DNA of 64,000 nucleotides from positions 1 to 64,000 of the forward strand of contig CALAGR010000138.1 in NCBI GenBank assembly GCA_937891735.1. The letters run 5' to 3'. The notes beneath the pieces are model-generated. The model did no database searches and was not told the DNA's origin. It saw only the letters and a program-made list of their open reading frames with translations. Below are positions 1 to 64,000 of this stretch, in pieces (the stretch's first letter is position 1; each line of letters starts with the position of its first letter). A program made the translations under genes and the position numbers. The stretch is from an uncultured Pseudomonadota bacterium (GTDB taxonomy: Bacteria > Myxococcota_A > UBA796 > UBA9615).

Positions 1-810
1 GACCTCAAGCAGGTGGCGGCCTGGCTTCCTCCGACGCTGCGGGCTCCCCTGGCCAAGGCCCACCCATGGGGGACGCTGGAGCTCAAGGTCCACGCGCGCG
101 GCCGCCTCCCCGGGAGCGGCCCCCGCGAGCACCCCGGTCTCGTGCAGGTAGTGCAGCCGGTACAGCTCCACGAGCGCGTCCGCGGCCCCCACCAGCGCCG
201 CGTCGGCGCCGTCCCCCAGCACCGCGTCCACCCCACCCTGGAGCGCCGCCAGCCCCGCCGCCGCGGAGCTGCCCAGGGCGAGGTACGGCCCCCGGAGTCC
301 GAGGGTGAGGGCGGCGTGATACAGCGCCATGTTGGGCAGCGTCTTGAGGGGGGACAGGGGGTTGTAGGCAGCGCGCCCCTCGGAGAACAGGCGCGCCACG
401 GACAAGCGGGACGGATCCGCCGGATCCCGCGACGCCCGGAACATGTCCAGCACCTCGTCCAGCGGCGTCACCTCGTAGCCCGCCGCCGCGAACGCCCCGA
501 ACCGCTCCGGGGCGACCCCCAGGGCCGACGGCGCGGTCACCGAGCCGGCCTCCACCGCCGCGTACACCAGGAGCTGCGCCTCGCGGCTCATCAGCTTGAC
601 GGCCTTGCGATCCGGCAGCTGCTTGCGGGGCTGGAAGCCCGGAACGGTGGCCACGTCGTTTCGCGCCAGGCCGTCGGTGGGCACGTCGGCGGGGCGGGGA
701 GCGGACACGCCCGCGATCCAGGCCTGCACGGTGGCCTGCACCCCCAGGCCCAGGGGTGTGGCGAGGCCGACGCCGCGGATCGCCACCGGGCCCGAGGCGA
801 CGGCGCTCAC
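1..810 (-). CDS. Beta-ketoacyl synthase-like protein lacking the catalytic Cys (partial, 3' end beyond window)
   Basis: The first 270 codons have the thiolase-like fold of a KAS II / chain-length factor: an N-terminal GVGLATPLG segment and a GLRGPYLALGSSAAAG segment (residues 171-186) that aligns with the active-site stretch GLRGPxLAxxTACASG of true synthases. At the catalytic Cys position there is Ala (about residue 183), so the protein should not condense by itself. Chain-length factors and some polyene-cluster synthases also lack this Cys and pair with an active synthase, and the gene directly upstream is exactly that. The start is GTG, overlapping the stop of the active synthase by 4 bp (GTGA), which implies translational coupling. 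The active-site His region lies outside the window, so the exact subtype is open. Confidence 0.75.
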   Translation of the reverse strand, partial: MSAVASGPVAIRGVGLATPLGLGVQATVQAWIAGVSAPRPADVPTDGLARNDVATVPGFQPRKQLPDRKAVKLMSREAQLLVYAAVEAGSVTAPSALGVAPERFGAFAAAGYEVTPLDEVLDMFRASRDPADPSRLSVARLFSEGRAAYNPLSPLKTLPNMALYHAALTLGLRGPYLALGSSAAAGLAALQGGVDAVLGDGADAALVGAADALVELYRLHYLHETGVLAGAAPGEAAARVDLELQRPPWVGLGQGSPQRRRKPGRHLLEV

Positions 811-2096
811 CCGCGCCCCAGCGCCAGCGTGGCGTTGCTCCCGCCGAAGCCGAACGCGTTGCTGAGCGCCACGTCGAACCCGCCGGGCACGACCCGCGCC
901 ACGCCGGGCACGTAGTCGAGATCGCAGTCGGGATCGGGGTGCTCGAGGTTGCGCGTGGGGGCGAGGATCCCGTCCCGCAGTGACAGCACGGTGGCGATCG
1001 CCTCGACGGCGCCGCAGGCGGCCACGAGGTGTCCCAGCATGGACTTGTTGGACGACACGGCGACGCGGTCGGCGTGGGACCCCAGGGCGCGGCGGATCCC
1101 CCGGGTCTCCGAGACGTCGTTCATCTGCGTGCTCGTGCCGTGGGCGTTGATGTACGCCACCGCCTCCGCCGGCAGCCCCGCGTCCACCAGGGCCAGGCGC
1201 ATCGCGGTGGCGGGCCCGGCGCCGTCCGGCGGCGAGTCGGTGACCCGGAAGGCGTTGTTGGACAGCCCGGCCCCCAGCAGGCGGCCCAGGATCGGCGCGC
1301 CGCGGGCCTTCGCGTGCTCCTCCGCTTCGATCACCAGGATCCCCGCCCCCTCGCTGAGCACGAAGCCGTCGCGATCGATGTCGAAGGGGCGCGAGGCCCG
1401 GGCCGGGTCGTCGTTGCGCTCGGACAGGGCGCCCAGGAGCGAGAAGCCCGAGACCATGAAGGCCTCCACCAGCGTGTCCGTTCCGCCGCACACGGCCACG
1501 TCCACGACCCCTGCGCGCACCAGGTACAGGGCTTCGGCGATGGCTCCGCCCGAGCTCGTGCAGGCGGTGCAGACGGTGCGGGTGGGCCCGCAGATCCCGA
1601 GCTCCGTGGCCAGCACGCGGGTGGGGTGCGAGGCGCGCATGCGGGCCCACTCCCCGCGAGGCAGGTGGGGCACGACCTCGGCGATCGGCACGTCCCGGAA
1701 GCGCACGGCCCGCACCGCGACCTCCTCCAGGAGCCGCCGGCCGCCCTCGGATCCCAGGCACAGCGCCACCCGGTGCGGGGGGGCGATGCGCGTGGTGCTG
1801 CCGTGCTCGCCGCCCGCCTGGGCCCACGCTTCGGCCGCCGCGCCCAGCGCGAGTCGGGTCTTGCGGTCGAGCAGGTCCGCCTCGTCCCAGCGGGCGCGGG
1901 CCGCCTCCCAGTGGGGCGGCAGCTGGGGAAGCTCGGCGATCTGGCCGGCGAAGCGGGTGGCAAACCCCGACGCGTCGAAGTCCTCGATGGAGCGGATCCC
2001 GGACTTGCCGGCCTTGAGACGGGTCCAGGTCTGCTCCGCCGTCGAGCCGAGGGGAGTGATCGCCCCGACCCCGGTCACCACGACGCGTCGGCTCAT
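807..2096 (-). CDS. Beta-ketoacyl-ACP synthase, KAS II (FabF) family
   Basis: A 429-residue protein of normal FabF length that condenses an acyl chain with malonyl-ACP. All catalytic residues are visible: Cys179 in TACTSSG, His319 in NAHGTST and His356 in MLGHL, plus the N-terminal VVVTGVGAITPLG signature. I chose the ATG at 2096 because it overlaps the upstream dehydratase stop by 4 bp (ATGA) and puts the KAS signature at residue 5; a longer open frame upstream is only a shadow. Lying between a FabZ-like dehydratase and a Cys-less partner synthase, it looks like part of a dedicated type II fatty-acid, aryl-polyene or polyketide operon rather than housekeeping fabF. The product cannot be told from these three genes. 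Confidence 0.9.
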   Translation of the reverse strand: MSRRVVVTGVGAITPLGSTAEQTWTRLKAGKSGIRSIEDFDASGFATRFAGQIAELPQLPPHWEAARARWDEADLLDRKTRLALGAAAEAWAQAGGEHGSTTRIAPPHRVALCLGSEGGRRLLEEVAVRAVRFRDVPIAEVVPHLPRGEWARMRASHPTRVLATELGICGPTRTVCTACTSSGGAIAEALYLVRAGVVDVAVCGGTDTLVEAFMVSGFSLLGALSERNDDPARASRPFDIDRDGFVLSEGAGILVIEAEEHAKARGAPILGRLLGAGLSNNAFRVTDSPPDGAGPATAMRLALVDAGLPAEAVAYINAHGTSTQMNDVSETRGIRRALGSHADRVAVSSNKSMLGHLVAACGAVEAIATVLSLRDGILAPTRNLEHPDPDCDLDYVPGVARVVPGGFDVALSNAFGFGGSNATLALGRG

Positions 2097-2581
2097 GCGG
2101 GCTCCGGGGGCTGCCAGGGCGAGGCGAGGGCGGCGAAGTTGGCGCGCTCCCAGGCCTCCAGATCCTCCTGGATGGACGGCGGCTTGCCATCGGGGTCGAA
2201 CACGAAGATCAGGCTCATGGTGGCGTGACGCTTCGACCCGATGTGCACGCTGGCCCGGCACTCCGCGGACTCGGGCCGCAGGGAGGTCAGGCTGGCTCGC
2301 AGCTCGACGTCGGCGTGGGGCGGCACGAACGCCCGAAACTTGCTCTCGCGCACGATCGACAGGATCGGATACACCCACAGGCCGTGGCCCTGGACCATCG
2401 AGGCCTCGATGAGCTTGCCGCACAGCTGGGCGCACATCTCGATCAGCAGGACGCCGGGCGTGACGGGGAATCCGGGGAAGTGATCACCGAAGAGGGTGTC
2501 GGGGAAATCAGTCCGGGCCGTACCGGCGATGCACTCGCCAGGGCTCAGCTCGGTGATTGATTGAAGCAGGAGCCACCGCAT
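2093..2581 (-). CDS. FabZ/FabA-like 3-hydroxyacyl-ACP dehydratase (hotdog fold)
   Basis: A 162-residue single hotdog domain. The FabZ signature is present as HFPGFPVTPGVLLIE with candidate catalytic His34 and Glu48 followed by an AQ pair, so dehydration of 3-hydroxyacyl-ACP to trans-2-enoyl-ACP is the likely reaction. It is slightly longer than FabZ (about 145-150) and has a less typical N-terminus, as seen in dehydratases of polyene or specialised lipid clusters. It is the first gene of the leftward operon and overlaps the KAS start by 4 bp. The 86-bp gap to the divergent lipoprotein gene at 2668 must hold the promoter, but I see no convincing -35/-10 pair there. Confidence 0.82.
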   Translation of the reverse strand: MRWLLLQSITELSPGECIAGTARTDFPDTLFGDHFPGFPVTPGVLLIEMCAQLCGKLIEASMVQGHGLWVYPILSIVRESKFRAFVPPHADVELRASLTSLRPESAECRASVHIGSKRHATMSLIFVFDPDGKPPSIQEDLEAWERANFAALASPWQPPEPA

Positions 2582-2667
2582 CGCGGGAAGGGTACCGGAC
2601 CGCTCGCATGCCGGCCCGACCCCCTTGCGGACTGTCGCCGCCAGACCCGTGCGGTAGGATTCCGCCG

Positions 2668-3126
2668 ATGCATCGCCTCACGCTCCCGCTCGCGCTCTGC
2701 GCGGTCCTCCTGCTGCTGGCCGTGACCCCGGGCTGCGGCGCCATCCGTTCGACGGTGAGCATCGTCCAGGCGGACAAGGTCATCCGGCAAGCGCGGGACG
2801 CGGGGGCGGCGACCGCGGCTCCGTACCCCATGCAGGTCGCTGAGGACCTCCTGATGAAGGCGCGGGAAGAGCAGGGCTACGCCTCCTACTCGCGCTCGTT
2901 CGCGCTGGCCCGCGAGGCGCGCGCGGTGGCCCAGACAGCGCTCGACGCCGCCCCCGTGGCGGTGATCACGCCGGAGCAGACGGGGGATCTGGAGATCGAG
3001 CCGGCGTTGTGGGATGGCGCCGCGGGCGACGACGACGACTCCGCCGCCGGGGACGACGACGACTCCGCCGGGGACGATGACGATTCCGCCGGCGACGATG
3101 ACGATTCCGCCCGGAGCGCACCGTGA
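2668..3126 (+). CDS. DUF4398-type lipoprotein with DDDDSA repeats
   Basis: A 152-residue lipoprotein with a hydrophobic signal and lipobox ending at Cys23. Residues about 35-100 are Ala-rich helices typical of DUF4398, a family often found beside OmpA proteins. The C-terminus is a low-complexity tail holding four copies of GDDDDSA. The ATG at 2668 is chosen because the signal peptide starts there. The stop overlaps the start of the next gene by 4 bp (ATGA), so the two are translationally coupled and probably act together at the outer membrane or peptidoglycan. The molecular function is unknown. Confidence 0.85.
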   Translation: MHRLTLPLALCAVLLLLAVTPGCGAIRSTVSIVQADKVIRQARDAGAATAAPYPMQVAEDLLMKAREEQGYASYSRSFALAREARAVAQTALDAAPVAVITPEQTGDLEIEPALWDGAAGDDDDSAAGDDDDSAGDDDDSAGDDDDSARSAP

Positions 3127-4124
3127 GGCGCCTGCTGGCCCCGGTGCTCGCGGCGGCCCTGCTGAGCGGCTGCGCGGCCTCCCTGCCCGCCATCCGTGGC
3201 TACGAGGCGACGCTGCGGGAGAACATCCACAAGGCCAAGCACCTCGGCGGCATGCAGTGCGCGCCGGTGGAGCTCGCGCGGGCCCAGACGGCGTACCGGT
3301 TCGCCCTGCAGGAGATCAGCGACGGAGATCTGTCCCGCGCCGCCGACCACCTCGAGGAGGGCCTGCGCGCCGCCGACCGGATCATCCTGCTCGCGCCCAC
3401 CTGTCCGGCCCGGGGCGCCCCGGTGAAGGACCCGGCCGCCGATCCCTGGACCGACGCGGACGGTGACGGCTCCCCGGACGCGGACGACAAGTGCCCCTGG
3501 GAGCTCGAGGACGTGGACGGCTTCGCGGACGGCGACGGCTGCCCGGAGCCGGACAACGATGGCGACGGCGTGCGCGACGCCGACGACGGTTGCCCGAACG
3601 ACGCGGAGGACATGGACGCCTTCGAGGACGAGGACGGCTGCCCCGAGCTGGACAACGACGGCGACGGCTTCCCCGACGACGCCGACGGCTGCCCGATGGA
3701 TCCCGAGACCGTCAACGAGATCGACGACTTCGACGGTTGCCCGGACTTCGCGCCGGTGCACACCCGGCTCGACGACGACCGGCTTCGCTTCGTGAAGCGG
3801 CTGCCCTTCGCCGAGGGCACGCCCATCCTGCTCGGCACGGCCCACGAGCCCCTGCGCGAGGTGGTGCAGATCCTCGGGTTCAACCCCCAGTGGCGGATCC
3901 GGATCGAAGCCCACACCGACAACCGGGGCACGACGGTGCAGCTGATGGCGCTGTCAGGCCAGCAGGCCAAGGCCATCTACGACTTCTTGATGACCGAGGG
4001 CATCGCTCCGGAGCGCATGACCTTCGAGGGCATCGGCCCGGCGAACCCCCTGACGACCAACCGCACCGAAGGCGGCCGTGCCACGAACCGTCGGGTGGAG
4101 ATCGTCATCGTTCAGGGGCTCTGA
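3123..4124 (+). CDS. OmpA-family lipoprotein with DUF4398 and thrombospondin type 3 repeats
   Basis: A 333-residue protein in four parts: a lipoprotein signal with Cys17; a DUF4398-like helical region (about 35-95) echoing the upstream gene; four Asp-rich TSP3 calcium-binding repeats of the DxDGDGxxDxxDxCP type (about 110-215); and a C-terminal OmpA peptidoglycan-binding domain with EAHTDNRG and the ending GGRATNRRVEIV. It is expected to sit on the inner face of the outer membrane and bind diaminopimelate in peptidoglycan. Sharing DUF4398 with its coupled upstream neighbour suggests duplication or a common partner. Confidence 0.92.
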   Translation: MRRLLAPVLAAALLSGCAASLPAIRGYEATLRENIHKAKHLGGMQCAPVELARAQTAYRFALQEISDGDLSRAADHLEEGLRAADRIILLAPTCPARGAPVKDPAADPWTDADGDGSPDADDKCPWELEDVDGFADGDGCPEPDNDGDGVRDADDGCPNDAEDMDAFEDEDGCPELDNDGDGFPDDADGCPMDPETVNEIDDFDGCPDFAPVHTRLDDDRLRFVKRLPFAEGTPILLGTAHEPLREVVQILGFNPQWRIRIEAHTDNRGTTVQLMALSGQQAKAIYDFLMTEGIAPERMTFEGIGPANPLTTNRTEGGRATNRRVEIVIVQGL

Positions 4125-4128
4125 GACC

Positions 4129-4833
4129 ATGAGGCGGGCAGCCCTGCTGCCGCTCGGTGTCGCGCTCCTCTTCCTCTTCGCGACCCCCGCGCGCGCCCAG
4201 GGCCCGCTGGATCAGTGGATCGCGGGGCTCGATCCGGCCCACCCCGCGGGCGGCGACGTCGCGCTGTACGACGGCGGCCTCCCCCTCCCAGGCGCCCAGG
4301 CCGAGCTGCTGCTGACGATGCTGTGGTCGTCGGATCAGCGCGTGTCGGCGGTCGCCGTGGACGAGCTGAGCGCCTGGGGCGTGCCCGGCGGCGAAGCGGC
4401 GCTGCTCGCCGTGACCGCGGATCCGCGGTGGCCAACGCTGGACCCGGACCTGCGGGTGACCGTGCTGGCGGGGCTGCTGGACATGCGCTCGGGACGGGCC
4501 CTGGTGCCCTTCGCGCACGCCGCGCTGGAGGAGGACGGGGCCGTGTCGCGGGAGGGGATCCGGGGGCTGTGCGCCCTGGACGCACCCGAGGCCGAGCCCG
4601 TGCTGCGCCTGGTGACCGAGCAGGGTGACCGCCGGAAGCAGAGCTGGATCGTGCGGTCGCTGCGCCGGTCGGGCGCCCGGGACGCGGCCCGCACCGCCCG
4701 CACGGAGATCCGTTTCGAGCGCAAGGAGACCCGCAGCGACCGACGCGAGGACCGCAAGGAGAAGCGGCAGGACCGCAGGGACGAGCGCCGGGGCGATCCC
4801 GACGACGACGACGGTCCCGACGACGACGAGTGA
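4129..4833 (+). CDS. Secreted HEAT-like protein with highly charged C-terminus
   Basis: A 234-residue protein with a Sec signal peptide (cleavage near residue 24 after ARA). The middle (about 45-190) has repeated helical pairs resembling HEAT/PBS repeats. The last about 45 residues are almost entirely Arg, Lys, Asp and Glu (repeats such as DRREDRKEKR) and end in DDDDGPDDDE, probably a single charged helix plus an acidic tip. It starts 5 bp after the OmpA gene, so it belongs to the same operon. Function unknown; a periplasmic scaffold is a guess from architecture. Confidence 0.8.
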   Translation: MRRAALLPLGVALLFLFATPARAQGPLDQWIAGLDPAHPAGGDVALYDGGLPLPGAQAELLLTMLWSSDQRVSAVAVDELSAWGVPGGEAALLAVTADPRWPTLDPDLRVTVLAGLLDMRSGRALVPFAHAALEEDGAVSREGIRGLCALDAPEAEPVLRLVTEQGDRRKQSWIVRSLRRSGARDAARTARTEIRFERKETRSDRREDRKEKRQDRRDERRGDPDDDDGPDDDE

Positions 4834-4843
4834 ACAACGCCGA

Positions 4844-7666
4844 TCAGGGCGTGTACAGGTACACGTCGATCTGGCGCTGGTCGGTGTTGTCGCTGAAGAA
4901 ATCGTCCTCGTTGGCCAGCGTCATCGCCCAGGAGCCAGCGCCGATGGGCCGGCTCTCCAGGGGGAGCAGGCAGTCGCCGGTGAAGCCGGTGTCGACGCGC
5001 GCGACGCCGTCGTTGCCGGGCTGCCCGTCGCCGTCGAGGTACACGCCGTACCCGCCTCCGCCAAAGCCGCACTGCACCGTCTGGATCAGCAACCGCTGGC
5101 CCGACGTGGTGGCGACGGACGCCTGGGACAAGGTCGTGTCCTGGGCCCCCACGTCACTGCCGAGCACGAACGTGGCCGTGGACGGGTCGAGCTGCTGGCC
5201 GTACACGAACTCCAGCGCGAGCCCATCGATGCCCGTGTTGTCGGCGCCGCCGGTGGGGTCGTAGTCGATGTCGAAGGTGACCGTGCCGACGCTCGGATCG
5301 AGGTTGAACTCCACGTCCGTGCTCGGCCAGCCCGCGGTCACCACGCCGTCGTAGGCCCAGTCGCGGTAGCCCGTGAACACCCAGGTGACGCCCATGCCCA
5401 GCGTGTCCAACGTGAACACGCCGTCGCGGCTCGCGTCCGGGTTGCTCATCGTCGCGCGCAGCAGGCCCGCCATGGGGGGCGTGAAGGTGATGTTCGTGGC
5501 CGCGGGGTTGGCCGGGTCGAGCACGATGATCCCCCCCAGGGGCATCGCCCCCGCGAAGACGGTGTCGGAGCCCGGCCCCCCGCTCTGGGACCCGTCGCTC
5601 GCCGTCACCCAGCAGGTCCACTCCTCGCCCTCGGCGGTCAGGGCGCTCGGCAGCACGCCGGGGAAGCTGCTGAACGTCTGGCCGGAGGGCACCTGATCCA
5701 CGAGCCACTGGCCCGAGTAGGTGACCGTGGCGCCCTCGGGATCGACCGCGGGGGTCGTCAGCGAGCAGCTCAGGTCCTGGGAGAGCAGGGGATAGTCCGG
5801 GCTGACCGCGACCACCGGGGCCGTGGGCGCCTGGTCGTTGGCGCAGGTGGAGTCGGACAGCGCGAAGACCGCCGGGCTCGTCAGCGCGCCGTCGTGCCCG
5901 CCGCCCGACAGATCCTTCGCCTCGGCGCCGTCGGCCTCCTCGAAGCCCCACCACGCCACGGTGTCGCCGTCCGCGCCCAGCTGCGAGGCGGGAACGAAGG
6001 GCGCCGAGTAGCGCACCACGTCGCTCAGGCGCACGTCGTCGATCAGCCCGTCGAAGGGACCTCCGCCCGCGCTGTTGCCCAGCAGCAGCGGCGCGGTCGA
6101 AGTGGCGCTGGGAGCGGGCATGGGCGCGGAGCCGGCGTTGGCGCCGCCGATCCACGCCGTCATGAGGCCCGAGCCCGCGTCCCAGGTCGCCGCCACGTGG
6201 GTCCAGACGCCGGAAAGGACAGTGGTGCCGCCGGCGTGGGAGGAGGCCCCCACGTCGATCTGCAGCAGGCCCGCGGAGGTCAGGCCCATCTGCCACCCCG
6301 CGCCCCCGCCGTACTTGCTGGCGAGCACCCGGTCCGTCGCCCCGGTGGGCTTGATCCACGCCTCGATGGTGAAGTCGCCGCCCCCCAGGCGCAGCGCGGT
6401 GCTGTCGGGCACCACGACCTCGCCGCCCGCAGCGGGCACCGACAACGACGCGCAGCCCGCCACGATCAGCACCGCAGCGGCGCCCGTCGGCCCGTCATCG
6501 TCTCCGTCGTTCGGCGTGACCACGCACGTCCAGAGCTCGCCCGGATCCGTCTGCTGCCAGTCGAGCGTGTCCCCCGTGAACCCGGTGGGCGCCCCGCCCA
6601 GCTGCCACGCGAAGTCGTAGGTGACGGTGTCGCCGTCGGCGTCCACCGAAGGCGCGTCCACGGCGCACGCCAGGTCCAGGGCCTGGGTCGGTGCCAGGGG
6701 CGTGACGGAGATCCCGGGCGCGGTGGGCGGCGAGTTGGCCACGGTGGTGAACGCCTGCACCGCCGCGGACGAAAGACCCGTCTGGTCCTGCGCGATCACC
6801 GTCACCCACCACAGCTCCCCCTTGTCGAGCTCGCTGGCGGGCACCACGGCGCCGGTCAGGGGGACGTCGGCGCCGTCCTCAGTCCAGGAGATCACGTAGG
6901 TGACGTCGGTGCCCTCGGGATCCACGGACTCCGTGGTGATCTGCAGAGCGAGGTCATCGAACGTCGTCGGAGGGTTCGGGCTCAGGGCGATGGTGGGCGC
7001 GGACGGCGGCTCGTTCGCGTCGAGGACGACGCTGTCCTCACACGTCAGGCCACCCGTGTCCGTCACCCGCAAGGTGATCAGGTGGGGCCCGGCGCTCAGC
7101 GTGGGGTTGGCGGTGGCGCTGCCCGCGGAGCTCGGCGGATCCTCGTTCAGCACGCCGTCTTCGTCCGAACTCCAGCGGATCGCGAGGTCCTGGGGGGGAT
7201 CTTCCGCGTCCCCCACCGATGCGATCAGCGCGACGGGCTCGGCGGCGTTCACCGCCCCCTGCTGCGGCGCGGTGACGGCGCATGTGGGCGCGGTGTTGCC
7301 GAGCAGCGTCACGGTCACCGACGCGCTCGCGCTGGCGCCGCCGGGATCGATGACCGCCAGGGTGATCCGGTGCTCGCCCACGTCGGGCTGCTCCCACAGG
7401 AACCGCGCGTTCCCGGCGCCGTCCTGGGGCGCCCCGTCGAAGAGCACGCCGCTGACGTCGCTGCTCCAGGTCACCCGCAGGTCCGCCGCCTGGGTGCCGG
7501 TGTCCCCGACGACGCCCACCAGCTCCAGGGGCACCAGCGCCGAGCTCGTCGCCCCGTCCGCAGGCTGCAGGATCGTCGCGTTGGGCGGCGTGTTTCCGGT
7601 GGTGATGTTCCCGTCGCTGCAACCCAGCAGCAGCGCGGCGCACACCAGCCCCATGCAGGTCCTCAT
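4844..7666 (-). CDS. Large surface lipoprotein with Ig/PKD-like repeats and a LamG (concanavalin-like) domain
   Basis: A 940-residue lipoprotein (lipobox Cys16). The first about 400 residues are tandem Ig/PKD-like beta domains, each opening with Pro-rich NTPPNATI / PPSAPTIALSP-type junctions. A LamG-like jelly roll follows (about 410-580, with GDFTIEAWIKPTG and WTHVAATWD segments), then another Ig-like unit and a C-terminal beta domain. This is typical of exported adhesive or carbohydrate-binding proteins of Myxococcota-like bacteria. The start overlaps the stop of the upstream flavoprotein gene by 1 bp, suggesting co-transcription although no functional link is evident. It converges on the HEAT gene with a 10-bp gap. 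Confidence 0.85.
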   Translation of the reverse strand: MRTCMGLVCAALLLGCSDGNITTGNTPPNATILQPADGATSSALVPLELVGVVGDTGTQAADLRVTWSSDVSGVLFDGAPQDGAGNARFLWEQPDVGEHRITLAVIDPGGASASASVTVTLLGNTAPTCAVTAPQQGAVNAAEPVALIASVGDAEDPPQDLAIRWSSDEDGVLNEDPPSSAGSATANPTLSAGPHLITLRVTDTGGLTCEDSVVLDANEPPSAPTIALSPNPPTTFDDLALQITTESVDPEGTDVTYVISWTEDGADVPLTGAVVPASELDKGELWWVTVIAQDQTGLSSAAVQAFTTVANSPPTAPGISVTPLAPTQALDLACAVDAPSVDADGDTVTYDFAWQLGGAPTGFTGDTLDWQQTDPGELWTCVVTPNDGDDDGPTGAAAVLIVAGCASLSVPAAGGEVVVPDSTALRLGGGDFTIEAWIKPTGATDRVLASKYGGGAGWQMGLTSAGLLQIDVGASSHAGGTTVLSGVWTHVAATWDAGSGLMTAWIGGANAGSAPMPAPSATSTAPLLLGNSAGGGPFDGLIDDVRLSDVVRYSAPFVPASQLGADGDTVAWWGFEEADGAEAKDLSGGGHDGALTSPAVFALSDSTCANDQAPTAPVVAVSPDYPLLSQDLSCSLTTPAVDPEGATVTYSGQWLVDQVPSGQTFSSFPGVLPSALTAEGEEWTCWVTASDGSQSGGPGSDTVFAGAMPLGGIIVLDPANPAATNITFTPPMAGLLRATMSNPDASRDGVFTLDTLGMGVTWVFTGYRDWAYDGVVTAGWPSTDVEFNLDPSVGTVTFDIDYDPTGGADNTGIDGLALEFVYGQQLDPSTATFVLGSDVGAQDTTLSQASVATTSGQRLLIQTVQCGFGGGGYGVYLDGDGQPGNDGVARVDTGFTGDCLLPLESRPIGAGSWAMTLANEDDFFSDNTDQRQIDVYLYTP

Positions 7667-9225
7667 CAGGCCCCAGCCGCTTCGTCGGGCGTGGTGATCG
7701 TCTTCGACACCGCCTTGGGGTCCCCATCGTCGCAGTCCGAGCCCGGGTCGGGCTCGTAGGTGATGCGCGACAGCCGCAGATCCGACGTAAACACCTCGGG
7801 CTTGTAGATGCTGGTCCCGAGCAGCATGCGCACGCAGTCCTGCACGGCTTCGGTGACCGCGGGGTGCGGGTGCAGCAGCTCGGCGATCTCGCGGATGGAG
7901 TGGCTCGCCTTCATCATCAGCGACACCGCCTCGATGGTGGTGGACGCGTGCACGCCCGCCGCGCGCATGCCCAGGATCTCCATCTTGTCGCAGTCGGTGG
8001 TGAGCATCTTCACGAAGCCGGACGTGGCGCGCATGGCGATGGCGCGGTTGTTGAGCGCGTATCCGTAGACCGCGACCTTGTAGGGGATCCGCTTCTCCTG
8101 GGCCTGCTGCTCGTTGAGGCCGATGGCCGCCACCTCGGGATCCAGGAAGTAGATCGAGCTGATGTTGTCGTAATTCATGCGCGTGGTGCTGCCCCCGAAC
8201 ATGCGCTCCACGGCGTGGCGCCCCTCGATCTCGCCGATCGAGACGAGGGCGATGTCCTGGGTGATGTCACCGACCGCGTAGATGTGGGGCTGCGAGGTCC
8301 GGGTGTCGTCGTCGTCGATGTATCCGCGCGACGTCAGCGCCACCCCCGCGGTGTCCAGGCCCAGCCCGTCGGCGCAGGGCTCGCGCCCCACGGACACGAC
8401 GGCGTGGTCCACGGTGATCGTCTCGCGCCCGCCGGTGTGGTGCTGGATGGTGTAGGCGACCCGCCCGTCCACGACCTTCATGTCGATGAGGGTCGAGCGG
8501 TGGTGGATCGTCACCCCCGCGCGCTCCAGGTTCATGGAGCAGTGGCGGGACACGTCCTCGTCCTCGAAGGGCAGGATTCGGCCGCCGCGGTCGATCAGGT
8601 AGACCTTCGTCTGGCCGTAGTTGCTGAAGATCGTCGCGAACTCGCAGCCCACCACGCCCGCGCCCAGGATCACCAGCGACTTGGGGAACCGCTGGATCCC
8701 CATGACGTGGTCGCTGGTCATGATGTAGTGGCCGTCCACCTTGATGCCCGGCAACGAGGTCGGGCGGCTGCCCGTGGCGATGATGAAGTGATCCGCGGTG
8801 AGGGTGCGGTCCGAGCCGGGCTCGTTGCCCTCCACGCGGACCCGGTGGGGATCCAGGAAGCGCGCCGTGCCCGACAGGAGCTGCACGAGGCCGGAGCGGT
8901 GCGCGGTGGGCCGGCCCAGTTCCTCCAGCTGGCGCCGCATCTGGGAGACCTTCTCGTCCACCGCGACGTTGACGCAGTGCACGACCTGGCGGAAGTCCAC
9001 CTCGACGTTGTCCGCGGTGTAGCCCCGGTCCCGGCGCTTGGCGTTGCGGTAGTCCCGGCTGAGCTCCCACAGCGTCTTGCTCGACAGGGCCCCGTTGTGC
9101 ACGCCGGTGCCGCCGAGCTCGGTCTTCTCGATGATGCAGACGCGCTTGCCGAAGTCCCAGGCGCGCATCGCCGCCGCGAAGCCGGCCGGCCCGGCTCCGA
9201 TGACGCACACGTCGTAGTCAGCCAT
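7666..9225 (-). CDS. Lpd/SthA-like FAD pyridine-nucleotide oxidoreductase lacking both redox cysteines
   Basis: A 519-residue flavoprotein of the dihydrolipoamide dehydrogenase / soluble transhydrogenase family. FAD motif GAGPAG lies at residues 10-15, the NAD(P) motif GAGVVGCE is central, a second FAD segment reads YAVGD, and the C-terminal interface keeps the His-Pro-His-Pro...Glu dyad region. The redox stretch that reads GGTCxxxGCxPSK in family members is GGTGVHNGALSSK (residues 38-50), so both cysteines are gone. E. coli SthA keeps one. Dithiol chemistry is therefore excluded; hydride transfer between pyridine nucleotides is plausible. I chose ATG 9225 because a GGAGG lies 9 bases upstream; an in-frame ATG at 9234 abuts that GGAGG. 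The C-terminus extends about 30 residues beyond SthA. Confidence 0.82.
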   Translation of the reverse strand: MADYDVCVIGAGPAGFAAAMRAWDFGKRVCIIEKTELGGTGVHNGALSSKTLWELSRDYRNAKRRDRGYTADNVEVDFRQVVHCVNVAVDEKVSQMRRQLEELGRPTAHRSGLVQLLSGTARFLDPHRVRVEGNEPGSDRTLTADHFIIATGSRPTSLPGIKVDGHYIMTSDHVMGIQRFPKSLVILGAGVVGCEFATIFSNYGQTKVYLIDRGGRILPFEDEDVSRHCSMNLERAGVTIHHRSTLIDMKVVDGRVAYTIQHHTGGRETITVDHAVVSVGREPCADGLGLDTAGVALTSRGYIDDDDTRTSQPHIYAVGDITQDIALVSIGEIEGRHAVERMFGGSTTRMNYDNISSIYFLDPEVAAIGLNEQQAQEKRIPYKVAVYGYALNNRAIAMRATSGFVKMLTTDCDKMEILGMRAAGVHASTTIEAVSLMMKASHSIREIAELLHPHPAVTEAVQDCVRMLLGTSIYKPEVFTSDLRLSRITYEPDPGSDCDDGDPKAVSKTITTPDEAAGA

Positions 9226-9373
9226 GTCGGTCATCCTCCGGGATCGCGAGTCTACCCCGCGGGCATTGCGCCGCCCGAGACCCCGGTTGCCCGGTCGCCC
9301 GGTACTGCGCTTGCTGGGTGTGGGGGCCAGACGCGGCGGGAGCGGGAGCCTCGACGCGCCAGGGGAGACAGCG

Positions 9374-10810
9374 ATGCGTATCTCACTGCAACACCTCGGT
9401 TGGACCACCGCGGCCCTCGGCCTGCTCGGACTCATCGGTTGCCCGATGTCCGGGGACGACGACGACATGGCGTACGGCGGAGGCGGGTACGGCGACGACG
9501 ACGACGACGTCGAGTCCGAGCGGGTGTTCGGGCCCGACGATGTCGAGGACGACGTCTGCGTCGAGGTGCCGGCCGAGCCCACGACGTGGTTCGTGTCAGC
9601 GGACGACTCGAACTCCATGGCCCAGCCGACGCTGTTCCGCAGGGCCATCGAGGCCGGCTACCCCATCCAAGCCGCGCCCCGCCTGTACGAGTTCCTCAAC
9701 TACTACAGCTTCGACTTCGGGCCGGGCAGCGAGGTGCGGCTGGTTCCCCAGCTGCGGCGCACCGAGGAAGGCGCGCTGAGCCTGCTCGTGGCGGTGGTCG
9801 CGCCGGACAAGGCGAACACTGCGCGGCGGCCCCTGAACCTGACGTTCAGCCTGGATCTCTCAGGCTCCATGGGCGATTACGGGATCGCGGGGCTGCAGTC
9901 CGCGGTGCGGGCGATCGTCGGCGAGCTCCAGAGCGGCGACATGGTCTCGATGGTCGAGTGGTCCACGAGCCAGACGGTGCTCGTGTCGTCCCGCACGGTC
10001 TCGGGGCCGAACGATCCCACGCTGCTGGGAGTCGTGGCGGGGCTGAGCCCCGGAGGCGGCACCGACCTGGACGGAGGGCTGGCCCGGGCCTACGCGCTGG
10101 CCTGGCAGAACTGGTCGGCGACGAGCCTGAACCGCGTGATCCTCATCAGCGATGGCGGCGCGAACGTCGGGGTGACCTCGGCGGAGCTGATCGCCCAGCA
10201 CGCCGAAGACGGCCAGTCCGACGGGGTCTACCTGGGGGCGATCGGCGCGGGCTCGATCCAGGAGTCGCTCATGGACACGATCACCGATTTGGGCAAGGGC
10301 GCGTACATGTACATCGACTCCGACGCCGAGGCCGCCAGGCTCCTGGGGGGCGACCGCTTCCTGGCCGCCGTGGATCTCGCCGCGCGGGACGTGCAGCTCG
10401 CCCTGACGCTGCCCGAGGGGGTGGTGATCGACCACTTCAGCGGGGAGGAGATCAGCGCGAACCCCGACGAGGTCCGGCCGCAGCACCTCGCCCCCAACGA
10501 CTCGATGCTCTACCACTTCGATCTGGTGGACTGCACGGAGGAGGCGTCGGGGCGCCTGGTGGGGCTGGAGGTGACCTGGCTCGAGCCCTTCACGGGCGAG
10601 CAGCGGTCCACGAGCATGACCGTGGACTGGGACGCGCTGCTGGCGGGGCCGTCCGACGCGGTGCTCAAGGCCGACGCCATCGTGAGGTACGCCCGGATCG
10701 CCGGCGGCGAGGCGCTGGACGCGCAGCTGGTCTACGACGCGGCGGCGGCGCTGCCGACCGACACGGACCTGGCCGAGGTGGCGGGGCTGACCCAGCTGGT
10801 CGCGCCGTAG
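9374..10810 (+). CDS. YfbK-like von Willebrand factor A lipoprotein
   Basis: A 478-residue lipoprotein (lipobox Cys23) followed at once by Asp-rich, Gly-rich linkers (GDDDDM, YGDDDDDV). The segment YEFLNYYSFDF near residue 105 matches the NYF.Y.Y lead-in of YfbK-type proteins. The VWA domain starts near residue 155 with an intact MIDAS motif DLSGS (Asp161, Ser163, Ser165) and a GGGTD loop, then a C-terminal all-beta region. VWA/MIDAS proteins bind protein partners through Mg2+. The ATG at 9374 follows an AGGGGA ribosome site. It is divergent from the flavoprotein gene and convergent with the next one. Confidence 0.87.
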   Translation: MRISLQHLGWTTAALGLLGLIGCPMSGDDDDMAYGGGGYGDDDDDVESERVFGPDDVEDDVCVEVPAEPTTWFVSADDSNSMAQPTLFRRAIEAGYPIQAAPRLYEFLNYYSFDFGPGSEVRLVPQLRRTEEGALSLLVAVVAPDKANTARRPLNLTFSLDLSGSMGDYGIAGLQSAVRAIVGELQSGDMVSMVEWSTSQTVLVSSRTVSGPNDPTLLGVVAGLSPGGGTDLDGGLARAYALAWQNWSATSLNRVILISDGGANVGVTSAELIAQHAEDGQSDGVYLGAIGAGSIQESLMDTITDLGKGAYMYIDSDAEAARLLGGDRFLAAVDLAARDVQLALTLPEGVVIDHFSGEEISANPDEVRPQHLAPNDSMLYHFDLVDCTEEASGRLVGLEVTWLEPFTGEQRSTSMTVDWDALLAGPSDAVLKADAIVRYARIAGGEALDAQLVYDAAAALPTDTDLAEVAGLTQLVAP

Positions 10811-10823
10811 GGGGCGGCAGCGC

Positions 10824-11810
10824 TCAGGGCTCGTAGCCGCGCCAGTACAGGCGGCCGCACTCCGCACACTGGAACACCGCGTTCAGGTCCCACCCGTGCG
10901 CGGTGGCCCAGGGCTCCATCCCCTGCGCCGCCACCACCAGCGCCTCGATCTGCGCCGGCAGGCCCATGGGCAGCCCGATCGCGTCGGGCGACAGCCCCAT
11001 GTTTCCCTCCCACACCAGCACCGCCAGCCGCTCGTGGCACACCGGCCAGCTCATCCCGGGGAAGCGGAACGGCGAAGGCGCGCGCCGGATCGCCTCCTGG
11101 TGGGCCGGCAGGGAGTCCACCTCCGGCTTGTCGGCGGCGACCCAGCCCGCTCCAGCGCGCCGGGGCTTCCAGTCCCCCACGATGTCCGCGGTGGGCGCCT
11201 CGTCCAGCTCCCGCGCCGCCACCGGCGTCGCATGATCGCCCGCCCCCAGCTCGTCGTCGCCCAGGCCCAGGGGCGCTCCGTCGGCGCTTCCATCCCAGCC
11301 GTGGGGTCCCCACCGCACCAGGAACCACCGCCGCCACACCTGCCGCGACACCCAGGGCACCGCGGGCTCCGTGAACACGACTCCGGCCTCCTCGCGCTGG
11401 GCCTCGCGCTTGTCGAAGTACGCCACCAGCTGTGCCTCGCGCACCGCGAACTGGTCGCGCTTCTCCTCATCCGTGCGCCTGTCGCGGCCCAGCCAGCTGA
11501 AGCCGATCGACATCCCCGAGAAGGCCACGGACAGCACCTGGAACGACACCAGCGCCGTCGCCAGCCCCTCCCGACCCAGGGAGCGGGCCACCAGGATCCC
11601 GAGCAGCGCGCTCGCCCAGAAGGCGCCGGCGGCCCAGAACATCCCGTCCCGCTCGCGCTCCTTGCGCTTCGGGTCCGTCACCCCGCGCGCGCCGGCGTCC
11701 GCCAGGGCCCGCGAGCGGCGGTAGTCGTCGAACACCAGGTACGGGAACAGCACCGCCAGGAACGGCACGAACGCCGCCGCGATCACGACGTAGAAGGGCC
11801 CGCGCGGCAT
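10824..11810 (-). CDS. Membrane protein of unknown function with C-terminal CxxC
   Basis: A 328-residue protein I do not recognise. It has one N-terminal membrane segment (about 5-27), two more at about 56-78 and 84-103, then a long soluble part rich in Trp, Glu and Arg. Near the C-terminus a CAECGRLYWRG segment is a single CxxC that may be half of a zinc ribbon. It ends the leftward run that starts with glutathione synthetase and the TPR gene, starting 2 bp from the TPR stop, so all three are probably one operon. Confidence 0.7.
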   Translation of the reverse strand: MPRGPFYVVIAAAFVPFLAVLFPYLVFDDYRRSRALADAGARGVTDPKRKERERDGMFWAAGAFWASALLGILVARSLGREGLATALVSFQVLSVAFSGMSIGFSWLGRDRRTDEEKRDQFAVREAQLVAYFDKREAQREEAGVVFTEPAVPWVSRQVWRRWFLVRWGPHGWDGSADGAPLGLGDDELGAGDHATPVAARELDEAPTADIVGDWKPRRAGAGWVAADKPEVDSLPAHQEAIRRAPSPFRFPGMSWPVCHERLAVLVWEGNMGLSPDAIGLPMGLPAQIEALVVAAQGMEPWATAHGWDLNAVFQCAECGRLYWRGYEP

Positions 11811-11811
11811 G

Positions 11812-13083
11812 TCAGTCCGTGTGGGGCACCGGCCGCGGCGTCACCGGCGTGGTGGGGATCTCCAGGCCGCCCTTGGGCCGCTGCTTCGTCGTGCGCACCC
11901 GGTCCCGGCGCTCCTTCGACTCCGTGGCGCGCGTGTTCTGCTCCGCCCGGACCTGCTCGAGCTTCACCCCGGCGCTCTTGAACTTCGGCCAGGCCGCCAC
12001 CGCCTGCTCCAGGTGGTGGATCGCCAGCTCGTAGTGGCGCTGTCGCCGCTCCAGCAGGCCCAGCCGGTAGTGGGTGTGGGCCTGATACTCCGGGAGCGGT
12101 CCGCTCTCCAGGTACTTCTTGAAGGCCTCCATCGCCGCCTCGTTGTTGCGCCGGCTCTTGTAGTGGGTCTCACCGATCTGCCACCACAGGCGTCCGTTCT
12201 CCGGGGCGATCTTCCGGGCCCCCTCCAGCGCCGCCAGCGCCTCGTCGTAGCGCTTCAGGTTCCGGTAGATCTGGGCGAGGGTCATCTCGTTGAGGACCGA
12301 GGTGGGGTAGCGCTCCCTGCACCACAGGGACTCCTTGAGCGCTCCTTCGTAGTCCTTGCTCTCCATCAGGGAGTAGGCCAGCGCGAGGCTCGCCGGCGCC
12401 GGCGCGAGCAGGCCCTTGTCCCGGGCGAGCCGCATCTGCGCCAGGCCCTCGGCCCGGTGGTCCCCGAAGCTCGGCAGGAACTCGACCTGGTCCGTGTAGG
12501 CCGTGCGCCAGTAGTTGTACAGACCCAGGGCGAGCTTCACGTCCTGGAACTCGGGGGCCAGGCGCTCGACCTTCTTGACGTTCTCCAGGGCCTCCCACGC
12601 CAGGTTGAAGCCGCTCAGGTAGTCCAGATGACGCACGTGATACATGGCCCCGACGCCCTGGTGCACGGCGAGCAGGAACAGGTTCCAGGCCTTCTTGTCA
12701 GGCGACCGGGCGACCCGCTCGAAGCGCTTGTCCGACTCCGCGGACTCCTGCAGGTAGGCGCGATCCAGCGAGAAGTCGTAGTTCTCGAACATGATCGCCT
12801 GGTACACGACGGCCAGCCCCACCGAGCCCAGGGGGGAGTCCGGGAAGTCCATGCCGGCCGCCTCGAACACGTCGAGCGCGTCCCCCAGGCGGCGCTGGTA
12901 GATCAGCTCCATGCCCTCCTGCGCGGCCTGGAACTCCGCCCGCGGCACGTCCAGCGGGTTCTCACCGGTGAAGTTCTTGCCGGACTTGTTCCGGTGCTTC
13001 GCCTCGGCGAGACCGGGCATCGCGAGGGCCATCGCCAGGGCAATGGTGATGATCTGCGGGGTGCGTACTGAGGTGGACCTCAT
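11812..13083 (-). CDS. Secreted TPR-repeat protein
   Basis: A 423-residue protein with a Sec signal peptide ending at about residue 28 (GLAEA). Nearly the whole mature chain is tetratricopeptide repeats, clearest at about 230-370 (ALAALEGARKIAPENGRLWW type). The C-terminus is basic and Pro/Thr-rich. The ATG at 13083 is preceded by GGAGA and overlaps the gshB stop by 4 bp. It is a periplasmic scaffold of unknown partner; coupling to gshB may be operonic convenience only. Confidence 0.85.
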   Translation of the reverse strand: MRSTSVRTPQIITIALAMALAMPGLAEAKHRNKSGKNFTGENPLDVPRAEFQAAQEGMELIYQRRLGDALDVFEAAGMDFPDSPLGSVGLAVVYQAIMFENYDFSLDRAYLQESAESDKRFERVARSPDKKAWNLFLLAVHQGVGAMYHVRHLDYLSGFNLAWEALENVKKVERLAPEFQDVKLALGLYNYWRTAYTDQVEFLPSFGDHRAEGLAQMRLARDKGLLAPAPASLALAYSLMESKDYEGALKESLWCRERYPTSVLNEMTLAQIYRNLKRYDEALAALEGARKIAPENGRLWWQIGETHYKSRRNNEAAMEAFKKYLESGPLPEYQAHTHYRLGLLERRQRHYELAIHHLEQAVAAWPKFKSAGVKLEQVRAEQNTRATESKERRDRVRTTKQRPKGGLEIPTTPVTPRPVPHTD

Positions 13084-14042
13084 GGCTTCTCCTTGTCGTC
13101 CGGCTCCCGAAGCGGCCGGCTCAGCGCGGCATCGATGATGTCCGCCTCGATGTGGGACCCGTACAACCGCGTGCACTCCTGGAGCCCGGTGGGGCTGGTG
13201 ACGTTCACCTCGGTCAGCCAGCCACCGATGATGTCGATCCCCGTGAAGATCAAGTCGTTCTGTACGAGAAAGGGCTTCAGCGCGTCGCAGATGCGGAGGT
13301 CCCGCTCCGTCATCTCACACCCTTGGACGGTTGCCCCGGTGTGCATATTTCCCCGATGGTCGTTTTTCGTCGGAACCCGCAGGAACGCCCCCTTCGGCAC
13401 CCCATCCACCAGGATGATCCGCTTGTCCCCTTCGGTGATCTCGGGGATGTAGCGCTGCACCATCACGAAGTCCCGCCCATCTGCGGTCCCTGACTCGATC
13501 ATGGAGTTCAGGTTCCTGTCGCCTTCTTCGAGCACGAAGATCCCGCGACCGCCGTTGCCATCCCAGGGCTTGATCACCGCGCGACCGCCGTGCTCCGAAA
13601 GGAAGGATCGGATCCGACCCTGATCCCGGGTCACCATGCTCGGCACGATCAGCTCCGGGAACCGGGTGATCACCATCTTCTCGTTGGCGTCCCGCAGCGC
13701 GTGGGGGGCGTTGACGACGGGCACCCGGCGCGCGACGAGGTCGAGCAGGTAGGTGCAGAAGATGTAGGTCATGTCGAAGGGAGGATCGGTGCGCTTGAAC
13801 ACGACCCGACACGTCGACGTGTCGAGCTCGGCGGTCTGCAGGATCTCCGCCACCGCCGGCCGGGGACCCACCCGCAACCGGGACGCCGCCGCGAACACCC
13901 GGTCCCCCAACGACCAGAGATCGCCAGGGCCGCAGTGCCACACCTCGCCGCCGCGGGCCTGCCACTCGAGCATCAGCGCGTACGACGAGTCCTTGTCCAC
14001 GTGGATCGTGGAGAGGGGGTCCATCACAAACAGTGCGCGCAT
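13080..14042 (-). CDS. gshB: Glutathione synthetase
   Basis: A 320-residue ATP-grasp ligase, close to the 315 of E. coli GshB, which joins gamma-glutamylcysteine and glycine. The N-terminal preATP-grasp segment has FKRTDPPFDMTY; the ATP-binding loop is VIKPWDGNGGRG (Lys158, 162-167); metal and phosphate residues are in LTEVNVTSPTGLQE (Glu278, Asn280). These match the family closely, so the call is firm although gshA is not in the window. It is the promoter-proximal gene of the TPR/membrane-protein run and lies 36 bp after the CysZ-like gene. Confidence 0.95.
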   Translation of the reverse strand: MRALFVMDPLSTIHVDKDSSYALMLEWQARGGEVWHCGPGDLWSLGDRVFAAASRLRVGPRPAVAEILQTAELDTSTCRVVFKRTDPPFDMTYIFCTYLLDLVARRVPVVNAPHALRDANEKMVITRFPELIVPSMVTRDQGRIRSFLSEHGGRAVIKPWDGNGGRGIFVLEEGDRNLNSMIESGTADGRDFVMVQRYIPEITEGDKRIILVDGVPKGAFLRVPTKNDHRGNMHTGATVQGCEMTERDLRICDALKPFLVQNDLIFTGIDIIGGWLTEVNVTSPTGLQECTRLYGSHIEADIIDAALSRPLREPDDKEKP

Positions 14043-14078
14043 CGGGCTTCCTGGGAGGTCGTCCTGAGCGGACGTCGT

Positions 14079-14924
14079 CTAGAGCGTCGCCGGAGCCGGA
14101 TCCATCGCGGAGCCGCCCTCCTGCACGTCGAGGTAGAGCAAGGTACCCGCTGTGACGAGGGCCGGCGCGAGGACCAGCTGCAGGAGGGGGACCAGCATCA
14201 CGAGGAGCAGGGCCGCACCGAACCCCAGCCAGGGTGCCATCGCGGCGCGCGCCCACCGCATCTTGTGGGGCAGGGGCAGCTTGCGACGCTCGAGCACCGG
14301 ATCCGTGAAGTTGAGCGCGAGGAAGAACGCCGAGTACACGACCGTTCCGGCCAGCCCCACGAGGCCCACCACGGGCACCAGGGACAGGAAGAACAGCGGC
14401 ACGTACATCGCCGCGAACAACCCCAGCCGCTGCACGGAGGAGCGGATGGCGCGCCCCGCGTCCCGGGTCAGGGTCGACAGGTTCAAGGGCTCGTCCGGCG
14501 GGGGCCGGCCGGTGGCGATGCGCTCCACCACCTCGGAGAGCTTCTCGTGAAACGGTCCCGCGATGACGGCGCCGACCAGGATCCCCGACAGCAGCGTGCC
14601 CCCGACCAGCAGCACCGTGGTGATGAGCCCGATCAGCCCGTTCAGGACGGCCCGCCCCGCCGTGGCGTACCAGCGCGCTCCCTCGCCGGCGGCCTCGGCC
14701 CAGTCGGGCTGGATGAGGGCGTACAGGCTGCTGAACTCGCTGAAGGCGTACACCCCAAGGCCGAGCAGGATCAGCCCGTTCACGAGCGCCGGAAGCACCG
14801 CGTAGGGCCAGGCGCCGCGGTTGCGCAGCAGCCACAGGATGCCCTTGAAGGGGTAGCTCGCGCCGCGCAGGAAGCCGGCCGGTCCGCCCCCGGGCGGAGT
14901 CAGGGTGTGGGTGGGTTCAGGCAC
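14079..14924 (-). CDS. CysZ/EI24-family integral membrane protein
   Basis: A 281-residue protein with the CysZ (DUF540/EI24) pattern: an N-terminal FLRGASYPFKGILWLL segment, long hydrophobic stretches at about 40-62, 95-125, 168-205 and 235-262, and the conserved polar piece NLSTLTRDAGRAIRSSVQRLG in between. E. coli CysZ is a sulfate permease, but many relatives outside the cys regulon have unknown substrates. No sulfur gene is adjacent, unless the downstream gshB counts as one that uses the cysteine product. Confidence 0.78.
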   Translation of the reverse strand: MPEPTHTLTPPGGGPAGFLRGASYPFKGILWLLRNRGAWPYAVLPALVNGLILLGLGVYAFSEFSSLYALIQPDWAEAAGEGARWYATAGRAVLNGLIGLITTVLLVGGTLLSGILVGAVIAGPFHEKLSEVVERIATGRPPPDEPLNLSTLTRDAGRAIRSSVQRLGLFAAMYVPLFFLSLVPVVGLVGLAGTVVYSAFFLALNFTDPVLERRKLPLPHKMRWARAAMAPWLGFGAALLLVMLVPLLQLVLAPALVTAGTLLYLDVQEGGSAMDPAPATL

Positions 14925-14957
14925 GACGGCGACAACCTAGCGGCATACTCACTCCTC

Positions 14958-15605
14958 GTGACCTGGCGCCTCCCCCTCCTGCTCCTCGCCGCGCTGCTGT
15001 GCCTCGTTCCCGCGGCCGGCGCGCACACGGTGATGTTCCAGCGGCTGGTGCATGTGCGGATCCAGCCCGAGGGGATGGAGGTCGCGATGGCGATCACCAT
15101 CCACGCCGGCCCCGAGGCGCTGCGCCTGCGCCAGCGGTTCGACCTGGACGGCGACGAAGAGCTGTCCCGGGACGAGCAGGACCAACTGGCGAACTGGCTG
15201 GACGCCGAGGCGTTTCGGGACTTCGCGATCCACGTGCAGGGCGATCCCGTGTCGCTGGATGGGCGGGAGCGGTTCCTGGAGCTGACCCAGAACCACCGCT
15301 CCGACCTGGGGGAAGGCCTGCGCTTCCGGTCCGTGCACGAAGGGCGCCTGCTTCTCCGACCCGGCGCGCGGCAGGTCGTGCTGCACGAGGCCCCGGGCAA
15401 CGCGCGGGAGATGATCGCGCTCCGGCTCGATCTGCACGAGGGCCTGGAGCTGACGAAGTCCGACGGCCGGGAGGGGGCCAGCCGCCTCGTTCCGGCGGCG
15501 CAGCAGAGCTGGCAGGGCCTCATCCGGGGCGTGCCGGGCGACTTCGTCCTCGACCTGCAGGTCTCCCGGTTGGGGCTCAGCCCAGACGACGCAGCACCGC
15601 GCTGA
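14958..15605 (+). CDS. Secreted protein with an EF-hand-like calcium loop
   Basis: A 215-residue protein of unknown function with a signal peptide (VTWRLPLLLLAALLC..., cleavage near residue 22 before HTVMFQ). An EF-hand or dockerin-like loop DLDGDEELSRDE lies at about residues 59-70, followed by beta-rich sequence. The GTG start at 14958 is chosen because it is the only start that gives the full signal peptide; no strong ribosome site precedes it. The last 29 bp overlap the 3' end of the convergent ATP-grasp gene. Confidence 0.68.
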   Translation: MTWRLPLLLLAALLCLVPAAGAHTVMFQRLVHVRIQPEGMEVAMAITIHAGPEALRLRQRFDLDGDEELSRDEQDQLANWLDAEAFRDFAIHVQGDPVSLDGRERFLELTQNHRSDLGEGLRFRSVHEGRLLLRPGARQVVLHEAPGNAREMIALRLDLHEGLELTKSDGREGASRLVPAAQQSWQGLIRGVPGDFVLDLQVSRLGLSPDDAAPR

Positions 15606-16431
15606 CGTAGCGCCGCAGCCCGGCGGGGCCCTGCGGAAAGAAGAGCGAGGGCTCGATGAGCTCCAGCTCCATCACCACCGGTGGCCCGGCCGGGCCCGGC
15701 GCCACGTCGATCCGGGCGTACAGCAGCGCGCCGTGGCGTTGGGCGACGGCCACCGCGGCGTGCGCCAGCGCCTCCTCCTCGGCCGAGATGGGCACCGACG
15801 TGGCGGTCACGGACTCGTCCTCGCCGTCCCAGCGCGGGTTCTTGCGGATGGCGTGGGTGAGGGCTCCGTCGATCCACACCAGGGCGCGCTCCCCGTGTCC
15901 CTCGACGGACTCCAGGTACGGCTGGATGAGCACGTCGCGCTCGGCCAGGAGGGCGGCGAGGTGGGCCTCTCCGAGCGCAGTGTCTCCGGGGCGCACCCGC
16001 AGCGTGCGAAAGGAGGCCGCCGAGATGGCCGGCTTCACGACGACGTCGCTCCACCCGCGCCGCGCCCGGACCTGCGCCAGGGTGTCCGTCCCGCCGCGCT
16101 CCAGGACCTCGGTGGGGGTGGTGGGCACGCCGGCCGCCTGCAGGTCCAGCAGGTAGCGCTTGTGCAGGTTCCACCGCACCACCGCGGGGGGGTTGACCAG
16201 CGTGGTCTGAAGTCCCACCGCGTCGATCCAGGCCGCGAACGCCTCGGGATGCTCGGGGTAGTTCCAGGTGGACCGGAGCAGGACGAGGGCGGCGTCATCC
16301 CAGCGCGCCGCCGGGTCGTCCCAGCCGCGCACGGCGACCGTGGCCCCGGCCTGCCGCAAGGCCTGCTCCAGGGGTGCAGCGTCCAGGTCCGGCTCGGGAA
16401 GATCACGACAAGAAGCGAGCACGATGGTCAT
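15577..16431 (-). CDS. ATP-grasp family carboxylate-amine ligase
   Basis: A 284-residue single-domain ATP-grasp protein resembling the RimK/GshB-like group found alone in many genomes (and relatives of cycloserine-pathway ligases). Visible elements are LLRSTWNYPEHP in the N-terminal domain, VVKPAISAASFRT at the ATP-binding strand, a QPYLESVEGHGERAL segment, and the metal-binding VVMELELIEPSLFF near the C-terminus, where the usual NxN is ELE. It should form an acyl-phosphate and an amide bond, but the substrates cannot be deduced. It is divergent from the Fe-S carrier gene. Confidence 0.8.
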   Translation of the reverse strand: MTIVLASCRDLPEPDLDAAPLEQALRQAGATVAVRGWDDPAARWDDAALVLLRSTWNYPEHPEAFAAWIDAVGLQTTLVNPPAVVRWNLHKRYLLDLQAAGVPTTPTEVLERGGTDTLAQVRARRGWSDVVVKPAISAASFRTLRVRPGDTALGEAHLAALLAERDVLIQPYLESVEGHGERALVWIDGALTHAIRKNPRWDGEDESVTATSVPISAEEEALAHAAVAVAQRHGALLYARIDVAPGPAGPPVVMELELIEPSLFFPQGPAGLRRYVSAVLRRLG

Positions 16432-16472
16432 GGCGGGGGAGGGTAGCTCCGGCCCCCAGCAGATCGGATGAG

Positions 16473-16500
16473 TTGACCCCTTCACATCTCGGTCTATATT
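16473..16500 (+). promoter_or_regulatory. Predicted sigma-70-type promoter for the ErpA-like gene
   Basis: TTGACC at 16473-16478 and TATATT at 16495-16500 are separated by 16 bp, in the 111-bp divergent gap and about 45 bp upstream of the ATG at 16543, which has GGAGAG in front. The AT-rich -10 stands out from GC-rich surroundings. Confidence 0.65.
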
Positions 16501-16542
16501 CCTGTTCGACGGGGCCACCTTCACAGCCCCCCGGAGAGCACC

Positions 16543-16935
16543 ATGAGCGCGACCGAGACCATCAGCCTCGGCGGTCCGAGCCCGGCACCGCCGAGCAACG
16601 AGACCTATCCCATTCAGCTGACGGCGAAGGCCATCTCCGCCGTGAAGCTCGCCATCGAAGAAGAGGGCATGGAGTCCTCGACCGCCCTGCGCGTCGCCGT
16701 CGTCGGCGGCGGCTGCTCGGGCTACAGCTACGCCCTGGACTTCCTCGACGAGGAGCCCGACGAAGAGGACATGGAGCTGAAGTTCGAGGGGCTCAGCGTG
16801 GTCATGGATCCCCACTCCGCCGAGCTGCTCAACGGAGTCGAGATCGACTACATCGAGACGCTGCAGAAGAAGGGGTTCGTGTTCAACAACCCCAACGCCA
16901 CCCGCACCTGCGGCTGCGGCTCCTCCTTCTCCTGA
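16543..16935 (+). CDS. erpA: A-type iron-sulfur cluster carrier (ErpA/IscA family)
   Basis: A 130-residue A-type carrier that passes 2Fe-2S/4Fe-4S clusters to apoproteins. The three conserved cysteines are in GGGCSGYSY and CGCGSS; the ending NPNATRTCGCGSSFS is closer to E. coli ErpA than to IscA. A 20-residue Pro/Ser-rich N-terminal extension precedes the family domain. It has its own promoter and is followed by a hairpin, so it is probably monocistronic. No isc or suf operon lies nearby. Confidence 0.9.
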   Translation: MSATETISLGGPSPAPPSNETYPIQLTAKAISAVKLAIEEEGMESSTALRVAVVGGGCSGYSYALDFLDEEPDEEDMELKFEGLSVVMDPHSAELLNGVEIDYIETLQKKGFVFNNPNATRTCGCGSSFS

Positions 16936-16959
16936 GTCTGACGCACCACGCACCCAGCG

Positions 16960-16984
16960 ACCGCCGGACCCCGTGTCCGGCGGT
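16960..16984 (+). terminator. Hairpin after the ErpA-like gene
   Basis: A perfect 10-bp inverted repeat (ACCGCCGGAC / GTCCGGCGGT) with a 5-base loop starts 24 bp after the stop. The following TCTGCTT is a poor U-tract, so termination may be inefficient. Confidence 0.55.
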
Positions 16985-17014
16985 TCTGCTTGGGGCGCGC
17001 TAGGGTTCCCCGCG

Positions 17015-17542
17015 ATGCTCAAGAAGATCCTCAAGCGCGGCCTGTCCGCCGCCAGAACGGCCAAGGAGATGGGCAAGGGGCTCATCCTCGGCGCGCCCGG
17101 CGTCGGACACGGGGTCGGCGAGTACGAAGACTTCGAGCGGATCCGCGCCGAGGCCGCCGCCCTGGACGCCAACGAGGGCGTCGACGCGGACGACGGCAGC
17201 GACATGGAGGCCATCTCGGGCGGCACCCGCGAGATCAGCGCCGAGGATCTGCGGATCCTGCTGGAGGTCGAGCAGCCCGAGGATCACCCGTTGATCCTGG
17301 ACGTGCGCGAAGCTCACGAGTGGGACTCCGGCCACCTGCCCGGCGCCATGCACGTGCCCCTCGGCGCCCTCGATGCACGCATCGGCGACCTGGCCCAGGG
17401 CAAGGCGGTGGTGACGTACTGCGCCAGCGGCGTGCGCTCGATCGACGCGAGCTACGTGCTCAAGCGCCACGGCTGGGCCGACGTGCAGGCCCTGGCGGGC
17501 GGGATCCAGGCATGGATCCGCGCCGGAAGCCCCCTGGAGTAG
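17015..17542 (+). CDS. Rhodanese-domain protein
   Basis: A 175-residue protein with a basic N-terminal helix (MLKKILKRGLSAARTAKEMG) that may be amphipathic, an acidic linker (about 35-70), and a C-terminal rhodanese domain (about 75-172). The active-site loop is CASGVR (Cys about 140 in VTYCASGVRS) and LDVREAHEW marks the domain start, so sulfurtransferase or thiol-redox activity is likely. Sitting 3' of the Fe-S carrier, it could supply or handle sulfur, though that is inference from position. Confidence 0.85.
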   Translation: MLKKILKRGLSAARTAKEMGKGLILGAPGVGHGVGEYEDFERIRAEAAALDANEGVDADDGSDMEAISGGTREISAEDLRILLEVEQPEDHPLILDVREAHEWDSGHLPGAMHVPLGALDARIGDLAQGKAVVTYCASGVRSIDASYVLKRHGWADVQALAGGIQAWIRAGSPLE

Positions 17543-17583
17543 CCGTTCTCTGACGAGCCCTCAGTGCGCCGCGGCGCGCTCGG

Positions 17584-17931
17584 TCACCACGGGAAGCGGG
17601 CCGTCACCCGGCCCTGCACGCGCTCGACGCGGATCGCCCCGAACTGCCGGCTGTCGGTCGATGCGAGAGGATCGGGGTTGTCCCCGACCACGAAGAGCCG
17701 GCCGTCCGGCTCCACCCGCGCCACGCGCTTGACGATGAGGGTGTTCGCCACCGTGGGGTGGGACGCCAGAACGATGTGCCCCTCCTGCGGAGGGCGGCGC
17801 CGGTAGGCACGCGGATCCACCAGCACATCGTCGCCGTCGGCGTGGGTCGGGACCATGGAGGCGCCGACGATCTGGACTCGTCGGCGCCTCCTCAGGATCC
17901 AGAGCAGCGCCTCGATCAGGTGGTGTACCAC
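17584..17931 (-). CDS. sodX: Nickel-type superoxide dismutase maturation protease (S26 family)
   Basis: A 115-residue S26 (signal peptidase I / LexA-like) protease without a transmembrane anchor, as in SodX/SodT proteins that cut the Ni-SOD propeptide. The Ser is in GASMVPTHADGDDVLV (Ser25), the Lys in LIVKRVAR (Lys68), and the late motif VVGDNPDPLASTDSRQFG is the S26 box E. It lies directly 3' of sodN. The start is uncertain: GTG 17931 overlaps the last 16 bp of sodN and is the only common start near the domain. Confidence 0.85.
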   Translation of the reverse strand: MVHHLIEALLWILRRRRRVQIVGASMVPTHADGDDVLVDPRAYRRRPPQEGHIVLASHPTVANTLIVKRVARVEPDGRLFVVGDNPDPLASTDSRQFGAIRVERVQGRVTARFPW

Positions 17932-18386
17932 TCGATCTTGCGGCCCTTGATGGCCCAGAAGATGTCGTGGATCTTCTGGATGTTGGCCAGGAACTGCTCG
18001 GCGGCGGCCACGTTGACCCCCTGCTTGGCGGAGCTGGCGAGCTTCGTGGTCTCCCAGATCAGCGTGTGCAGATCGGGGTGGGCCACCAGGTGCTCCGGCT
18101 TGAAGAAGTCGGTCCACAGCACGAGCACCTCCTCCTTCGCGAGGTGGGCCTGCTGCTCCTTGATCGCCACGTAGCGGGCGAAGTGGTTCAGGTAATGGGC
18201 CCAGGCGTGGGCGTCGTTGCTGTCCGGCACGGTGAGCGCGCTGAGCTTCTTGCTCATGGACAGCACGGCCTCCGCCGCGATGCGTGCGGACGCGGGGTCG
18301 TACACGCCGCAGGGACCATCACAGTGGGCCTCGGCCTGGGGCGCGGGGTTGTTCTGGCGGAACTCGCGGATGAGCTTGTCGATCAT
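17916..18386 (-). CDS. sodN: Nickel superoxide dismutase
   Basis: A 156-residue Ni-SOD precursor. The nickel hook HCDGPCGVYDP begins at residue 21, giving mature His1, Cys2 and Cys6 as ligands, after a 20-residue propeptide (MIDKLIREFRQNNPAPQAEA) removed by SodX. The rest is the expected four-helix bundle. It converts superoxide to O2 and H2O2, normally in the cytoplasm as a hexamer. GGAGA precedes the ATG. The maturation protease is downstream and a nickel transporter gene ends 123 bp upstream on the same strand, so synthesis, processing and metal supply are together. Confidence 0.96.
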   Translation of the reverse strand: MIDKLIREFRQNNPAPQAEAHCDGPCGVYDPASARIAAEAVLSMSKKLSALTVPDSNDAHAWAHYLNHFARYVAIKEQQAHLAKEEVLVLWTDFFKPEHLVAHPDLHTLIWETTKLASSAKQGVNVAAAEQFLANIQKIHDIFWAIKGRKIEWYTT

Positions 18387-18429
18387 CGAATGTCTCCAAA
18401 GGAGGCTTCCCGGGGGAAGCGGGGGGTGG

Positions 18430-18458
18430 ATCTTTGGGGCCGGGTTCGGGGGTGTCAA
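18430..18458 (-). promoter_or_regulatory. Predicted promoter of sodN-sodX
   Basis: On the minus strand, consensus TTGACA (18453-18458) is 17 bp from AAAGAT (18430-18435), about 45 bp upstream of the sodN ATG. It suggests sodN can be transcribed separately from the transporter gene. I see no clear Nur/Fur palindrome beside it. Confidence 0.6.
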
Positions 18459-18509
18459 GAACAGGAGGCGGCCGCCGGCCTCACTGCGCCGAGCAGATGA
18501 AACACCCAG

Positions 18510-19238
18510 TCAGAGTCCCAGGAGCGAAATGGCCGCGCCGCTGCCGGCGATGGCCAGGCCCGCGAACACGTCGGCGTGCTTCTCGAACCGGTGCAAGGAG
18601 AGCCGGCCGAGCCCCACGTAGGCGGCCCCCACCACCGCCATCATGGTGCCGATGGTGGTGATCCCGAAGGCCGCCGTGACCAGCACGACGACGCCCCAGG
18701 CGTGCTCCGCGGCCGGGAACATGAGCATCGGGATCAGGGCCTCGCAGGGGCCGAAGGCGAAGATCAGGAACAGCGACCAGAAGGCCATGAAGCCGAGCTT
18801 GCGCCCATCGACGGTGGCCTCGTGCGCGTGCAGGTGCTGCCGCGCGTGGTCGTGACCGTGCTCGTGCAGCGAGCCGTCGTCGTGCGCGTGCCGGTGGCTG
18901 TGGTGCTCTCCCCGGCGACCGCGAATGAAGCCCCAGGTGGCCCAGGTGAGCCCGAAGGCGATCAGCAGCCAGGCGGCCAGCGAACCCCGCACGCCCTCGA
19001 CGAGCTCCAGCCGCTCCAGGGCCACGCCCACGCTGATCCCGGCCACGCCGATCACCACGGAGCTGAGCACGTGGGCCAGCCCACAGGCCGCGGTGATGGC
19101 CAGCACCTTGCGCAGCGACCAGCCCCGGGCATGACCCAGAACCACGAACGGCAGCGAGTGGTCGACCCCGATCAGCGTGTGCACCAGGCCGATGCTGACA
19201 GCGGTGAAGAGCAGGACTGCGACGGACGATTCGGTCAT
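18510..19238 (-). CDS. NicO/UreH-type nickel (cobalt) transporter
   Basis: A 242-residue polytopic protein with about six membrane segments. The first carries a NiCoT-like signature, His20...Asp26-His27 in GLVHTLIGVDHSLP, with five rather than the usual four residues between His and Asp-His. A cytoplasmic loop (about 108-142) has more than ten His residues mixed with Asp (HSHRHAHDD, HEHGHDH) and should bind nickel. UreH/HupE-like permeases import Ni2+ for metalloenzymes whereas RcnA relatives export it; the position upstream of sodN favours import for Ni-SOD. Confidence 0.85.
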   Translation of the reverse strand: MTESSVAVLLFTAVSIGLVHTLIGVDHSLPFVVLGHARGWSLRKVLAITAACGLAHVLSSVVIGVAGISVGVALERLELVEGVRGSLAAWLLIAFGLTWATWGFIRGRRGEHHSHRHAHDDGSLHEHGHDHARQHLHAHEATVDGRKLGFMAFWSLFLIFAFGPCEALIPMLMFPAAEHAWGVVVLVTAAFGITTIGTMMAVVGAAYVGLGRLSLHRFEKHADVFAGLAIAGSGAAISLLGL

Positions 19239-19285
19239 GGGCCGGCAACCTTAGCCCGGCCCTTTTGGCTCCGCAGCCCAAGCAC

Positions 19286-19317
19286 AAAAAGGCGCCGGTC
19301 CGTGAGGACCAGCGCCT
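19286..19317 (-). terminator. Intrinsic terminator of rpmG-rpmB
   Basis: On the minus strand the sequence reads AAGGCGCTGGTCC, loop TCAC, GGACCGGCGCCTTTTTG: a long stem with one mismatch followed by five T, 20 bp after the rpmB stop. Confidence 0.85.
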
Positions 19318-19338
19318 TCCTGCTTGAATCAGGTCGAG

Positions 19339-19566
19339 CTAGCTGAGCTTGACGCCGGCGTCCTTGGCGGCCGCCTGCAAGCCCTTCTTCGTGATCGTGC
19401 GCAGCGCACGGGCGCTGATCTTGATCCGAACCCACTTGCCCTGGGTTTCATCCCAGATGCGCTTGCTCAACATGTTTGGCTTCTGCCAGTGCTTGGTCTT
19501 GTGGTTCGAGTGCGAGACTCGATTCCCGACCTTCGCACGCTTGCCAGTGAATTGACACTTGGCCAT
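19339..19566 (-). CDS. rpmB: 50S ribosomal protein L28
   Basis: A 75-residue basic protein with the L28 pattern MAKCQFTGKRAKVGNRVSHS and the conserved KTKHWQKPN segment. Only one Cys is present, so this is the form without the zinc-binding Cys set. It is 25 bp downstream of rpmG; the two form a typical operon ending in a strong terminator. Confidence 0.96.
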   Translation of the reverse strand: MAKCQFTGKRAKVGNRVSHSNHKTKHWQKPNMLSKRIWDETQGKWVRIKISARALRTITKKGLQAAAKDAGVKLS

Positions 19567-19591
19567 GGGCGCTGCTCCCGCCGAACATCAG

Positions 19592-19750
19592 CTACTTGCT
19601 GATCTTCGACTCCTTGAAGAGGACGTGCTTACGAACCTTCGGGTCGTACTTCTTGAACGACAGCTTGCCCGTCGTCTTCCGCTTGTTCTTGGTCGTCGTG
19701 TAGAAGTAGCCGGTTCCGGCCGTCGACACGAGCTTGATCTTTTCGCGCAT
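19592..19750 (-). CDS. rpmG: 50S ribosomal protein L33
   Basis: A 52-residue basic protein that begins [20 protein letters not shown] and ends [12 protein letters not shown], matching L33 along its length. It lacks the CxxC pairs of zinc-containing L33. GGGAGT precedes the ATG, and the gene is first in the rpmG-rpmB operon. Confidence 0.96.
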
Positions 19751-19779
19751 GAGTCACTCCCTCAGTCCAGGGACGGCGG

Positions 19780-19808
19780 ACGGTACTGACCGCTCCTGGG
19801 TCTGTCAA
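19780..19808 (-). promoter_or_regulatory. Predicted promoter of rpmG-rpmB
   Basis: On the minus strand, consensus TTGACA (19803-19808) and TACCGT (19780-19785) are 17 bp apart, about 30 bp upstream of the rpmG start. It sits just after the terminator of the bactofilin gene. Confidence 0.7.
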
Positions 19809-19828
19809 GGTTGGGGCCCCAAGGAGAA

Positions 19829-19856
19829 GCCCCGAGGCGAACAATCGCCTCGGGGC
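19829..19856 (-). terminator. Terminator of the parAB-bactofilin operon
   Basis: A perfect 12-bp inverted repeat (GCCCCGAGGCGA / TCGCCTCGGGGC) with a 4-base loop lies 130 bp after the bactofilin stop; on the minus strand it is followed by TTCTCCTT. The U-tract is interrupted but the stem is very stable. Confidence 0.7.
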
Positions 19857-19985
19857 CGTTGCCTGACCGGGATGTCAGCGTTCGGTTCAGCTCAGCAGAA
19901 TCAGCACGACATCAGCATCCGCAGAACCCGGGCGGCATCTCCATCACGACGGCCAGTTGGGACCGGGGCCGTCGCGAAGCAGCTC

Positions 19986-20567
19986 TCAATAAACAGGCTT
20001 CATCAGGTCCGACGGATCGGGCGAGGCGGGGGCCGCCGCGCCGTTCTCCTTGTTCCCGCGAGGAGCCACGATGGGGGCGCGCTTGGTCGTCGCCCGCACC
20101 GCCTCGTCCAGCGCGGTGGACATGCGCATCGCGCCATCGAACCGCACTCCCTCTTCCATCGTGATGATCGATGAGGTGATGTTTCCGACCACGACGGCGG
20201 GGGCCCGCAGATCACAGCGCGAGCGCGCGCTGATGTCGCCGTTGACCCGCCCGGCGATGACCAGGGCGGCCACGTCGATCTGGGCCTCGATCTCGGCGTC
20301 CGGGCCAATCTCGAGCGTGTCGTTGGAGAAGATCTCCCCCGTGAACTTGCCGTCGATCCGCACCCGCCCCTCGAAGGTCAGCTTGCCTTCGTAGATGCAG
20401 CCGCGGCCCAGGAACGCGTTCAGCTCATTGCTCGCCCGGCGGGGCGTGGGCTGGGCCTGCTGGGCCACAGGAGCGGGAGAGGGAAACGCCGTCGGCTCGG
20501 GCAGCGAAGAGGGCTCCGCCGGTGGCGGCGAAGCGAACAGGGTGGAGTCGCGGCGTCCGAACTTCAT
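19986..20567 (-). CDS. Bactofilin (polymer-forming cytoskeletal protein)
   Basis: A 193-residue bactofilin: Pro/Ala/Ser-rich N-terminal tail (1-45), a central beta-helix (about 50-150) of short repeats such as YEGKLTFEGRVRIDGKFTGEI and GRVNGDISARS, and a disordered Lys/Pro-rich C-terminus. Bactofilins assemble nucleotide-free filaments; in Myxococcus xanthus, BacNOP scaffold the ParABS machinery in the subpolar region. Here the gene is directly 3' of parB (45 bp), so a segregation role is likely. I chose ATG 20567 over 20585 because AGGAG lies 6 bases upstream. Confidence 0.92.
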   Translation of the reverse strand: MKFGRRDSTLFASPPPAEPSSLPEPTAFPSPAPVAQQAQPTPRRASNELNAFLGRGCIYEGKLTFEGRVRIDGKFTGEIFSNDTLEIGPDAEIEAQIDVAALVIAGRVNGDISARSRCDLRAPAVVVGNITSSIITMEEGVRFDGAMRMSTALDEAVRATTKRAPIVAPRGNKENGAAAPASPDPSDLMKPVY

Positions 20568-20612
20568 GGAGGGCTCCTGAGACATCGGCAGATCTACAGT
20601 CGTGGTGCGGTG

Positions 20613-21500
20613 TCAGATGAGAGGGGATTCGAGGCGGCCGAGAAGCCGCTCCAGATCCTGGGACGAGTAATAGTCGAGGACGATCTTCCCGCCGCCACCG
20701 CGCGCACGCGGCTTGAGCTGGACCCGGGTGCCGAGGTGTCGCGCCAGCTTGTCCTGGACATCGACCAACGGAGTCGGCAATTCCTTGATGGTCTTGCGGG
20801 TCTTGCGACCCTCCTGGGCGCGGCGAACCTCCTCCTCCGTCTGGCGGACGGAGAGGCCTTCGCCGATGACCCTGGCGTACACGCTCAGCAGCGCGCTGTG
20901 GTCCGCGAGCCCCAGGAGCGCGCGACCGTGCCCCATGGAGATGGCCCCGCGCCCCAGCCCGTCGAGCACCTCTTCGGGCAGCTTGAGCAGCCGCAGCATG
21001 TTGGCCACGGTGGAGCGGTCCTTGCCGACCTTGCGGCTCAGCTCCTCCTGCGTGTAGCCGACGTCCTCGATGAGCTGCTTGTAGGCCTCGGCCTCTTCGA
21101 CGGCGTTGAGGTCCTCCCGCTGCAGGTTCTCGATGAGGGCCAGCTCCAGCGACTCGGTGCGACCCATGCGGCGAACGATCGATGGGATCGTGCGCAGACC
21201 GGCCTTGCAGCCCGCCCGGTAGCGACGCTCGCCCGCGACGATCTCGTAGCCGTTGTCGATGGGACGCAGCAGGATGGGCTGGATGACGCCCTTTTCGCGG
21301 ATCGAGGCGGTCAGCTCCTCCATGCCCTCGGCGGCGAAGTACCGACGCGGCTGGAACGGGTTGACCTTGATCTCGTCGATCGGGATGTGCACCACGGCGC
21401 CGCCGGCCAGCGCTGCGCGCGGACCTCCTTCGCCCTCTCCGGCGCGGGCGTCGGGGATGAGGGAGGCGAGGCCGCGTCCGAGGGTTCTTCGCTTCTGCAT
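20613..21500 (-). CDS. parB: Chromosome partitioning protein ParB
   Basis: A 295-residue ParB/Spo0J. It begins with the ParA-stimulating LGRGLASLIPD box, has the CTP-binding ParB N domain with GERRYRAG (90-97), a central helix-turn-helix (YTQEELSRKVGKDRSTVANMLRLL) that reads parS, and a C-terminal dimer domain. CTP-loaded ParB clamps load at parS and slide; three parS sites lie 3.6 kb away. Twenty bases separate it from parA. Confidence 0.97.
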   Translation of the reverse strand: MQKRRTLGRGLASLIPDARAGEGEGGPRAALAGGAVVHIPIDEIKVNPFQPRRYFAAEGMEELTASIREKGVIQPILLRPIDNGYEIVAGERRYRAGCKAGLRTIPSIVRRMGRTESLELALIENLQREDLNAVEEAEAYKQLIEDVGYTQEELSRKVGKDRSTVANMLRLLKLPEEVLDGLGRGAISMGHGRALLGLADHSALLSVYARVIGEGLSVRQTEEEVRRAQEGRKTRKTIKELPTPLVDVQDKLARHLGTRVQLKPRARGGGGKIVLDYYSSQDLERLLGRLESPLI

Positions 21501-21520
21501 TGCGATTGCTCCTTGGCCGC

Positions 21521-22321
21521 TCAGGCGCTCATCGCCGACGACAACTTCGCCACGCGCACACCGTGCTTCGCGAGGAGCTCGCGGGCGAGATCCATGTAGG
21601 CGACGGCGCCCTTGGCCTGGATGTCGTAGAGGATGATCGGCTTGCCGAAGGACGGCGCCTCACCGAGGCGTACGTTGCGGGGGATGTCGGTCTCGAACAC
21701 CTTGTCGCCGAAGTGGCGACGCACGTCGGCGCTGACCTGCTGGTTCAGGCGGTTCCGCCCGTCGTAGAGCGTCAGGAGCACGCCTTCGAGCACCAGCCGC
21801 GGGTTCAGGCGCCGCTGGATCAGCCGGATGGTGCGGGTCAGCTCGCCGAGGCCCTCCAGGGCGTAGTACTCGGTCTGCAGGGGGATCAGCACCGAGTCGG
21901 CCGCCGTCAGGGCGTTGACCGTCAGCAGGCCGAGGCTCGGCGGGCAGTCGATGAGGATCCAGTCGTACTCCGCGTCCAGCGCGGTGACCTGGTCGGACAG
22001 CCGATGCTCCCGGGACAAGACGCTGGTCAGCTCGACCTCCGCGCCCACCAGGTCGGTGTTGGACGGCGCCACGTGGAGACAGGGCAGCTCGCTCTGCACG
22101 ATCGCTTCGCGGAGCGGCATCTCGTGCACCAGCACGTCGTACATGGAGCCCGTGGCCGCCTGCTTGTCGATGCCGAGGCCGGACGTGGCGTTGCCCTGGG
22201 GGTCCAGATCCACCAGCAGCACCCGCTGCTCAGCGGCCGCGAGGCACGCGCCGAGATTCACCGCCGTGGTGGTCTTCCCGACTCCGCCCTTCTGATTGGA
22301 GATCGCAATGATGCGCGCCAT
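21521..22321 (-). CDS. parA: Chromosome partitioning ATPase ParA (Soj)
   Basis: A 266-residue ParA/MinD-type ATPase. The deviant Walker A NQKGGVGKTTTAVNLG is at residues 9-24, the DLDPQGNATSGLG and DCPPSLGLLT motifs follow, and the chain has no N-terminal HTH, so it is the chromosomal Soj type (about 250-270 residues). It forms DNA-bound dimers that pull ParB-parS complexes. First gene of parA-parB-bactofilin; 226 bp from rsmG. Confidence 0.97.
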   Translation of the reverse strand: MARIIAISNQKGGVGKTTTAVNLGACLAAAEQRVLLVDLDPQGNATSGLGIDKQAATGSMYDVLVHEMPLREAIVQSELPCLHVAPSNTDLVGAEVELTSVLSREHRLSDQVTALDAEYDWILIDCPPSLGLLTVNALTAADSVLIPLQTEYYALEGLGELTRTIRLIQRRLNPRLVLEGVLLTLYDGRNRLNQQVSADVRRHFGDKVFETDIPRNVRLGEAPSFGKPIILYDIQAKGAVAYMDLARELLAKHGVRVAKLSSAMSA

Positions 22322-22393
22322 GAGCGCCTTTCCCTGTTGTCTGTGCTGACTCGAAACCGGTGACTGAGGTCCCGCGAAGTGCTCGCGGACGTT

Positions 22394-22432
22394 TCGAGTG
22401 AAAAGACACTAAACCAGCGTCTTTCGTTCGAG
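22394..22432. promoter_or_regulatory. Inverted repeat in the parA leader, possible operator
   Basis: AAAGAC (22402-22407) and GTCTTT (22419-22424) form a dyad extended with one indel by TCGAGTGA and its complement outside. It is about 80-110 bp upstream of the parA ATG, and a weak TTGCTC-N17-TTAGTG promoter could overlap it. The binding protein, if any, is unknown. Confidence 0.3.
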
Positions 22433-22446
22433 CAACGAGTTTATGG

Positions 22447-22478
22447 GAAAAAAAGACATGCACGGCGAAGAGCGTCGC
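22447..22478 (-). terminator. Possible terminator of mnmG-rsmG
   Basis: On the minus strand GGCGA / TCGCC with a 6-base loop is followed by seven bases and then seven T, about 70 bp after the rsmG stop. The stem is short, so the call is tentative. Confidence 0.4.
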
Positions 22479-22547
22479 CCAGACGTCGATCTGGCGTTCG
22501 AGCGCAGCTCTCTTGCGCGAGGCAATCAGATCGCCGCGGCGGCGGTC

Positions 22548-23222
22548 TCAGGCGGCGGGGATCAGGAGATCGTGCTGGGAGCCGGATCGGATCCGGCGTG
22601 AATTCCCATTGGTCTCGCGCCAGCCCTGTGGAGGCCACTGCGGCTGCTGCGCGAGCAGGCTCTCCGACGTCGCGATCACCGCCGCGGAGGCGCCCCATCG
22701 GCTCGCCTCCGCCAGCGCGTCCGGGGGCGCCGCGAACGCGCGGGACACGAACACCGGCGCCTCCAAGGAGAGCGTTCCACGCACGACCTCGGAGCGGCCG
22801 TGGTGCACCACCACCTCGGGCAGCTCCATCGCCCGGGCGGCCTCGCGCAGGAACGCAGCGCGCTTGCGGCGGGCCTCCACCAGGTGCACGGCCCGCGTGG
22901 GAAAGGCCGCGGCGAGGACGAGACCAGGCAGGCCCGAGCCGGAGCCCACATCCACGATGGGCCGCTCCGCGAGGTCGGCGCGGTCGAGGAGTCCGACGTC
23001 ACACCAGCAGTCGGCGAGGCCCCGGTCCAGGAGCTCGGCGCCGGCACGCCAGCCCACCAGCCGCTGCGCGCGACTCCACTGCGTCAGGGTCCGCGACCAG
23101 GCGGCGAGCCGCTCCGCCGCCTCGGGGGTGATGGGGTGGATCTCCTCGAGCACCATCCGGATCGCGTCGGGCGTCAGGCTCAGGCGCGCGGCTCCACGGC
23201 TTCGAGGCGCTCGGGGGCTCAT
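22548..23222 (-). CDS. rsmG: 16S rRNA m7G527 methyltransferase
   Basis: A 224-residue GidB/RsmG. SAM-binding motif I is [15 protein letters not shown] and motif [20 protein letters not shown], with SRAFA near the catalytic region, all typical. It modifies G527 of 16S rRNA. The ATG at 23222 overlaps the mnmG stop by 4 bp, the usual gidA-gidB coupling. The C-terminus is short and basic. Confidence 0.95.
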
Positions 23223-25108
23223 GGGGCGTCCGGCCGCAGACCGCCGCGGATCCGCCCCGCCAGGAGGGCGAGCGCCGCGGGGGTCATGCCCGGGATGCGC
23301 GCGGCGTCGTCCAGGGTGGGCGGGGCCACACGCCCCAGCTTCTCCACGAGCTCGTGCCGCAGGCCGGGCACCCCTTCGAAGCGGAAGCCGACAGGGATCC
23401 CCAGGGAGCCCAGCGCGCGCACCCGGTCCACCTCGACCTGCTGGCGGTCGATGTAGCCCGCGTACCGGCACTGGATGATCACCTGCTCCAGGTCCTCGTC
23501 TGCCAGGGTCGGACCGGTGAGGTTGGCGGCCTCGAGCAGGGGGCCCATCTGGATGCCCCTGCGCTGGCTCATCTCGGCGAGCGTTCGGGCCCGGGACAGG
23601 TCCGGCTCACCGAGCCCGTGCAGCAGGGCGTTCACGGCGGGGCTCGGCTCCACGCGGGTGGTCTGCATCCAGCGCAGACCCCGGGTGATGGCCTCCTGCC
23701 GCCGCCCGAACACGGCCCAGCGTTCCTCGTCTACGAGCCCCGCCCGCCGGCCGATGGGGGTCAGCCGCAGATCCGCGTTGTCCTCCCGAAGGAGCAGTCG
23801 AAACTCCGCGCGGCTCGTGAACATGCGGTAGGGCTCAGCGGTCCCCAGGGTCGTCAGGTCATCGACGAGCACGCCGATGTAGGCCTCGTCCCGGCGCAGG
23901 ATCAGGGGCTCGCCCTCCTGCACCGCGAGGGCCGCGTTGAGCCCCGCGAGCAGCCCCTGTGCGGCCGCCTCCTCGTACCCCGTGGTGCCGTTGATCTGCC
24001 CTGCGAGGTACAGGCCCGGCAGCAGGCGGGACTCCAGGGTGCGGTGCAGATCCCGCGGGTCCGAGAAGTCGTACTCGATGGCGTAGCCGGGCCGGATGAT
24101 CCGGGCCTGCTCGAGCCCCTGGATGGTGCGGACCGCGTCCCGCTGGACCTGCACCGGCAGGCTCGTGCTGAAGCCGTTGGGGTAGACCTCCCGGGTGGCG
24201 AGCCCCTCCGGCTCGAGGAACAGCCGATGGGACTCCTTGTCCGGGAACCGGACCAGCTTGTCCTCGATGGCGGGGCAGTAGCGCGGCCCGCTGCCGCCGA
24301 TGCGCGCGTGCTCGCCGTATAGCGGGGAGTGCCTCAGACCGGCCCGGATCACGGCGTGGGTGCGGGCGTTGGTGTCGGTGATCGCGCAGCGGATCTGGGG
24401 CAGTCGCGGGGTCGGGCCCACGAACGAGAAGCGGCCACCTGGGTGATCGCCCTCCTGGGGCTCCAGGCGTGCCCAGTCGATGGTCCGGCCGTCCAGCCGC
24501 GGGACCGTGCCGGTCTTGAGCCGGCCCAGGCGGTGGCCCACGGCCTCCAGCGCGGCCGACAGGTGCGCCGCGGCGGGGGCTCCGTTGCCGCCGCCCGAAC
24601 GATCCGCGAGGCCCGTGTACAGGCGGCCCCGCAGGAACGTGCCAGTGGTGACCACGGCCGCCCGGCACCGCACCACGGCCCCGCCCACCAGGGTCACGCC
24701 AGCCACCCGTCCATGTTCCACGAGAAACCCCGAGGCCTCGGCCTCGATCACCGTGAGCCCGGCGCACGCGGCCACGGTCTGGCCCATGGCCCGCTGGTAC
24801 AGGTGCCTGTCCACCTGGGCCCGGGACGAGCGCACGGCCAGGCCCCGCCGGGTGTTGAGGTACTTGAACTGGATGCTGGTGGCGTCCGTGGTGCGCGCCA
24901 TCTGGCCGCCCAGGGCATCGATCTCACGGACCAGGTGTCCCTTGGCCTGGCCGCCGATGGCGGGGTTGCAGGGCATGCGGCCGATGCCCCCCGCCACCAG
25001 GGTCACCAGCGCCGTGCGCAGGCCCATCCGGGCGCAGGCCAGCGAGGCCTCCGTGCCGGCGTGGCCGCCGCCGATGACGAGGACGTCGAATGGGTCGCGG
25101 GTCCGCAT
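23219..25108 (-). CDS. mnmG: tRNA uridine-5-carboxymethylaminomethyl modification enzyme MnmG (GidA)
   Basis: A 629-residue FAD protein, the usual MnmG length (about 630). The FAD motif [17 protein letters not shown] is at the N-terminus, followed by the signature [21 protein letters not shown] with its catalytic Cys, and a C-terminal SAM-like tRNA domain ([11 protein letters not shown]). With MnmE it installs the cmnm5 group on U34 of tRNAs. MnmE is encoded 1.4 kb away on the same strand, separated by a parS region and an inserted HEAT gene. Confidence 0.97.
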
Positions 25109-25153
25109 GAGCGGGCATTTGCGCCTGTCCGTGGCAGGCCGTCAAGGGGTCTG

Positions 25154-25169
25154 GGTTTCACGTGAAACG
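25154..25169. promoter_or_regulatory. parS site 1
   Basis: GGTTTCACGTGAAACG contains the perfect 14-bp palindrome GTTTCACGTGAAAC of the bacterial parS consensus TGTTTCACGTGAAACA. It lies 46 bp upstream of the mnmG start and is a ParB loading site. Confidence 0.93.
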
Positions 25170-25198
25170 GTCCGGGGACGGCGCTGTCGCCAACATCG

Positions 25199-25240
25199 CC
25201 ATATATTCTTGATATTGTTGGTTTTGTGGATAACTATCGG
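25199..25240. other. AT-rich patch with perfect DnaA box between parS sites (candidate origin element)
   Basis: A roughly 40-bp AT-rich stretch (atatattcttgatattg followed by gttttgtgga and taactatc) in otherwise GC-rich DNA carries TTATCCACA, the exact consensus DnaA box, on the minus strand at 25225-25233. Parental TTGATA/AACTAT spacing would also allow a promoter. Its place between two parS sites, upstream of mnmG as oriC is in E. coli, makes it an origin candidate; a single box is few for a full origin. Confidence 0.5.
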
Positions 25241-25246
25241 GCGGTC

Positions 25247-25262
25247 TGTTCCACGTGAAACG
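25247..25262. promoter_or_regulatory. parS site 2
   Basis: TGTTCCACGTGAAACG matches the parS consensus at 14 of 16 positions, with T to C inside the left arm as in known natural parS variants. It is 77 bp from site 1. Confidence 0.88.
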
Positions 25263-25310
25263 CGCCCGCCGGGAGGCCCTGGATCCGCGTCCAGAAAGCA
25301 GAAAACAACG

Positions 25311-25326
25311 CGTTTCACGTGAAACA
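25311..25326. promoter_or_regulatory. parS site 3
   Basis: CGTTTCACGTGAAACA matches the parS consensus at 15 of 16 positions and keeps the perfect 14-bp core. It is 48 bp from site 2, giving a three-site cluster spanning 173 bp. Confidence 0.93.
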
Positions 25327-25376
25327 CGCCGAATCGGTCCCGCTGGGGTGGGGTCTGGACCCTCCCGGATCGGGTT

Positions 25377-25488
25377 CCTTGTTTTCGCTAAACAAGGATT
25401 CCTGGAGGAATCCCCTCGCCCCCTGACCCGCACGGCTCGGGTCCTGGCTCCTACCTGCGGGCCGCCTCGTCCCGGATCTGGGACGAGG
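25377..25488. repeat. Three perfect inverted repeats next to the parS cluster
   Basis: CCTTGTTT/AAACAAGG (25377-25397, 5-base loop), GGATTCC/GGAATCC (25396-25413, 4-base loop) and CCTCGTCCC/GGGACGAGG (25465-25488, 6-base loop) follow one another within 112 bp, between parS site 3 and the HEAT gene start at 25523. No T-tract follows any of them, so ordinary termination is unlikely. They could be 5' leader structures or protein-binding dyads. Confidence 0.5.
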
Positions 25489-25522
25489 GAACGGGCTAGA
25501 CTCCCTCGCCTGGAGGAACCAC

Positions 25523-26518
25523 ATGCATCTGTCCCGAGTCCTGATCGCCGCTGCCCTGCTCTCCATCCCCGCCGCCGCCTCTGCCGGCACAGCCGTCGAG
25601 CTGCGCCACAACGGCGCCGGCGAGCACTGCCAGGGGGATGGCGGAAAGAAGGGGGCGAAGCTCCTGGAGAAGTTCGGCTCCGCCCTCGGCGGCGAGGACA
25701 CCCGCAAGGCCTGGAAGTCCCTGCGGGACGCGGGCGAGCCCGGCTGCGACGCCATCGCCGCGTGGCTCAAGGAGGGGGCTCCGGGCGAAGAGACCGCAGG
25801 CATCGCGGACGCCGCCGCCCTGCTCGTCAAGAACGGCAACGACAGCCACGTCGCGGCCGCCCTGATGTGGCTCGGCGACGAGGATCCGGACGTGCTGCGG
25901 GGGATCCTGGGCGCCCTGGAGTACCGGCTCGGGGTGCTCGATCCCGACTCCACCGCCGCCATCGCCGCCGACACCCGCAAGGGGGTTGGGGACGCCGCCG
26001 TCTCGGTGTTCATCGGCTACCACTCCGTCGGCACCATGAAGACCGTCTACGGCATCCCGGTGTACGAGGAGATCGCGTACTGGGGCTCGGTCACGGCGCC
26101 GCCGGACCACTACGTCAAGGCCGTGGGCACGCTGCTGCAGGGCGCGACGCCGGACCGCAAGGAGGACGTGGCGAAGTACGCCGGCCGTCACTACCGCGAG
26201 GCGCACACGGGGCAGGACGCCTGGGCCCCCTTCCTGGTGGCGATGGTCGATTCGATGGACAAGGAGTCCCAGAAGGCCGCCAACATCGCGGCCAAGCACC
26301 TCGCCTGGGGTGAGCCCGCGGGCATTGACGAGGCGGTCACCAAGATCATCTCTTCGGGCAACGCAGAGACGATGGAGCACTTCCTGGATGGCTTCGAGGA
26401 GCGCCTGGGCGAGGGCCGCGGCACCGCCGCCACCATCGCGCGTCTGGAGACGATCGCCGCCGCCGGCGACAAGCGCGCACCCAAGATCGCGAAGAAGTTC
26501 GCCAAGAAGGTGCAGTAG
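25523..26518 (+). CDS. Secreted HEAT-repeat protein inserted in the origin block
   Basis: A 331-residue protein with a Sec signal peptide (cleavage near residue 21, AAASA). The mature part is helical with PBS/HEAT-like units at about 60-160 and 235-320 and ends in a Lys-rich stretch (KIAKKFAKKVQ). TGGAGGAA precedes the ATG. It is transcribed against its neighbours mnmG and mnmE, which are usually adjacent in the ancestral order, and converges on mnmE with 13 bp between. Function unknown. Confidence 0.82.
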   Translation: MHLSRVLIAAALLSIPAAASAGTAVELRHNGAGEHCQGDGGKKGAKLLEKFGSALGGEDTRKAWKSLRDAGEPGCDAIAAWLKEGAPGEETAGIADAAALLVKNGNDSHVAAALMWLGDEDPDVLRGILGALEYRLGVLDPDSTAAIAADTRKGVGDAAVSVFIGYHSVGTMKTVYGIPVYEEIAYWGSVTAPPDHYVKAVGTLLQGATPDRKEDVAKYAGRHYREAHTGQDAWAPFLVAMVDSMDKESQKAANIAAKHLAWGEPAGIDEAVTKIISSGNAETMEHFLDGFEERLGEGRGTAATIARLETIAAAGDKRAPKIAKKFAKKVQ

Positions 26519-26531
26519 ATCCAGCGCGCGG

Positions 26532-27878
26532 CTACTTGCCGATGCAGAAGCGGCTGAACAGCTCGTCCAGCACGCGTTCCTCTGGCCACGCTCCGATCAG
26601 CTCCTCCAGCGCGCGCCCCGCCCGCCGCACCGCCACCGCCGACAGGACGACCTCCTCGGCCCCCGCGGTGATCGCGTCGTCCAGGGCGGCCACCGCCTCG
26701 GACAGGGCTTGGCCTTGCCGCACCGTGGTCAGCACGACGTCCTGGGTGGCCACCGCGGAGGCCCCGGCCGCTGCCGTGATCGCCTCCTGCACGGCATCGA
26801 GCCCCGCCCCCTGAGGCGTCGCCACCAGGAGCCACCCTCCGCCTAGCAGCCGCGACCTCGTCGACTCATCCAGCAGATCGGCGTGGGTCGCGACGCCCAC
26901 CCCGGATGCGGGTCCCTCGACCGCCCGCCCGTCCCGCACCACGACCACCACGTCGGCCTGCTCCACCGCCCGCCCGGTCCGCTCCACGCCCTCGGCCTCG
27001 ATGGGATCCGCGGCCTGCCGCAGCCCCGCCGTGTCCTCCAGGCGATACACCACGCCATCCCACTCCACCGACTCGGCGACCAGGTCGCGGGTGGTGCCGG
27101 GCCGGGGCGACACGATGGACCGGTCGTGCCCCAGGAGCGCGTTGAAGAGCGTGGACTTGCCGGCGTTCACGGGCCCCGTCAGCACCACCCGCACCCCCGC
27201 CAGCAGCAGGCGCCCCGAGCGCGCGGTGTCGGCGAGCCGCGCCATGGACGTGGCGAGCGCCACGAGCCGCGCCAGATCCTGGGCGATGTCCGCCTCGTCC
27301 ACGTCTTCGGGGAAGTCGACGGCGGCCTCCAGGGCCACCGCCACCGTGAGCAGGTCGTCCCTCCAGCGCTCGAGCCGCTGGGTCAGCTCCCCGCCGAGCT
27401 GGCGGGCTGCGAGCTGCACCGCGGCCCGGCCCGGCGCCCGGATCAGCGCGTCCACCCCCTCCGCGTCCAGCAGCGACAGCCGGCCGTTCTGGACCGCACG
27501 GCGGGTCAGCTCCCCCGGGCGAGCGGCCCGCGCACCGGCGTCCTGCAGCGCCTCCACCACCTGCGTCAACAGCACGGGGTTTCCGTGCAGGTGCAGCTCC
27601 GCGACGTCCTGGCCGGTGTAGGTCCGGGGACCGAAGAAGCGCACCACGAGCCCGCGATCCAGGACCGCGCCGGCGATGCGCACGGTCACCAGCTGCAGCT
27701 GTCGGTCGACCAGGCGCTGCGCCGGGGCGCCGATGAGGTGGTGGAGCAGCGCATCGACCTGCGGGCCGGAGCCGGAGATCCGCACGATGCCGATGGCGCC
27801 TCGACCCCGGGGAGTCGAGATCGTGACGATGGGATCATCGAGGAGGCCGTGCACCCGACCGAGCATGCTGTCGGGCAC
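26532..27878 (-). CDS. mnmE: tRNA modification GTPase MnmE (TrmE)
   Basis: A 448-residue GTPase of standard length. N-terminal folate-binding domain (STPRGRGAIGIVRISG), helical domain, and an inserted G domain with G1 GPVNAGKST, G2 PGTTRD, G3 DTAGLR, then the C-terminal CIGK whose Cys is essential. It partners MnmG in U34 tRNA modification. The start is GTG 27878 or ATG 27866, 12 bp apart; I kept the longer. It lies 11 bp after jag. Confidence 0.96.
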   Translation of the reverse strand: MPDSMLGRVHGLLDDPIVTISTPRGRGAIGIVRISGSGPQVDALLHHLIGAPAQRLVDRQLQLVTVRIAGAVLDRGLVVRFFGPRTYTGQDVAELHLHGNPVLLTQVVEALQDAGARAARPGELTRRAVQNGRLSLLDAEGVDALIRAPGRAAVQLAARQLGGELTQRLERWRDDLLTVAVALEAAVDFPEDVDEADIAQDLARLVALATSMARLADTARSGRLLLAGVRVVLTGPVNAGKSTLFNALLGHDRSIVSPRPGTTRDLVAESVEWDGVVYRLEDTAGLRQAADPIEAEGVERTGRAVEQADVVVVVRDGRAVEGPASGVGVATHADLLDESTRSRLLGGGWLLVATPQGAGLDAVQEAITAAAGASAVATQDVVLTTVRQGQALSEAVAALDDAITAGAEEVVLSAVAVRRAGRALEELIGAWPEERVLDELFSRFCIGK

Positions 27879-27889
27879 GGGACCGGGCG

Positions 27890-28561
27890 CTACTCCGCGC
27901 CGGTGGGCTCAGGGGCGATCTCGACGGACTTGAGCCCGCCGCGCGCCTGGTCTGCGGATCGGGACACGAGCCCGCCGTGCTCCTTGACCATCTGGTGCAC
28001 CAGGCGGCGCTCGTAGCTGTTCATCTCGCGCAGGCGAACCGGCTCGCCGGTGCTCTCGACCTGCTCGATGGCCTCCTGGGTCTCGCTCTCCAGGCGGCCC
28101 TCGCGCTCGCCGAGGTAGCCGTCCACGTCCAGGAGCACGCGGGTGTCCGGGTCCGAGCCGCGCGTCACGGCCTTGTCGAGCAGGTGCTGGAAGGCCGGCA
28201 GGTTCTTGCCGTCCCGGCCGATGAAGAGCTTGCTGTCGCGCGCCCCATCGATGCTCAGCACGAGCTTCTCACCGCGGCTGCGGCTCGAGATGGACGCGCC
28301 GTCGTTGTGGAACCAGCCGAGCAGGGTGCGAAGCCAGCGGTGGGCGTCGGTGGTGGGCCCCTCGGTGGACTGGCGCGCGACGGGCTGTCCGGCGGCGGCG
28401 GCCTCCGCAGAGACCCTGACGCTCCAGGCCCCGCCGCGGAAGTGCTCCCGCTCGTAGTCCCACTTGAGGGAGTGCACCCCCTCCACGCCGAGCTGTGCGG
28501 CCGCGCTCTGCAGAGCGTCCCACAGGGTCGGTCCCTCACCGGAAATGCGTGTCGAGGTCAT
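27890..28561 (-). CDS. jag: RNA-binding protein Jag/KhpB
   Basis: A 223-residue protein with the three Jag parts: N-terminal Jag-N (GPTLWDALQSAAAQLGVEG), a KH-like domain with an IGRDGKN loop, and a C-terminal R3H domain (NSYERRLVHQMVKEHG; Arg and His of R3H present). It binds single-stranded RNA and is linked to cell elongation and division in other bacteria. The start overlaps the yidC stop by 4 bp. Confidence 0.92.
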   Translation of the reverse strand: MTSTRISGEGPTLWDALQSAAAQLGVEGVHSLKWDYEREHFRGGAWSVRVSAEAAAAGQPVARQSTEGPTTDAHRWLRTLLGWFHNDGASISSRSRGEKLVLSIDGARDSKLFIGRDGKNLPAFQHLLDKAVTRGSDPDTRVLLDVDGYLGEREGRLESETQEAIEQVESTGEPVRLREMNSYERRLVHQMVKEHGGLVSRSADQARGGLKSVEIAPEPTGAE

Positions 28562-30321
28562 GCCTTGCTCCCAGCGGGCACGGGCTCTCCGTGGCCCCGC
28601 TTGATCACCCACTGCTGCAGGATGCTGAGGATGTTGTTCACGAAGATGTACATCACGAGGCCCGAGGGCAGCGTGAACATGATCACCCCGAAGAACAGCG
28701 TCATGAACCGCATGATCTTCTGCTGCGAGGCGTCCATGGTGGGGCTCTCGTTCATCTTCTGGGTGATGTACATGGTCAGCGACATCAGGACCGGGAACAG
28801 GCCGATGGGGTCCTGAAGGGTCAGGTCGCAGAAGTACAGGAACTTGGCCTGGTACAGATCCGCCGACATCCACAGCACGCGGTAGAGCGCAAACCAGATC
28901 GGCATCTGCACGACCATGGGCAGACAACCGCCCATCGGGTTGACCCCGCGCTCCTTGAACAGCTCCATCATCTCCTTGTTGAGGGCCTCCTTGTCGCTCC
29001 CGTACTTCTCCCGCATCGCGGCGAGCTCGGGGTTGAGGTCCTGCATCTGCTTCATGGAGCGGTACTGCTTCTGCGTCAGCGGGAACAGCAGCAGCTTCAC
29101 GGTCACGGTCAGCAGGATGATGGAGAGCCCGTAGCTGCCCAGCAGGCCGTACAGGAACTTGAGGAAGGACAGGATCGGGATGGCGACGAGCCCGAAGATG
29201 CCGAAGTCCACCGACGAGGCCATGCGCATCTCGGCGCCTTCGAGCCCTTCGAGCGTCTTGGGGCCGGCCCACAGCTTGAACGGGTAGCTGACGCTCTCAC
29301 CGACCGCGAGCAGCTTGGGCGCCACCGTCACGGTGGACGCGAAGAGGCCCGCCTTCTCGTCCGCGACGGTGAACGCGGCCGTCCCCGTCATGGGCTCCGC
29401 CGGCTCGAGGCCGAGCATGAAGTACTTGCCGCCGACGCCCCACCAGCTCATCTGGCCGATGAACGGCAGCTCACCCTTCTTGCGCAGCTTCGCTTCGTCG
29501 GCGATCTCGTGGTCGTCGTCCACCTGCAGGTGGGTCTCGACCTTCGGTCCGTAGCGGCTCTCCGCCTCCGGCATGAGGTCGACGACGCCGAAGCTCGGGG
29601 TCACCTCCCGCGCCGTTCCGCCCACGTTGCGGATCGTCACGGTGTAGTCGGTGACGAAGCCGTCCTTGGGGAAGGCGTAGCTCTTCGTGATCTCGATGCC
29701 GTCGCGCGTGGTGGCGAACACCGCCGCATCCACGCTGCTGGAGACCACGGCGTACTGCACCGAGTCGCTGGCGATCCCGCGGCTGTCGATGCCCACGGGC
29801 AGGTGCGCGATGTCCGGGGCGCGGATCACGTCCACGAGCCCGTGGACCTCCTCCTCGGAGCAGGCCAGGGTGAACGGGCCGACATCCTCGCCCTTGATCT
29901 TGTGCAGCAGCCAGGTGGGCAGCCACGGCGTCTCGGGGGGCTGGGCGAGGTACCCGTCGAGCACGTACTCGGCCGGCCCGCCTCCGAGGCTGGACCACTT
30001 CGCCCCCACGCCGCTCCACCCGAACTCGAGCTCGCGCTTCGGGGCCTCGGGAACGACGGCGGCCACCGCGGGAGCCGCGCTGTCGTCGTCCCCACGGGCG
30101 CTGTCGTCGTCGTCGGCCTCTGCCGGCGCCGCGCCGTGGCTCGCGGGGCTGGGCGTGGCGGAGTCCACCACCGCCGTGGCCTCCGGATCGACCGGCTCTT
30201 CCGGTGCCTTCGGAGGCGGGAAGACGAAGCTGTAGAAGAAGAAGACAACCATGGCCGTGAGGCCCATGGCGACCAGCATTCGCCGGTCCTGGTGGGCCTG
30301 TTGGTTCGGGTCGAGATCCAT
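28558..30321 (-). CDS. yidC: Membrane protein insertase YidC
   Basis: A 587-residue Gram-negative type YidC. First membrane helix at about 15-34, a long periplasmic P1 beta domain (about 100-350), and the conserved C-terminal insertase core with about five helices (from GIFGLVAIPILSFLKFLYG) containing PMGGCLPMVVQMPIWFALY. It inserts and folds inner-membrane proteins with or without SecYEG. Oddly, the linker after helix 1 carries the DDDDSARGDDDSA Asp tetrads found in this genome's lipoproteins. Confidence 0.97.
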   Translation of the reverse strand: MDLDPNQQAHQDRRMLVAMGLTAMVVFFFYSFVFPPPKAPEEPVDPEATAVVDSATPSPASHGAAPAEADDDDSARGDDDSAAPAVAAVVPEAPKRELEFGWSGVGAKWSSLGGGPAEYVLDGYLAQPPETPWLPTWLLHKIKGEDVGPFTLACSEEEVHGLVDVIRAPDIAHLPVGIDSRGIASDSVQYAVVSSSVDAAVFATTRDGIEITKSYAFPKDGFVTDYTVTIRNVGGTAREVTPSFGVVDLMPEAESRYGPKVETHLQVDDDHEIADEAKLRKKGELPFIGQMSWWGVGGKYFMLGLEPAEPMTGTAAFTVADEKAGLFASTVTVAPKLLAVGESVSYPFKLWAGPKTLEGLEGAEMRMASSVDFGIFGLVAIPILSFLKFLYGLLGSYGLSIILLTVTVKLLLFPLTQKQYRSMKQMQDLNPELAAMREKYGSDKEALNKEMMELFKERGVNPMGGCLPMVVQMPIWFALYRVLWMSADLYQAKFLYFCDLTLQDPIGLFPVLMSLTMYITQKMNESPTMDASQQKIMRFMTLFFGVIMFTLPSGLVMYIFVNNILSILQQWVIKRGHGEPVPAGSKA

Positions 30322-30327
30322 CGCCAG

Positions 30328-30639
30328 CTACCGGGGTGCCGCCGCCGGTCCGTCGGCAACATGCACCGAGGACTCGCCGGAGTGGTCGTGATCACACAGA
30401 GGGTGAGCGTGTAGGTGAGGTGCGGGCAGCTCCGGCACGGGGTCGAACCCGCCGGGGTACCCCGGGTGGCATCGAGCGAGCCGCTTGACGCCCATCCAGC
30501 CCCCCCGCAGGGGTCCGAAGCGCTCAATGGCCTGGGCCGCGTAGATGGAGCAGGAGGGCTCGTACCGACATGCCGGCGGCAGGGCTGGGGAGATCCAGCG
30601 CTTGTAGCCGCGCAGCAGGAACAGGAGCAGCCACTTCAC
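30328..30639 (-). CDS. yidD: Membrane protein insertion efficiency factor YidD
   Basis: A 103-residue YidD. The conserved core runs [23 protein letters not shown], then [20 protein letters not shown]; family members end shortly after DPVP, whereas this one adds a His-rich C-terminal tail ([12 protein letters not shown]). GTG start at 30639 overlaps the rnpA stop by 4 bp. It lies between rnpA and yidC as in most bacteria. Confidence 0.95.
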
Positions 30640-31019
30640 GGTGAGTCCTGCCTCCGAGGGCTCCCAGGGCGGCGGTTCAGCCAGTCCCGGAGTTGGCCCA
30701 GCTCCCGATCGACATCCTGGAGCTTCAGGGTGGCGGCGCCGGGCCGAGCGATGATCACGAGGTCCCAGTTCTGCAGGAGACCGTGACGGTTGAGTCGGTA
30801 CCACTCACGCAGCAGGCGCTTTACACGCGAGCGTTGCGGCGAATTCCCGACCTTCTTGCTGACCGTGAGCCCGACCCGTCCGTGATCCAGCTGTCCCGGG
30901 CCGCGGGCCCAGGCGATCATGAAATGAGCGGTTCGGAACGTGCGGGATCGCCGACGGTGCCGACGGTATTCGGCGGATCGACGGATCCGTAGGCCGCGGG
31001 GAAAGTCGAAGTCGCCCAG
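30636..31019 (-). CDS. rnpA: Ribonuclease P protein component, apparent CTG start
   Basis: A protein of about 127 residues that helps the RNase P RNA cleave tRNA precursors. The N-terminal [18 protein letters not shown] and the signature [27 protein letters not shown] are diagnostic. There is no ATG, GTG or TTG in frame between the rpmH stop and this N-terminus; the first internal ATG is past the family's first conserved block. CTG at 31019, 3 bp after the rpmH stop, fits best, suggesting coupling. The last residues are Arg/Pro-rich. Confidence 0.88.
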
Positions 31020-31021
31020 CG

Positions 31022-31171
31022 CTACTTCGTGGCGATGGTCGGCACCAGGAGCTTGCGCCCCTTCAGCCGACGGCGCGTGATGATCCGCCGTCCGTTCTTG
31101 GTGGACATGCGGGCACGGAAGCCGTGGGTCCGCTTCCGGGAGAGATTCGAGGGCTGGAAGGTGCGCTTCAT
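31022..31171 (-). CDS. rpmH: 50S ribosomal protein L34
   Basis: A 49-residue basic protein reading [20 protein letters not shown], then [19 protein letters not shown], the classical L34 sequence with a five-residue C-terminal extension. First gene of the rpmH-rnpA-yidD-yidC-jag-mnmE run. Confidence 0.97.
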
Positions 31172-31217
31172 CGTCAGCTCCGTGACCCGCGGAAATGGCC
31201 GGGTCCAAAGGGCGCGC

Positions 31218-31246
31218 AAAATAGAGGCTGTCCATGAGGCTGTCAA
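31218..31246 (-). promoter_or_regulatory. Predicted promoter of the rpmH operon
   Basis: On the minus strand, perfect -35 TTGACA (31241-31246) and TATTTT (31218-31223) with 17-bp spacing, placing the transcription start about 40 bp upstream of rpmH. GAGGCTGTC occurs twice within the element as a direct repeat. Confidence 0.8.
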
Positions 31247-31720
31247 GACCACCGCCTCGCGCAGCGCGGCGCGCCCCACGGCTCCAGGATTTCCGCCTCC
31301 TTATATGACGCGCGTGCGAGCGCGCACGACACCTTGTGGGCCCATCGGTCCCCCCCGTGGATCGACGGGCTGGGATCGGCAGGGCGATCCCGGCTCGGGC
31401 AGAACCGGTGAGGGTCACTCCATTCGAGCCCTCCGGGCGAGCTGGTCCTGGTACCGAACAAATAGCGGACGCAAGTACCTGCCAACGACACCAGAAACGC
31501 TCGGAAGAACCGACCCCCTTCTTCCCATCAAGGATCCGGCCAACGCGACTTCGCGACGGAATTCGGCGCCACTCCCGGCGCACATTCCCACACGCCCAGA
31601 ACGGCTCCACGCCTGTTGGAATCGCTCTACAGAGCCCGTTGCGGGGCTACAGGTCGCGGAGTAGCTTCAGAGTCCCGGCGGCCTCCGGGACGCAGCCACC
31701 AACGCCAAAGGAAATCATCG
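31247..31720. other. rpmH-dnaA intergenic region (dnaA leader)
   Basis: The 549 bp between the divergent rpmH and dnaA hold the rpmH promoter and must hold that of dnaA, but I see no convincing plus-strand -35/-10. A perfect dyad CGTGCG/CGCACG is at 31312-31327. Two hairpins precede dnaA: AGCCC/GGGCT (about 31633-31648) and GTCCCGG/CCGGGAC (31672-31691). No DnaA box close to TTATCCACA was found, which argues against this being the main origin although gene polarity flips here. Confidence 0.5.
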
Positions 31721-33064
31721 ATGCTTCGTTCCACATGGGACGAGGTCTGCGCCAGGGTTCGTCGTGAAGAAGACCCCTTCTTCCACGATCCCTGGCTCAA
31801 CCGCCTCTCATTCATCGCGTCAGACGAGGACAGGATCATCCTGGCCACGCCGAACCGGCTGTACGTCGAGTGGATCCAGGAGAACCTGGAGCCCCGGCTG
31901 CACGGGCACATCCACGCGATCGCGGACCGTCCCTACGCCATCGACTACCAGCTCGACGATGCGGCCGGCTCGGAGCGAAACGCCTTCCAGCCGGAGGCCG
32001 CCGCCCCCGCCAGCCTGTCCACCGGATCCCGGGACACCCACCTCAACGTGCGCCAGGTCTTCGCGACGTTCGTCGTCGGCAGCGGAAACCAGTTCGCCAC
32101 CGCAGCCTGTCAGAACGTGTCCGACAACCCGGCGCGGAACTACAACCCGCTCTTCCTGTTCGGCGGGGTGGGGCTGGGCAAGACCCACCTCCTGAACGCC
32201 ATCGGGAACCGGATCCGCCAGCGGGATCCCCGGGCCCGGATCCTGTACCTGTCCGCGAACGACTTCACCACCGAGCTCATCAACTGCATCCGGTTCAAGC
32301 GGATGGAGGAGTTTCGGGAGAAGTTCCGTCGGAACTGCGACGTCCTGCTCATGGACGACATCGAGTTCCTGGCGGGCAAGGATCGGACGCAGGAGGAGTT
32401 CTTCCACACGTTCGAGGCCCTGCACGGCAGCGGACGCCAGATCGTGGTCACCGCAGACCGCTACCCGAAGGACATCGGCGGTCTCGAGGAGCGCCTGCGC
32501 AGCCGGTTCGACTGGGGCCTGGTGGCGGACATCCAGCCGCCGGACACCGAGACCAAGGTCGCGATCCTGCGCCGCAAGGCGGACGACGAGGGCATCGCCC
32601 TGCCCAACGAGGTGGCGTTCTTCGTCGCCCGGCACGCCACTGGAAACGTACGGGAGCTCGAAGGCACCCTCACCCGCCTGCTCGCCATGAGCAGCTTCCA
32701 CGCGGCTCCCCTGGACGTGGAGTTCGCCCGGCGCTCGCTGCAGGGCTATCTGCAGGTGGAGGAGCGCTCGACGAACATCGACACCATCCAGAGCGGCGTG
32801 GCCCGGTTCTTCGGGGTCAAGGTGCAGGACCTGAAGGGCCCACGGCGCACGCGCCAGATGGTCGTGCCCCGACAGATCGCGATGTACCTGGCGCGGCAGC
32901 ACACCGGCCTGTCGCTCCCCGAGATCGGAAAACGCTTCGGAAACCGGGATCACACCACCGTCCTGCACGCCGTCAGGAAGGTGAAGGCGACCCGGACGAA
33001 GGACTCCGGCTACCGAACCCGCCTCGAGGGAGTGACTCGCTCTCTGGGGCTGCCCGTCGAATAG
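31721..33064 (+). CDS. dnaA: Chromosomal replication initiator DnaA
   Basis: A 447-residue initiator. Domain I at about 1-75, a short linker (80-105), AAA+ domain III with Walker A FGGVGLGKT (147-155) and Walker B LLMDDIEFL, and domain IV with the signature DHTTVLHAVRKV that reads DnaA boxes. ATG 31721 is chosen because AAGGAA precedes it and the chain begins at domain I; an in-frame upstream extension to 31616 has no homologous content. It melts oriC and regulates its own gene in many bacteria. Confidence 0.97.
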   Translation: MLRSTWDEVCARVRREEDPFFHDPWLNRLSFIASDEDRIILATPNRLYVEWIQENLEPRLHGHIHAIADRPYAIDYQLDDAAGSERNAFQPEAAAPASLSTGSRDTHLNVRQVFATFVVGSGNQFATAACQNVSDNPARNYNPLFLFGGVGLGKTHLLNAIGNRIRQRDPRARILYLSANDFTTELINCIRFKRMEEFREKFRRNCDVLLMDDIEFLAGKDRTQEEFFHTFEALHGSGRQIVVTADRYPKDIGGLEERLRSRFDWGLVADIQPPDTETKVAILRRKADDEGIALPNEVAFFVARHATGNVRELEGTLTRLLAMSSFHAAPLDVEFARRSLQGYLQVEERSTNIDTIQSGVARFFGVKVQDLKGPRRTRQMVVPRQIAMYLARQHTGLSLPEIGKRFGNRDHTTVLHAVRKVKATRTKDSGYRTRLEGVTRSLGLPVE

Positions 33065-33399
33065 CCGCGACAACGAGTAGGATCCCGCCGGGAGCGTCGC
33101 TGGGAGCTCTCATGGCATTCGCACACCCTCGACCCCCTGTGTACAACCCGGTGGACATGCTGTTGAAAGGCCCGTGGACGACTTGTTAACGTTCGCACCC
33201 GCACGCGACCCGGCCGGTTGTCCCCGACAGAATCCACGGCACCTTCCCCCGACCGCACACAGGCATTCAATCAACACAGTCAGCGACTTAGAGCCCCTAT
33301 CCACAGAAACAGGGCTCTCCAACAACAACAAGATCAATCAATAGAAGATCTCCTTTCTGAGATCGTGGTTCTCAGGAGCCATCGGGAGCGCGCAGCCTC
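33065..33399. other. dnaA-dnaN intergenic region, candidate oriC
   Basis: This 335-bp gap contains CTATCCACA (33297-33305), one base from the consensus DnaA box, and other TCCAC/GTGGA cores at 33151-33156, 33174-33179 and 33232-33237. An AT-rich tract (aacaacaacaagatcaatc and neighbours, about 33320-33360) follows the best box and could be the unwinding element. oriC is found between dnaA and dnaN in many bacteria. No other gene or terminator was seen here. Confidence 0.5.
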
Positions 33400-34530
33400 A
33401 TGGAATTCCGCATCGCCAAGGACGAGCTGATTCGAGCCCTCTCTCGCGTCCAGGGCATCGTCGAGAAGCGCTCGACGAATCCGATCATCGCCAACGTGCT
33501 GTTCGAGGTCTCGAGCGACGGCATGAAGGTCAGCGCGACGGACACCGAGGTGTCCCTGATCGGCCATTACGCCGTCGAGTGCATCCAGCCCGGCAGCCTG
33601 ACCCTTGGCGCACGCCAGCTGTACGAGATCGCGCGGCTGGTCCCCACGGACAGCGTGTCGTTCCGGTTGCCCGCCGGCTCGTTTCTGATGGAGGTCAACT
33701 CCGGCAAGGCGCAGTTCAAGGTGCTCGGACTGCCGGCCGACGACTTCCCGCCGATCCTGCCCGCCGACGTGGACGTGGGCGACGGGCTGGAGATCGAAGC
33801 CGCGGACCTCAAGGCGATCATCGACAAGACCCTGTTCAGCATCTCGTCGGACGACACCCGGACCGGCCTGAACGGCGCCCACGCCGAGTCCATCGAGCTG
33901 CCCGGAGGCCGAACCCACCTGCGGTTCGTGTCCACCGACGGACACCGTCTGTCCCTGGCCGGCCGGCCCCTGACGGGCACCTGGACGGCGCAGCGCTCGG
34001 TGCTGCTGCCGAAGAAGGGCCTCGCGGAGCTCCGCAAGCTCGTGGATGTGGGCGATGGCCCCTGGCGCATCGTGCTGGGCGAGACCCAGGCGGTCTTCAA
34101 CCGCGGCACCACCGCCTTCTCCATGCGTCTGCTGGAGGGGGACTTCCCGGACTACAAGCAGGTCGTGCCCGCGGGTTGGCAGCGGCGGATCCTGGTGGGT
34201 CGGGGGCACCTCGTCCAGGCTCTGCGCCGGGTCAGCATCCTCGCTTCGGAGAAGTCGCACCCCGTGCGCTTCCACATCACCGGCGGGACCCTGGTGATCA
34301 CCGCCAAGCAGCCCGAGGCCGGCGAGGCCCGCGAGGAACTCGAGGCCACGGTCGAGGGCAGCGATCTCGAGATCGGCTTCAACGCCCGCTACTTCCTCGA
34401 TGCGCTCGGTGAGATGACCACGGACGACGTGGCCATCGAGATCGGTGACTCGCTGTCGCCGTGCCTGGTCCGTCCCGGAGATGGGGACGCGGACGAGCTG
34501 TTCGTCGTGATGCCGATGCGGCTCGAGTAG
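33400..34530 (+). CDS. dnaN: DNA polymerase III beta sliding clamp
   Basis: A 376-residue clamp, normal length (about 366-380). It starts MEFRIAKDELIRALSRVQGIVEKRS, and repeats the three-domain clamp pattern, with TDTEVSLIG and the C-terminal ending VVMPMRLE typical of the family. It tethers polymerase III to DNA. It is followed after about 16 bp by recF. Confidence 0.97.
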   Translation: MEFRIAKDELIRALSRVQGIVEKRSTNPIIANVLFEVSSDGMKVSATDTEVSLIGHYAVECIQPGSLTLGARQLYEIARLVPTDSVSFRLPAGSFLMEVNSGKAQFKVLGLPADDFPPILPADVDVGDGLEIEAADLKAIIDKTLFSISSDDTRTGLNGAHAESIELPGGRTHLRFVSTDGHRLSLAGRPLTGTWTAQRSVLLPKKGLAELRKLVDVGDGPWRIVLGETQAVFNRGTTAFSMRLLEGDFPDYKQVVPAGWQRRILVGRGHLVQALRRVSILASEKSHPVRFHITGGTLVITAKQPEAGEAREELEATVEGSDLEIGFNARYFLDALGEMTTDDVAIEIGDSLSPCLVRPGDGDADELFVVMPMRLE

Positions 34531-34546
34531 GGCGCCCGGACTTCAT

Positions 34547-35704
34547 CTGCGTCTGACCTCCCTGAGCCTGCGGGACTTCCGCAACATCGAGGGGCTGGAT
34601 CTGGAGCTTCCGCCGGGGATCTCCGTGTTCTGGGGGGACAACGGCCAGGGCAAGACGAACCTGCTCGAGGCCGTCTACCTGCTCGCGACCCTCAAGAGCT
34701 TCCGGGGCGCGAAGAACAAGGAGCTGATCCGCTTCGAGCGGACCGGCGCAGGAAGCACCACGGCCGCGGCCACCTGCACCGTGATCAAGGGGCGTCTGCT
34801 GGCAGCGGACCTTCCCCGGGACTACCAGGTCACCGTGGACGGCACGGGCAAGCGGGTTCGGATCGACGGCAAGGACCCCCGCGGCCTCCCCCACTACTTC
34901 GAGGGCATCAAGGCGGTGGCGTTCGTCCCGTCGGACCTGCGCATGGTGGACGGCGGTCCGGAGCTGCGTCGCTCGTTCCTGGATCGCGCCTCGTTCACGC
35001 TGGATCCGACCTACCTGGAGCTGGCCCGGGACTACGCCGCGGCGCTCAAGCAAAAGAACGCCCTGCTCAGACAGGCCAAGAGCACGGGCCGCCCGCCGGA
35101 TCGTGCGCTGATCGACGTCTGGAACGACAAGCTCATCGTGGCCGGGGTCTCGGTGGTGGTGCGGCGAGTCGCCTTCCTCAAGGCGTTCGCGCCGGTGTTC
35201 CGGGGGGTGCACGAGGGGATCACGGGCGCCGCCAAGGGACGGGCCGAGATCCGGTACCGGGGCCCGGTCAGCGCCGAGGCCGTCAACGGGGGCGAGGTGG
35301 GCATCGCCGCGGAGCTGCGTCGGAAGGTGGAGGGGGCCCTCGCCCAGGAGGTGCGGCGCGGCCACGCGACGGTCGGTCCCCACCGGGACGACTGGGAGCT
35401 GCGGGTGGGCGGAGAGCCGCTGCGCAGCTTCGGCAGCCAGGGGCAGGTGCGTTCGGCGGCGCTGGCGATGCGCATGGCCGTGATGGTCCTGACGAAGCAG
35501 GCCGCCGGGGTCTGCCCGCTGTTCCTGCTGGACGACGTCAGCTCGGAGCTCGACGCGAGCAGGAACCGCCAGCTGATGGAACGGTTGACGGAGCTTCAGG
35601 CCCAGGTGCTCGTGACCACCACCTCGCTGAGCAACCTCAAGCTCGCCGGGGCGGGGTATTCGGCCTTCCGGGTGTCGGACGGAAGGGTCGACCTCGACGT
35701 CTGA
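34547..35704 (+). CDS. recF: DNA replication and repair protein RecF, apparent CTG start
   Basis: A 385-residue SMC-like ATPase that loads RecA at gaps. Walker A is WGDNGQGKTN, Walker B FLLDDVSSELD, and the signature FGSQGQVRSAALAMRMA is intact. The N-terminal strand LRLTSLSLRDFRN aligns residue for residue with the start of E. coli RecF (MSLTRLLIRDFRN), but its first codon is CTG at 34547; no ATG, GTG or TTG exists in frame back to the stop at 34508. The GTG at 34625 would remove this conserved strand. CTG initiation is therefore the simplest reading. Confidence 0.9.
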   Translation: MRLTSLSLRDFRNIEGLDLELPPGISVFWGDNGQGKTNLLEAVYLLATLKSFRGAKNKELIRFERTGAGSTTAAATCTVIKGRLLAADLPRDYQVTVDGTGKRVRIDGKDPRGLPHYFEGIKAVAFVPSDLRMVDGGPELRRSFLDRASFTLDPTYLELARDYAAALKQKNALLRQAKSTGRPPDRALIDVWNDKLIVAGVSVVVRRVAFLKAFAPVFRGVHEGITGAAKGRAEIRYRGPVSAEAVNGGEVGIAAELRRKVEGALAQEVRRGHATVGPHRDDWELRVGGEPLRSFGSQGQVRSAALAMRMAVMVLTKQAAGVCPLFLLDDVSSELDASRNRQLMERLTELQAQVLVTTTSLSNLKLAGAGYSAFRVSDGRVDLDV

Positions 35705-35728
35705 GCGGCCGAAGGACGCGCTCGCTAG

Positions 35729-38311
<2,583 letters not shown>

Positions 38312-38323
38312 GGGCCTGAATCG

Positions 38324-39334
38324 ATGACGGGATTGACTGCCGCGAGCAAGATCCTCGGGACGGGGCACTACGTCCCGCCCACGGTGGTCACGAACGCCGA
38401 TCTGGCGAAGCGCTTCGACACATCGGATGAGTGGATCCAACAGCGCTCGGGGATCAAGGAGCGGCGGTACTCGACCGAGGAGGATCCTACCTCCGTCATG
38501 GGGGCCAAGGCGCTGCGCGCCGCCTGCGCCGACGCGGGCATCGACGTCGCCGAGATCGACTGCATCGTGCTCGGCACCCTCAGCCCAGACTACGACTTCC
38601 CGGGCAGCGCGGTGCTCGTCCAGGATCTGCTCGGGCTGAACGGGATCGCCTGCATCGACGTGCGCAACCAGTGCACGGGCTTCCTGTACTCCCTCGCCAT
38701 CGCCGACAGCTTCGTGCGGGCGGGGATGTTCAAGCGGGTGGCGGTCATCGGGTCCGAGGTGCACAGCACCGGCATCGACTTCAGCGACGAGGGCCGCGAC
38801 GTGACCGTGCTGTTCGGTGATGGCGCGGCCGCGGCGGTGGTCGGTCCCACGGACGACCCCAACGTCGGGATGCTGACCCATTGCCTGCACGCCGACGGCT
38901 CGGGCGCGCAGCAGCTGTGGATCCCGAACCCGGGCAGCCGCAACTTCCCCCACCGCGCTCCCCAGACGATGTACGCCGACCGGTCGGTGTACCCGCAGAT
39001 GAACGGGCGCGCGGTGTTCAAGTGGGCCTGCACGAAGCTGCCCGAGGTGATCAACGAGGCGCTCGAAAAGACCGGCTACACGCTGGACGACATCGATCTG
39101 CTCGTGCCCCACCAGGCCAATCGGCGCATCAACGAGATGGTCGCCAAGCAGCTCGGCTTTCCGCAGGACAAGGTCGTGCACAACATCGAGATGTACGGGA
39201 ACACCACCGCAGCCTCGGTAGGGATTGCGCTGGACGAGGCGCGGCGCGATGGTCGGATCGTGGCCGGCTCGCTGGTGTGCCTGGCGGCGTTCGGCTCGGG
39301 CTTCACCTGGGCCGCCACCATCGTGCGGTTCTGA
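38324..39334 (+). CDS. fabH: Beta-ketoacyl-ACP synthase III (FabH family)
   Basis: A 336-residue KAS III. Catalytic Cys117 lies in RNQCTGFLY, the His in PHQANRRI and the Asn in YGNTTAAS, the complete triad. It begins LGTGHYVPPTVVTNADL, typical of FabH. It condenses acyl-CoA with malonyl-ACP to start fatty-acid synthesis; the substrate range is unknown. It is 12 bp after gyrB and likely in that operon, an unusual place for fabH. A paralogue in a specialised pathway is possible. Confidence 0.88.
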   Translation: MTGLTAASKILGTGHYVPPTVVTNADLAKRFDTSDEWIQQRSGIKERRYSTEEDPTSVMGAKALRAACADAGIDVAEIDCIVLGTLSPDYDFPGSAVLVQDLLGLNGIACIDVRNQCTGFLYSLAIADSFVRAGMFKRVAVIGSEVHSTGIDFSDEGRDVTVLFGDGAAAAVVGPTDDPNVGMLTHCLHADGSGAQQLWIPNPGSRNFPHRAPQTMYADRSVYPQMNGRAVFKWACTKLPEVINEALEKTGYTLDDIDLLVPHQANRRINEMVAKQLGFPQDKVVHNIEMYGNTTAASVGIALDEARRDGRIVAGSLVCLAAFGSGFTWAATIVRF

Positions 39335-39353
39335 ACCGCAGCCGGAGGATCCG

Positions 39354-40334
39354 CTGACTGAGGTCCCCCCCGTCGCCGCGAGCATCCGCTTCGGCAACAA
39401 GCGCGTCTTCTTCCTGAGCGGAAAAGGCGGCACCGGGAAGACTGCGGTCTCGGTAGGACTGGCCCGCGCGCTGGCCCGTCGAGGCAAGCGCTGCCTCATC
39501 GTGGAGATCGACGCGCCGCGCCCCAACCTGCCCGCCTACTTCGGTGGCGAGATCAGCGCGCAGCCCCGCAAGGTCGCCACGCGCATCGACGGCTGCAACG
39601 TGGACTTCTTCGCGGCGCTGCGGGCCTACGTGGAGTCGGTGGTGCCGGCGAAGCGGGTGGTGGGCCTGATCCTGCGCAACCGGGTGGTGAAGATCTTCCT
39701 CACCGCGACCCCCGGCGCCCGGGAGCTGGTGCTGCTGTCGCGGATCTGGGAGTTCAGCTGGGATCCCCGCTGGGACCACATCATCGTGGACCTGCCCGCC
39801 TCGGGCCACGCCCTGGCGCTCATGCGGTGCCCGTTCCTGGCCAAGCGCACCTTCGCCCGGGGCCCCCTGCGCAAGCGCGCGGACGAGATCATCGAGCGGT
39901 TCAGCGATCCCAACGTGGCCGGCCTGTACTTCTGCGCGCTGCCCGGCGAGATGCCGATCAACGAGACGCTGGAGACCCGCCAGATCCTGGTGGGGCTGGG
40001 CATGCCGCCCATCGGCGGCGCGTTCCTGAACCAGTTCCCCGACGAGTCCTTCGAGCACTCCCAGAAGGACCTGCTCACCGCTCTCGAAGACCTCGTTGAG
40101 GCCGAGGGCGGCGAGGGACCCAACGGCACGACCCGCGCGCCGATGCCCCCGACGGTGCGCGCCGCGGTCGAAGCGGCCGGCGAGACGCGACGAAACCAGG
40201 TCATCGCCAAGGACGGCCTGAAGCGGCTGCGCGCCGCCTTCGGGGACACGCTGGTGGGCAAGCTCCCGGTCCTGCCGGGCACTCACAGCCAGGTGGCGGA
40301 CGCCGTCTCCCTCATCATCCTGGACTGGCTGTGA
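39354..40334 (+). CDS. ArsA/Get3-like ATPase, first of a pair, apparent CTG start
   Basis: A 326-residue SIMIBI ATPase with deviant P-loop LSGKGGTGKTAVSVGLA (21-37), a VEIDAPRPN loop and a switch II-like DLPASGHALALM. It resembles a single ArsA half or Get3 without the CxxC of eukaryotic Get3. The best ribosome site of the neighbourhood, GGAGGA (39344-39349), is placed five bases before a CTG at 39354; no ATG/GTG/TTG lies before the P-loop. Its stop overlaps the second ATPase by 4 bp, so the two are coupled and may work as a heterodimer. Confidence 0.85.
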   Translation: MTEVPPVAASIRFGNKRVFFLSGKGGTGKTAVSVGLARALARRGKRCLIVEIDAPRPNLPAYFGGEISAQPRKVATRIDGCNVDFFAALRAYVESVVPAKRVVGLILRNRVVKIFLTATPGARELVLLSRIWEFSWDPRWDHIIVDLPASGHALALMRCPFLAKRTFARGPLRKRADEIIERFSDPNVAGLYFCALPGEMPINETLETRQILVGLGMPPIGGAFLNQFPDESFEHSQKDLLTALEDLVEAEGGEGPNGTTRAPMPPTVRAAVEAAGETRRNQVIAKDGLKRLRAAFGDTLVGKLPVLPGTHSQVADAVSLIILDWL

Positions 40335-41548
40335 ACGAGACCTTCGCCCTGCAGGCCGCAGCCCAGGCGGAGCTCCGGGCGGCGGTGCACGAGCGGCAGC
40401 TGGTGGTCTGCGTCGGCAGCGGCGGGGTGGGCAAGACGACCACCGCCGCGGCCCTTGGGATCCAGGCGGCGCTGGACGGCCGCCGGGTCATCGTCGTGAC
40501 CATCGATCCGGCCAAGCGGCTCGCCAACTCGCTGGGACTCGAGGCCCTGGGCAACGACCAGCGGCAGATCGATCCGCAGCGCTTCCGGGACTTCGGGCTG
40601 GAGCCCAAGGGCACGCTGCACGCGATGATGCTCGACACGCGCGCCACCTTCGACGAGGTGATCAACCGCGTGTCGCCCGACGAGGCCACGCGGGACCGGG
40701 TGCTCGGCAACCGGATCTACAAGCACATCAGCGACACCCTGTCGGCCAGTCACGACTACATGGCGTCGGAGAAGCTGCACGACCTGTACAGCTCGAAGAA
40801 GTACGACCTGATCGTGCTCGACACGCCGCCCATGAAGAACGCCATCGACTTCCTGGAGGCGGGGGGTCAGCTCGCGCGGTTCCTGGACGACTCGATCATC
40901 AGCTGGTTCCTCAAGCCCCACGAAGGCGGACGCCGCATCGGCAGCTCGCTGATCTCGGGCACCGGCACGGTCGTGTATCGGCTGCTGGGGCGGGTGTTCG
41001 GCAACGACTTCATGGACGAGATCTCCGAGTTCTTCCTCGCCACGAAGGACCTGCTGGCGGGGTTCCGCGAGCGCGCCGAGACGGTCGGCCGTCTGCTGCA
41101 CGACCGCACGCTGACGCGCTTCGTGGTGGTCTGCACGCCGCGCTCGGTGTCGATGGACGAGGCCCGGTACTTCCACAAGCAGCTGCTGGAGCGGCGCATG
41201 CCGGGAGGGCTGTTCATCGTCAACCAGGCGGGGCGCTACGCGGAGTGCGCTCCCGCGGCGGACGGCGATGGCCTGCAGTACCTCGGCCGGGCGGACCGGG
41301 ACTGGATCGCCGAGGCGCTGGCGGGCACGGGCACGAGCAGCGCCCAGCGGCTCTTCATGGACATGCTGGACACGCACCTGGAGCGCAGCGTGGCGCTGGA
41401 TCGGAACGATCTCGGTGCCATCCAGGGGCTGCGGGCGTTCGCCGGCAGCGGGGCCCAGGTTTGCGTGGTGCCGCGCCTGCCCAAGGACATCTACGACCTG
41501 GACGGGCTGCTCGCCATCGACCGACACCTCTTCGGAGGCGATCCGTAG
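40331..41548 (+). CDS. ArsA/Get3-like ATPase, second of a pair
   Basis: A 405-residue ATPase with P-loop GSGGVGKTTTAAALG (30-44), the Get3/ArsA motif TIDPAKRLANSLG, DTPPMKNAIDFLEA at switch II, and an A-loop-like ending CVVPRLPKDI. GTG start overlaps the first ATPase. Relatives include arsenite-pump ATPases and tail-anchor targeting factors; no ars gene is near, so arsenic export is unlikely. Pairs of such genes are known in Myxococcota-like genomes, role not established to my knowledge. Confidence 0.85.
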   Translation: MNETFALQAAAQAELRAAVHERQLVVCVGSGGVGKTTTAAALGIQAALDGRRVIVVTIDPAKRLANSLGLEALGNDQRQIDPQRFRDFGLEPKGTLHAMMLDTRATFDEVINRVSPDEATRDRVLGNRIYKHISDTLSASHDYMASEKLHDLYSSKKYDLIVLDTPPMKNAIDFLEAGGQLARFLDDSIISWFLKPHEGGRRIGSSLISGTGTVVYRLLGRVFGNDFMDEISEFFLATKDLLAGFRERAETVGRLLHDRTLTRFVVVCTPRSVSMDEARYFHKQLLERRMPGGLFIVNQAGRYAECAPAADGDGLQYLGRADRDWIAEALAGTGTSSAQRLFMDMLDTHLERSVALDRNDLGAIQGLRAFAGSGAQVCVVPRLPKDIYDLDGLLAIDRHLFGGDP

Positions 41549-41577
41549 CGTCCCTCGAGAACCCATCTTTCTGAAGA

Positions 41578-41604
41578 AAGGTCGGCCCTCACGCCGGCCT
41601 TTTT
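41578..41604 (+). terminator. Intrinsic terminator after the ArsA pair
   Basis: AAAGGTCGGC and GCCGGCCTTTTT form a stem with one G-T type mismatch and a 5-base loop followed by five T, 30 bp after the stop. It probably ends the long gyrB-fabH-arsA transcript. Confidence 0.88.
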
Positions 41605-41674
41605 CCGTCTGGGGCCACGGGACTCCCGACCGGCGCGATCCCCGCGTCGCGGCAGGAGCCCCCTTGGCGGAATC

Positions 41675-42649
41675 ATGGGACAGGTCGAACGAAACGAGAC
41701 GAGCCGGACCGGGCGGGCGATCCGGACCGCGCAGGGCATGGCGTCGGCGCTCGTGATCCTGGGACTCATCGCAGCGAGCGCTCCCGCGGCGACAGCGGCG
41801 CCGGTGCCGCCCCCGGTGCGGTCAGCGGAGCCGGCCAGGCGTCTCCTCGAGGCGGTCGCGTCCCACATGCAGGACCCGGACTTCGACTCCCTGGGCGCCG
41901 CGCTGGCGGGAGCGGGGATGACCCGGCAGTGGTGGGACGAGCACGTCGACGTACGCCTGTACCGTCCGGCGGCCCTGAACCTGCCGGGCTGGGACTTCGA
42001 CCTGCTGATGTTCCTGCAGCTCGAGGGGATCCGGGAGGGCGTGATCTGCGCGTTCGCGCTGCCGGATGTGGATCCCGCCGGCCCCCCGGCGATGGCGGCT
42101 GTCTCCGTGGATCAGCTCACCCGTTGCTCCGAGGCGTCCGCCAAGGAGGTCGCTTCGCCGCTGCCCGGCACGGTCCTGATCCTGGACAACGCCGGGCTCA
42201 TGGACGCGCTGTGGCCCCTCGATCTGTCCCTGCCGAGCGCCGTGGACACCGGCATCGACCCGATCGGGCTGCGCAGCTACACCTGCTCCGACCTCCGTTG
42301 GAACAGCACCGGGAGCCGCGAGGCAGGGGCCCGGGCGGCGGCGGTGGCGGGCGGTGCGTCAGCGGAGGCGATCTCGACGACCCTGATCGGGCTCACCGAC
42401 CGGTGGCTCGCGTCCGGAGACCTCGTGCCGCTGCAGGACCTCACGGGAGGGCTGGTGCCCGGCGCGCTCCTCGTCGGCGCGGCGGTGGGGGGCGCCTGGA
42501 CGGGTCGGGCGGCGCACGCCGAGATCACCCAGGGCTGCGCGGGCTGCGCGGATCGGGCCGGACGCGGGGAGGTCTGCGAGGTCCGGGGCGACGAGTGCAT
42601 GTGCGGCCCCCAGGCCCCTTGGATGGCCTCGGACGACTCGTCCAGCTGA
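41675..42649 (+). CDS. Exported protein of unknown function with Cys-rich C-terminus
   Basis: A 324-residue protein with a long N-region and hydrophobic segment at about 22-42 (signal peptide or anchor, cleavage near ATAAP). The mature part is unrecognised and Ala/Leu-rich with a Gly-rich hydrophobic stretch near 262-275. The C-terminus has six Cys in about 27 residues (CAGCADR, CEVRGDECMC), suggesting disulfides. It stands alone between a terminator and the convergent kinase gene. Confidence 0.65.
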   Translation: MGQVERNETSRTGRAIRTAQGMASALVILGLIAASAPAATAAPVPPPVRSAEPARRLLEAVASHMQDPDFDSLGAALAGAGMTRQWWDEHVDVRLYRPAALNLPGWDFDLLMFLQLEGIREGVICAFALPDVDPAGPPAMAAVSVDQLTRCSEASAKEVASPLPGTVLILDNAGLMDALWPLDLSLPSAVDTGIDPIGLRSYTCSDLRWNSTGSREAGARAAAVAGGASAEAISTTLIGLTDRWLASGDLVPLQDLTGGLVPGALLVGAAVGGAWTGRAAHAEITQGCAGCADRAGRGEVCEVRGDECMCGPQAPWMASDDSSS

Positions 42650-42661
42650 GGGGCCGGGTCT

Positions 42662-43753
42662 CTACCTCTTGCCGATGAGGAGCGTCGCGCTGACCTGGCG
42701 TGGCGCTGCCTTCTCCTGCCGCAGGTCTTCGGGCACCTCGCCCCGCCACCGCGAATCGGCGTCCTCCTTGTTGCGCCACTCGACCCACCTGCGCAGGGCG
42801 CCTCGCCCGCGACTGGGGCGATGCAGGGCGAACAGGCCTTCGAGGCGGTCGAAGACCTCTCCTCCTTCGGCGGGTCGCCCGGCGGGATCCGGGGCCAGCA
42901 GGTCGCGGATGAGGGAGACGAGTTCCTCCGTCGAGTCCGCCGTCGGGTCGAGCTCGTAGCGCCGCTCCAGGGCCGCCCGCAGCACGCCCTCCCGCTGGTC
43001 GAAGGTGGTGGACAGCGCCGACTCCAGGGGCGAGCGGGCGGGCCACCCGCCGTGCAGCCGCACGTACGACTCCCCCGTCAGGAACTCGTAGGCGATGGTG
43101 CCCAGCGCGTACAGATCGGAGCGCCCGTCGAGGTTCTCCGCCCGCAGCTGCTCGGGGCTCATGTGCAGGGGCGTGCCCTTGGTCAGGCCGCTGTCCGTGT
43201 CCCGGCCCAGCCGCCGCTTCGCCCAGGCGATCCCGAAGTCGAGGATCTTGACGCGTCCCTCGTTGGTCACGTGGATGTTCGCGGGCTTCAGATCGCGGTG
43301 CACCAGGCCCACGTGGCGTCCCGCTTCGTCCTTGAGGCGGTGGGCGAAGTGCAGGCCGTCGGCCACCTCGCTCATGAACAGCAGGGGCGCCTCGATGGGC
43401 AGCGGGCGGGTCGCGTCTCGATCCCAACGCATGAGGCGGCGCAGGGACTGGCCGCGCACGAGCTCCAGCACGAGGAACCACGTGTCCCCCAGCGCTTCGT
43501 CGGACACGCGCCGGAAGTGGCGGGCCTGGACGATGTTGGGGTGCTGCACCTGGCTGAGGATCCGGGCCTCGTTGGCCAGGGACGCGACGTTGTCAGGATC
43601 CTGCTCGGCGCGCCCCGCGTCCAACACCTTGATCGCCACCTCCTGCTCGAAGCCCAGGCCTCCGTAGATCACCGCGCGGTACACGGCGCCGAGGGAGCCC
43701 ACGCCGAGGAGCTCCAGGAAGCGATAGCCAGCGATGGTGCGAGGAAGTCGCAT
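42662..43753 (-). CDS. Soluble serine/threonine protein kinase (Hanks type)
   Basis: A 363-residue kinase consisting of one domain and a basic tail without a membrane helix. G-loop LGVGSLGAVY (16-25), Lys42 in VAIKVL, Glu62, catalytic HRDLKPANI (Asp154), DFG at 172-174, and GTPLHMSPEQ in the activation loop are intact. The C-terminal tail (about 320-363) is Arg/Lys-rich. Such kinases abound in Myxococcota. It diverges from gyrA with 243 bp between, and has no adjacent phosphatase. Confidence 0.92.
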   Translation of the reverse strand: MRLPRTIAGYRFLELLGVGSLGAVYRAVIYGGLGFEQEVAIKVLDAGRAEQDPDNVASLANEARILSQVQHPNIVQARHFRRVSDEALGDTWFLVLELVRGQSLRRLMRWDRDATRPLPIEAPLLFMSEVADGLHFAHRLKDEAGRHVGLVHRDLKPANIHVTNEGRVKILDFGIAWAKRRLGRDTDSGLTKGTPLHMSPEQLRAENLDGRSDLYALGTIAYEFLTGESYVRLHGGWPARSPLESALSTTFDQREGVLRAALERRYELDPTADSTEELVSLIRDLLAPDPAGRPAEGGEVFDRLEGLFALHRPSRGRGALRRWVEWRNKEDADSRWRGEVPEDLRQEKAAPRQVSATLLIGKR

Positions 43754-43938
43754 GGCTCGGCAGGATAGCGATGCCTCGCCTCGGGTGATCCGCGCGTCGA
43801 TCTACGAGCTCCGGAAGAGCCTCCGATCACCCCGTGCGCGACCCCTGGGAGGGCCCCGTTTCGGGCCTGCCTCCAGCGCGGCGACGGGGCGGGGATTTCG
43901 CAGTAAATTTCTTCAATGAAATCAACAACTTAAGATGC

Positions 43939-43967
43939 TTGACCGGGTGATCGCAGGGGGGTACCAT
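43939..43967 (+). promoter_or_regulatory. Predicted promoter of gyrA
   Basis: TTGACC (43939-43944) and TACCAT (43962-43967), spacing 17 bp, about 30 bp before the gyrA ATG. An AT-rich stretch (43903-43935) lies just upstream, which could be an UP element and could serve the divergent kinase gene too. Confidence 0.65.
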
Positions 43968-43996
43968 TCGCCGTCCCGAGGACGACTGGAAAATGC

Positions 43997-46645
43997 ATGA
44001 CCTCTACTGATTTCGCCTCCTCGGTCGTCGGCACGAACATCGAAGATGAGATGCGGTCCAGTTATCTGGACTACTCGATGTCCGTGATCGTCGGCCGGGC
44101 CCTGCCTTCAGCGCGCGACGGGCTCAAGCCCGTGCACCGCCGGATCCTGTACGCGATGTTCCGCGAGGGGTTGCTCCACAACCGGCGCTACAGCAAGTGC
44201 GCGGGCGTGGTCGGCGAAGTGCTCAAGAAGTACCACCCGCACGGTGACAGCGCGGTCTACGACGCCCTCGTCCGCATGGCCCAGCCCTGGAACCTGCGCT
44301 ACCCGCTGGTGGACGGTCAGGGCAACTTCGGCTCCATCGACGGCGACTCGGCCGCCGCCTACCGGTACACCGAGTGCCGGATGACGCGGATGGCGGAGGA
44401 TCTGCTCACCGACATCGACAAGGACACGGTCGACTTCACGCCGAACTACGACGGCACGACCTTCGAGCCCCTCGTCCTGCCGTCTCGCGTGCCGAACCTG
44501 CTCATCAATGGCGCCAGCGGCATCGCCGTCGGCATGGCCACGAACATCGCCCCGCACAACCTGGGCGAGGTCGTCGCAGGGACCATCGCCCTCATCGAGA
44601 ACCCGGATCTGGATCCGGAGGAACTCCTGGAGATCATCCCGGGTCCCGACTTCCCGACGGGCGGCGTGATCTACGGAGCCTCCGGCTGCCGGGACGCGAG
44701 CCTCACCGGTCGCGGCCGCGTGATCATGCGCGGCGTCGCCGAGATCGAGCGGGACGAAAAGGGTGACGACAAGGCGATCATCATCACCGAGATCCCCTAC
44801 CAGGTGAACAAGGCGCGCCTGGTCGAGAACATCGCGGCGCTGGTCCGGCACAAGAAGATCGACGGGATCCGCGACCTGCGGGACGAGTCGGACCGCACCG
44901 GCATGCGGGTGGTCATCGAGCTCAAGCGCGACGCCATCGGGCAGGTCGTCCTGAACCTGCTCTTCAAGCACACCGCGCTGCAGAGCACCTTCGGTGTCAT
45001 CAACCTCGCGCTGGTGGATGGCCGTCCCGAGGTGATGGGGGTCAAGCGGCTCCTCCTGGAGTTCATCGCCCACCGCAAGGAGGTGACGATCCGGCGCTGC
45101 CGCTTCGAGCTGGCCCAGGCCGAGGCGCGGGCCCACGTCCTGGAGGGGTACCTCAAGGCGCTCGACCACATCGACGAGATCATCAAGATCATCCGGGCGT
45201 CGTCCGACGTCGAGATCGCGCGCGCCAGCTTGATGGACCGGTTCGAGTTCACCCATGTGCAGGCCCAGGCGATCCTGGACATGCGGCTGGCCCGGCTCAC
45301 CGCCCTGGAGCGGGACAAGCTGGAGCTCGAGCTGGCGGAGATCAACCAGAAGATCGAGCGGCTGCGCAGCATCCTGGGCAGTGAGGCCCTGATCTTCCAG
45401 GAGATCCGGGGCGAGCTCGAGGCGATCCTGGAGCGCTACGGCGACGCGCGTCGCACCACGATCGTCGCGGCCTCGGCGGACCTGTCCATCGAGGACCTGA
45501 TCGCGGACGAAGAGGTCGCGGTGACGCTGTCCAGCCTGGGCTACGTCAAGCGGACCCCGCTGCGCGAGTACGAAGCCCAGCGCCGCGGCGGCAAGGGCAA
45601 GAAGGGCATGAGCACCCGGGAGGAGGACTTCGTCCGGGACCTGTTCGTGGCGAGCACGCACGACAAGCTCATGGTGTTCACCAAGCAGGGCCAGGCGTTC
45701 CTGCTGCCGGTGTACGAGGTGCCCGAGGGTGGACGGGCGGCGCGCGGCCGACCGATCATCAACCTGGTGCCCATGGCCCCGGACGACGAGGCCGCAGGGG
45801 TCATCACGATCCGCGAGTTCGATGAGCGCTCGGTGTTGTTCGTGACCCGCATGGGCAAGATCAAGCGCACGAGCCTGGAGCGGTACAAGAACATCCGGAG
45901 CAGCGGGATCATCGCGTGCGGCCTCCAAGAGGGCGACGAGGTGCTCGCGACGCAGCTGGTGGGCGACTGGGAGAACGACTCGGTCCTGCTGAGCACCGCC
46001 CAGGGCTACTCGATCCACTTCAAGATCCACGACTTCAACGAGGCCACCGGCTACGACGACGGCGTTCGCGAGATGGGGCGTGGGGCGCGGGGCGTGCGCG
46101 GGATCTCGCTCAACGACGGGGATCGGGTCGTGGGCATGGAGCTCGTACCGGGCGATCTGCCGGAGCCCGAGATCAGCGAGTCCCGTCGGTTGGTCGATGG
46201 TCAGGCGCTGCTGACGATCGTCGAGAACGGCTTCGGAAAGCTGACCCCGGTCAGCGAGTACCGGACCCAGAGGCGCGGTGGCAAGGGCCTGATCGACATC
46301 AAGACGCGCACCCGGGACGGGGAGCGGCTCGTGGTCGGCGCGGCCCTGTGCGGGGTCCGCGACGAGGCGATGATCATCACCGACGGCGGCAAGCTCATCC
46401 GGATCCGCCTGCACGAGGTCAGCGTCATCGGCCGGAACACCGTGGGCGTCAAGCTCATCGACGTGGACGCGGACGAGACCGTGGTGGCGTTCCAGCGGGT
46501 CGGCGAGACCGAGGAAGAGGACGAGGACGAGGAGATCGACGAGGACGGCGAGGCCGTGGTCGATGCCGACGGCGAGGACGCCGAAGACGCCGAAGCGACG
46601 ATCCAGGACGACGCTGACCGTCCTGCGGACGACGAAGCCGAGTAG
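43997..46645 (+). CDS. gyrA: DNA gyrase subunit A
   Basis: An 882-residue GyrA. Winged-helix breakage domain with the active Tyr124 in YRYTECRM, the QRDR region around PHGDSAVYD (81-89), and a C-terminal beta-pinwheel with GyrA box [10 protein letters not shown]; a second box-like [10 protein letters not shown] occurs later. The last 50 residues are almost all Asp, Glu and Ala, a long acidic tail. With GyrB it makes negative supercoils. Ser84 and Asp88-equivalents appear to be the common susceptible residues (S85, with Y88-D89 following). Confidence 0.97.
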
Positions 46646-46653
46646 CGGGCGGC

Positions 46654-47472
46654 GTGCGGGCTCTCGCTCTGGCGGTGCTCCTTCTGGGTCCGTGGAGCTG
46701 CTCGGACCCGGACGCAGACGCAGTGCGCGCCGCGGATCGGCTCTACCGCACCCAGAACTGGGAGGAGGCGGCGACGGCCTATGCGGCGCTGCCGGCCGGC
46801 TCGGGCGACTGGCGCGGTTACGGGGCCTGGCGCGCGGGGGTGATCTACCGCGATCCGCTGGGTGATCGGTCCCGCGCCAAGGAGCAGTTCTCGTCGTGCG
46901 CCAAGGAGTTCGAGGACGGCGATTGGGGCTACTCGTGCCTGGTGGAGCTGGGAGATCTCGCCCGGGACGGGGCGGATCCGCGGGCCTCCATCGACGCCTA
47001 TCGCCGCGCGATCGAGCTGCGGCCGATGGGCCAGTGGACCGAGCATTGCCTCATGGAGTCGGGCAGGGCGTACGGCGCTCTGGGGGAGCACGAGCAGGCG
47101 CGGTCCGACTGGAGCGAGCTGCTGGCTCGGTTCTCGCGCTCCGCGCGGGCGCCGGAGGTGGAGCTGGCGATCGCCCGGAGCTGGGATCTGGAGGGCAACC
47201 CCAAGGAGGCGCGTCGCGCGTTCCGGACGCTCTACCGGAAGAACCCGAAGCACTCGATCGCCCCGCTGGCCATGTTCGGCGAGGCGGAGGCGCTGGAGCA
47301 GCTGGGGGAGCTGGACGAGGCGCTGGCGCTGTACGAGCGGGTGCGCGCGGCCCATCCCAACCCCCGCGCTGTGGACTTGAAGATCGAATCGATCCGTGAC
47401 CGCCAGGAACGGCGGGACGTCGAAAACCACGCCAGCGAAGTGCCCGACAGCGGGCACCTCTACCGGAGATGA
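46654..47472 (+). CDS. TPR-repeat lipoprotein
   Basis: A 272-residue lipoprotein, lipobox Cys16 (GPWSCSD), then six or seven TPR-like helical pairs through residue about 250 (ASIDAYRRAIELRP, EALALYERVRAAHPN). GTG start 8 bp after gyrA, with no ribosome site of note, and 4 bp before hemL, so it may be co-transcribed with both. Function unknown. Confidence 0.82.
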   Translation: MRALALAVLLLGPWSCSDPDADAVRAADRLYRTQNWEEAATAYAALPAGSGDWRGYGAWRAGVIYRDPLGDRSRAKEQFSSCAKEFEDGDWGYSCLVELGDLARDGADPRASIDAYRRAIELRPMGQWTEHCLMESGRAYGALGEHEQARSDWSELLARFSRSARAPEVELAIARSWDLEGNPKEARRAFRTLYRKNPKHSIAPLAMFGEAEALEQLGELDEALALYERVRAAHPNPRAVDLKIESIRDRQERRDVENHASEVPDSGHLYRR

Positions 47473-47476
47473 CGCC

Positions 47477-48793
47477 ATGACCGATAGCTCTGCCGCACAG
47501 ACCACCTGGGAGCGAAACCCGCGCAGCGTCGCCTTGATGGAGCGGGCGCAGCAGCGGATCCCCGGCGGTGTGAACTCGCCGGTCCGCGCCTTCTCGAGCG
47601 TCGGCGGCAAGCCGCTGTTCCTGGTCAAGGGCGAGGGGTGCCGGGTGCAGGACGCAGACGGCCACTGGTACATCGACTATGTGGGGAGCTGGGGGCCGCT
47701 GATCCTCGGCCACGCCCAGGCCCAGGTGAACGCCGCCGTGGCCGCCGCCCTCACCTCCGGGACGTCCTTCGGGGCGTGCACGGAGCGCGAGATCCAGTTC
47801 GCCGAGACGGTCTGCAGCCGGGTCCCGGGCTGCGACATGGTGCGCATGGTGAGCAGCGGCACGGAGGCGTGCATGAGCGCGATCCGGCTGGCGCGCGGGG
47901 CCACTGGCCGGGACCTGATCATCAAGTTCGACGGCTGCTACCACGGGCACAGCGACGGTTTGCTGGTGGCGGCGGGCAGCGGCGCCGAGACGCTCGGCGT
48001 GCCCGACTCGCCCGGCGTGCCGGCGGCCATCGCCAACCTCACGCTGTCGCTGCCCTACAACGACCTCGGCGCGGTGCGGGCGGCGTTCGCGGCCCACGAC
48101 GGTCAGATCGCGGCGGTGATCCTCGAGGCGGTGGCCGGCAACATGGGCTGCGTGCCGCCGGACCCAGGCTTCCTGCAGGGCCTGCGCGACGTGTGCACCG
48201 CGGACGGCGCGGTGCTGATCGTGGACGAGGTGATGACGGGCTTCCGGGTGGCGCGGGGCGGCGCGCAGGAGCGGTTCGGCATCACGGGCGACCTGGTCTG
48301 CCTGGGCAAGGTGATCGGCGGAGGGCTGCCCGCGGCGGCCTACGGCGGGCGGCGCGACCTGATGAGCCGCATGGCCCCGACGGGCCCGGTGTACCAGGCC
48401 GGCACGTTGAGCGGGAACCCGCTGGCGGTGGCGGCGGGGCAGACGATGCTCGACCTGTTGGATGCGGATGGCGTGTACGAGGGGTTGGAGCGCGCGGGGG
48501 CCCGGTTGGAGGCGGGCATCGCGGCGGCGATCGCCAAGACCGGCGGCGGGGCCCGGGTGCAGCGCGTGGGCGCGATGATGGGGGTGTACTTCCGCGATGC
48601 GCCGGTGCGGAACCTCGACGACGCGCGCACCTGCGACGTCGCGCGGTTCGGGCGCGTGTTCCACGAGCTGCTGGCGCGGGGCGTGTACATCGCGCCGTCG
48701 GCGTACGAGGCCGGCTTCATCGGAGCGGCCCACGACGACGCCGCCATCGACGAGACGATCACGGCGTGGGAGGGCGCCCTGGCAGCGAGCTGA
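47477..48793 (+). CDS. hemL: Glutamate-1-semialdehyde 2,1-aminomutase
   Basis: A 438-residue PLP enzyme that makes 5-aminolevulinate in the C5 haem pathway. It starts RAQQRIPGGVNSPVRAFSSV, has YCHGHSDG-type KFDGCYHGHSD, and the PLP Lys278 in CLGKVIGGGLPAAAYGG, all family signatures. Length is normal (about 430). It is coupled to the TPR lipoprotein gene; hemA is not in the window. Confidence 0.96.
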   Translation: MTDSSAAQTTWERNPRSVALMERAQQRIPGGVNSPVRAFSSVGGKPLFLVKGEGCRVQDADGHWYIDYVGSWGPLILGHAQAQVNAAVAAALTSGTSFGACTEREIQFAETVCSRVPGCDMVRMVSSGTEACMSAIRLARGATGRDLIIKFDGCYHGHSDGLLVAAGSGAETLGVPDSPGVPAAIANLTLSLPYNDLGAVRAAFAAHDGQIAAVILEAVAGNMGCVPPDPGFLQGLRDVCTADGAVLIVDEVMTGFRVARGGAQERFGITGDLVCLGKVIGGGLPAAAYGGRRDLMSRMAPTGPVYQAGTLSGNPLAVAAGQTMLDLLDADGVYEGLERAGARLEAGIAAAIAKTGGGARVQRVGAMMGVYFRDAPVRNLDDARTCDVARFGRVFHELLARGVYIAPSAYEAGFIGAAHDDAAIDETITAWEGALAAS

Positions 48794-48830
48794 CGCGGGC
48801 CCCATGCTCGGGGCCTGGGAGGGGACGGTG

Positions 48831-50972
48831 ATGCGGGGGATCTTCGAGGCTGGAGTGCTCGGGCTGGTGGTGGGGGCGGCGACGCCGAGCGCTGCAAGCG
48901 GGGACCTGAACAAGTGGTGTGTCGACGCGACGGTCTCAGGCATCGTGCCCGGCTGCGGGATCCCAAGGCCATGCGACAACGCCACGCCATTCGCGAGCAT
49001 CGCGGAGGCCCTCGGTGCTGCTGCGGCTGCCCCCGATGTCTCTCCTGGCGTCCGTCCAGCGCTTCAGGAGATCTGCGTCGCCACGCCGGGGCTGCACACC
49101 GAGGACATCACGCTGGACAACACCTCCGGGGTCTACGGAGGCACCGTCAACGTGGTCTTCGAGCAGGACGTGGCTCCCACCTGGTGTCCGAGCGCCGACG
49201 GAGTCACCCTCACGGGCGACGGTTCGTCGTCGGTCGTCGGCCTGTTGAACCTGTGGTTCGACTCGGCTCTCTGTCCTGCCTCGGTGGGCGGTCCATTGGT
49301 GAGCGTTCGGGACGCGTTGCTCTCGGGCGGAAACGTCCGCGCCATCGGGGGCACCGGTCCATTCCTCGTGCAGACAGGGTTCGGCGGCACGTCCCTCACC
49401 AAGCTTCGAGTCGAGGGGAGGGCGGGTGTCGCCATCCAGGCAGAGGCCGGTGTGTTCCTCACGGCGAGCGAGATCTCCGCGATCCAGCCGCCATCAGGGG
49501 AGGCCGTGGTCACCGCCCGGCTTCTCGACTTCTGGGATTCGGCGATCTTCGGGAGTGTCACCTCGGGCGGAGCACCGCTGGTCGAGGCTGAGGGTGGCCT
49601 GTTTCGCTCATCCGTGATCGCCGGGAACGTGGCGCTCGATGGTGCCCCGTTGATGCGCTTCCAGCGCCCCGCTGCGGGCGGCGAGGACCGCCTCTCGATC
49701 CGGTCGACCGTGATCTCCCGAAACGCGCTGGTGGCCGTCGGCGGCTCGGCGACGCCGGTCGGCGTCCAGGGGCCGAGAGCGCCAGATCCGGGACACATCA
49801 CCAACTTCTGCCTGCCGGAGGCGTCGGACAATCTCGCTTTCGGGGGCCGCGCGACGCCCCAATACTCCGGGGACATGTCCTCGGCTGCGCTCATCGCCTT
49901 CGACGGGGGAAGCGCGGTGTCGCCATTCGATCTGGACCTGATGGGGAACGTGATCGTGGACAACGATCTGAGCGACTCGTCAGCGCTCGTCCGCGCGGGC
50001 GGCTCCGGGTACGCGCTCACGCTTCACCTGATCCACAACACGGTGACAGTCAGCGATGAAGCGGTCGTCGAGTACCTGGGGGCGTCCACCGGAGTCCGGC
50101 TCGTCAGCGCGAAGAACCTGTTCCTGGGGCCGCCGCGGCTCGGGGTGATGGGGCCGAGTCCCCGTTTCGAGATGACGATGGACGAGTCTTCCGGCGGTGT
50201 CGCCGCGTGGAGCGGCGCGGTCTCCACCCAGGGTGGCCTCGCGGGTCCCGAGCCGACGGCCGTTGACTGGTCCCTCGGGACTTCGTTCAGGCCCTCGTCC
50301 GAGCTCGAGGCCTTGGACGGCTGCCTGCGCGCGCGGCTGCTGTGCCCAGAGCTCACCTGTCCGACGACGGTCAACCTCAGAGAACAGCTCTGTGCTCTCG
50401 ATGCAGCATCCGCCTACGTTCCGTCGTCGGCCGCCGTGTCTCAGGGTCCCGCCTGGCCATGGGCGACGGACTACTTTGACAGCCGAGCGACCGGGGATCC
50501 CTACAACACCCCCGGCGCCTCCGGGTGGTTCTGCGAGGAGCGGGAGCCTCCCTTCGACCGCGACGGGGTCGTGGGCGACGGAGACGGTTGGACGACCCTC
50601 GTGGACTGCGACAACGAAGCCGTGAGCACTCCGTCGGTGCCGGGCGCGGACGGGTTCAACAGCGAAGACTGTTGGGACGTCACAGACGACTGCTACGAGT
50701 GCCCGCAGGGGAGCAACCTCATCGATCCCCCGCTCGGGGACGACGACGACTCGGGTGACGATGACGACGACGACGACGACGATTCGTCATCCGGCTCCGA
50801 CGACGACGACTCCTCTGAGGCCGACGACGACCCGGCCCTGCCGACGGCCCCGACCGGCTGTCAGAAGGGAACGGGGTGCGGTGCGCCGATTTCTGTCGGC
50901 TTCCTCTTCGTGGCTCCCCTCCTCCGTCGGCGTCGCTACCGCCCGGCCTCGTCAAGCGCCCCTTCGCGGTAG
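48831..50972 (+). CDS. Beta-helix-like surface protein with C-terminal anchoring signal
   Basis: A 713-residue exported protein. Signal peptide to about residue 22; residues about 30-480 are beta-rich repeats resembling a right-handed parallel beta-helix (strings such as LVSVRDALLSGGNVRAIGG, SVIAGNVALDGAPLMRF). Then a Cys-containing segment, an Asp-Gly rich region (about 610-640), long Asp/Ser runs (DDDDD, about 645-670), and a terminal motif TGCQKGTGCGA, hydrophobic SVGFLFVAPLL and RRRR, like the Synerg-CTERM/MYXO-CTERM class. GGAGGGG precedes the start (GTG-ATG). The 3' end overlaps the convergent gene by 37 bp. Confidence 0.8.
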   Translation: MRGIFEAGVLGLVVGAATPSAASGDLNKWCVDATVSGIVPGCGIPRPCDNATPFASIAEALGAAAAAPDVSPGVRPALQEICVATPGLHTEDITLDNTSGVYGGTVNVVFEQDVAPTWCPSADGVTLTGDGSSSVVGLLNLWFDSALCPASVGGPLVSVRDALLSGGNVRAIGGTGPFLVQTGFGGTSLTKLRVEGRAGVAIQAEAGVFLTASEISAIQPPSGEAVVTARLLDFWDSAIFGSVTSGGAPLVEAEGGLFRSSVIAGNVALDGAPLMRFQRPAAGGEDRLSIRSTVISRNALVAVGGSATPVGVQGPRAPDPGHITNFCLPEASDNLAFGGRATPQYSGDMSSAALIAFDGGSAVSPFDLDLMGNVIVDNDLSDSSALVRAGGSGYALTLHLIHNTVTVSDEAVVEYLGASTGVRLVSAKNLFLGPPRLGVMGPSPRFEMTMDESSGGVAAWSGAVSTQGGLAGPEPTAVDWSLGTSFRPSSELEALDGCLRARLLCPELTCPTTVNLREQLCALDAASAYVPSSAAVSQGPAWPWATDYFDSRATGDPYNTPGASGWFCEEREPPFDRDGVVGDGDGWTTLVDCDNEAVSTPSVPGADGFNSEDCWDVTDDCYECPQGSNLIDPPLGDDDDSGDDDDDDDDDSSSGSDDDDSSEADDDPALPTAPTGCQKGTGCGAPISVGFLFVAPLLRRRRYRPASSSAPSR

Positions 50973-52543
50973 CCGGTCGCGTCCCCCGGCTCGAGCCTGG
51001 ACAGGACCCCCTCGACCTGTTCGAGATCGCGGTTGCACACCACCCAGAGCGCTCGACCGACCGAGACCCGATCCAGGGCCGGGTTCGCCGCCATCTCCGA
51101 TTCGAGTGCTCGGGCCAGTGGCTCATCGGCGCAACGGGCTCCGCAGCGGTCTTCGTCGTACCCACCAAGCGCGAAGTCCAACCGGCGGGCGAACTGCTGC
51201 CTGCAATCCCCCAGGCGGGTCACCAGGCCCATGTCCTTGGCGGCTCGACCCTCGTCCACGATGCGATTCCAGAAGGGCAGCTCGTCGATGTCCAGGGAGT
51301 CCAGTCGGAGTTCGCGCGCCAGCCGTGCCCCGTCGTAGGGAGTCTGGCTCCACGTTGAGGGGGAGATCGCTCGGAGGCCATCAGCGATCCCGAACGCCAG
51401 CAGGAGCGCCCCACAGAGCCCTGCCGCCAGATGCACGGGTCGTTTCGGGCTGAGCCCCGCGACGGTCAAGGCCAGCAGCGAGGCATAGAACGCCTGGAGC
51501 AGGTACTCGGGCTTGGCCTGGCCGGAGATGACCGGGGCGGCAGCCCCGAGGGCGGCCCACACGACGGCGAAGCGGGCCACGCGCCGCAGAGGTCCGGCGT
51601 CCCCGAGTGCGACGCCCGCGCACAGAAGCACGGACCCGAGCGAGAGCAGCCGCGCCACGCTCTGAAGTCCTGGGGCTCCTCGCGGTGCGGCGGGCCAGGA
51701 CGACCGCGCGAGGCGCTCGATCCCACCGAGGATCGCCTGGGGGTCGGCGGAGAGCGCCGGAAGCGCGACGTCCGTGACGTCCCCAGCACCGGATCGCGCC
51801 AGCAGGGTCGCGAGGAACCCCACCCCGAGCCCGAGCAGGACCACTGCAATCGACCGGACTCGTACGGAGGGAGAGCCCTCCAGGAGCACGACGACGCCGA
51901 ACGCCAGGACCGCGGCGAGATTCAGTCGGTACAGGAAGAACCCGGCCGCGACCACGCACGTGAGGCCGATGAGCCGGCGGAGGTGCGCGCCTGGGGTGCG
52001 GCTCGCGGCCAGCGCGAGGAGCCACGGAACGGCCAGGAACTCGGTGTGGTTGCCGTAGGGCATCGACTGGAACGCGACGGCGAAGAACGGTGGGAAGACG
52101 ATCAGCGAGATGGCGGCGAGCGCGCCCCGCCCTCGACCGAGCCCAAAGCCCAGGTGGGCGGCGAGCACCAACAGGAGCGCCTCGAACCCCAGTCCGACAG
52201 CGTGGAGCGCGATGGTGGTCGGGCCAAACAGGAGGCTCGCGGGGACGGCGAGAAGGGAGATCAGGAGCGTGCCCTGAGCGTGATCGCCGTAGGCATAGAA
52301 GGCGTAGAAGTCGCTGACCGAACCAGGCCAGACGTCGCGCCCTGAGGCGAGATCGGCCGCGAGGTTCGCGAACTGGGCGAACTCGGGCGAGTACAAGAGC
52401 GGGGCGAGGGTGCGGAGCTGCAGCGTCCGGACGGCCACCAGCAGGACCACCCCGGCGGCGATCCACAGGAACTCCTGCCTGCGTCGCAGCCTGACCTCGT
52501 TCTCTGGCGTCATCGGCATCACGATACTGCTGCGCTCGCCCAT
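50936..52543 (-). CDS. Polytopic membrane protein, possibly GT-C-like
   Basis: A 535-residue protein with about ten membrane helices between residues 25 and 385 and a C-terminal soluble domain of about 150 residues holding a Cys-rich piece (CGARCADE, LGDC). The layout and early loop YSPEFAQFANLAADL recall GT-C glycosyltransferase-like or dolichol-phosphate-mannose-protein transferases, but no DxD/ExD pair was identified with certainty. Function unknown. It lies between a surface protein gene and a MocR regulator. Confidence 0.6.
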   Translation of the reverse strand: MGERSSIVMPMTPENEVRLRRRQEFLWIAAGVVLLVAVRTLQLRTLAPLLYSPEFAQFANLAADLASGRDVWPGSVSDFYAFYAYGDHAQGTLLISLLAVPASLLFGPTTIALHAVGLGFEALLLVLAAHLGFGLGRGRGALAAISLIVFPPFFAVAFQSMPYGNHTEFLAVPWLLALAASRTPGAHLRRLIGLTCVVAAGFFLYRLNLAAVLAFGVVVLLEGSPSVRVRSIAVVLLGLGVGFLATLLARSGAGDVTDVALPALSADPQAILGGIERLARSSWPAAPRGAPGLQSVARLLSLGSVLLCAGVALGDAGPLRRVARFAVVWAALGAAAPVISGQAKPEYLLQAFYASLLALTVAGLSPKRPVHLAAGLCGALLLAFGIADGLRAISPSTWSQTPYDGARLARELRLDSLDIDELPFWNRIVDEGRAAKDMGLVTRLGDCRQQFARRLDFALGGYDEDRCGARCADEPLARALESEMAANPALDRVSVGRALWVVCNRDLEQVEGVLSRLEPGDATGYREGALDEAGR

Positions 52544-52563
52544 CGGCCTGCGGCGGCGCCGGA

Positions 52564-54018
52564 CTACAGCGCGATCCGCATCCGCCTGACCGCCTCGACC
52601 AGCTCCTCCTCGTTCAGGGCGGCGTAACCCAGGCGCAGGTGCCGCGGGTCCTGACCCCGGAAGTGCAGCTCGCTGCCGATGCGGAAGACCACCCCGCGCT
52701 CCTCACATCGACGGTGCCACGCTGCGATGTCGATCGTGTCGTCGAGCACGCGCACCCAGAAGGCCAGCCCGCCGGGGGGCGGACTTGGCAGCAGCACGTC
52801 CCCCAGCTGGTCCGTCAGCGTCTCGGCGAGGGCCTGACGCCGTCCGCGGTACACCCGCCGGACCCGGCTGATGTGCCGGAGCACCGTGCCGTCGGCCAGC
52901 AGCTCCGCCATCGCCGCTTCGCTGATCTGGTCGCCCTGCCGGTCCACGACTCGCCGCACCCGCGCGATCGCCTCGATCACCGGCTGCGACGCGACCACGT
53001 AGCCCAGGCGCAGCCCCGGCGCGAGCACCTTGCTCATCGTTCCGACGTACACCACCACCCCCGCGCGGTCCGCCGCCGCCAGGGGCCGCACGGGCTGCCC
53101 CTCGAAGTGGAACTCGTTGTCGTAGTCGTCCTCGATCACCGCGAACCGGTGCTCCGTCGCCAGCCTCAGCAGGTGGGCCCGTCGGCCCGGTCCCAGCGCG
53201 GTCATGGTCGGATACTGGTGATGCGGCGTGACGTAGATCGCCCGGGGCGCACCGTGCTGTTCGATCCACCGCTCGACCGCCGCCACGCTCAGGCCGCCTT
53301 CGTCCACGGGCATGGGGACCACCGTCGCCCCTGTCGATCCGAGCGCCGCCCACGCCGGCGGGAACCCCATTTCCTCGACCAGCACCGTGTCGCCTCGCCG
53401 CACCAGCGCCTGCGCCGTGAGGAACAAGGCGTGCTGGGCCCCGCGGGTGACCACGATGCCCTCCTCGTCGGCGGCCAGTCCGCGCCGCGCCGCGAGCATC
53501 GCCGTGAGCTCCCGCCGCAACCTCTGCAGCCCGCGCGGATCGCCGTACGCCAGCACCTCCCGGGCCCGCCGAGGCGACGCCAGCACCCGCCGCCACGCCC
53601 GCCCCAGCAGATCGCCGGGCACGAGCCGCAGGTCCGGCTTGCCCGCCTCCAGCTCCAGCGCTCCTGCCGGCACGTCGCCGTAGCTGCCCACGAACGGAGG
53701 CAGGTCCACCGAAAAGCCCGCCTCGCCGGCCACTCGCGTCACCGCGGCTGTCGCGGGAAGCGGGGGCAGATCCGCCGTGACGAACGTGCCGCTGGAGGGC
53801 CGGGTGGCGATCCACCCCTGCGCCTCCAGCTCCTGCCACGCCGCGAGCACGGTGTTTCGATGCACGCCCAGGCTCTTCGCCACCGCGCGCGTGCCCGGAA
53901 GGCGGTCGCCCCGACGCAGCACGCCGGTCCTGACGTCCTCCTGGACGGCGCCCGCGATGTGCAGATAGACGGCGCCCTCAGTGGGCCGCTCCAGGTGGAT
54001 CCTCGGTGTCCAGGCCAT
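52564..54018 (-). CDS. MocR/PdxR-type regulator (GntR HTH fused to aminotransferase domain)
   Basis: A 484-residue fusion. N-terminal GntR winged helix (about 10-75, RLPGTRAVAKSLGVHRNTVLAAW) and a fold-type I aminotransferase domain with the PLP Lys in GTMSKVLAPGLRLGYV. MocR proteins sense PLP or amino compounds and usually control a divergent gene; here that is a GNAT acetyltransferase 69 bp away. Whether it governs vitamin B6 genes elsewhere cannot be judged. Confidence 0.92.
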   Translation of the reverse strand: MAWTPRIHLERPTEGAVYLHIAGAVQEDVRTGVLRRGDRLPGTRAVAKSLGVHRNTVLAAWQELEAQGWIATRPSSGTFVTADLPPLPATAAVTRVAGEAGFSVDLPPFVGSYGDVPAGALELEAGKPDLRLVPGDLLGRAWRRVLASPRRAREVLAYGDPRGLQRLRRELTAMLAARRGLAADEEGIVVTRGAQHALFLTAQALVRRGDTVLVEEMGFPPAWAALGSTGATVVPMPVDEGGLSVAAVERWIEQHGAPRAIYVTPHHQYPTMTALGPGRRAHLLRLATEHRFAVIEDDYDNEFHFEGQPVRPLAAADRAGVVVYVGTMSKVLAPGLRLGYVVASQPVIEAIARVRRVVDRQGDQISEAAMAELLADGTVLRHISRVRRVYRGRRQALAETLTDQLGDVLLPSPPPGGLAFWVRVLDDTIDIAAWHRRCEERGVVFRIGSELHFRGQDPRHLRLGYAALNEEELVEAVRRMRIAL

Positions 54019-54038
54019 GAATCCGGACTAGCACAGTT

Positions 54039-54080
54039 TGGTGAGCTGGATCTTCTTGACGATCCGGATCCGTTTCACCA
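54039..54080. promoter_or_regulatory. Candidate MocR operator
   Basis: The 69-bp divergent gap carries TGGTGA (54039-54044) and its complement TCACCA (54075-54080), with nested GGATC/GATCC dyads between them. A TTGACG (-35-like) at 54056-54061 faces the GNAT gene but has no good -10. Binding is inferred from MocR precedent only. Confidence 0.35.
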
Positions 54081-54087
54081 TGCGTCC

Positions 54088-54594
54088 ATGATCACCATCT
54101 CCACCCACTCTCCCGCGACCGCTCACCCCCTCCTTCGGCCCCACCTGCAGGCGCTCGCGCAGGAGGTCGAGGCCCTCGTCAGCGATGTGTACTGGAACCG
54201 GACCCACGAGCCGGGCCGCATGGCCGCCGCCCACCTCGGCTCCAGCGCCTGGGTCCTCGCCCACGAGCGCGACCGCATCGTCGGCACCGCCCGAGCGATC
54301 AGCGACGGAGCCAAGTGTGCGTGGGTCTACGACGTCGTCGTGGCGGAGCATCTGCGCGGCGAGGGCGTCGGCACCCGGCTCATGAGCGCCCTGCTGGCCC
54401 ACGACACAATGACGGGCGTGCGCTGGGTGCACCTGTCCACGCGCGACGCCGATCCCTTCTACGCGCGCCTGGGCTTCGGCCTCAGCGAGGAGGTGTGCCG
54501 GGTCCCCTGGCGCCGCGTCGCCATGAGCCTGGACCGGGGCCGGGTACCCTTTGCGGCGTGGGACGATCCTGGCCGCTCGCCGCTTGCCTCCTGA
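54088..54594 (+). CDS. GNAT-family N-acetyltransferase
   Basis: A 168-residue GNAT. The acetyl-CoA loop is RGEGVGTRLM near residue 95, preceded by VYDVVVAEHLRG, and followed by the FYARLGF strand, all typical. The substrate is unknown. No ribosome site precedes the ATG, so it could be leaderless. It is divergent from MocR and overlaps the next gene by 37 bp. Confidence 0.85.
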   Translation: MITISTHSPATAHPLLRPHLQALAQEVEALVSDVYWNRTHEPGRMAAAHLGSSAWVLAHERDRIVGTARAISDGAKCAWVYDVVVAEHLRGEGVGTRLMSALLAHDTMTGVRWVHLSTRDADPFYARLGFGLSEEVCRVPWRRVAMSLDRGRVPFAAWDDPGRSPLAS

Positions 54595-56645
54595 GCCTGC
54601 TGGTCTCGCCGGTCCTGGCCAACGAGACGGTCGGCCTGCTCAACCAGCCGAGCCTGCCACCGGTGGAGCGCCAGGCCCTCGTCTCCGACCTGTGCGATGC
54701 CGAGGCCGCCCCGGTGGCGCTGATCGAGGAACTCGCCCTGGATCCCTCCTCCCTCCGCGAAGCGCGCATCAGCGCCGCCCGGATCGCCGCCTGCCATGAC
54801 GATCCCGCGCTCGTGCCGGTGCTCTGGCAGGCGTTCCTGGAGAGCAAGCTCGACGTCGCCATCCACGATCCCGACATCTTCGAGCGGCACCTGCGCACGC
54901 TCCAGCGCCTTCCCCGAGAGCAGGTCGACGCGGCCCTCCTCGCCGCCGATCCGGACCCCATCGTCGACCTCGCCTGGAACCACCTGCTCGGCACCTGGCT
55001 GTCGCCCATCGCGGAGCAGGCGGGCGAGGCCGAGGCCGTACTGGCACGCCAGGATCCCCAGGCCCGGGCCCGCGCCGCGGACGTCGTGCGCGCGTGGATC
55101 GTCGAGCTCCTGCAGGACCCCGATGGCCTCGTGCGCCTGCAGACGGACAGCGGCGATGCGGCCTTCGATCTGCTCGACCGCGTGGCCGCCGTGCTGGTCG
55201 CCGAGCTGATCCGGGCCGGCTCGGACGCCGAGGTGCGCATGGCCCTGGAGCTGATCCGGCAGCGCGTGCCCAACGGTCCGCGGATCCGGGATGCCATCCA
55301 GGCCCGCCTCCAGGTCACCACCGATCCCGCGCTCCCCGCGCTCGCCGCCGACCTGCCGGAGCTGCCGGCGTTCCGCCTGCGCCGGGGCGCGATGCTGTAC
55401 CCCGTGCAGGCGCCGATCCGGGTGCCGCCGCCGGGTCGGTCCTTCGCGGTGGACGCGCGCGCCGAGGCCAGCCCCGAGGCGACGGTCCGGCTGCCCTTGT
55501 TTGCCCTGCTCGGGGCCATGGCCGTCCTGTCCCTCGGGCTGTGGCTGCTGCTGCTGCGCCTGCTGCCTTCCCGTCGGAGCCTGCTGTTTCGCCTGGGCGC
55601 CCTCGCGCTGGCGCCGCTGGGTCTGCTGGTGTTGGAGGGCCTGCTCGCGCTGCTCGGATACCACCCGCTGATCGCCCAGCGCCCCAGCTTCGATCCGACC
55701 CGGGCGCCCCGCCTCATCAGCGAGCAGGTCGACCTCGACGACGGCGATCCGGCGGTGCGCATCACGGACCCGGAGGCCCGCTACGCGCTCTTCTCCTCCC
55801 GCGCCCGGCGCCCGCGCGTGGTGACGTTCGGGGGCTCGTCGGCGCACGGAACCCACTACCTCGCCGAGGAGACGTTCTCGTCCCTGCTGCAGGAGCGGAT
55901 CCCCGGGGTGGAGGTCATCAACGCGGGGCTTGGCGGCGTGCTGTCCGACCAGGTCGCCTTCCTCGCCTTCGAGGCGCTGGACCGCTGGGACCCGGACCTG
56001 CTGATCCTGTACCTGGGCAACAACGACCTGGAGCACCTGCATCGGCAGGTCGCCTTCCGGGCGTTCGATGCGGACAACCTGTACGCCCGCTACATCGTCG
56101 ATCGCCTGCGCGTCGCGCGCCTGCTGCGCGCTGCCCTCCCCCGGCCCGCGCTGGACCGAGCCGCCGACGCAGGCGAGGACGCAGCGATGTTGTCCCCCAT
56201 GGACGACGACCCCGCCGGGCGTCCGGCCGTGGCGCGGCTCGCCCGGTGGAGTGCCACGTGGAACGTCGTGCGCGTCGCCTCCCGGGCCAGGGCCCAGGGG
56301 GTGCAGGTGCTGTTGGTGGTGCAGGGGCAGAACGGCGAGGCCTGTCCGCTGCTGCCCGAGCAGATCACGCCGGACTGCTTCCCCCAGGAGCTGCGCAGGA
56401 TCGCCGTGGACGCGGCGGCCGTCACCGACTCGGTCGTGGTGGATGGGGCCGGCGCCCTGCGCGCCCACGCGGCCGGGGACTGGGGTGATGCGCCCACCGG
56501 CGCCGAGGGGATCGCCGGCTACCCCTACTACTGGGACACCGTGCACCCCACGCGGCTGGGCCACGCCGTGTTGGCCGCGGCCATCGCCCCCGAAGTGGCG
56601 CGCCTCCTGGGCCTGAGCCCTGGGAGCCCCGAGCCGTCGCCCTGA
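54558..56645 (+). CDS. Membrane-anchored SGNH/GDSL hydrolase with helical periplasmic domain
   Basis: A 695-residue protein. Signal peptide (GTG start, cleavage near LAN), an HEAT-like helical region (about 25-300), two hydrophobic segments (about 315-340, 345-375), then an SGNH hydrolase: block I FGGSSAHG (Ser), Gly in GLGGVLSDQ, Asn in YLGNND, and DTVHP with Asp and His. Known SGNH enzymes are esterases or O-acetyltransferases acting on polysaccharides. The N-terminal fusion is unusual. It overlaps the GNAT gene. Confidence 0.8.
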   Translation: MGRSWPLAACLLSLLVSPVLANETVGLLNQPSLPPVERQALVSDLCDAEAAPVALIEELALDPSSLREARISAARIAACHDDPALVPVLWQAFLESKLDVAIHDPDIFERHLRTLQRLPREQVDAALLAADPDPIVDLAWNHLLGTWLSPIAEQAGEAEAVLARQDPQARARAADVVRAWIVELLQDPDGLVRLQTDSGDAAFDLLDRVAAVLVAELIRAGSDAEVRMALELIRQRVPNGPRIRDAIQARLQVTTDPALPALAADLPELPAFRLRRGAMLYPVQAPIRVPPPGRSFAVDARAEASPEATVRLPLFALLGAMAVLSLGLWLLLLRLLPSRRSLLFRLGALALAPLGLLVLEGLLALLGYHPLIAQRPSFDPTRAPRLISEQVDLDDGDPAVRITDPEARYALFSSRARRPRVVTFGGSSAHGTHYLAEETFSSLLQERIPGVEVINAGLGGVLSDQVAFLAFEALDRWDPDLLILYLGNNDLEHLHRQVAFRAFDADNLYARYIVDRLRVARLLRAALPRPALDRAADAGEDAAMLSPMDDDPAGRPAVARLARWSATWNVVRVASRARAQGVQVLLVVQGQNGEACPLLPEQITPDCFPQELRRIAVDAAAVTDSVVVDGAGALRAHAAGDWGDAPTGAEGIAGYPYYWDTVHPTRLGHAVLAAAIAPEVARLLGLSPGSPEPSP

Positions 56646-58067
56646 CTAGCCGCGCCGGGTGGCGTGTCCGGCGAGCACGTCGGTGATGCAGCAGGTCAGC
56701 TTCTTGGCGTAGGGCACGTGCAGGAACTCGTTGGGTCCGTGCGCGTTGCTGTTCGGCCCGAGCACGCCCGTCACCACGAACTGCGCGTCGGGGAACTTCG
56801 CGTTGAGCATGCCCATGAAGGGGATGGAGCCGCCCTCGCCCATGTGCAGGCAGGGCTTGCCGTAGTAGGTGATCGAGGCCTCGTCCAGCGTCTGCTCCAG
56901 CCACGGGGCCAGGGGCGGGGCGTTCCACCCGCCCGCCACATCGCTAAAGTCGCCGATGACCTGTGCGTTGTAGGGGATGTCGTCCCGGAACAGCGCGGTC
57001 AGCACCTCGCCCGCGGCCTCGCCGCTCACGGTGGGCGGCAGGCGCAGCGACAGCTTCAGCTTCGTGTGGGGCCGCAGCACGCTGCCGGCGTCGCTCGTGG
57101 AGGGCACGCCGTCGATGCCGGTGATGGACAGCGCAGGGCGCCAGGTGCGGTTGAGCACGCACTCCGTCGGATCCTCGCTGGTGGGCTGCATTTCCCCGGC
57201 CCAGGGGAAGCGCTGGTGCACCGCTGCGCCCAGGGTCTCGCCCGCGCGCGCCGCCTGGCGCCGCCGGTCTTCGGGGATCTCGGCCCACAGGGCCTCGGGC
57301 AGGATCCGTCCCGTGTCCGGATCCTCCAGCCGGGACAGGAGGTTTCGCGCGATCCGGAAGCTGCTCGCCACCACGCCGGATGCGTCGCCGCTGTGCACGC
57401 CCTGGGTGAGCACGTTCACGTCCAGCGTGCCGCCGAGGATCCCGCGCAGCGAGGTCGTCGACCACATCTGCTCGAAGTTGCCGGCGCCGCTGTCCAGACA
57501 CACCACCAGATCCGGGGTGCCGATAACGTCCTTGAAGTGGTCCACGTACGCCGGCAGATCCGGCGAGCCGGACTCCTCGCAGAACTCGATCATCACCACG
57601 ATCCGCGAACGGGCCACGCCCTGCTCCGCGAGGGCGAGCAGCGAGCACACCGAAGCGAACAGGGCGTACCCGTCGTCGGCGCCGCCACGGCCGTACAGCT
57701 TGCCGTCCTCGTACTTGGGCTTCCAGGGGCCCAGATCCTCGCGCCAGCCGGTCATCTCGGGCTGCTTGTCGAGGTGTCCGTACATCAACACCGTGCCCTC
57801 GACCCCGCCCACGGCCGGCACGTCGAGCAGGATCAAGGGCGTGCGCCCCGGCAGTCGCCCCACCTCCACCTGCATTCCGGCGACCGGGTGGGCCCGCAGC
57901 CACGCCAGGGCCAGCTGCAGCGCAGCCTCCATGTGGCCGTTCGCCTCCCAGTTCGCGTCGTACGCGGGGGACTTGTTGGGGATGCGGATGTAGTCGGTGA
58001 TCGTCGGGACGATGTGCTCGTCCCAGAAGGCTCCGACGAAGGCGGCGGTGGCTGTGGGATCGGTCAT
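56646..58067 (-). CDS. M20-family metallopeptidase (dipeptidase)
   Basis: A 473-residue M20/M28-clan dipeptidase. Zinc ligands and catalytic residues are visible: His and Asp in MYGHLDKQPE, Asp in GRGGADDG, Glu-Glu in EFCEESGSPD, Asp in CLDSGAGN and the late His in HGPNEFLHVP. The dimerisation lid is in the middle (about 200-330). Related proteins cleave dipeptides or carnosine-like substrates. It faces the TPR gene divergently with 58 bp between. Confidence 0.92.
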   Translation of the reverse strand: MTDPTATAAFVGAFWDEHIVPTITDYIRIPNKSPAYDANWEANGHMEAALQLALAWLRAHPVAGMQVEVGRLPGRTPLILLDVPAVGGVEGTVLMYGHLDKQPEMTGWREDLGPWKPKYEDGKLYGRGGADDGYALFASVCSLLALAEQGVARSRIVVMIEFCEESGSPDLPAYVDHFKDVIGTPDLVVCLDSGAGNFEQMWSTTSLRGILGGTLDVNVLTQGVHSGDASGVVASSFRIARNLLSRLEDPDTGRILPEALWAEIPEDRRRQAARAGETLGAAVHQRFPWAGEMQPTSEDPTECVLNRTWRPALSITGIDGVPSTSDAGSVLRPHTKLKLSLRLPPTVSGEAAGEVLTALFRDDIPYNAQVIGDFSDVAGGWNAPPLAPWLEQTLDEASITYYGKPCLHMGEGGSIPFMGMLNAKFPDAQFVVTGVLGPNSNAHGPNEFLHVPYAKKLTCCITDVLAGHATRRG

Positions 58068-58125
58068 GACCGCGGAGTGTATAGGCCGAGCGCGATGGTA
58101 GTCTCGCCGCCTCCGGGGAGGCGAC

Positions 58126-60219
58126 ATGACGAACGAAGACGAACAGACCCTGCTCGAGAAGCTGGTCGCCGCAAGCGGCGATCCGGAGAACATCCCGTCC
58201 GCCGTGATGCAGGCCTACCGGGCCGGTCGCATGGACGCCGCGCGCAGTCTCCTGCTCAAGCACAGCAAGAACGAGCGAAACGGCGTGCGCAAGGCGTTTC
58301 AGGAGCAGGTCCTGCGCGAGCTGCGCTACTGGGTCAAGCCGGCGAAGGCGCCCACGATGTACACGCTCAACGGTGTGGGCTCGATGCTGTACGGCAGCTA
58401 TCAGAAGGGCGAAGACGGCCTGCACATCGCCACGCTGTGGTTCACGATCCTGTTCGTCCCGTTCTTCCCGATCAGCGCCTACCTGTGCGCGAAGGCGGAA
58501 GAGGGCGGGTACTACTTCTTCGGCAAGGCGCCGCTTCCCCCCGTCGCTCGCTTCATGCGCGGCCTCGTGGGCGCAGGCGTCCTGGGCTCGATCCTGGTCG
58601 CGCTGTTCGGCTCGTTCATGGCGACCACCCGGACCGACGTCATCGCCTACAACGGCTTCGACGTGGACATCGAGGTGGCCGTCGGGGAGGACACCGCGAC
58701 CCTGCCGCCGCACAGCGATCACACGTTCCGGCGCGTGCCCGCCGAGGCGTTGATGGTCAGCGCGAGCGCGAACGGCAAGGAGATCGAGGCGCTGGAGGCC
58801 GACCTGAACGGGACCAGCGGCGACACCGTGCTCTACAACGTGGGCAGCCGGGGCGTGCACGAGAAGCTCTGGGTGCGGTACGGCGCTGGCGATCCGCCGG
58901 ACGGCGACCTGATCAGCGGTGGACCCATCATCGTGCTCGACGAGATCGACTACCCCTTCACCGAAGCGCCCGAAGAGAAGCAGGTCGTCGAAGGGGGCAC
59001 GATCGACAACACGGTGCTCGAGTCCCTCGATGAGGAGATCCCGGTCGTCAGCCTGCTGATGCTGCTCATCGAAGAGGACCGCCGCGACGATGGTCTGGCG
59101 ATGATGGCCTCGGAGCTCAAGGTGAATCCGGACGCGGCCTTGTACGCTGGCTGGGTCACGGACATGGCCCTGGGCGGCGACGCGCAGGCCGGCAAGGAGT
59201 GGCTCCGGCCGATCCTCGACACGCAGCCCGACTCCCTGGATCTGCACCGCGCCTGGCAGGAGCTGCACACCCCCGCCGAGCAGGAGGCCCTGCAGAGCGA
59301 GTACCGCGCGCGCATGGAGGCCGCGCCCGGGTCCGCGGACGCGATCTACCTGTTCGCCCGCCTGCTCGACGCCCGCAAGCCCGACACGCTGGCGCTCCTG
59401 GAGAAGGCCGTCGCGTTGGACGCCCAGCACGCCCGCGCGTGGGGGGCGCTCGGCTGGAACCGCGCCATCGCTGGCGACTACCCCGGCGCGCTGGCCGCGT
59501 ACCACACCCAGGTCGAGCTGAGCCCCGACGAGTTCACGGGGATCCAGGGGGAGCTCGTGCGCTTGACCGGTCTGAACGGCGCCTCCCTGGACGAGCAGCT
59601 GGCGGTCGCCGACCAGGGCATGGACGAAGGTGAGCCCTCCTGGCTCGGCACGCACATGCGGATCGCCGCGCGCCCCTCCAAGGCCGACCAGCTCATCGAG
59701 GACTGGGTCGCCGGGGACGAGGTGGACGTGTACGTGCTGGCCGACATGATGATCACCGCGGGTCGCCTGGACACGGCCCGGGAGTACATCGCCGGCTCCG
59801 AGGATCGGCTCTCCGTCGACAACCTCGCCCTCCAGGTGCCGCTGCGGCTGGCGGTCAGCGATGGCGCCACAGACGCGGACCGGGCGTTGGTCTCGGCGAT
59901 CCTCTCGGGCGACGAGCTGCCGTCGATGAGCGAGGAATTTCAGCTCCTGGCGCTGTCCTTCGCGCGCAAGAACGGCCTCGATGCGGCCGGGGCCATCGAA
60001 GCGCAGCTCCAGTCGAGCGACCTCGTGACCGTCATCCCGTCGCTGGCAGGGGGCGTGGACGTGCAGGCCACCGACGACGCCCTCGGGGCGCTCGGGTTGC
60101 GCCAGCATGCGGCGGCCGCTGGGGCCATCGCCTACTCCTCGACGGGAGCGGCGCGTGACCGGTGGCGGGCCCAGGCGCGCAAGCTGGGCACCGCGGACGA
60201 GCTGCCGTCCTGGAGGTAG
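58126..60219 (+). CDS. Membrane protein with TPR-like C-terminal domain
   Basis: A 697-residue protein I do not recognise as a whole. A soluble helical N-terminus (1-95), two membrane segments (about 102-122 and 148-172), a small beta region (about 175-260), and a long TPR-like helical part (about 300-690) with repeats such as DAQHARAWGALGWNRAIAGDYPGALAAYH. GGGGAGG precedes the ATG. It ends one base before the convergent AgmX-like gene. Confidence 0.78.
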   Translation: MTNEDEQTLLEKLVAASGDPENIPSAVMQAYRAGRMDAARSLLLKHSKNERNGVRKAFQEQVLRELRYWVKPAKAPTMYTLNGVGSMLYGSYQKGEDGLHIATLWFTILFVPFFPISAYLCAKAEEGGYYFFGKAPLPPVARFMRGLVGAGVLGSILVALFGSFMATTRTDVIAYNGFDVDIEVAVGEDTATLPPHSDHTFRRVPAEALMVSASANGKEIEALEADLNGTSGDTVLYNVGSRGVHEKLWVRYGAGDPPDGDLISGGPIIVLDEIDYPFTEAPEEKQVVEGGTIDNTVLESLDEEIPVVSLLMLLIEEDRRDDGLAMMASELKVNPDAALYAGWVTDMALGGDAQAGKEWLRPILDTQPDSLDLHRAWQELHTPAEQEALQSEYRARMEAAPGSADAIYLFARLLDARKPDTLALLEKAVALDAQHARAWGALGWNRAIAGDYPGALAAYHTQVELSPDEFTGIQGELVRLTGLNGASLDEQLAVADQGMDEGEPSWLGTHMRIAARPSKADQLIEDWVAGDEVDVYVLADMMITAGRLDTAREYIAGSEDRLSVDNLALQVPLRLAVSDGATDADRALVSAILSGDELPSMSEEFQLLALSFARKNGLDAAGAIEAQLQSSDLVTVIPSLAGGVDVQATDDALGALGLRQHAAAAGAIAYSSTGAARDRWRAQARKLGTADELPSWR

Positions 60220-60220
60220 C

Positions 60221-60595
60221 TCAGCCCCGGGTGGAGGCGCCGCTCCGGCGCAGCACGAGGGGGTACTCCACGTCGGCGACGGAGCCGGCGGGCTCGACGT
60301 TCCAGTTCAGCGTCAGGAGGCCGTCCAGGGCCGAGTCCTGCTCGAGCGCGCGCTCGTAGCACGCCCTGACCCGCGGCATCTGGCGCCGGATCGCGGTGAG
60401 CACCGCGTCGGGCTTGAGCTCGCGACGGGGCACGCGGGCCTCCTTGCTGCGGGACGGGCTGGCCATCGAGGTAGCCTTGGGGGGCGCTGCGGGCGGCTTC
60501 GGCAGGGGTCTGGGCGGGGCCGCCTGACCAGGGCAGCACCCCGCGGCGAGCAGGGTGACGGCGAGGGGGAAGGCGAAGACAATGCGGTTGCTCAT
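60221..60595 (-). CDS. AgmX/PglI C-terminal-type lipoprotein
   Basis: A 124-residue lipoprotein (Cys20 in AAGCCPGQ) with a Pro/Ala-rich linker and the AgmX/PglI C-terminal domain: RRQMPRVRACYERALEQDSALDGLLTLNW-type sequence with its conserved Cys (about residue 79). The domain is a TonB-C-like fold characteristic of Myxococcota gliding and envelope proteins. A single lipoprotein form is common. It is divergent from the following lipoprotein gene. Confidence 0.82.
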   Translation of the reverse strand: MSNRIVFAFPLAVTLLAAGCCPGQAAPPRPLPKPPAAPPKATSMASPSRSKEARVPRRELKPDAVLTAIRRQMPRVRACYERALEQDSALDGLLTLNWNVEPAGSVADVEYPLVLRRSGASTRG

Positions 60596-60719
60596 GACGA
60601 TCTCCAGGGCGGTTGCCTCCTCTCATCGCAAGCCGCGTGCCAGCCACCTCCCATGGGGGCGAGCATGCCGTCAGGCACTGGCTGATCGGCACACGTTCGT
60701 GCGGGCCGGGGCCGGCTTC

Positions 60720-61169
60720 GTGTGGTTGCTCGGACGTTCACGGACGTCCGCGCTGTGTCTGCTGGTGGTGTTGCTGGGGTGCCGGTCCGAGCCGGCGGCC
60801 GACGACGACGCCCGGAGTGCGCCCAAGGCCGTGATCGGCGCGGCGGCCACGGGTTCGGTGATCGACCCCGCCGCCGTGTTCCCCGGGTCCTGGGCCTGCC
60901 CGGACTCGTCTGCGGTGTGGCAGCTCGGTGCGGCGGGCGGGGCGATGTCCGTGGCTGGCGTGGATGTGCGGGACGGCGAGGCCTTCGAGGTCGGCGAGGT
61001 GACCTGGGACGGAGGCTCCGTGCTGCGCTTCAGCGCCCGGATGCCGTCCACGGACTGGACAGTGGTGTCCACGCTGCGGGTGCTGGACAGGAACACGCTG
61101 AAGGCCGAGCGGGACGGGGCCGCGCCCTGGTCCTGCGTGCTGAGCCGGACCGCCGACCCCGCGCAGTGA
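60720..61169 (+). CDS. Small lipoprotein of unknown function
   Basis: A 149-residue protein with GTG start and lipobox Cys21 (VVLLGCRSE) followed by an Asp tripeptide linker (AADDDARS). The rest is beta-rich with two Cys (near 60 and 140) that may pair. The open frame extends upstream but the signal peptide begins at the GTG. Nothing in the family space is recognised. Confidence 0.65.
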   Translation: MWLLGRSRTSALCLLVVLLGCRSEPAADDDARSAPKAVIGAAATGSVIDPAAVFPGSWACPDSSAVWQLGAAGGAMSVAGVDVRDGEAFEVGEVTWDGGSVLRFSARMPSTDWTVVSTLRVLDRNTLKAERDGAAPWSCVLSRTADPAQ

Positions 61170-61305
61170 AGGGGTGGCGGCGCGCGTAGGCGCCCCTCAA
61201 CGGCGAAAGTGCCCCCCAACGCGCGCAGCGTTGAGAGCTCCCCCCGGTTCCGTGGCATCTTGCCGGCCGCGCTCGGCGGCGTCGCCATCCCCCAGGCCGG
61301 CGGAC

Positions 61306-62043
61306 TCAGCCCCGCGTTCCCCGGCCGACCTCCACCCACAGCCGCAGCATCTCCAGCACCGTCTTTACGATGACGTCGGGCCGGCCGCCCTTGGCCTGCC
61401 CCCCCTGCCGCGGCCGGTACACCGACGGCACCTCCACCACGCGCCCTCCGCGCTCCCGGGTGCGCACCAGGATCTCCTCCAGGAAGAACACCCCCCGCGA
61501 CTTCGGCTCCAGCCGGTCGAAGATCTCGCGCCGCCACAGGTGCACCCAGTTCACGTCCTGGAACTGGTGATCGAACAGCCGGTTGCACATCTGCAGGAAC
61601 ACGAACGAGCTCAGCCGCCGGTACAGCGTGTAGTCGTGGCGGCTCAGGCGGTGCCCGATGACGATGTCCGCGCCGTCCTCGGCCGCGTTGACGTACATCG
61701 GGATCTCGCCGTGGTCGAACTGCCCGTCGGCCGGCACGTAGATCACGTAGCGGCCCCGTCCCGCCTGGATCCCCGTCCAGATCGCCTGACCGGAGCCCTG
61801 GTTCGTCCGGTGCCGGAGCAGGCCGACCCGCGGCTCCCGCTCCCGCTGGTAGCGCGTCGCGATCTCCGCCGAGGCATCCCGGGATCCGTCGTCCACGACC
61901 AGCACCTCCCAGGTGAACGACGCTTCATCCAGCACGCCGCACAGCTCGTCCAGGGTCGGCTCCAGCGTCTCCTCCTCGTTGAAGCACGGCACGATCACCG
62001 TGACCAGGGGCGCGTCCTCGGCCGATGCCGCGGGGTGCGTCAC
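61306..62043 (-). CDS. Family 2 glycosyltransferase (DPM-synthase-like)
   Basis: A 245-residue GT-A enzyme with no membrane helix. N-terminal VTVIVPCFNEEETL, nucleotide-binding VVDDGSRD, DxD-like PADGQFD, and GHRLSR are typical GT2. It likely moves a sugar from a nucleotide to a lipid or protein acceptor. GTG start overlaps the carbamoyltransferase stop by 4 bp, so both belong to one pathway. Confidence 0.87.
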   Translation of the reverse strand: MTHPAASAEDAPLVTVIVPCFNEEETLEPTLDELCGVLDEASFTWEVLVVDDGSRDASAEIATRYQREREPRVGLLRHRTNQGSGQAIWTGIQAGRGRYVIYVPADGQFDHGEIPMYVNAAEDGADIVIGHRLSRHDYTLYRRLSSFVFLQMCNRLFDHQFQDVNWVHLWRREIFDRLEPKSRGVFFLEEILVRTRERGGRVVEVPSVYRPRQGGQAKGGRPDVIVKTVLEMLRLWVEVGRGTRG

Positions 62044-63803
62044 GCGCCGAGCCCCGGCTTGACCAGCACGCACGGTCCCAGCACGAGCCGGTCCAGCCCC
62101 GTGCTCGCCCAGCACCGGATCGCGTCGTCCGGCGTGCCGACGATGGGCTCTCCGCGCACGTTGAACGACGTGTCCAGCACCACCGGAACGCCGGTGAGCT
62201 CCCCGAACGCCGTGATGAGGCGGTGGTACAGCGGATCGCCCGACGCGCTGACCGTCTGCAGCCGCGCCGTGCCGTCGATGTGGGTGACGGCGCCCAGCTG
62301 CGCGCGGGCCTCCGGCCGCACGACGAACACCTTCTGCATGAAGGGCACGCAGTCGTCCGACGAACGGCTCTCGGGCAGCTCGAACAGCCCCGCCGCGGCC
62401 TCGGCGATCACCGACGGGGCGAACGGCCGGAACGGCTCCCGGAACTTCACCCGAGCGTTCAGCACGTCCTTGTTCTCGGCCTTGCGGGGATCCGCGAGGA
62501 TGCAGCGGCTGCCCAGCGCCCGCATGCCCAGCTCGGCCCGACCCTGAAACCACCCCACCAGCTCGCCCCGGACCAGCGCGGCGGCCGTGTCGGCGGCGAT
62601 GTCATCGGGCTCGGTCCACGCCCAGCCACCCCGGCGCAGCGCGGCGCGGCACGCCTCCGCGTCGAAGGACGGTCCGAACCGGTCGTTGATCCAGCGGTGC
62701 CGCTCGGTGCGCCCCTCCAGCCCGTGCCAGACATGCAGCGCCGCGCCCACCGCCGTGCCGCCGTCGCCCGCCGCGGGCTGGATCCACACGTCCCGGAACG
62801 GCCCCTCCAGCGCGAGCCGGCCCCCCGCCGCGGAGTTCATCGCCACCCCGCCGGCCATGACGAGATCGGGCAGATCGGTCCTGTCGTGCAGGCGCCGGGC
62901 CATGCGCAGCAGGGCTTCCTCGGTGGCGCGCTGCAACGCGTGGGCGACCGCCTTGTGGTTGTCGTCCAGCGGCGACTCGGGGGCGCGTCCAGGCCCGAAC
63001 ACCTCGACGAAGCGGGCGCTGACCCGGTCGGGCGTGTCCAGCGTGTACGCGAACCACGTCGGGTCCACCCGATAGGCCGGCCCGTCGTGCGGATCCACCT
63101 CGGGATCGACCCCCAGCATCTTCAGGAAGCGCCAGACGTGGCGGTCGTCCCCGTAGGGCGCCAGGCCCATGACCTTGCCTTCGCCGTCATTGGGGCGGAA
63201 GCCCAGCCAGCCCGTCACCGCGGCGTACACCGCGCCCAGCGACTGGGGGAAGTCGAGCTGCTCGATGGCCTCGTACCGGTAGGCCCCGTCCTGCATGCGC
63301 CACGCCCCGAGGGTGGTGGCGGCGCGCTCGCCGTAGCCGTCCACGGTCAGCACCGCGGCCTCCTGAAACGGCGACGGGAAGAACGCGGCGGCGGCGTGCG
63401 TGCGGTGGTGCGTGACGTAGTGGATCGTGAGCGGCTCGCGGCCGTCCAGGTGGATCATCTGCGTCATGTGGCCGCTGGAGATCCCGCCCAGGGGGGCCCG
63501 CAGCGCGCCGAGCAGCCACGACGGGGCCATGTGCAGGTAGTCGCCGTGGTGCCGGTAGGTGTTGCTGCGCCCGCCGTGGGGGAAGTCGAGCTGCAGCGCG
63601 GGGTTCCAGAAGAACGCGATGGAGTCGACGTCCGCGAGGCTGATGCCCCCTTCGGCCAGACACCACCGGATCGCCTGGCCGGGCCACGCGCGGTCGTGCT
63701 TGATGCGGGTGAAGCGCTCCTCCAGCGCCGCCGCGACGGTCACTCCGTCCCGCAGCAGCGCGGCGGACGTGTCGATGCCGAAGCTGATCCCGAGGATGTG
63801 CAC
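62040..63803 (-). CDS. NodU/CmcH-type carbamoyltransferase
   Basis: A 587-residue carbamoyltransferase of normal length for the TobZ/NodU/CmcH family. N-terminal Kae1-like domain starts LGISFGIDTSAALLRDG, with HHRTHAAAAFFPSPF, DGYGERAATT, and a C-terminal YrdC-like half with GRAELGMRALGSRCILADP and LDTSFNVRGEPIV, the family landmarks. It transfers carbamoyl from carbamoyl phosphate to a sugar or antibiotic hydroxyl. With the coupled GT2 it suggests a decorated glycan or glycoconjugate. Confidence 0.92.
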   Translation of the reverse strand: MHILGISFGIDTSAALLRDGVTVAAALEERFTRIKHDRAWPGQAIRWCLAEGGISLADVDSIAFFWNPALQLDFPHGGRSNTYRHHGDYLHMAPSWLLGALRAPLGGISSGHMTQMIHLDGREPLTIHYVTHHRTHAAAAFFPSPFQEAAVLTVDGYGERAATTLGAWRMQDGAYRYEAIEQLDFPQSLGAVYAAVTGWLGFRPNDGEGKVMGLAPYGDDRHVWRFLKMLGVDPEVDPHDGPAYRVDPTWFAYTLDTPDRVSARFVEVFGPGRAPESPLDDNHKAVAHALQRATEEALLRMARRLHDRTDLPDLVMAGGVAMNSAAGGRLALEGPFRDVWIQPAAGDGGTAVGAALHVWHGLEGRTERHRWINDRFGPSFDAEACRAALRRGGWAWTEPDDIAADTAAALVRGELVGWFQGRAELGMRALGSRCILADPRKAENKDVLNARVKFREPFRPFAPSVIAEAAAGLFELPESRSSDDCVPFMQKVFVVRPEARAQLGAVTHIDGTARLQTVSASGDPLYHRLITAFGELTGVPVVLDTSFNVRGEPIVGTPDDAIRCWASTGLDRLVLGPCVLVKPGLGA

Positions 63804-63870
63804 GGCTGAAGAGTAACCGCTGGCAACGGGGGCCGTTTCAATCCACCCTCACCCCGTCACCGGAGGTGCG

Positions 63871-64000
63871 ATGGCCTGGACACGACGTCAGATCCTGGAG
63901 TTGTCCGCGAAGCTGGGGCTGCTGTCCCTGGCGCCGATGGGCGTCGGCTGCGAGCCCGAGCCGGACGACGACGACTCCACCCCCAGCGCCAGCGGCTGGC
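63871..64000 (+). CDS. Tat-type lipoprotein, N-terminal fragment (cut by window end)
   Basis: Only 43 codons are present. They show a twin-arginine start TRRQILELS, a short hydrophobic region and a lipobox with Cys27 (MGVGC), then an EPEPDDDDSTPSAS linker. GGAGG precedes the ATG. It should be a folded-exported lipoprotein; no function can be given. Confidence 0.7.
   Translation, partial: MAWTRRQILELSAKLGLLSLAPMGVGCEPEPDDDDSTPSASGW

Follow-up and report, generated by a model that had tools for sequence, protein, structure and literature searches.

The window, a stretch of 64,000 nucleotides of DNA, carries a nickel superoxide dismutase (Ni-SOD) module that very likely, with a probability of roughly 85%, makes the cell's cytoplasmic superoxide dismutase, with nickel supplied by a permease and the enzyme SodN matured by the protease SodX. 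This is a known kind of gene cluster, with a transporter from a branch that is unnamed in standard family libraries. All three genes lie on the minus strand within 17584-19238, in the order permease, sodN, sodX:

18510..19238, minus strand: divergent UreH-like permease, predicted nickel importer (SodT profile match, HX5DH, gene neighbourhood)
18387..18509, minus strand: permease-sodN intergenic region, weak candidate for a separate sodN-sodX promoter (TTGACA)
17916..18386, minus strand: sodN, nickel superoxide dismutase (TIGR02753, PF09055, PDB alignment, invariant Ala20-His21)
18327-18386, minus strand: sodN propeptide, residues 1-20 (predicted mature start His21, HCDGPCGVYD)
17584..17931, minus strand: sodX, S26-like nickel-SOD maturation protease (TIGR02754, PF10502, Ser25/Lys68)

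An earlier, sequence-only reading had described a complete Ni-SOD module on one strand, and this was confirmed: the dismutase, the protease that matures it and a permease with a putative role in nickel transport are all present. Its claim that a HCDGPCG hook follows a 20-residue propeptide also agrees with the SodN sequence. SodN starts at an ATG at 18386 and is 156 amino acids long, with residues 1-20 followed by H21-C-D-G-P-C-G-V-Y-D, so that residues 21-29 (HCDGPCGVY) match the family hook HCxxPCxxY after a propeptide. It scores above the curated NCBIfam cut-off for TIGR02753 (E=1.3e-55, 187.6 bits, cut-off 90) and matches PF09055 (E=2.8e-43, 147.9 bits, cut-off 25). Solved Ni-SODs from the PDB align to it from mature residue 1 (E about 1e-25), and Ala20-His21 is invariant across eight diverse SodN relatives that were aligned.

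The S26 protease with Ser25 and Lys68, said to overlap sodN, was likewise borne out. SodX has a GTG start at 17931 and is 115 amino acids long, and the first 16 nt of its gene coincide with the end of sodN. It exceeds the curated cut-off of the SodX-specific model TIGR02754 (E=8.3e-21, 74.3 bits, cut-off 63.25) and reaches 56 bits against PF10502. The dyad is formed by Ser25 within GASMVP and Lys68 within VKR, and the SM and Lys columns are conserved among aligned SodX relatives. The model score, the Ser/Lys dyad and the position beside sodN all identify the protein as SodX.

In the proposed mechanism, the permease, a divergent relative of UreH and SodT, would bring Ni2+ into the cytoplasm, and SodN would be synthesised with its 20-residue propeptide. 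Judging from family knowledge and the sequence features above, SodX would act as a Ser/Lys protease and cleave between Ala20 and His21, leaving the His1 amine and imidazole, Cys2 and Cys6 free to bind nickel, as is expected for the family. Mature SodN would then assemble and remove superoxide, standing in for the Fe/Mn- and Cu/Zn-SODs that are missing from the genome. The module has been retained in a variable slot, flanked by a rhodanese gene and rpmB near parAB, since at least the time of the common ancestor with the genus sister.

The co-localisation of sodN, sodX and sodT, together with the suggestion that SodT helps to supply nickel, has already been published for marine cyanobacteria (PMC4284471). 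In marine Synechococcus and Prochlorococcus, the same three functions are adjacent, and the cyanobacterial cluster shares with the window a SodN with HCDGPC hook and propeptide, an S26-like SodX and an HX5DH permease with a His-rich loop. Gene order and strands differ: the window has permease-sodN-sodX on a single strand, whereas sodT of Prochlorococcus runs opposite to sodN-sodX. SodN structures from Streptomyces and relatives (1q0d, 1t6i, 1t6q, 1t6u) have in common with window SodN the family, the hook residues His1, Cys2 and Cys6, Tyr9 and a similar length, whereas mid-chain insertions set the two apart. Mature residue 17 is Ala in window SodN and all eight aligned relatives, in contrast to Glu17 in Streptomyces Ni-SOD. 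The Arg preceding the conserved IKE stretch is retained in window SodN. Being of known kind, SodN and SodX add little; the points of value are the permease branch and the apparent replacement of Fe/Mn-SOD.

The permease starts at an ATG at 19238 and is 242 amino acids long. HTLIGVDH (residues 20-27) lies in the first helix, and the protein has about six hydrophobic regions, a His-rich central loop with 12 His between residues 106 and 145, and GPCEALIP in its second half. No Pfam model matched it at E<=0.1, and its single NCBIfam match fell far below the cut-off. An AlphaFold model from single-sequence input (pLDDT 56.5, pTM 0.41) consisted of helices only and was too poor for a fold search.

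The sequence-only reading had named this protein a NicO/UreH permease and had regarded HX5DH as a departure from HX4DH. The NicO part (PF03824, comprising NiCoT and RcnA) was rejected, given the missing PF03824 match and the HX5DH motif, and a predicted divergent UreH-like branch takes its place. The supposed departure also fell away: HX4DH belongs to NiCoT, so the permease had been compared with the wrong family. Every full-length relative examined has HX5DH. An iterative profile search across the retrieved loci found it (HVVSGADH and similar) in the full-length permeases, SodT among them, that adjoin sodN-sodX in Prochlorococcus and Synechococcus, as well as in full-length permeases of the window's phylum, and a single-pass search with a model built from four sequences found it in those members of the window branch with the N-terminus present. 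NiCoT and RcnA resemble the window permease in being small metal permeases whose first helix bears a histidine motif, but HX4DH was seen only in a single NiCoT-like protein (L088, HGFDWDH), and the motif of E. coli RcnA reads HGLEPGH.

A published description of UreH was used to define membership (PMC4284471), and UreH genes adjoin urease, hydrogenase and SodN genes (PMC2667541). The permease has the corresponding SodT/UreH features, namely HX5DH, six hydrophobic regions, a His-rich central loop and a position adjoining sodN; the first three are shared with UreH/PF13386 permeases.

The label of divergent UreH-like permease is based on a profile match, on scores of its relatives below a family cut-off and on a separate tree branch. 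A six-member permease profile aligned with a SodT profile at 97.0% probability over 195 columns (E=8e-11, 24% identity), a score that the His-rich loop may inflate, and a one-pass HMM of the branch recovered a SodT (L072) at 5e-8 and a SodT-like permease (L006) at 8e-12. Against PF13386, which we take to cover UreH (UreH-like transmembrane), relatives of the permease reach up to 23.6 bits (cut-off 24.9) and one SodT-like permease 22.2 bits, with no match for the window permease itself. In the permease tree, the window branch stands apart from SodT, and RcnA and NiCoT fall on long, unplaceable branches. The window permease thus belongs to a branch distant from cyanobacterial SodT, at 24% profile identity, and differs from it in the second half (GPCExLIPxLMxPA).

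Part of the same evidence bears on whether the permease could instead be an RcnA-like nickel/cobalt exporter that guards against metal excess and does not feed SodN. Its GPCExLIP stretch aligns locally with RcnA GLIPCPAAI (94.9% for the six-member profile, over only 44 columns), RcnA also has a His-rich loop, and the tree leaves RcnA without a position. RcnA, however, lacks the DH pair, while the permease and SodT have HX5DH in common; the SodT alignment covers 195 columns, the neighbours of the permease are nickel enzymes, and no RcnR-like regulator was noticed beside it when the ORF list was read by eye without a family model. An exporter is therefore very unlikely. Clustering with RcnA exporters, which the sequence-only reading had named as the result that would count against it, was seen neither in the motif nor in the profile comparison, the tree being uninformative on this point. 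The same six-member profile matched L088 at 9.5%.

Nickel uptake by the permease, the preferred reading, is supported by gene neighbourhoods. Across 379 genomes of the phylum, the permease was matched in 53; the best five matches all adjoin sodN, and further members lie elsewhere. The 28 canonical sodN loci seen in the phylum comprise nine with a window-type permease within about 1.5 kb, nine with a SodT-like permease and ten with none (some cut by contig ends). One genome of the same family, G118, has no permease within 1.5 kb of its sodN-sodX. The window-branch permease stands beside sodN-sodX in nine sampled loci with varying gene orders and orientations, and two paralogues, from two other genomes, adjoin CODH/ACS-related genes. 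One lies beside a CooC-type ATPase and CooT (L148; PF10133, E=5e-16), and the other beside a protein of the CdhC family (L149; PF03598, E=5e-16) and again a CooC-type ATPase, where the name CooC is a reading from ATPase sequence and neighbours and the libraries give only a MinD/ParA-like ATPase. These nine sodN-sodX and two CODH/ACS neighbourhoods support the predicted nickel uptake.

The permease might also carry a different substrate and lie next to sodN by chance. Its branch has many members whose genomes lack sodN and whose own neighbours show no obvious tie to nickel, and the permease and sodN are separated by 123 nt that may include a promoter. A TTGACA about 75 nt 5' of the sodN ATG, with the same hexamer upstream of sodN in three other loci (L130, L010 and L028), hints at an own promoter for sodN-sodX, in which case the permease need not be co-transcribed with them; this evidence is weak, and a formal sigma-70 scan of the intergenic region found no full promoter. 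Against a chance association, it recurs in nine loci of the phylum with different gene orders and orientations, and CODH/ACS-related genes adjoin the branch in two genomes. Mere adjacency is thus improbable, if slightly less so than export.

A broader proposal is that the permease represents an unnamed nickel-importer family, distant from SodT/UreH, that was recruited separately to Ni-SOD and CODH/ACS and alternates with SodT-like permeases at sodN-sodX within one phylum. This is advanced tentatively, at a little under even odds. As the branch has no Pfam or NCBIfam model and is tied by neighbourhood to two nickel enzymes, it offers a testable candidate for a new nickel-importer family.

The window genome yielded no Fe/Mn-SOD, Cu/Zn-SOD, urease, NiFe-hydrogenase or NicO protein in searches that do match in control genomes, absences that are provisional at 95% completeness (5.7% contamination). 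With neither Fe/Mn-SOD nor Cu/Zn-SOD found, the nickel enzyme is probably the only SOD of this genome. The genus sister (G004, 100% complete) also has no Fe/Mn-SOD and no Cu/Zn-SOD.

Ni-SOD had been called sporadic outside Streptomyces, cyanobacteria and marine bacteria in the sequence-only reading. Its distribution in the phylum is patchy (35/379 genomes), and a Ni-SOD of deltaproteobacterial type has been described before, from Plesiocystis (PMC8346466). Across 58 of the phylum's genomes, the presence of Ni-SOD tends to go with the absence of Fe/Mn-SOD and vice versa: 6 of 34 genomes with Ni-SOD also have Fe/Mn-SOD, versus 18 of 24 without Ni-SOD (Fisher p=3e-5, which overstates the contrast because the comparison group is non-random and kinship is uncorrected). 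In this phylum, Ni-SOD thus appears to replace Fe/Mn-SOD, making SOD metal switching approachable through close relatives.

The module is located between a rhodanese gene and rpmB, with bactofilin, parB and parA adjacent. Such gene content, with bactofilin next to parAB, hints at Myxococcota as the phylum. In the genus sister, permease, sodN and sodX occupy the same slot. In G118, a gap of about 35 bp is all that separates the flanking genes, and another contig carries sodN-sodX; in G137, other genes fill the slot, and in G253 further genes come between the rhodanese gene and sodN-sodX-permease.

These differences bear on the term island, used earlier for the module, and on the phylogenetic check for transfer that was proposed with it. 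Lateral transfer of the module is possible. A recent acquisition, for example from Chloroflexota, would fit the empty slot in G118 and its variability elsewhere, as well as the SodN tree, in which the SodN proteins of the window and the genus sister group with a SodN of Ardenticatenaceae (Chloroflexota; support 99/94) and not with SodN of other genera of their own family. This tree rests on only 137 columns, however, and monophyly of the same-family SodN proteins is not rejected (p-AU 0.078). The SodX tree gave no resolved placement, and the Ardenticatenaceae contig (L033, 3.9 kb) has no sodX or permease match. The GC content of the module equals that of its flanks, and the same insertion in the genus sister indicates that it is not very recent. 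Recent lateral acquisition is accordingly rather unlikely; the Chloroflexota grouping speaks for transfer, and the flank-like GC, the shared slot and the p-AU value speak against it.

A plasmid-borne module was rejected, since PLSDB gave no more than two matches to SodN and one to the permease, all of them distant. Base composition gave no signal of recent transfer, the GC being ordinary. Between window and genus sister, SodX is about 50% identical and SodN 83%. In the genus sister, about 320 bp separate sodN from sodX (L130:4668-4990) and hold tandem copies of a GC-rich repeat of about 55 bp.

A second, exported type of Ni-SOD occurs in the phylum (L029:1501-2280, minus strand; L030:1486-2019, minus strand; L131, about 4170-4628, plus strand). 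In these PF09055 proteins, a likely signal peptide ends directly before HCQxPCGxYD, and no sodX was found near the genes of L029 and L030; the exported type may thus have its His1 exposed by signal peptidase I. Signal-peptide Ni-SODs are mentioned in PMC12537917.

Two further genes lie near the module in the window. At 15577-16470 on the minus strand, an ATP-grasp-like protein resembles the D-cycloserine synthetase DcsG (216 bits, below the cut-off of 360). At 14958-15605 on the plus strand, a putative secreted protein, matched by no Pfam family, has a likely signal peptide followed by an N-terminal His (AGA-HTVMF) and an EF-hand-like DLDGDEELSRDE, and recalls the N-terminal-His metal-binding proteins of PMC12537917.
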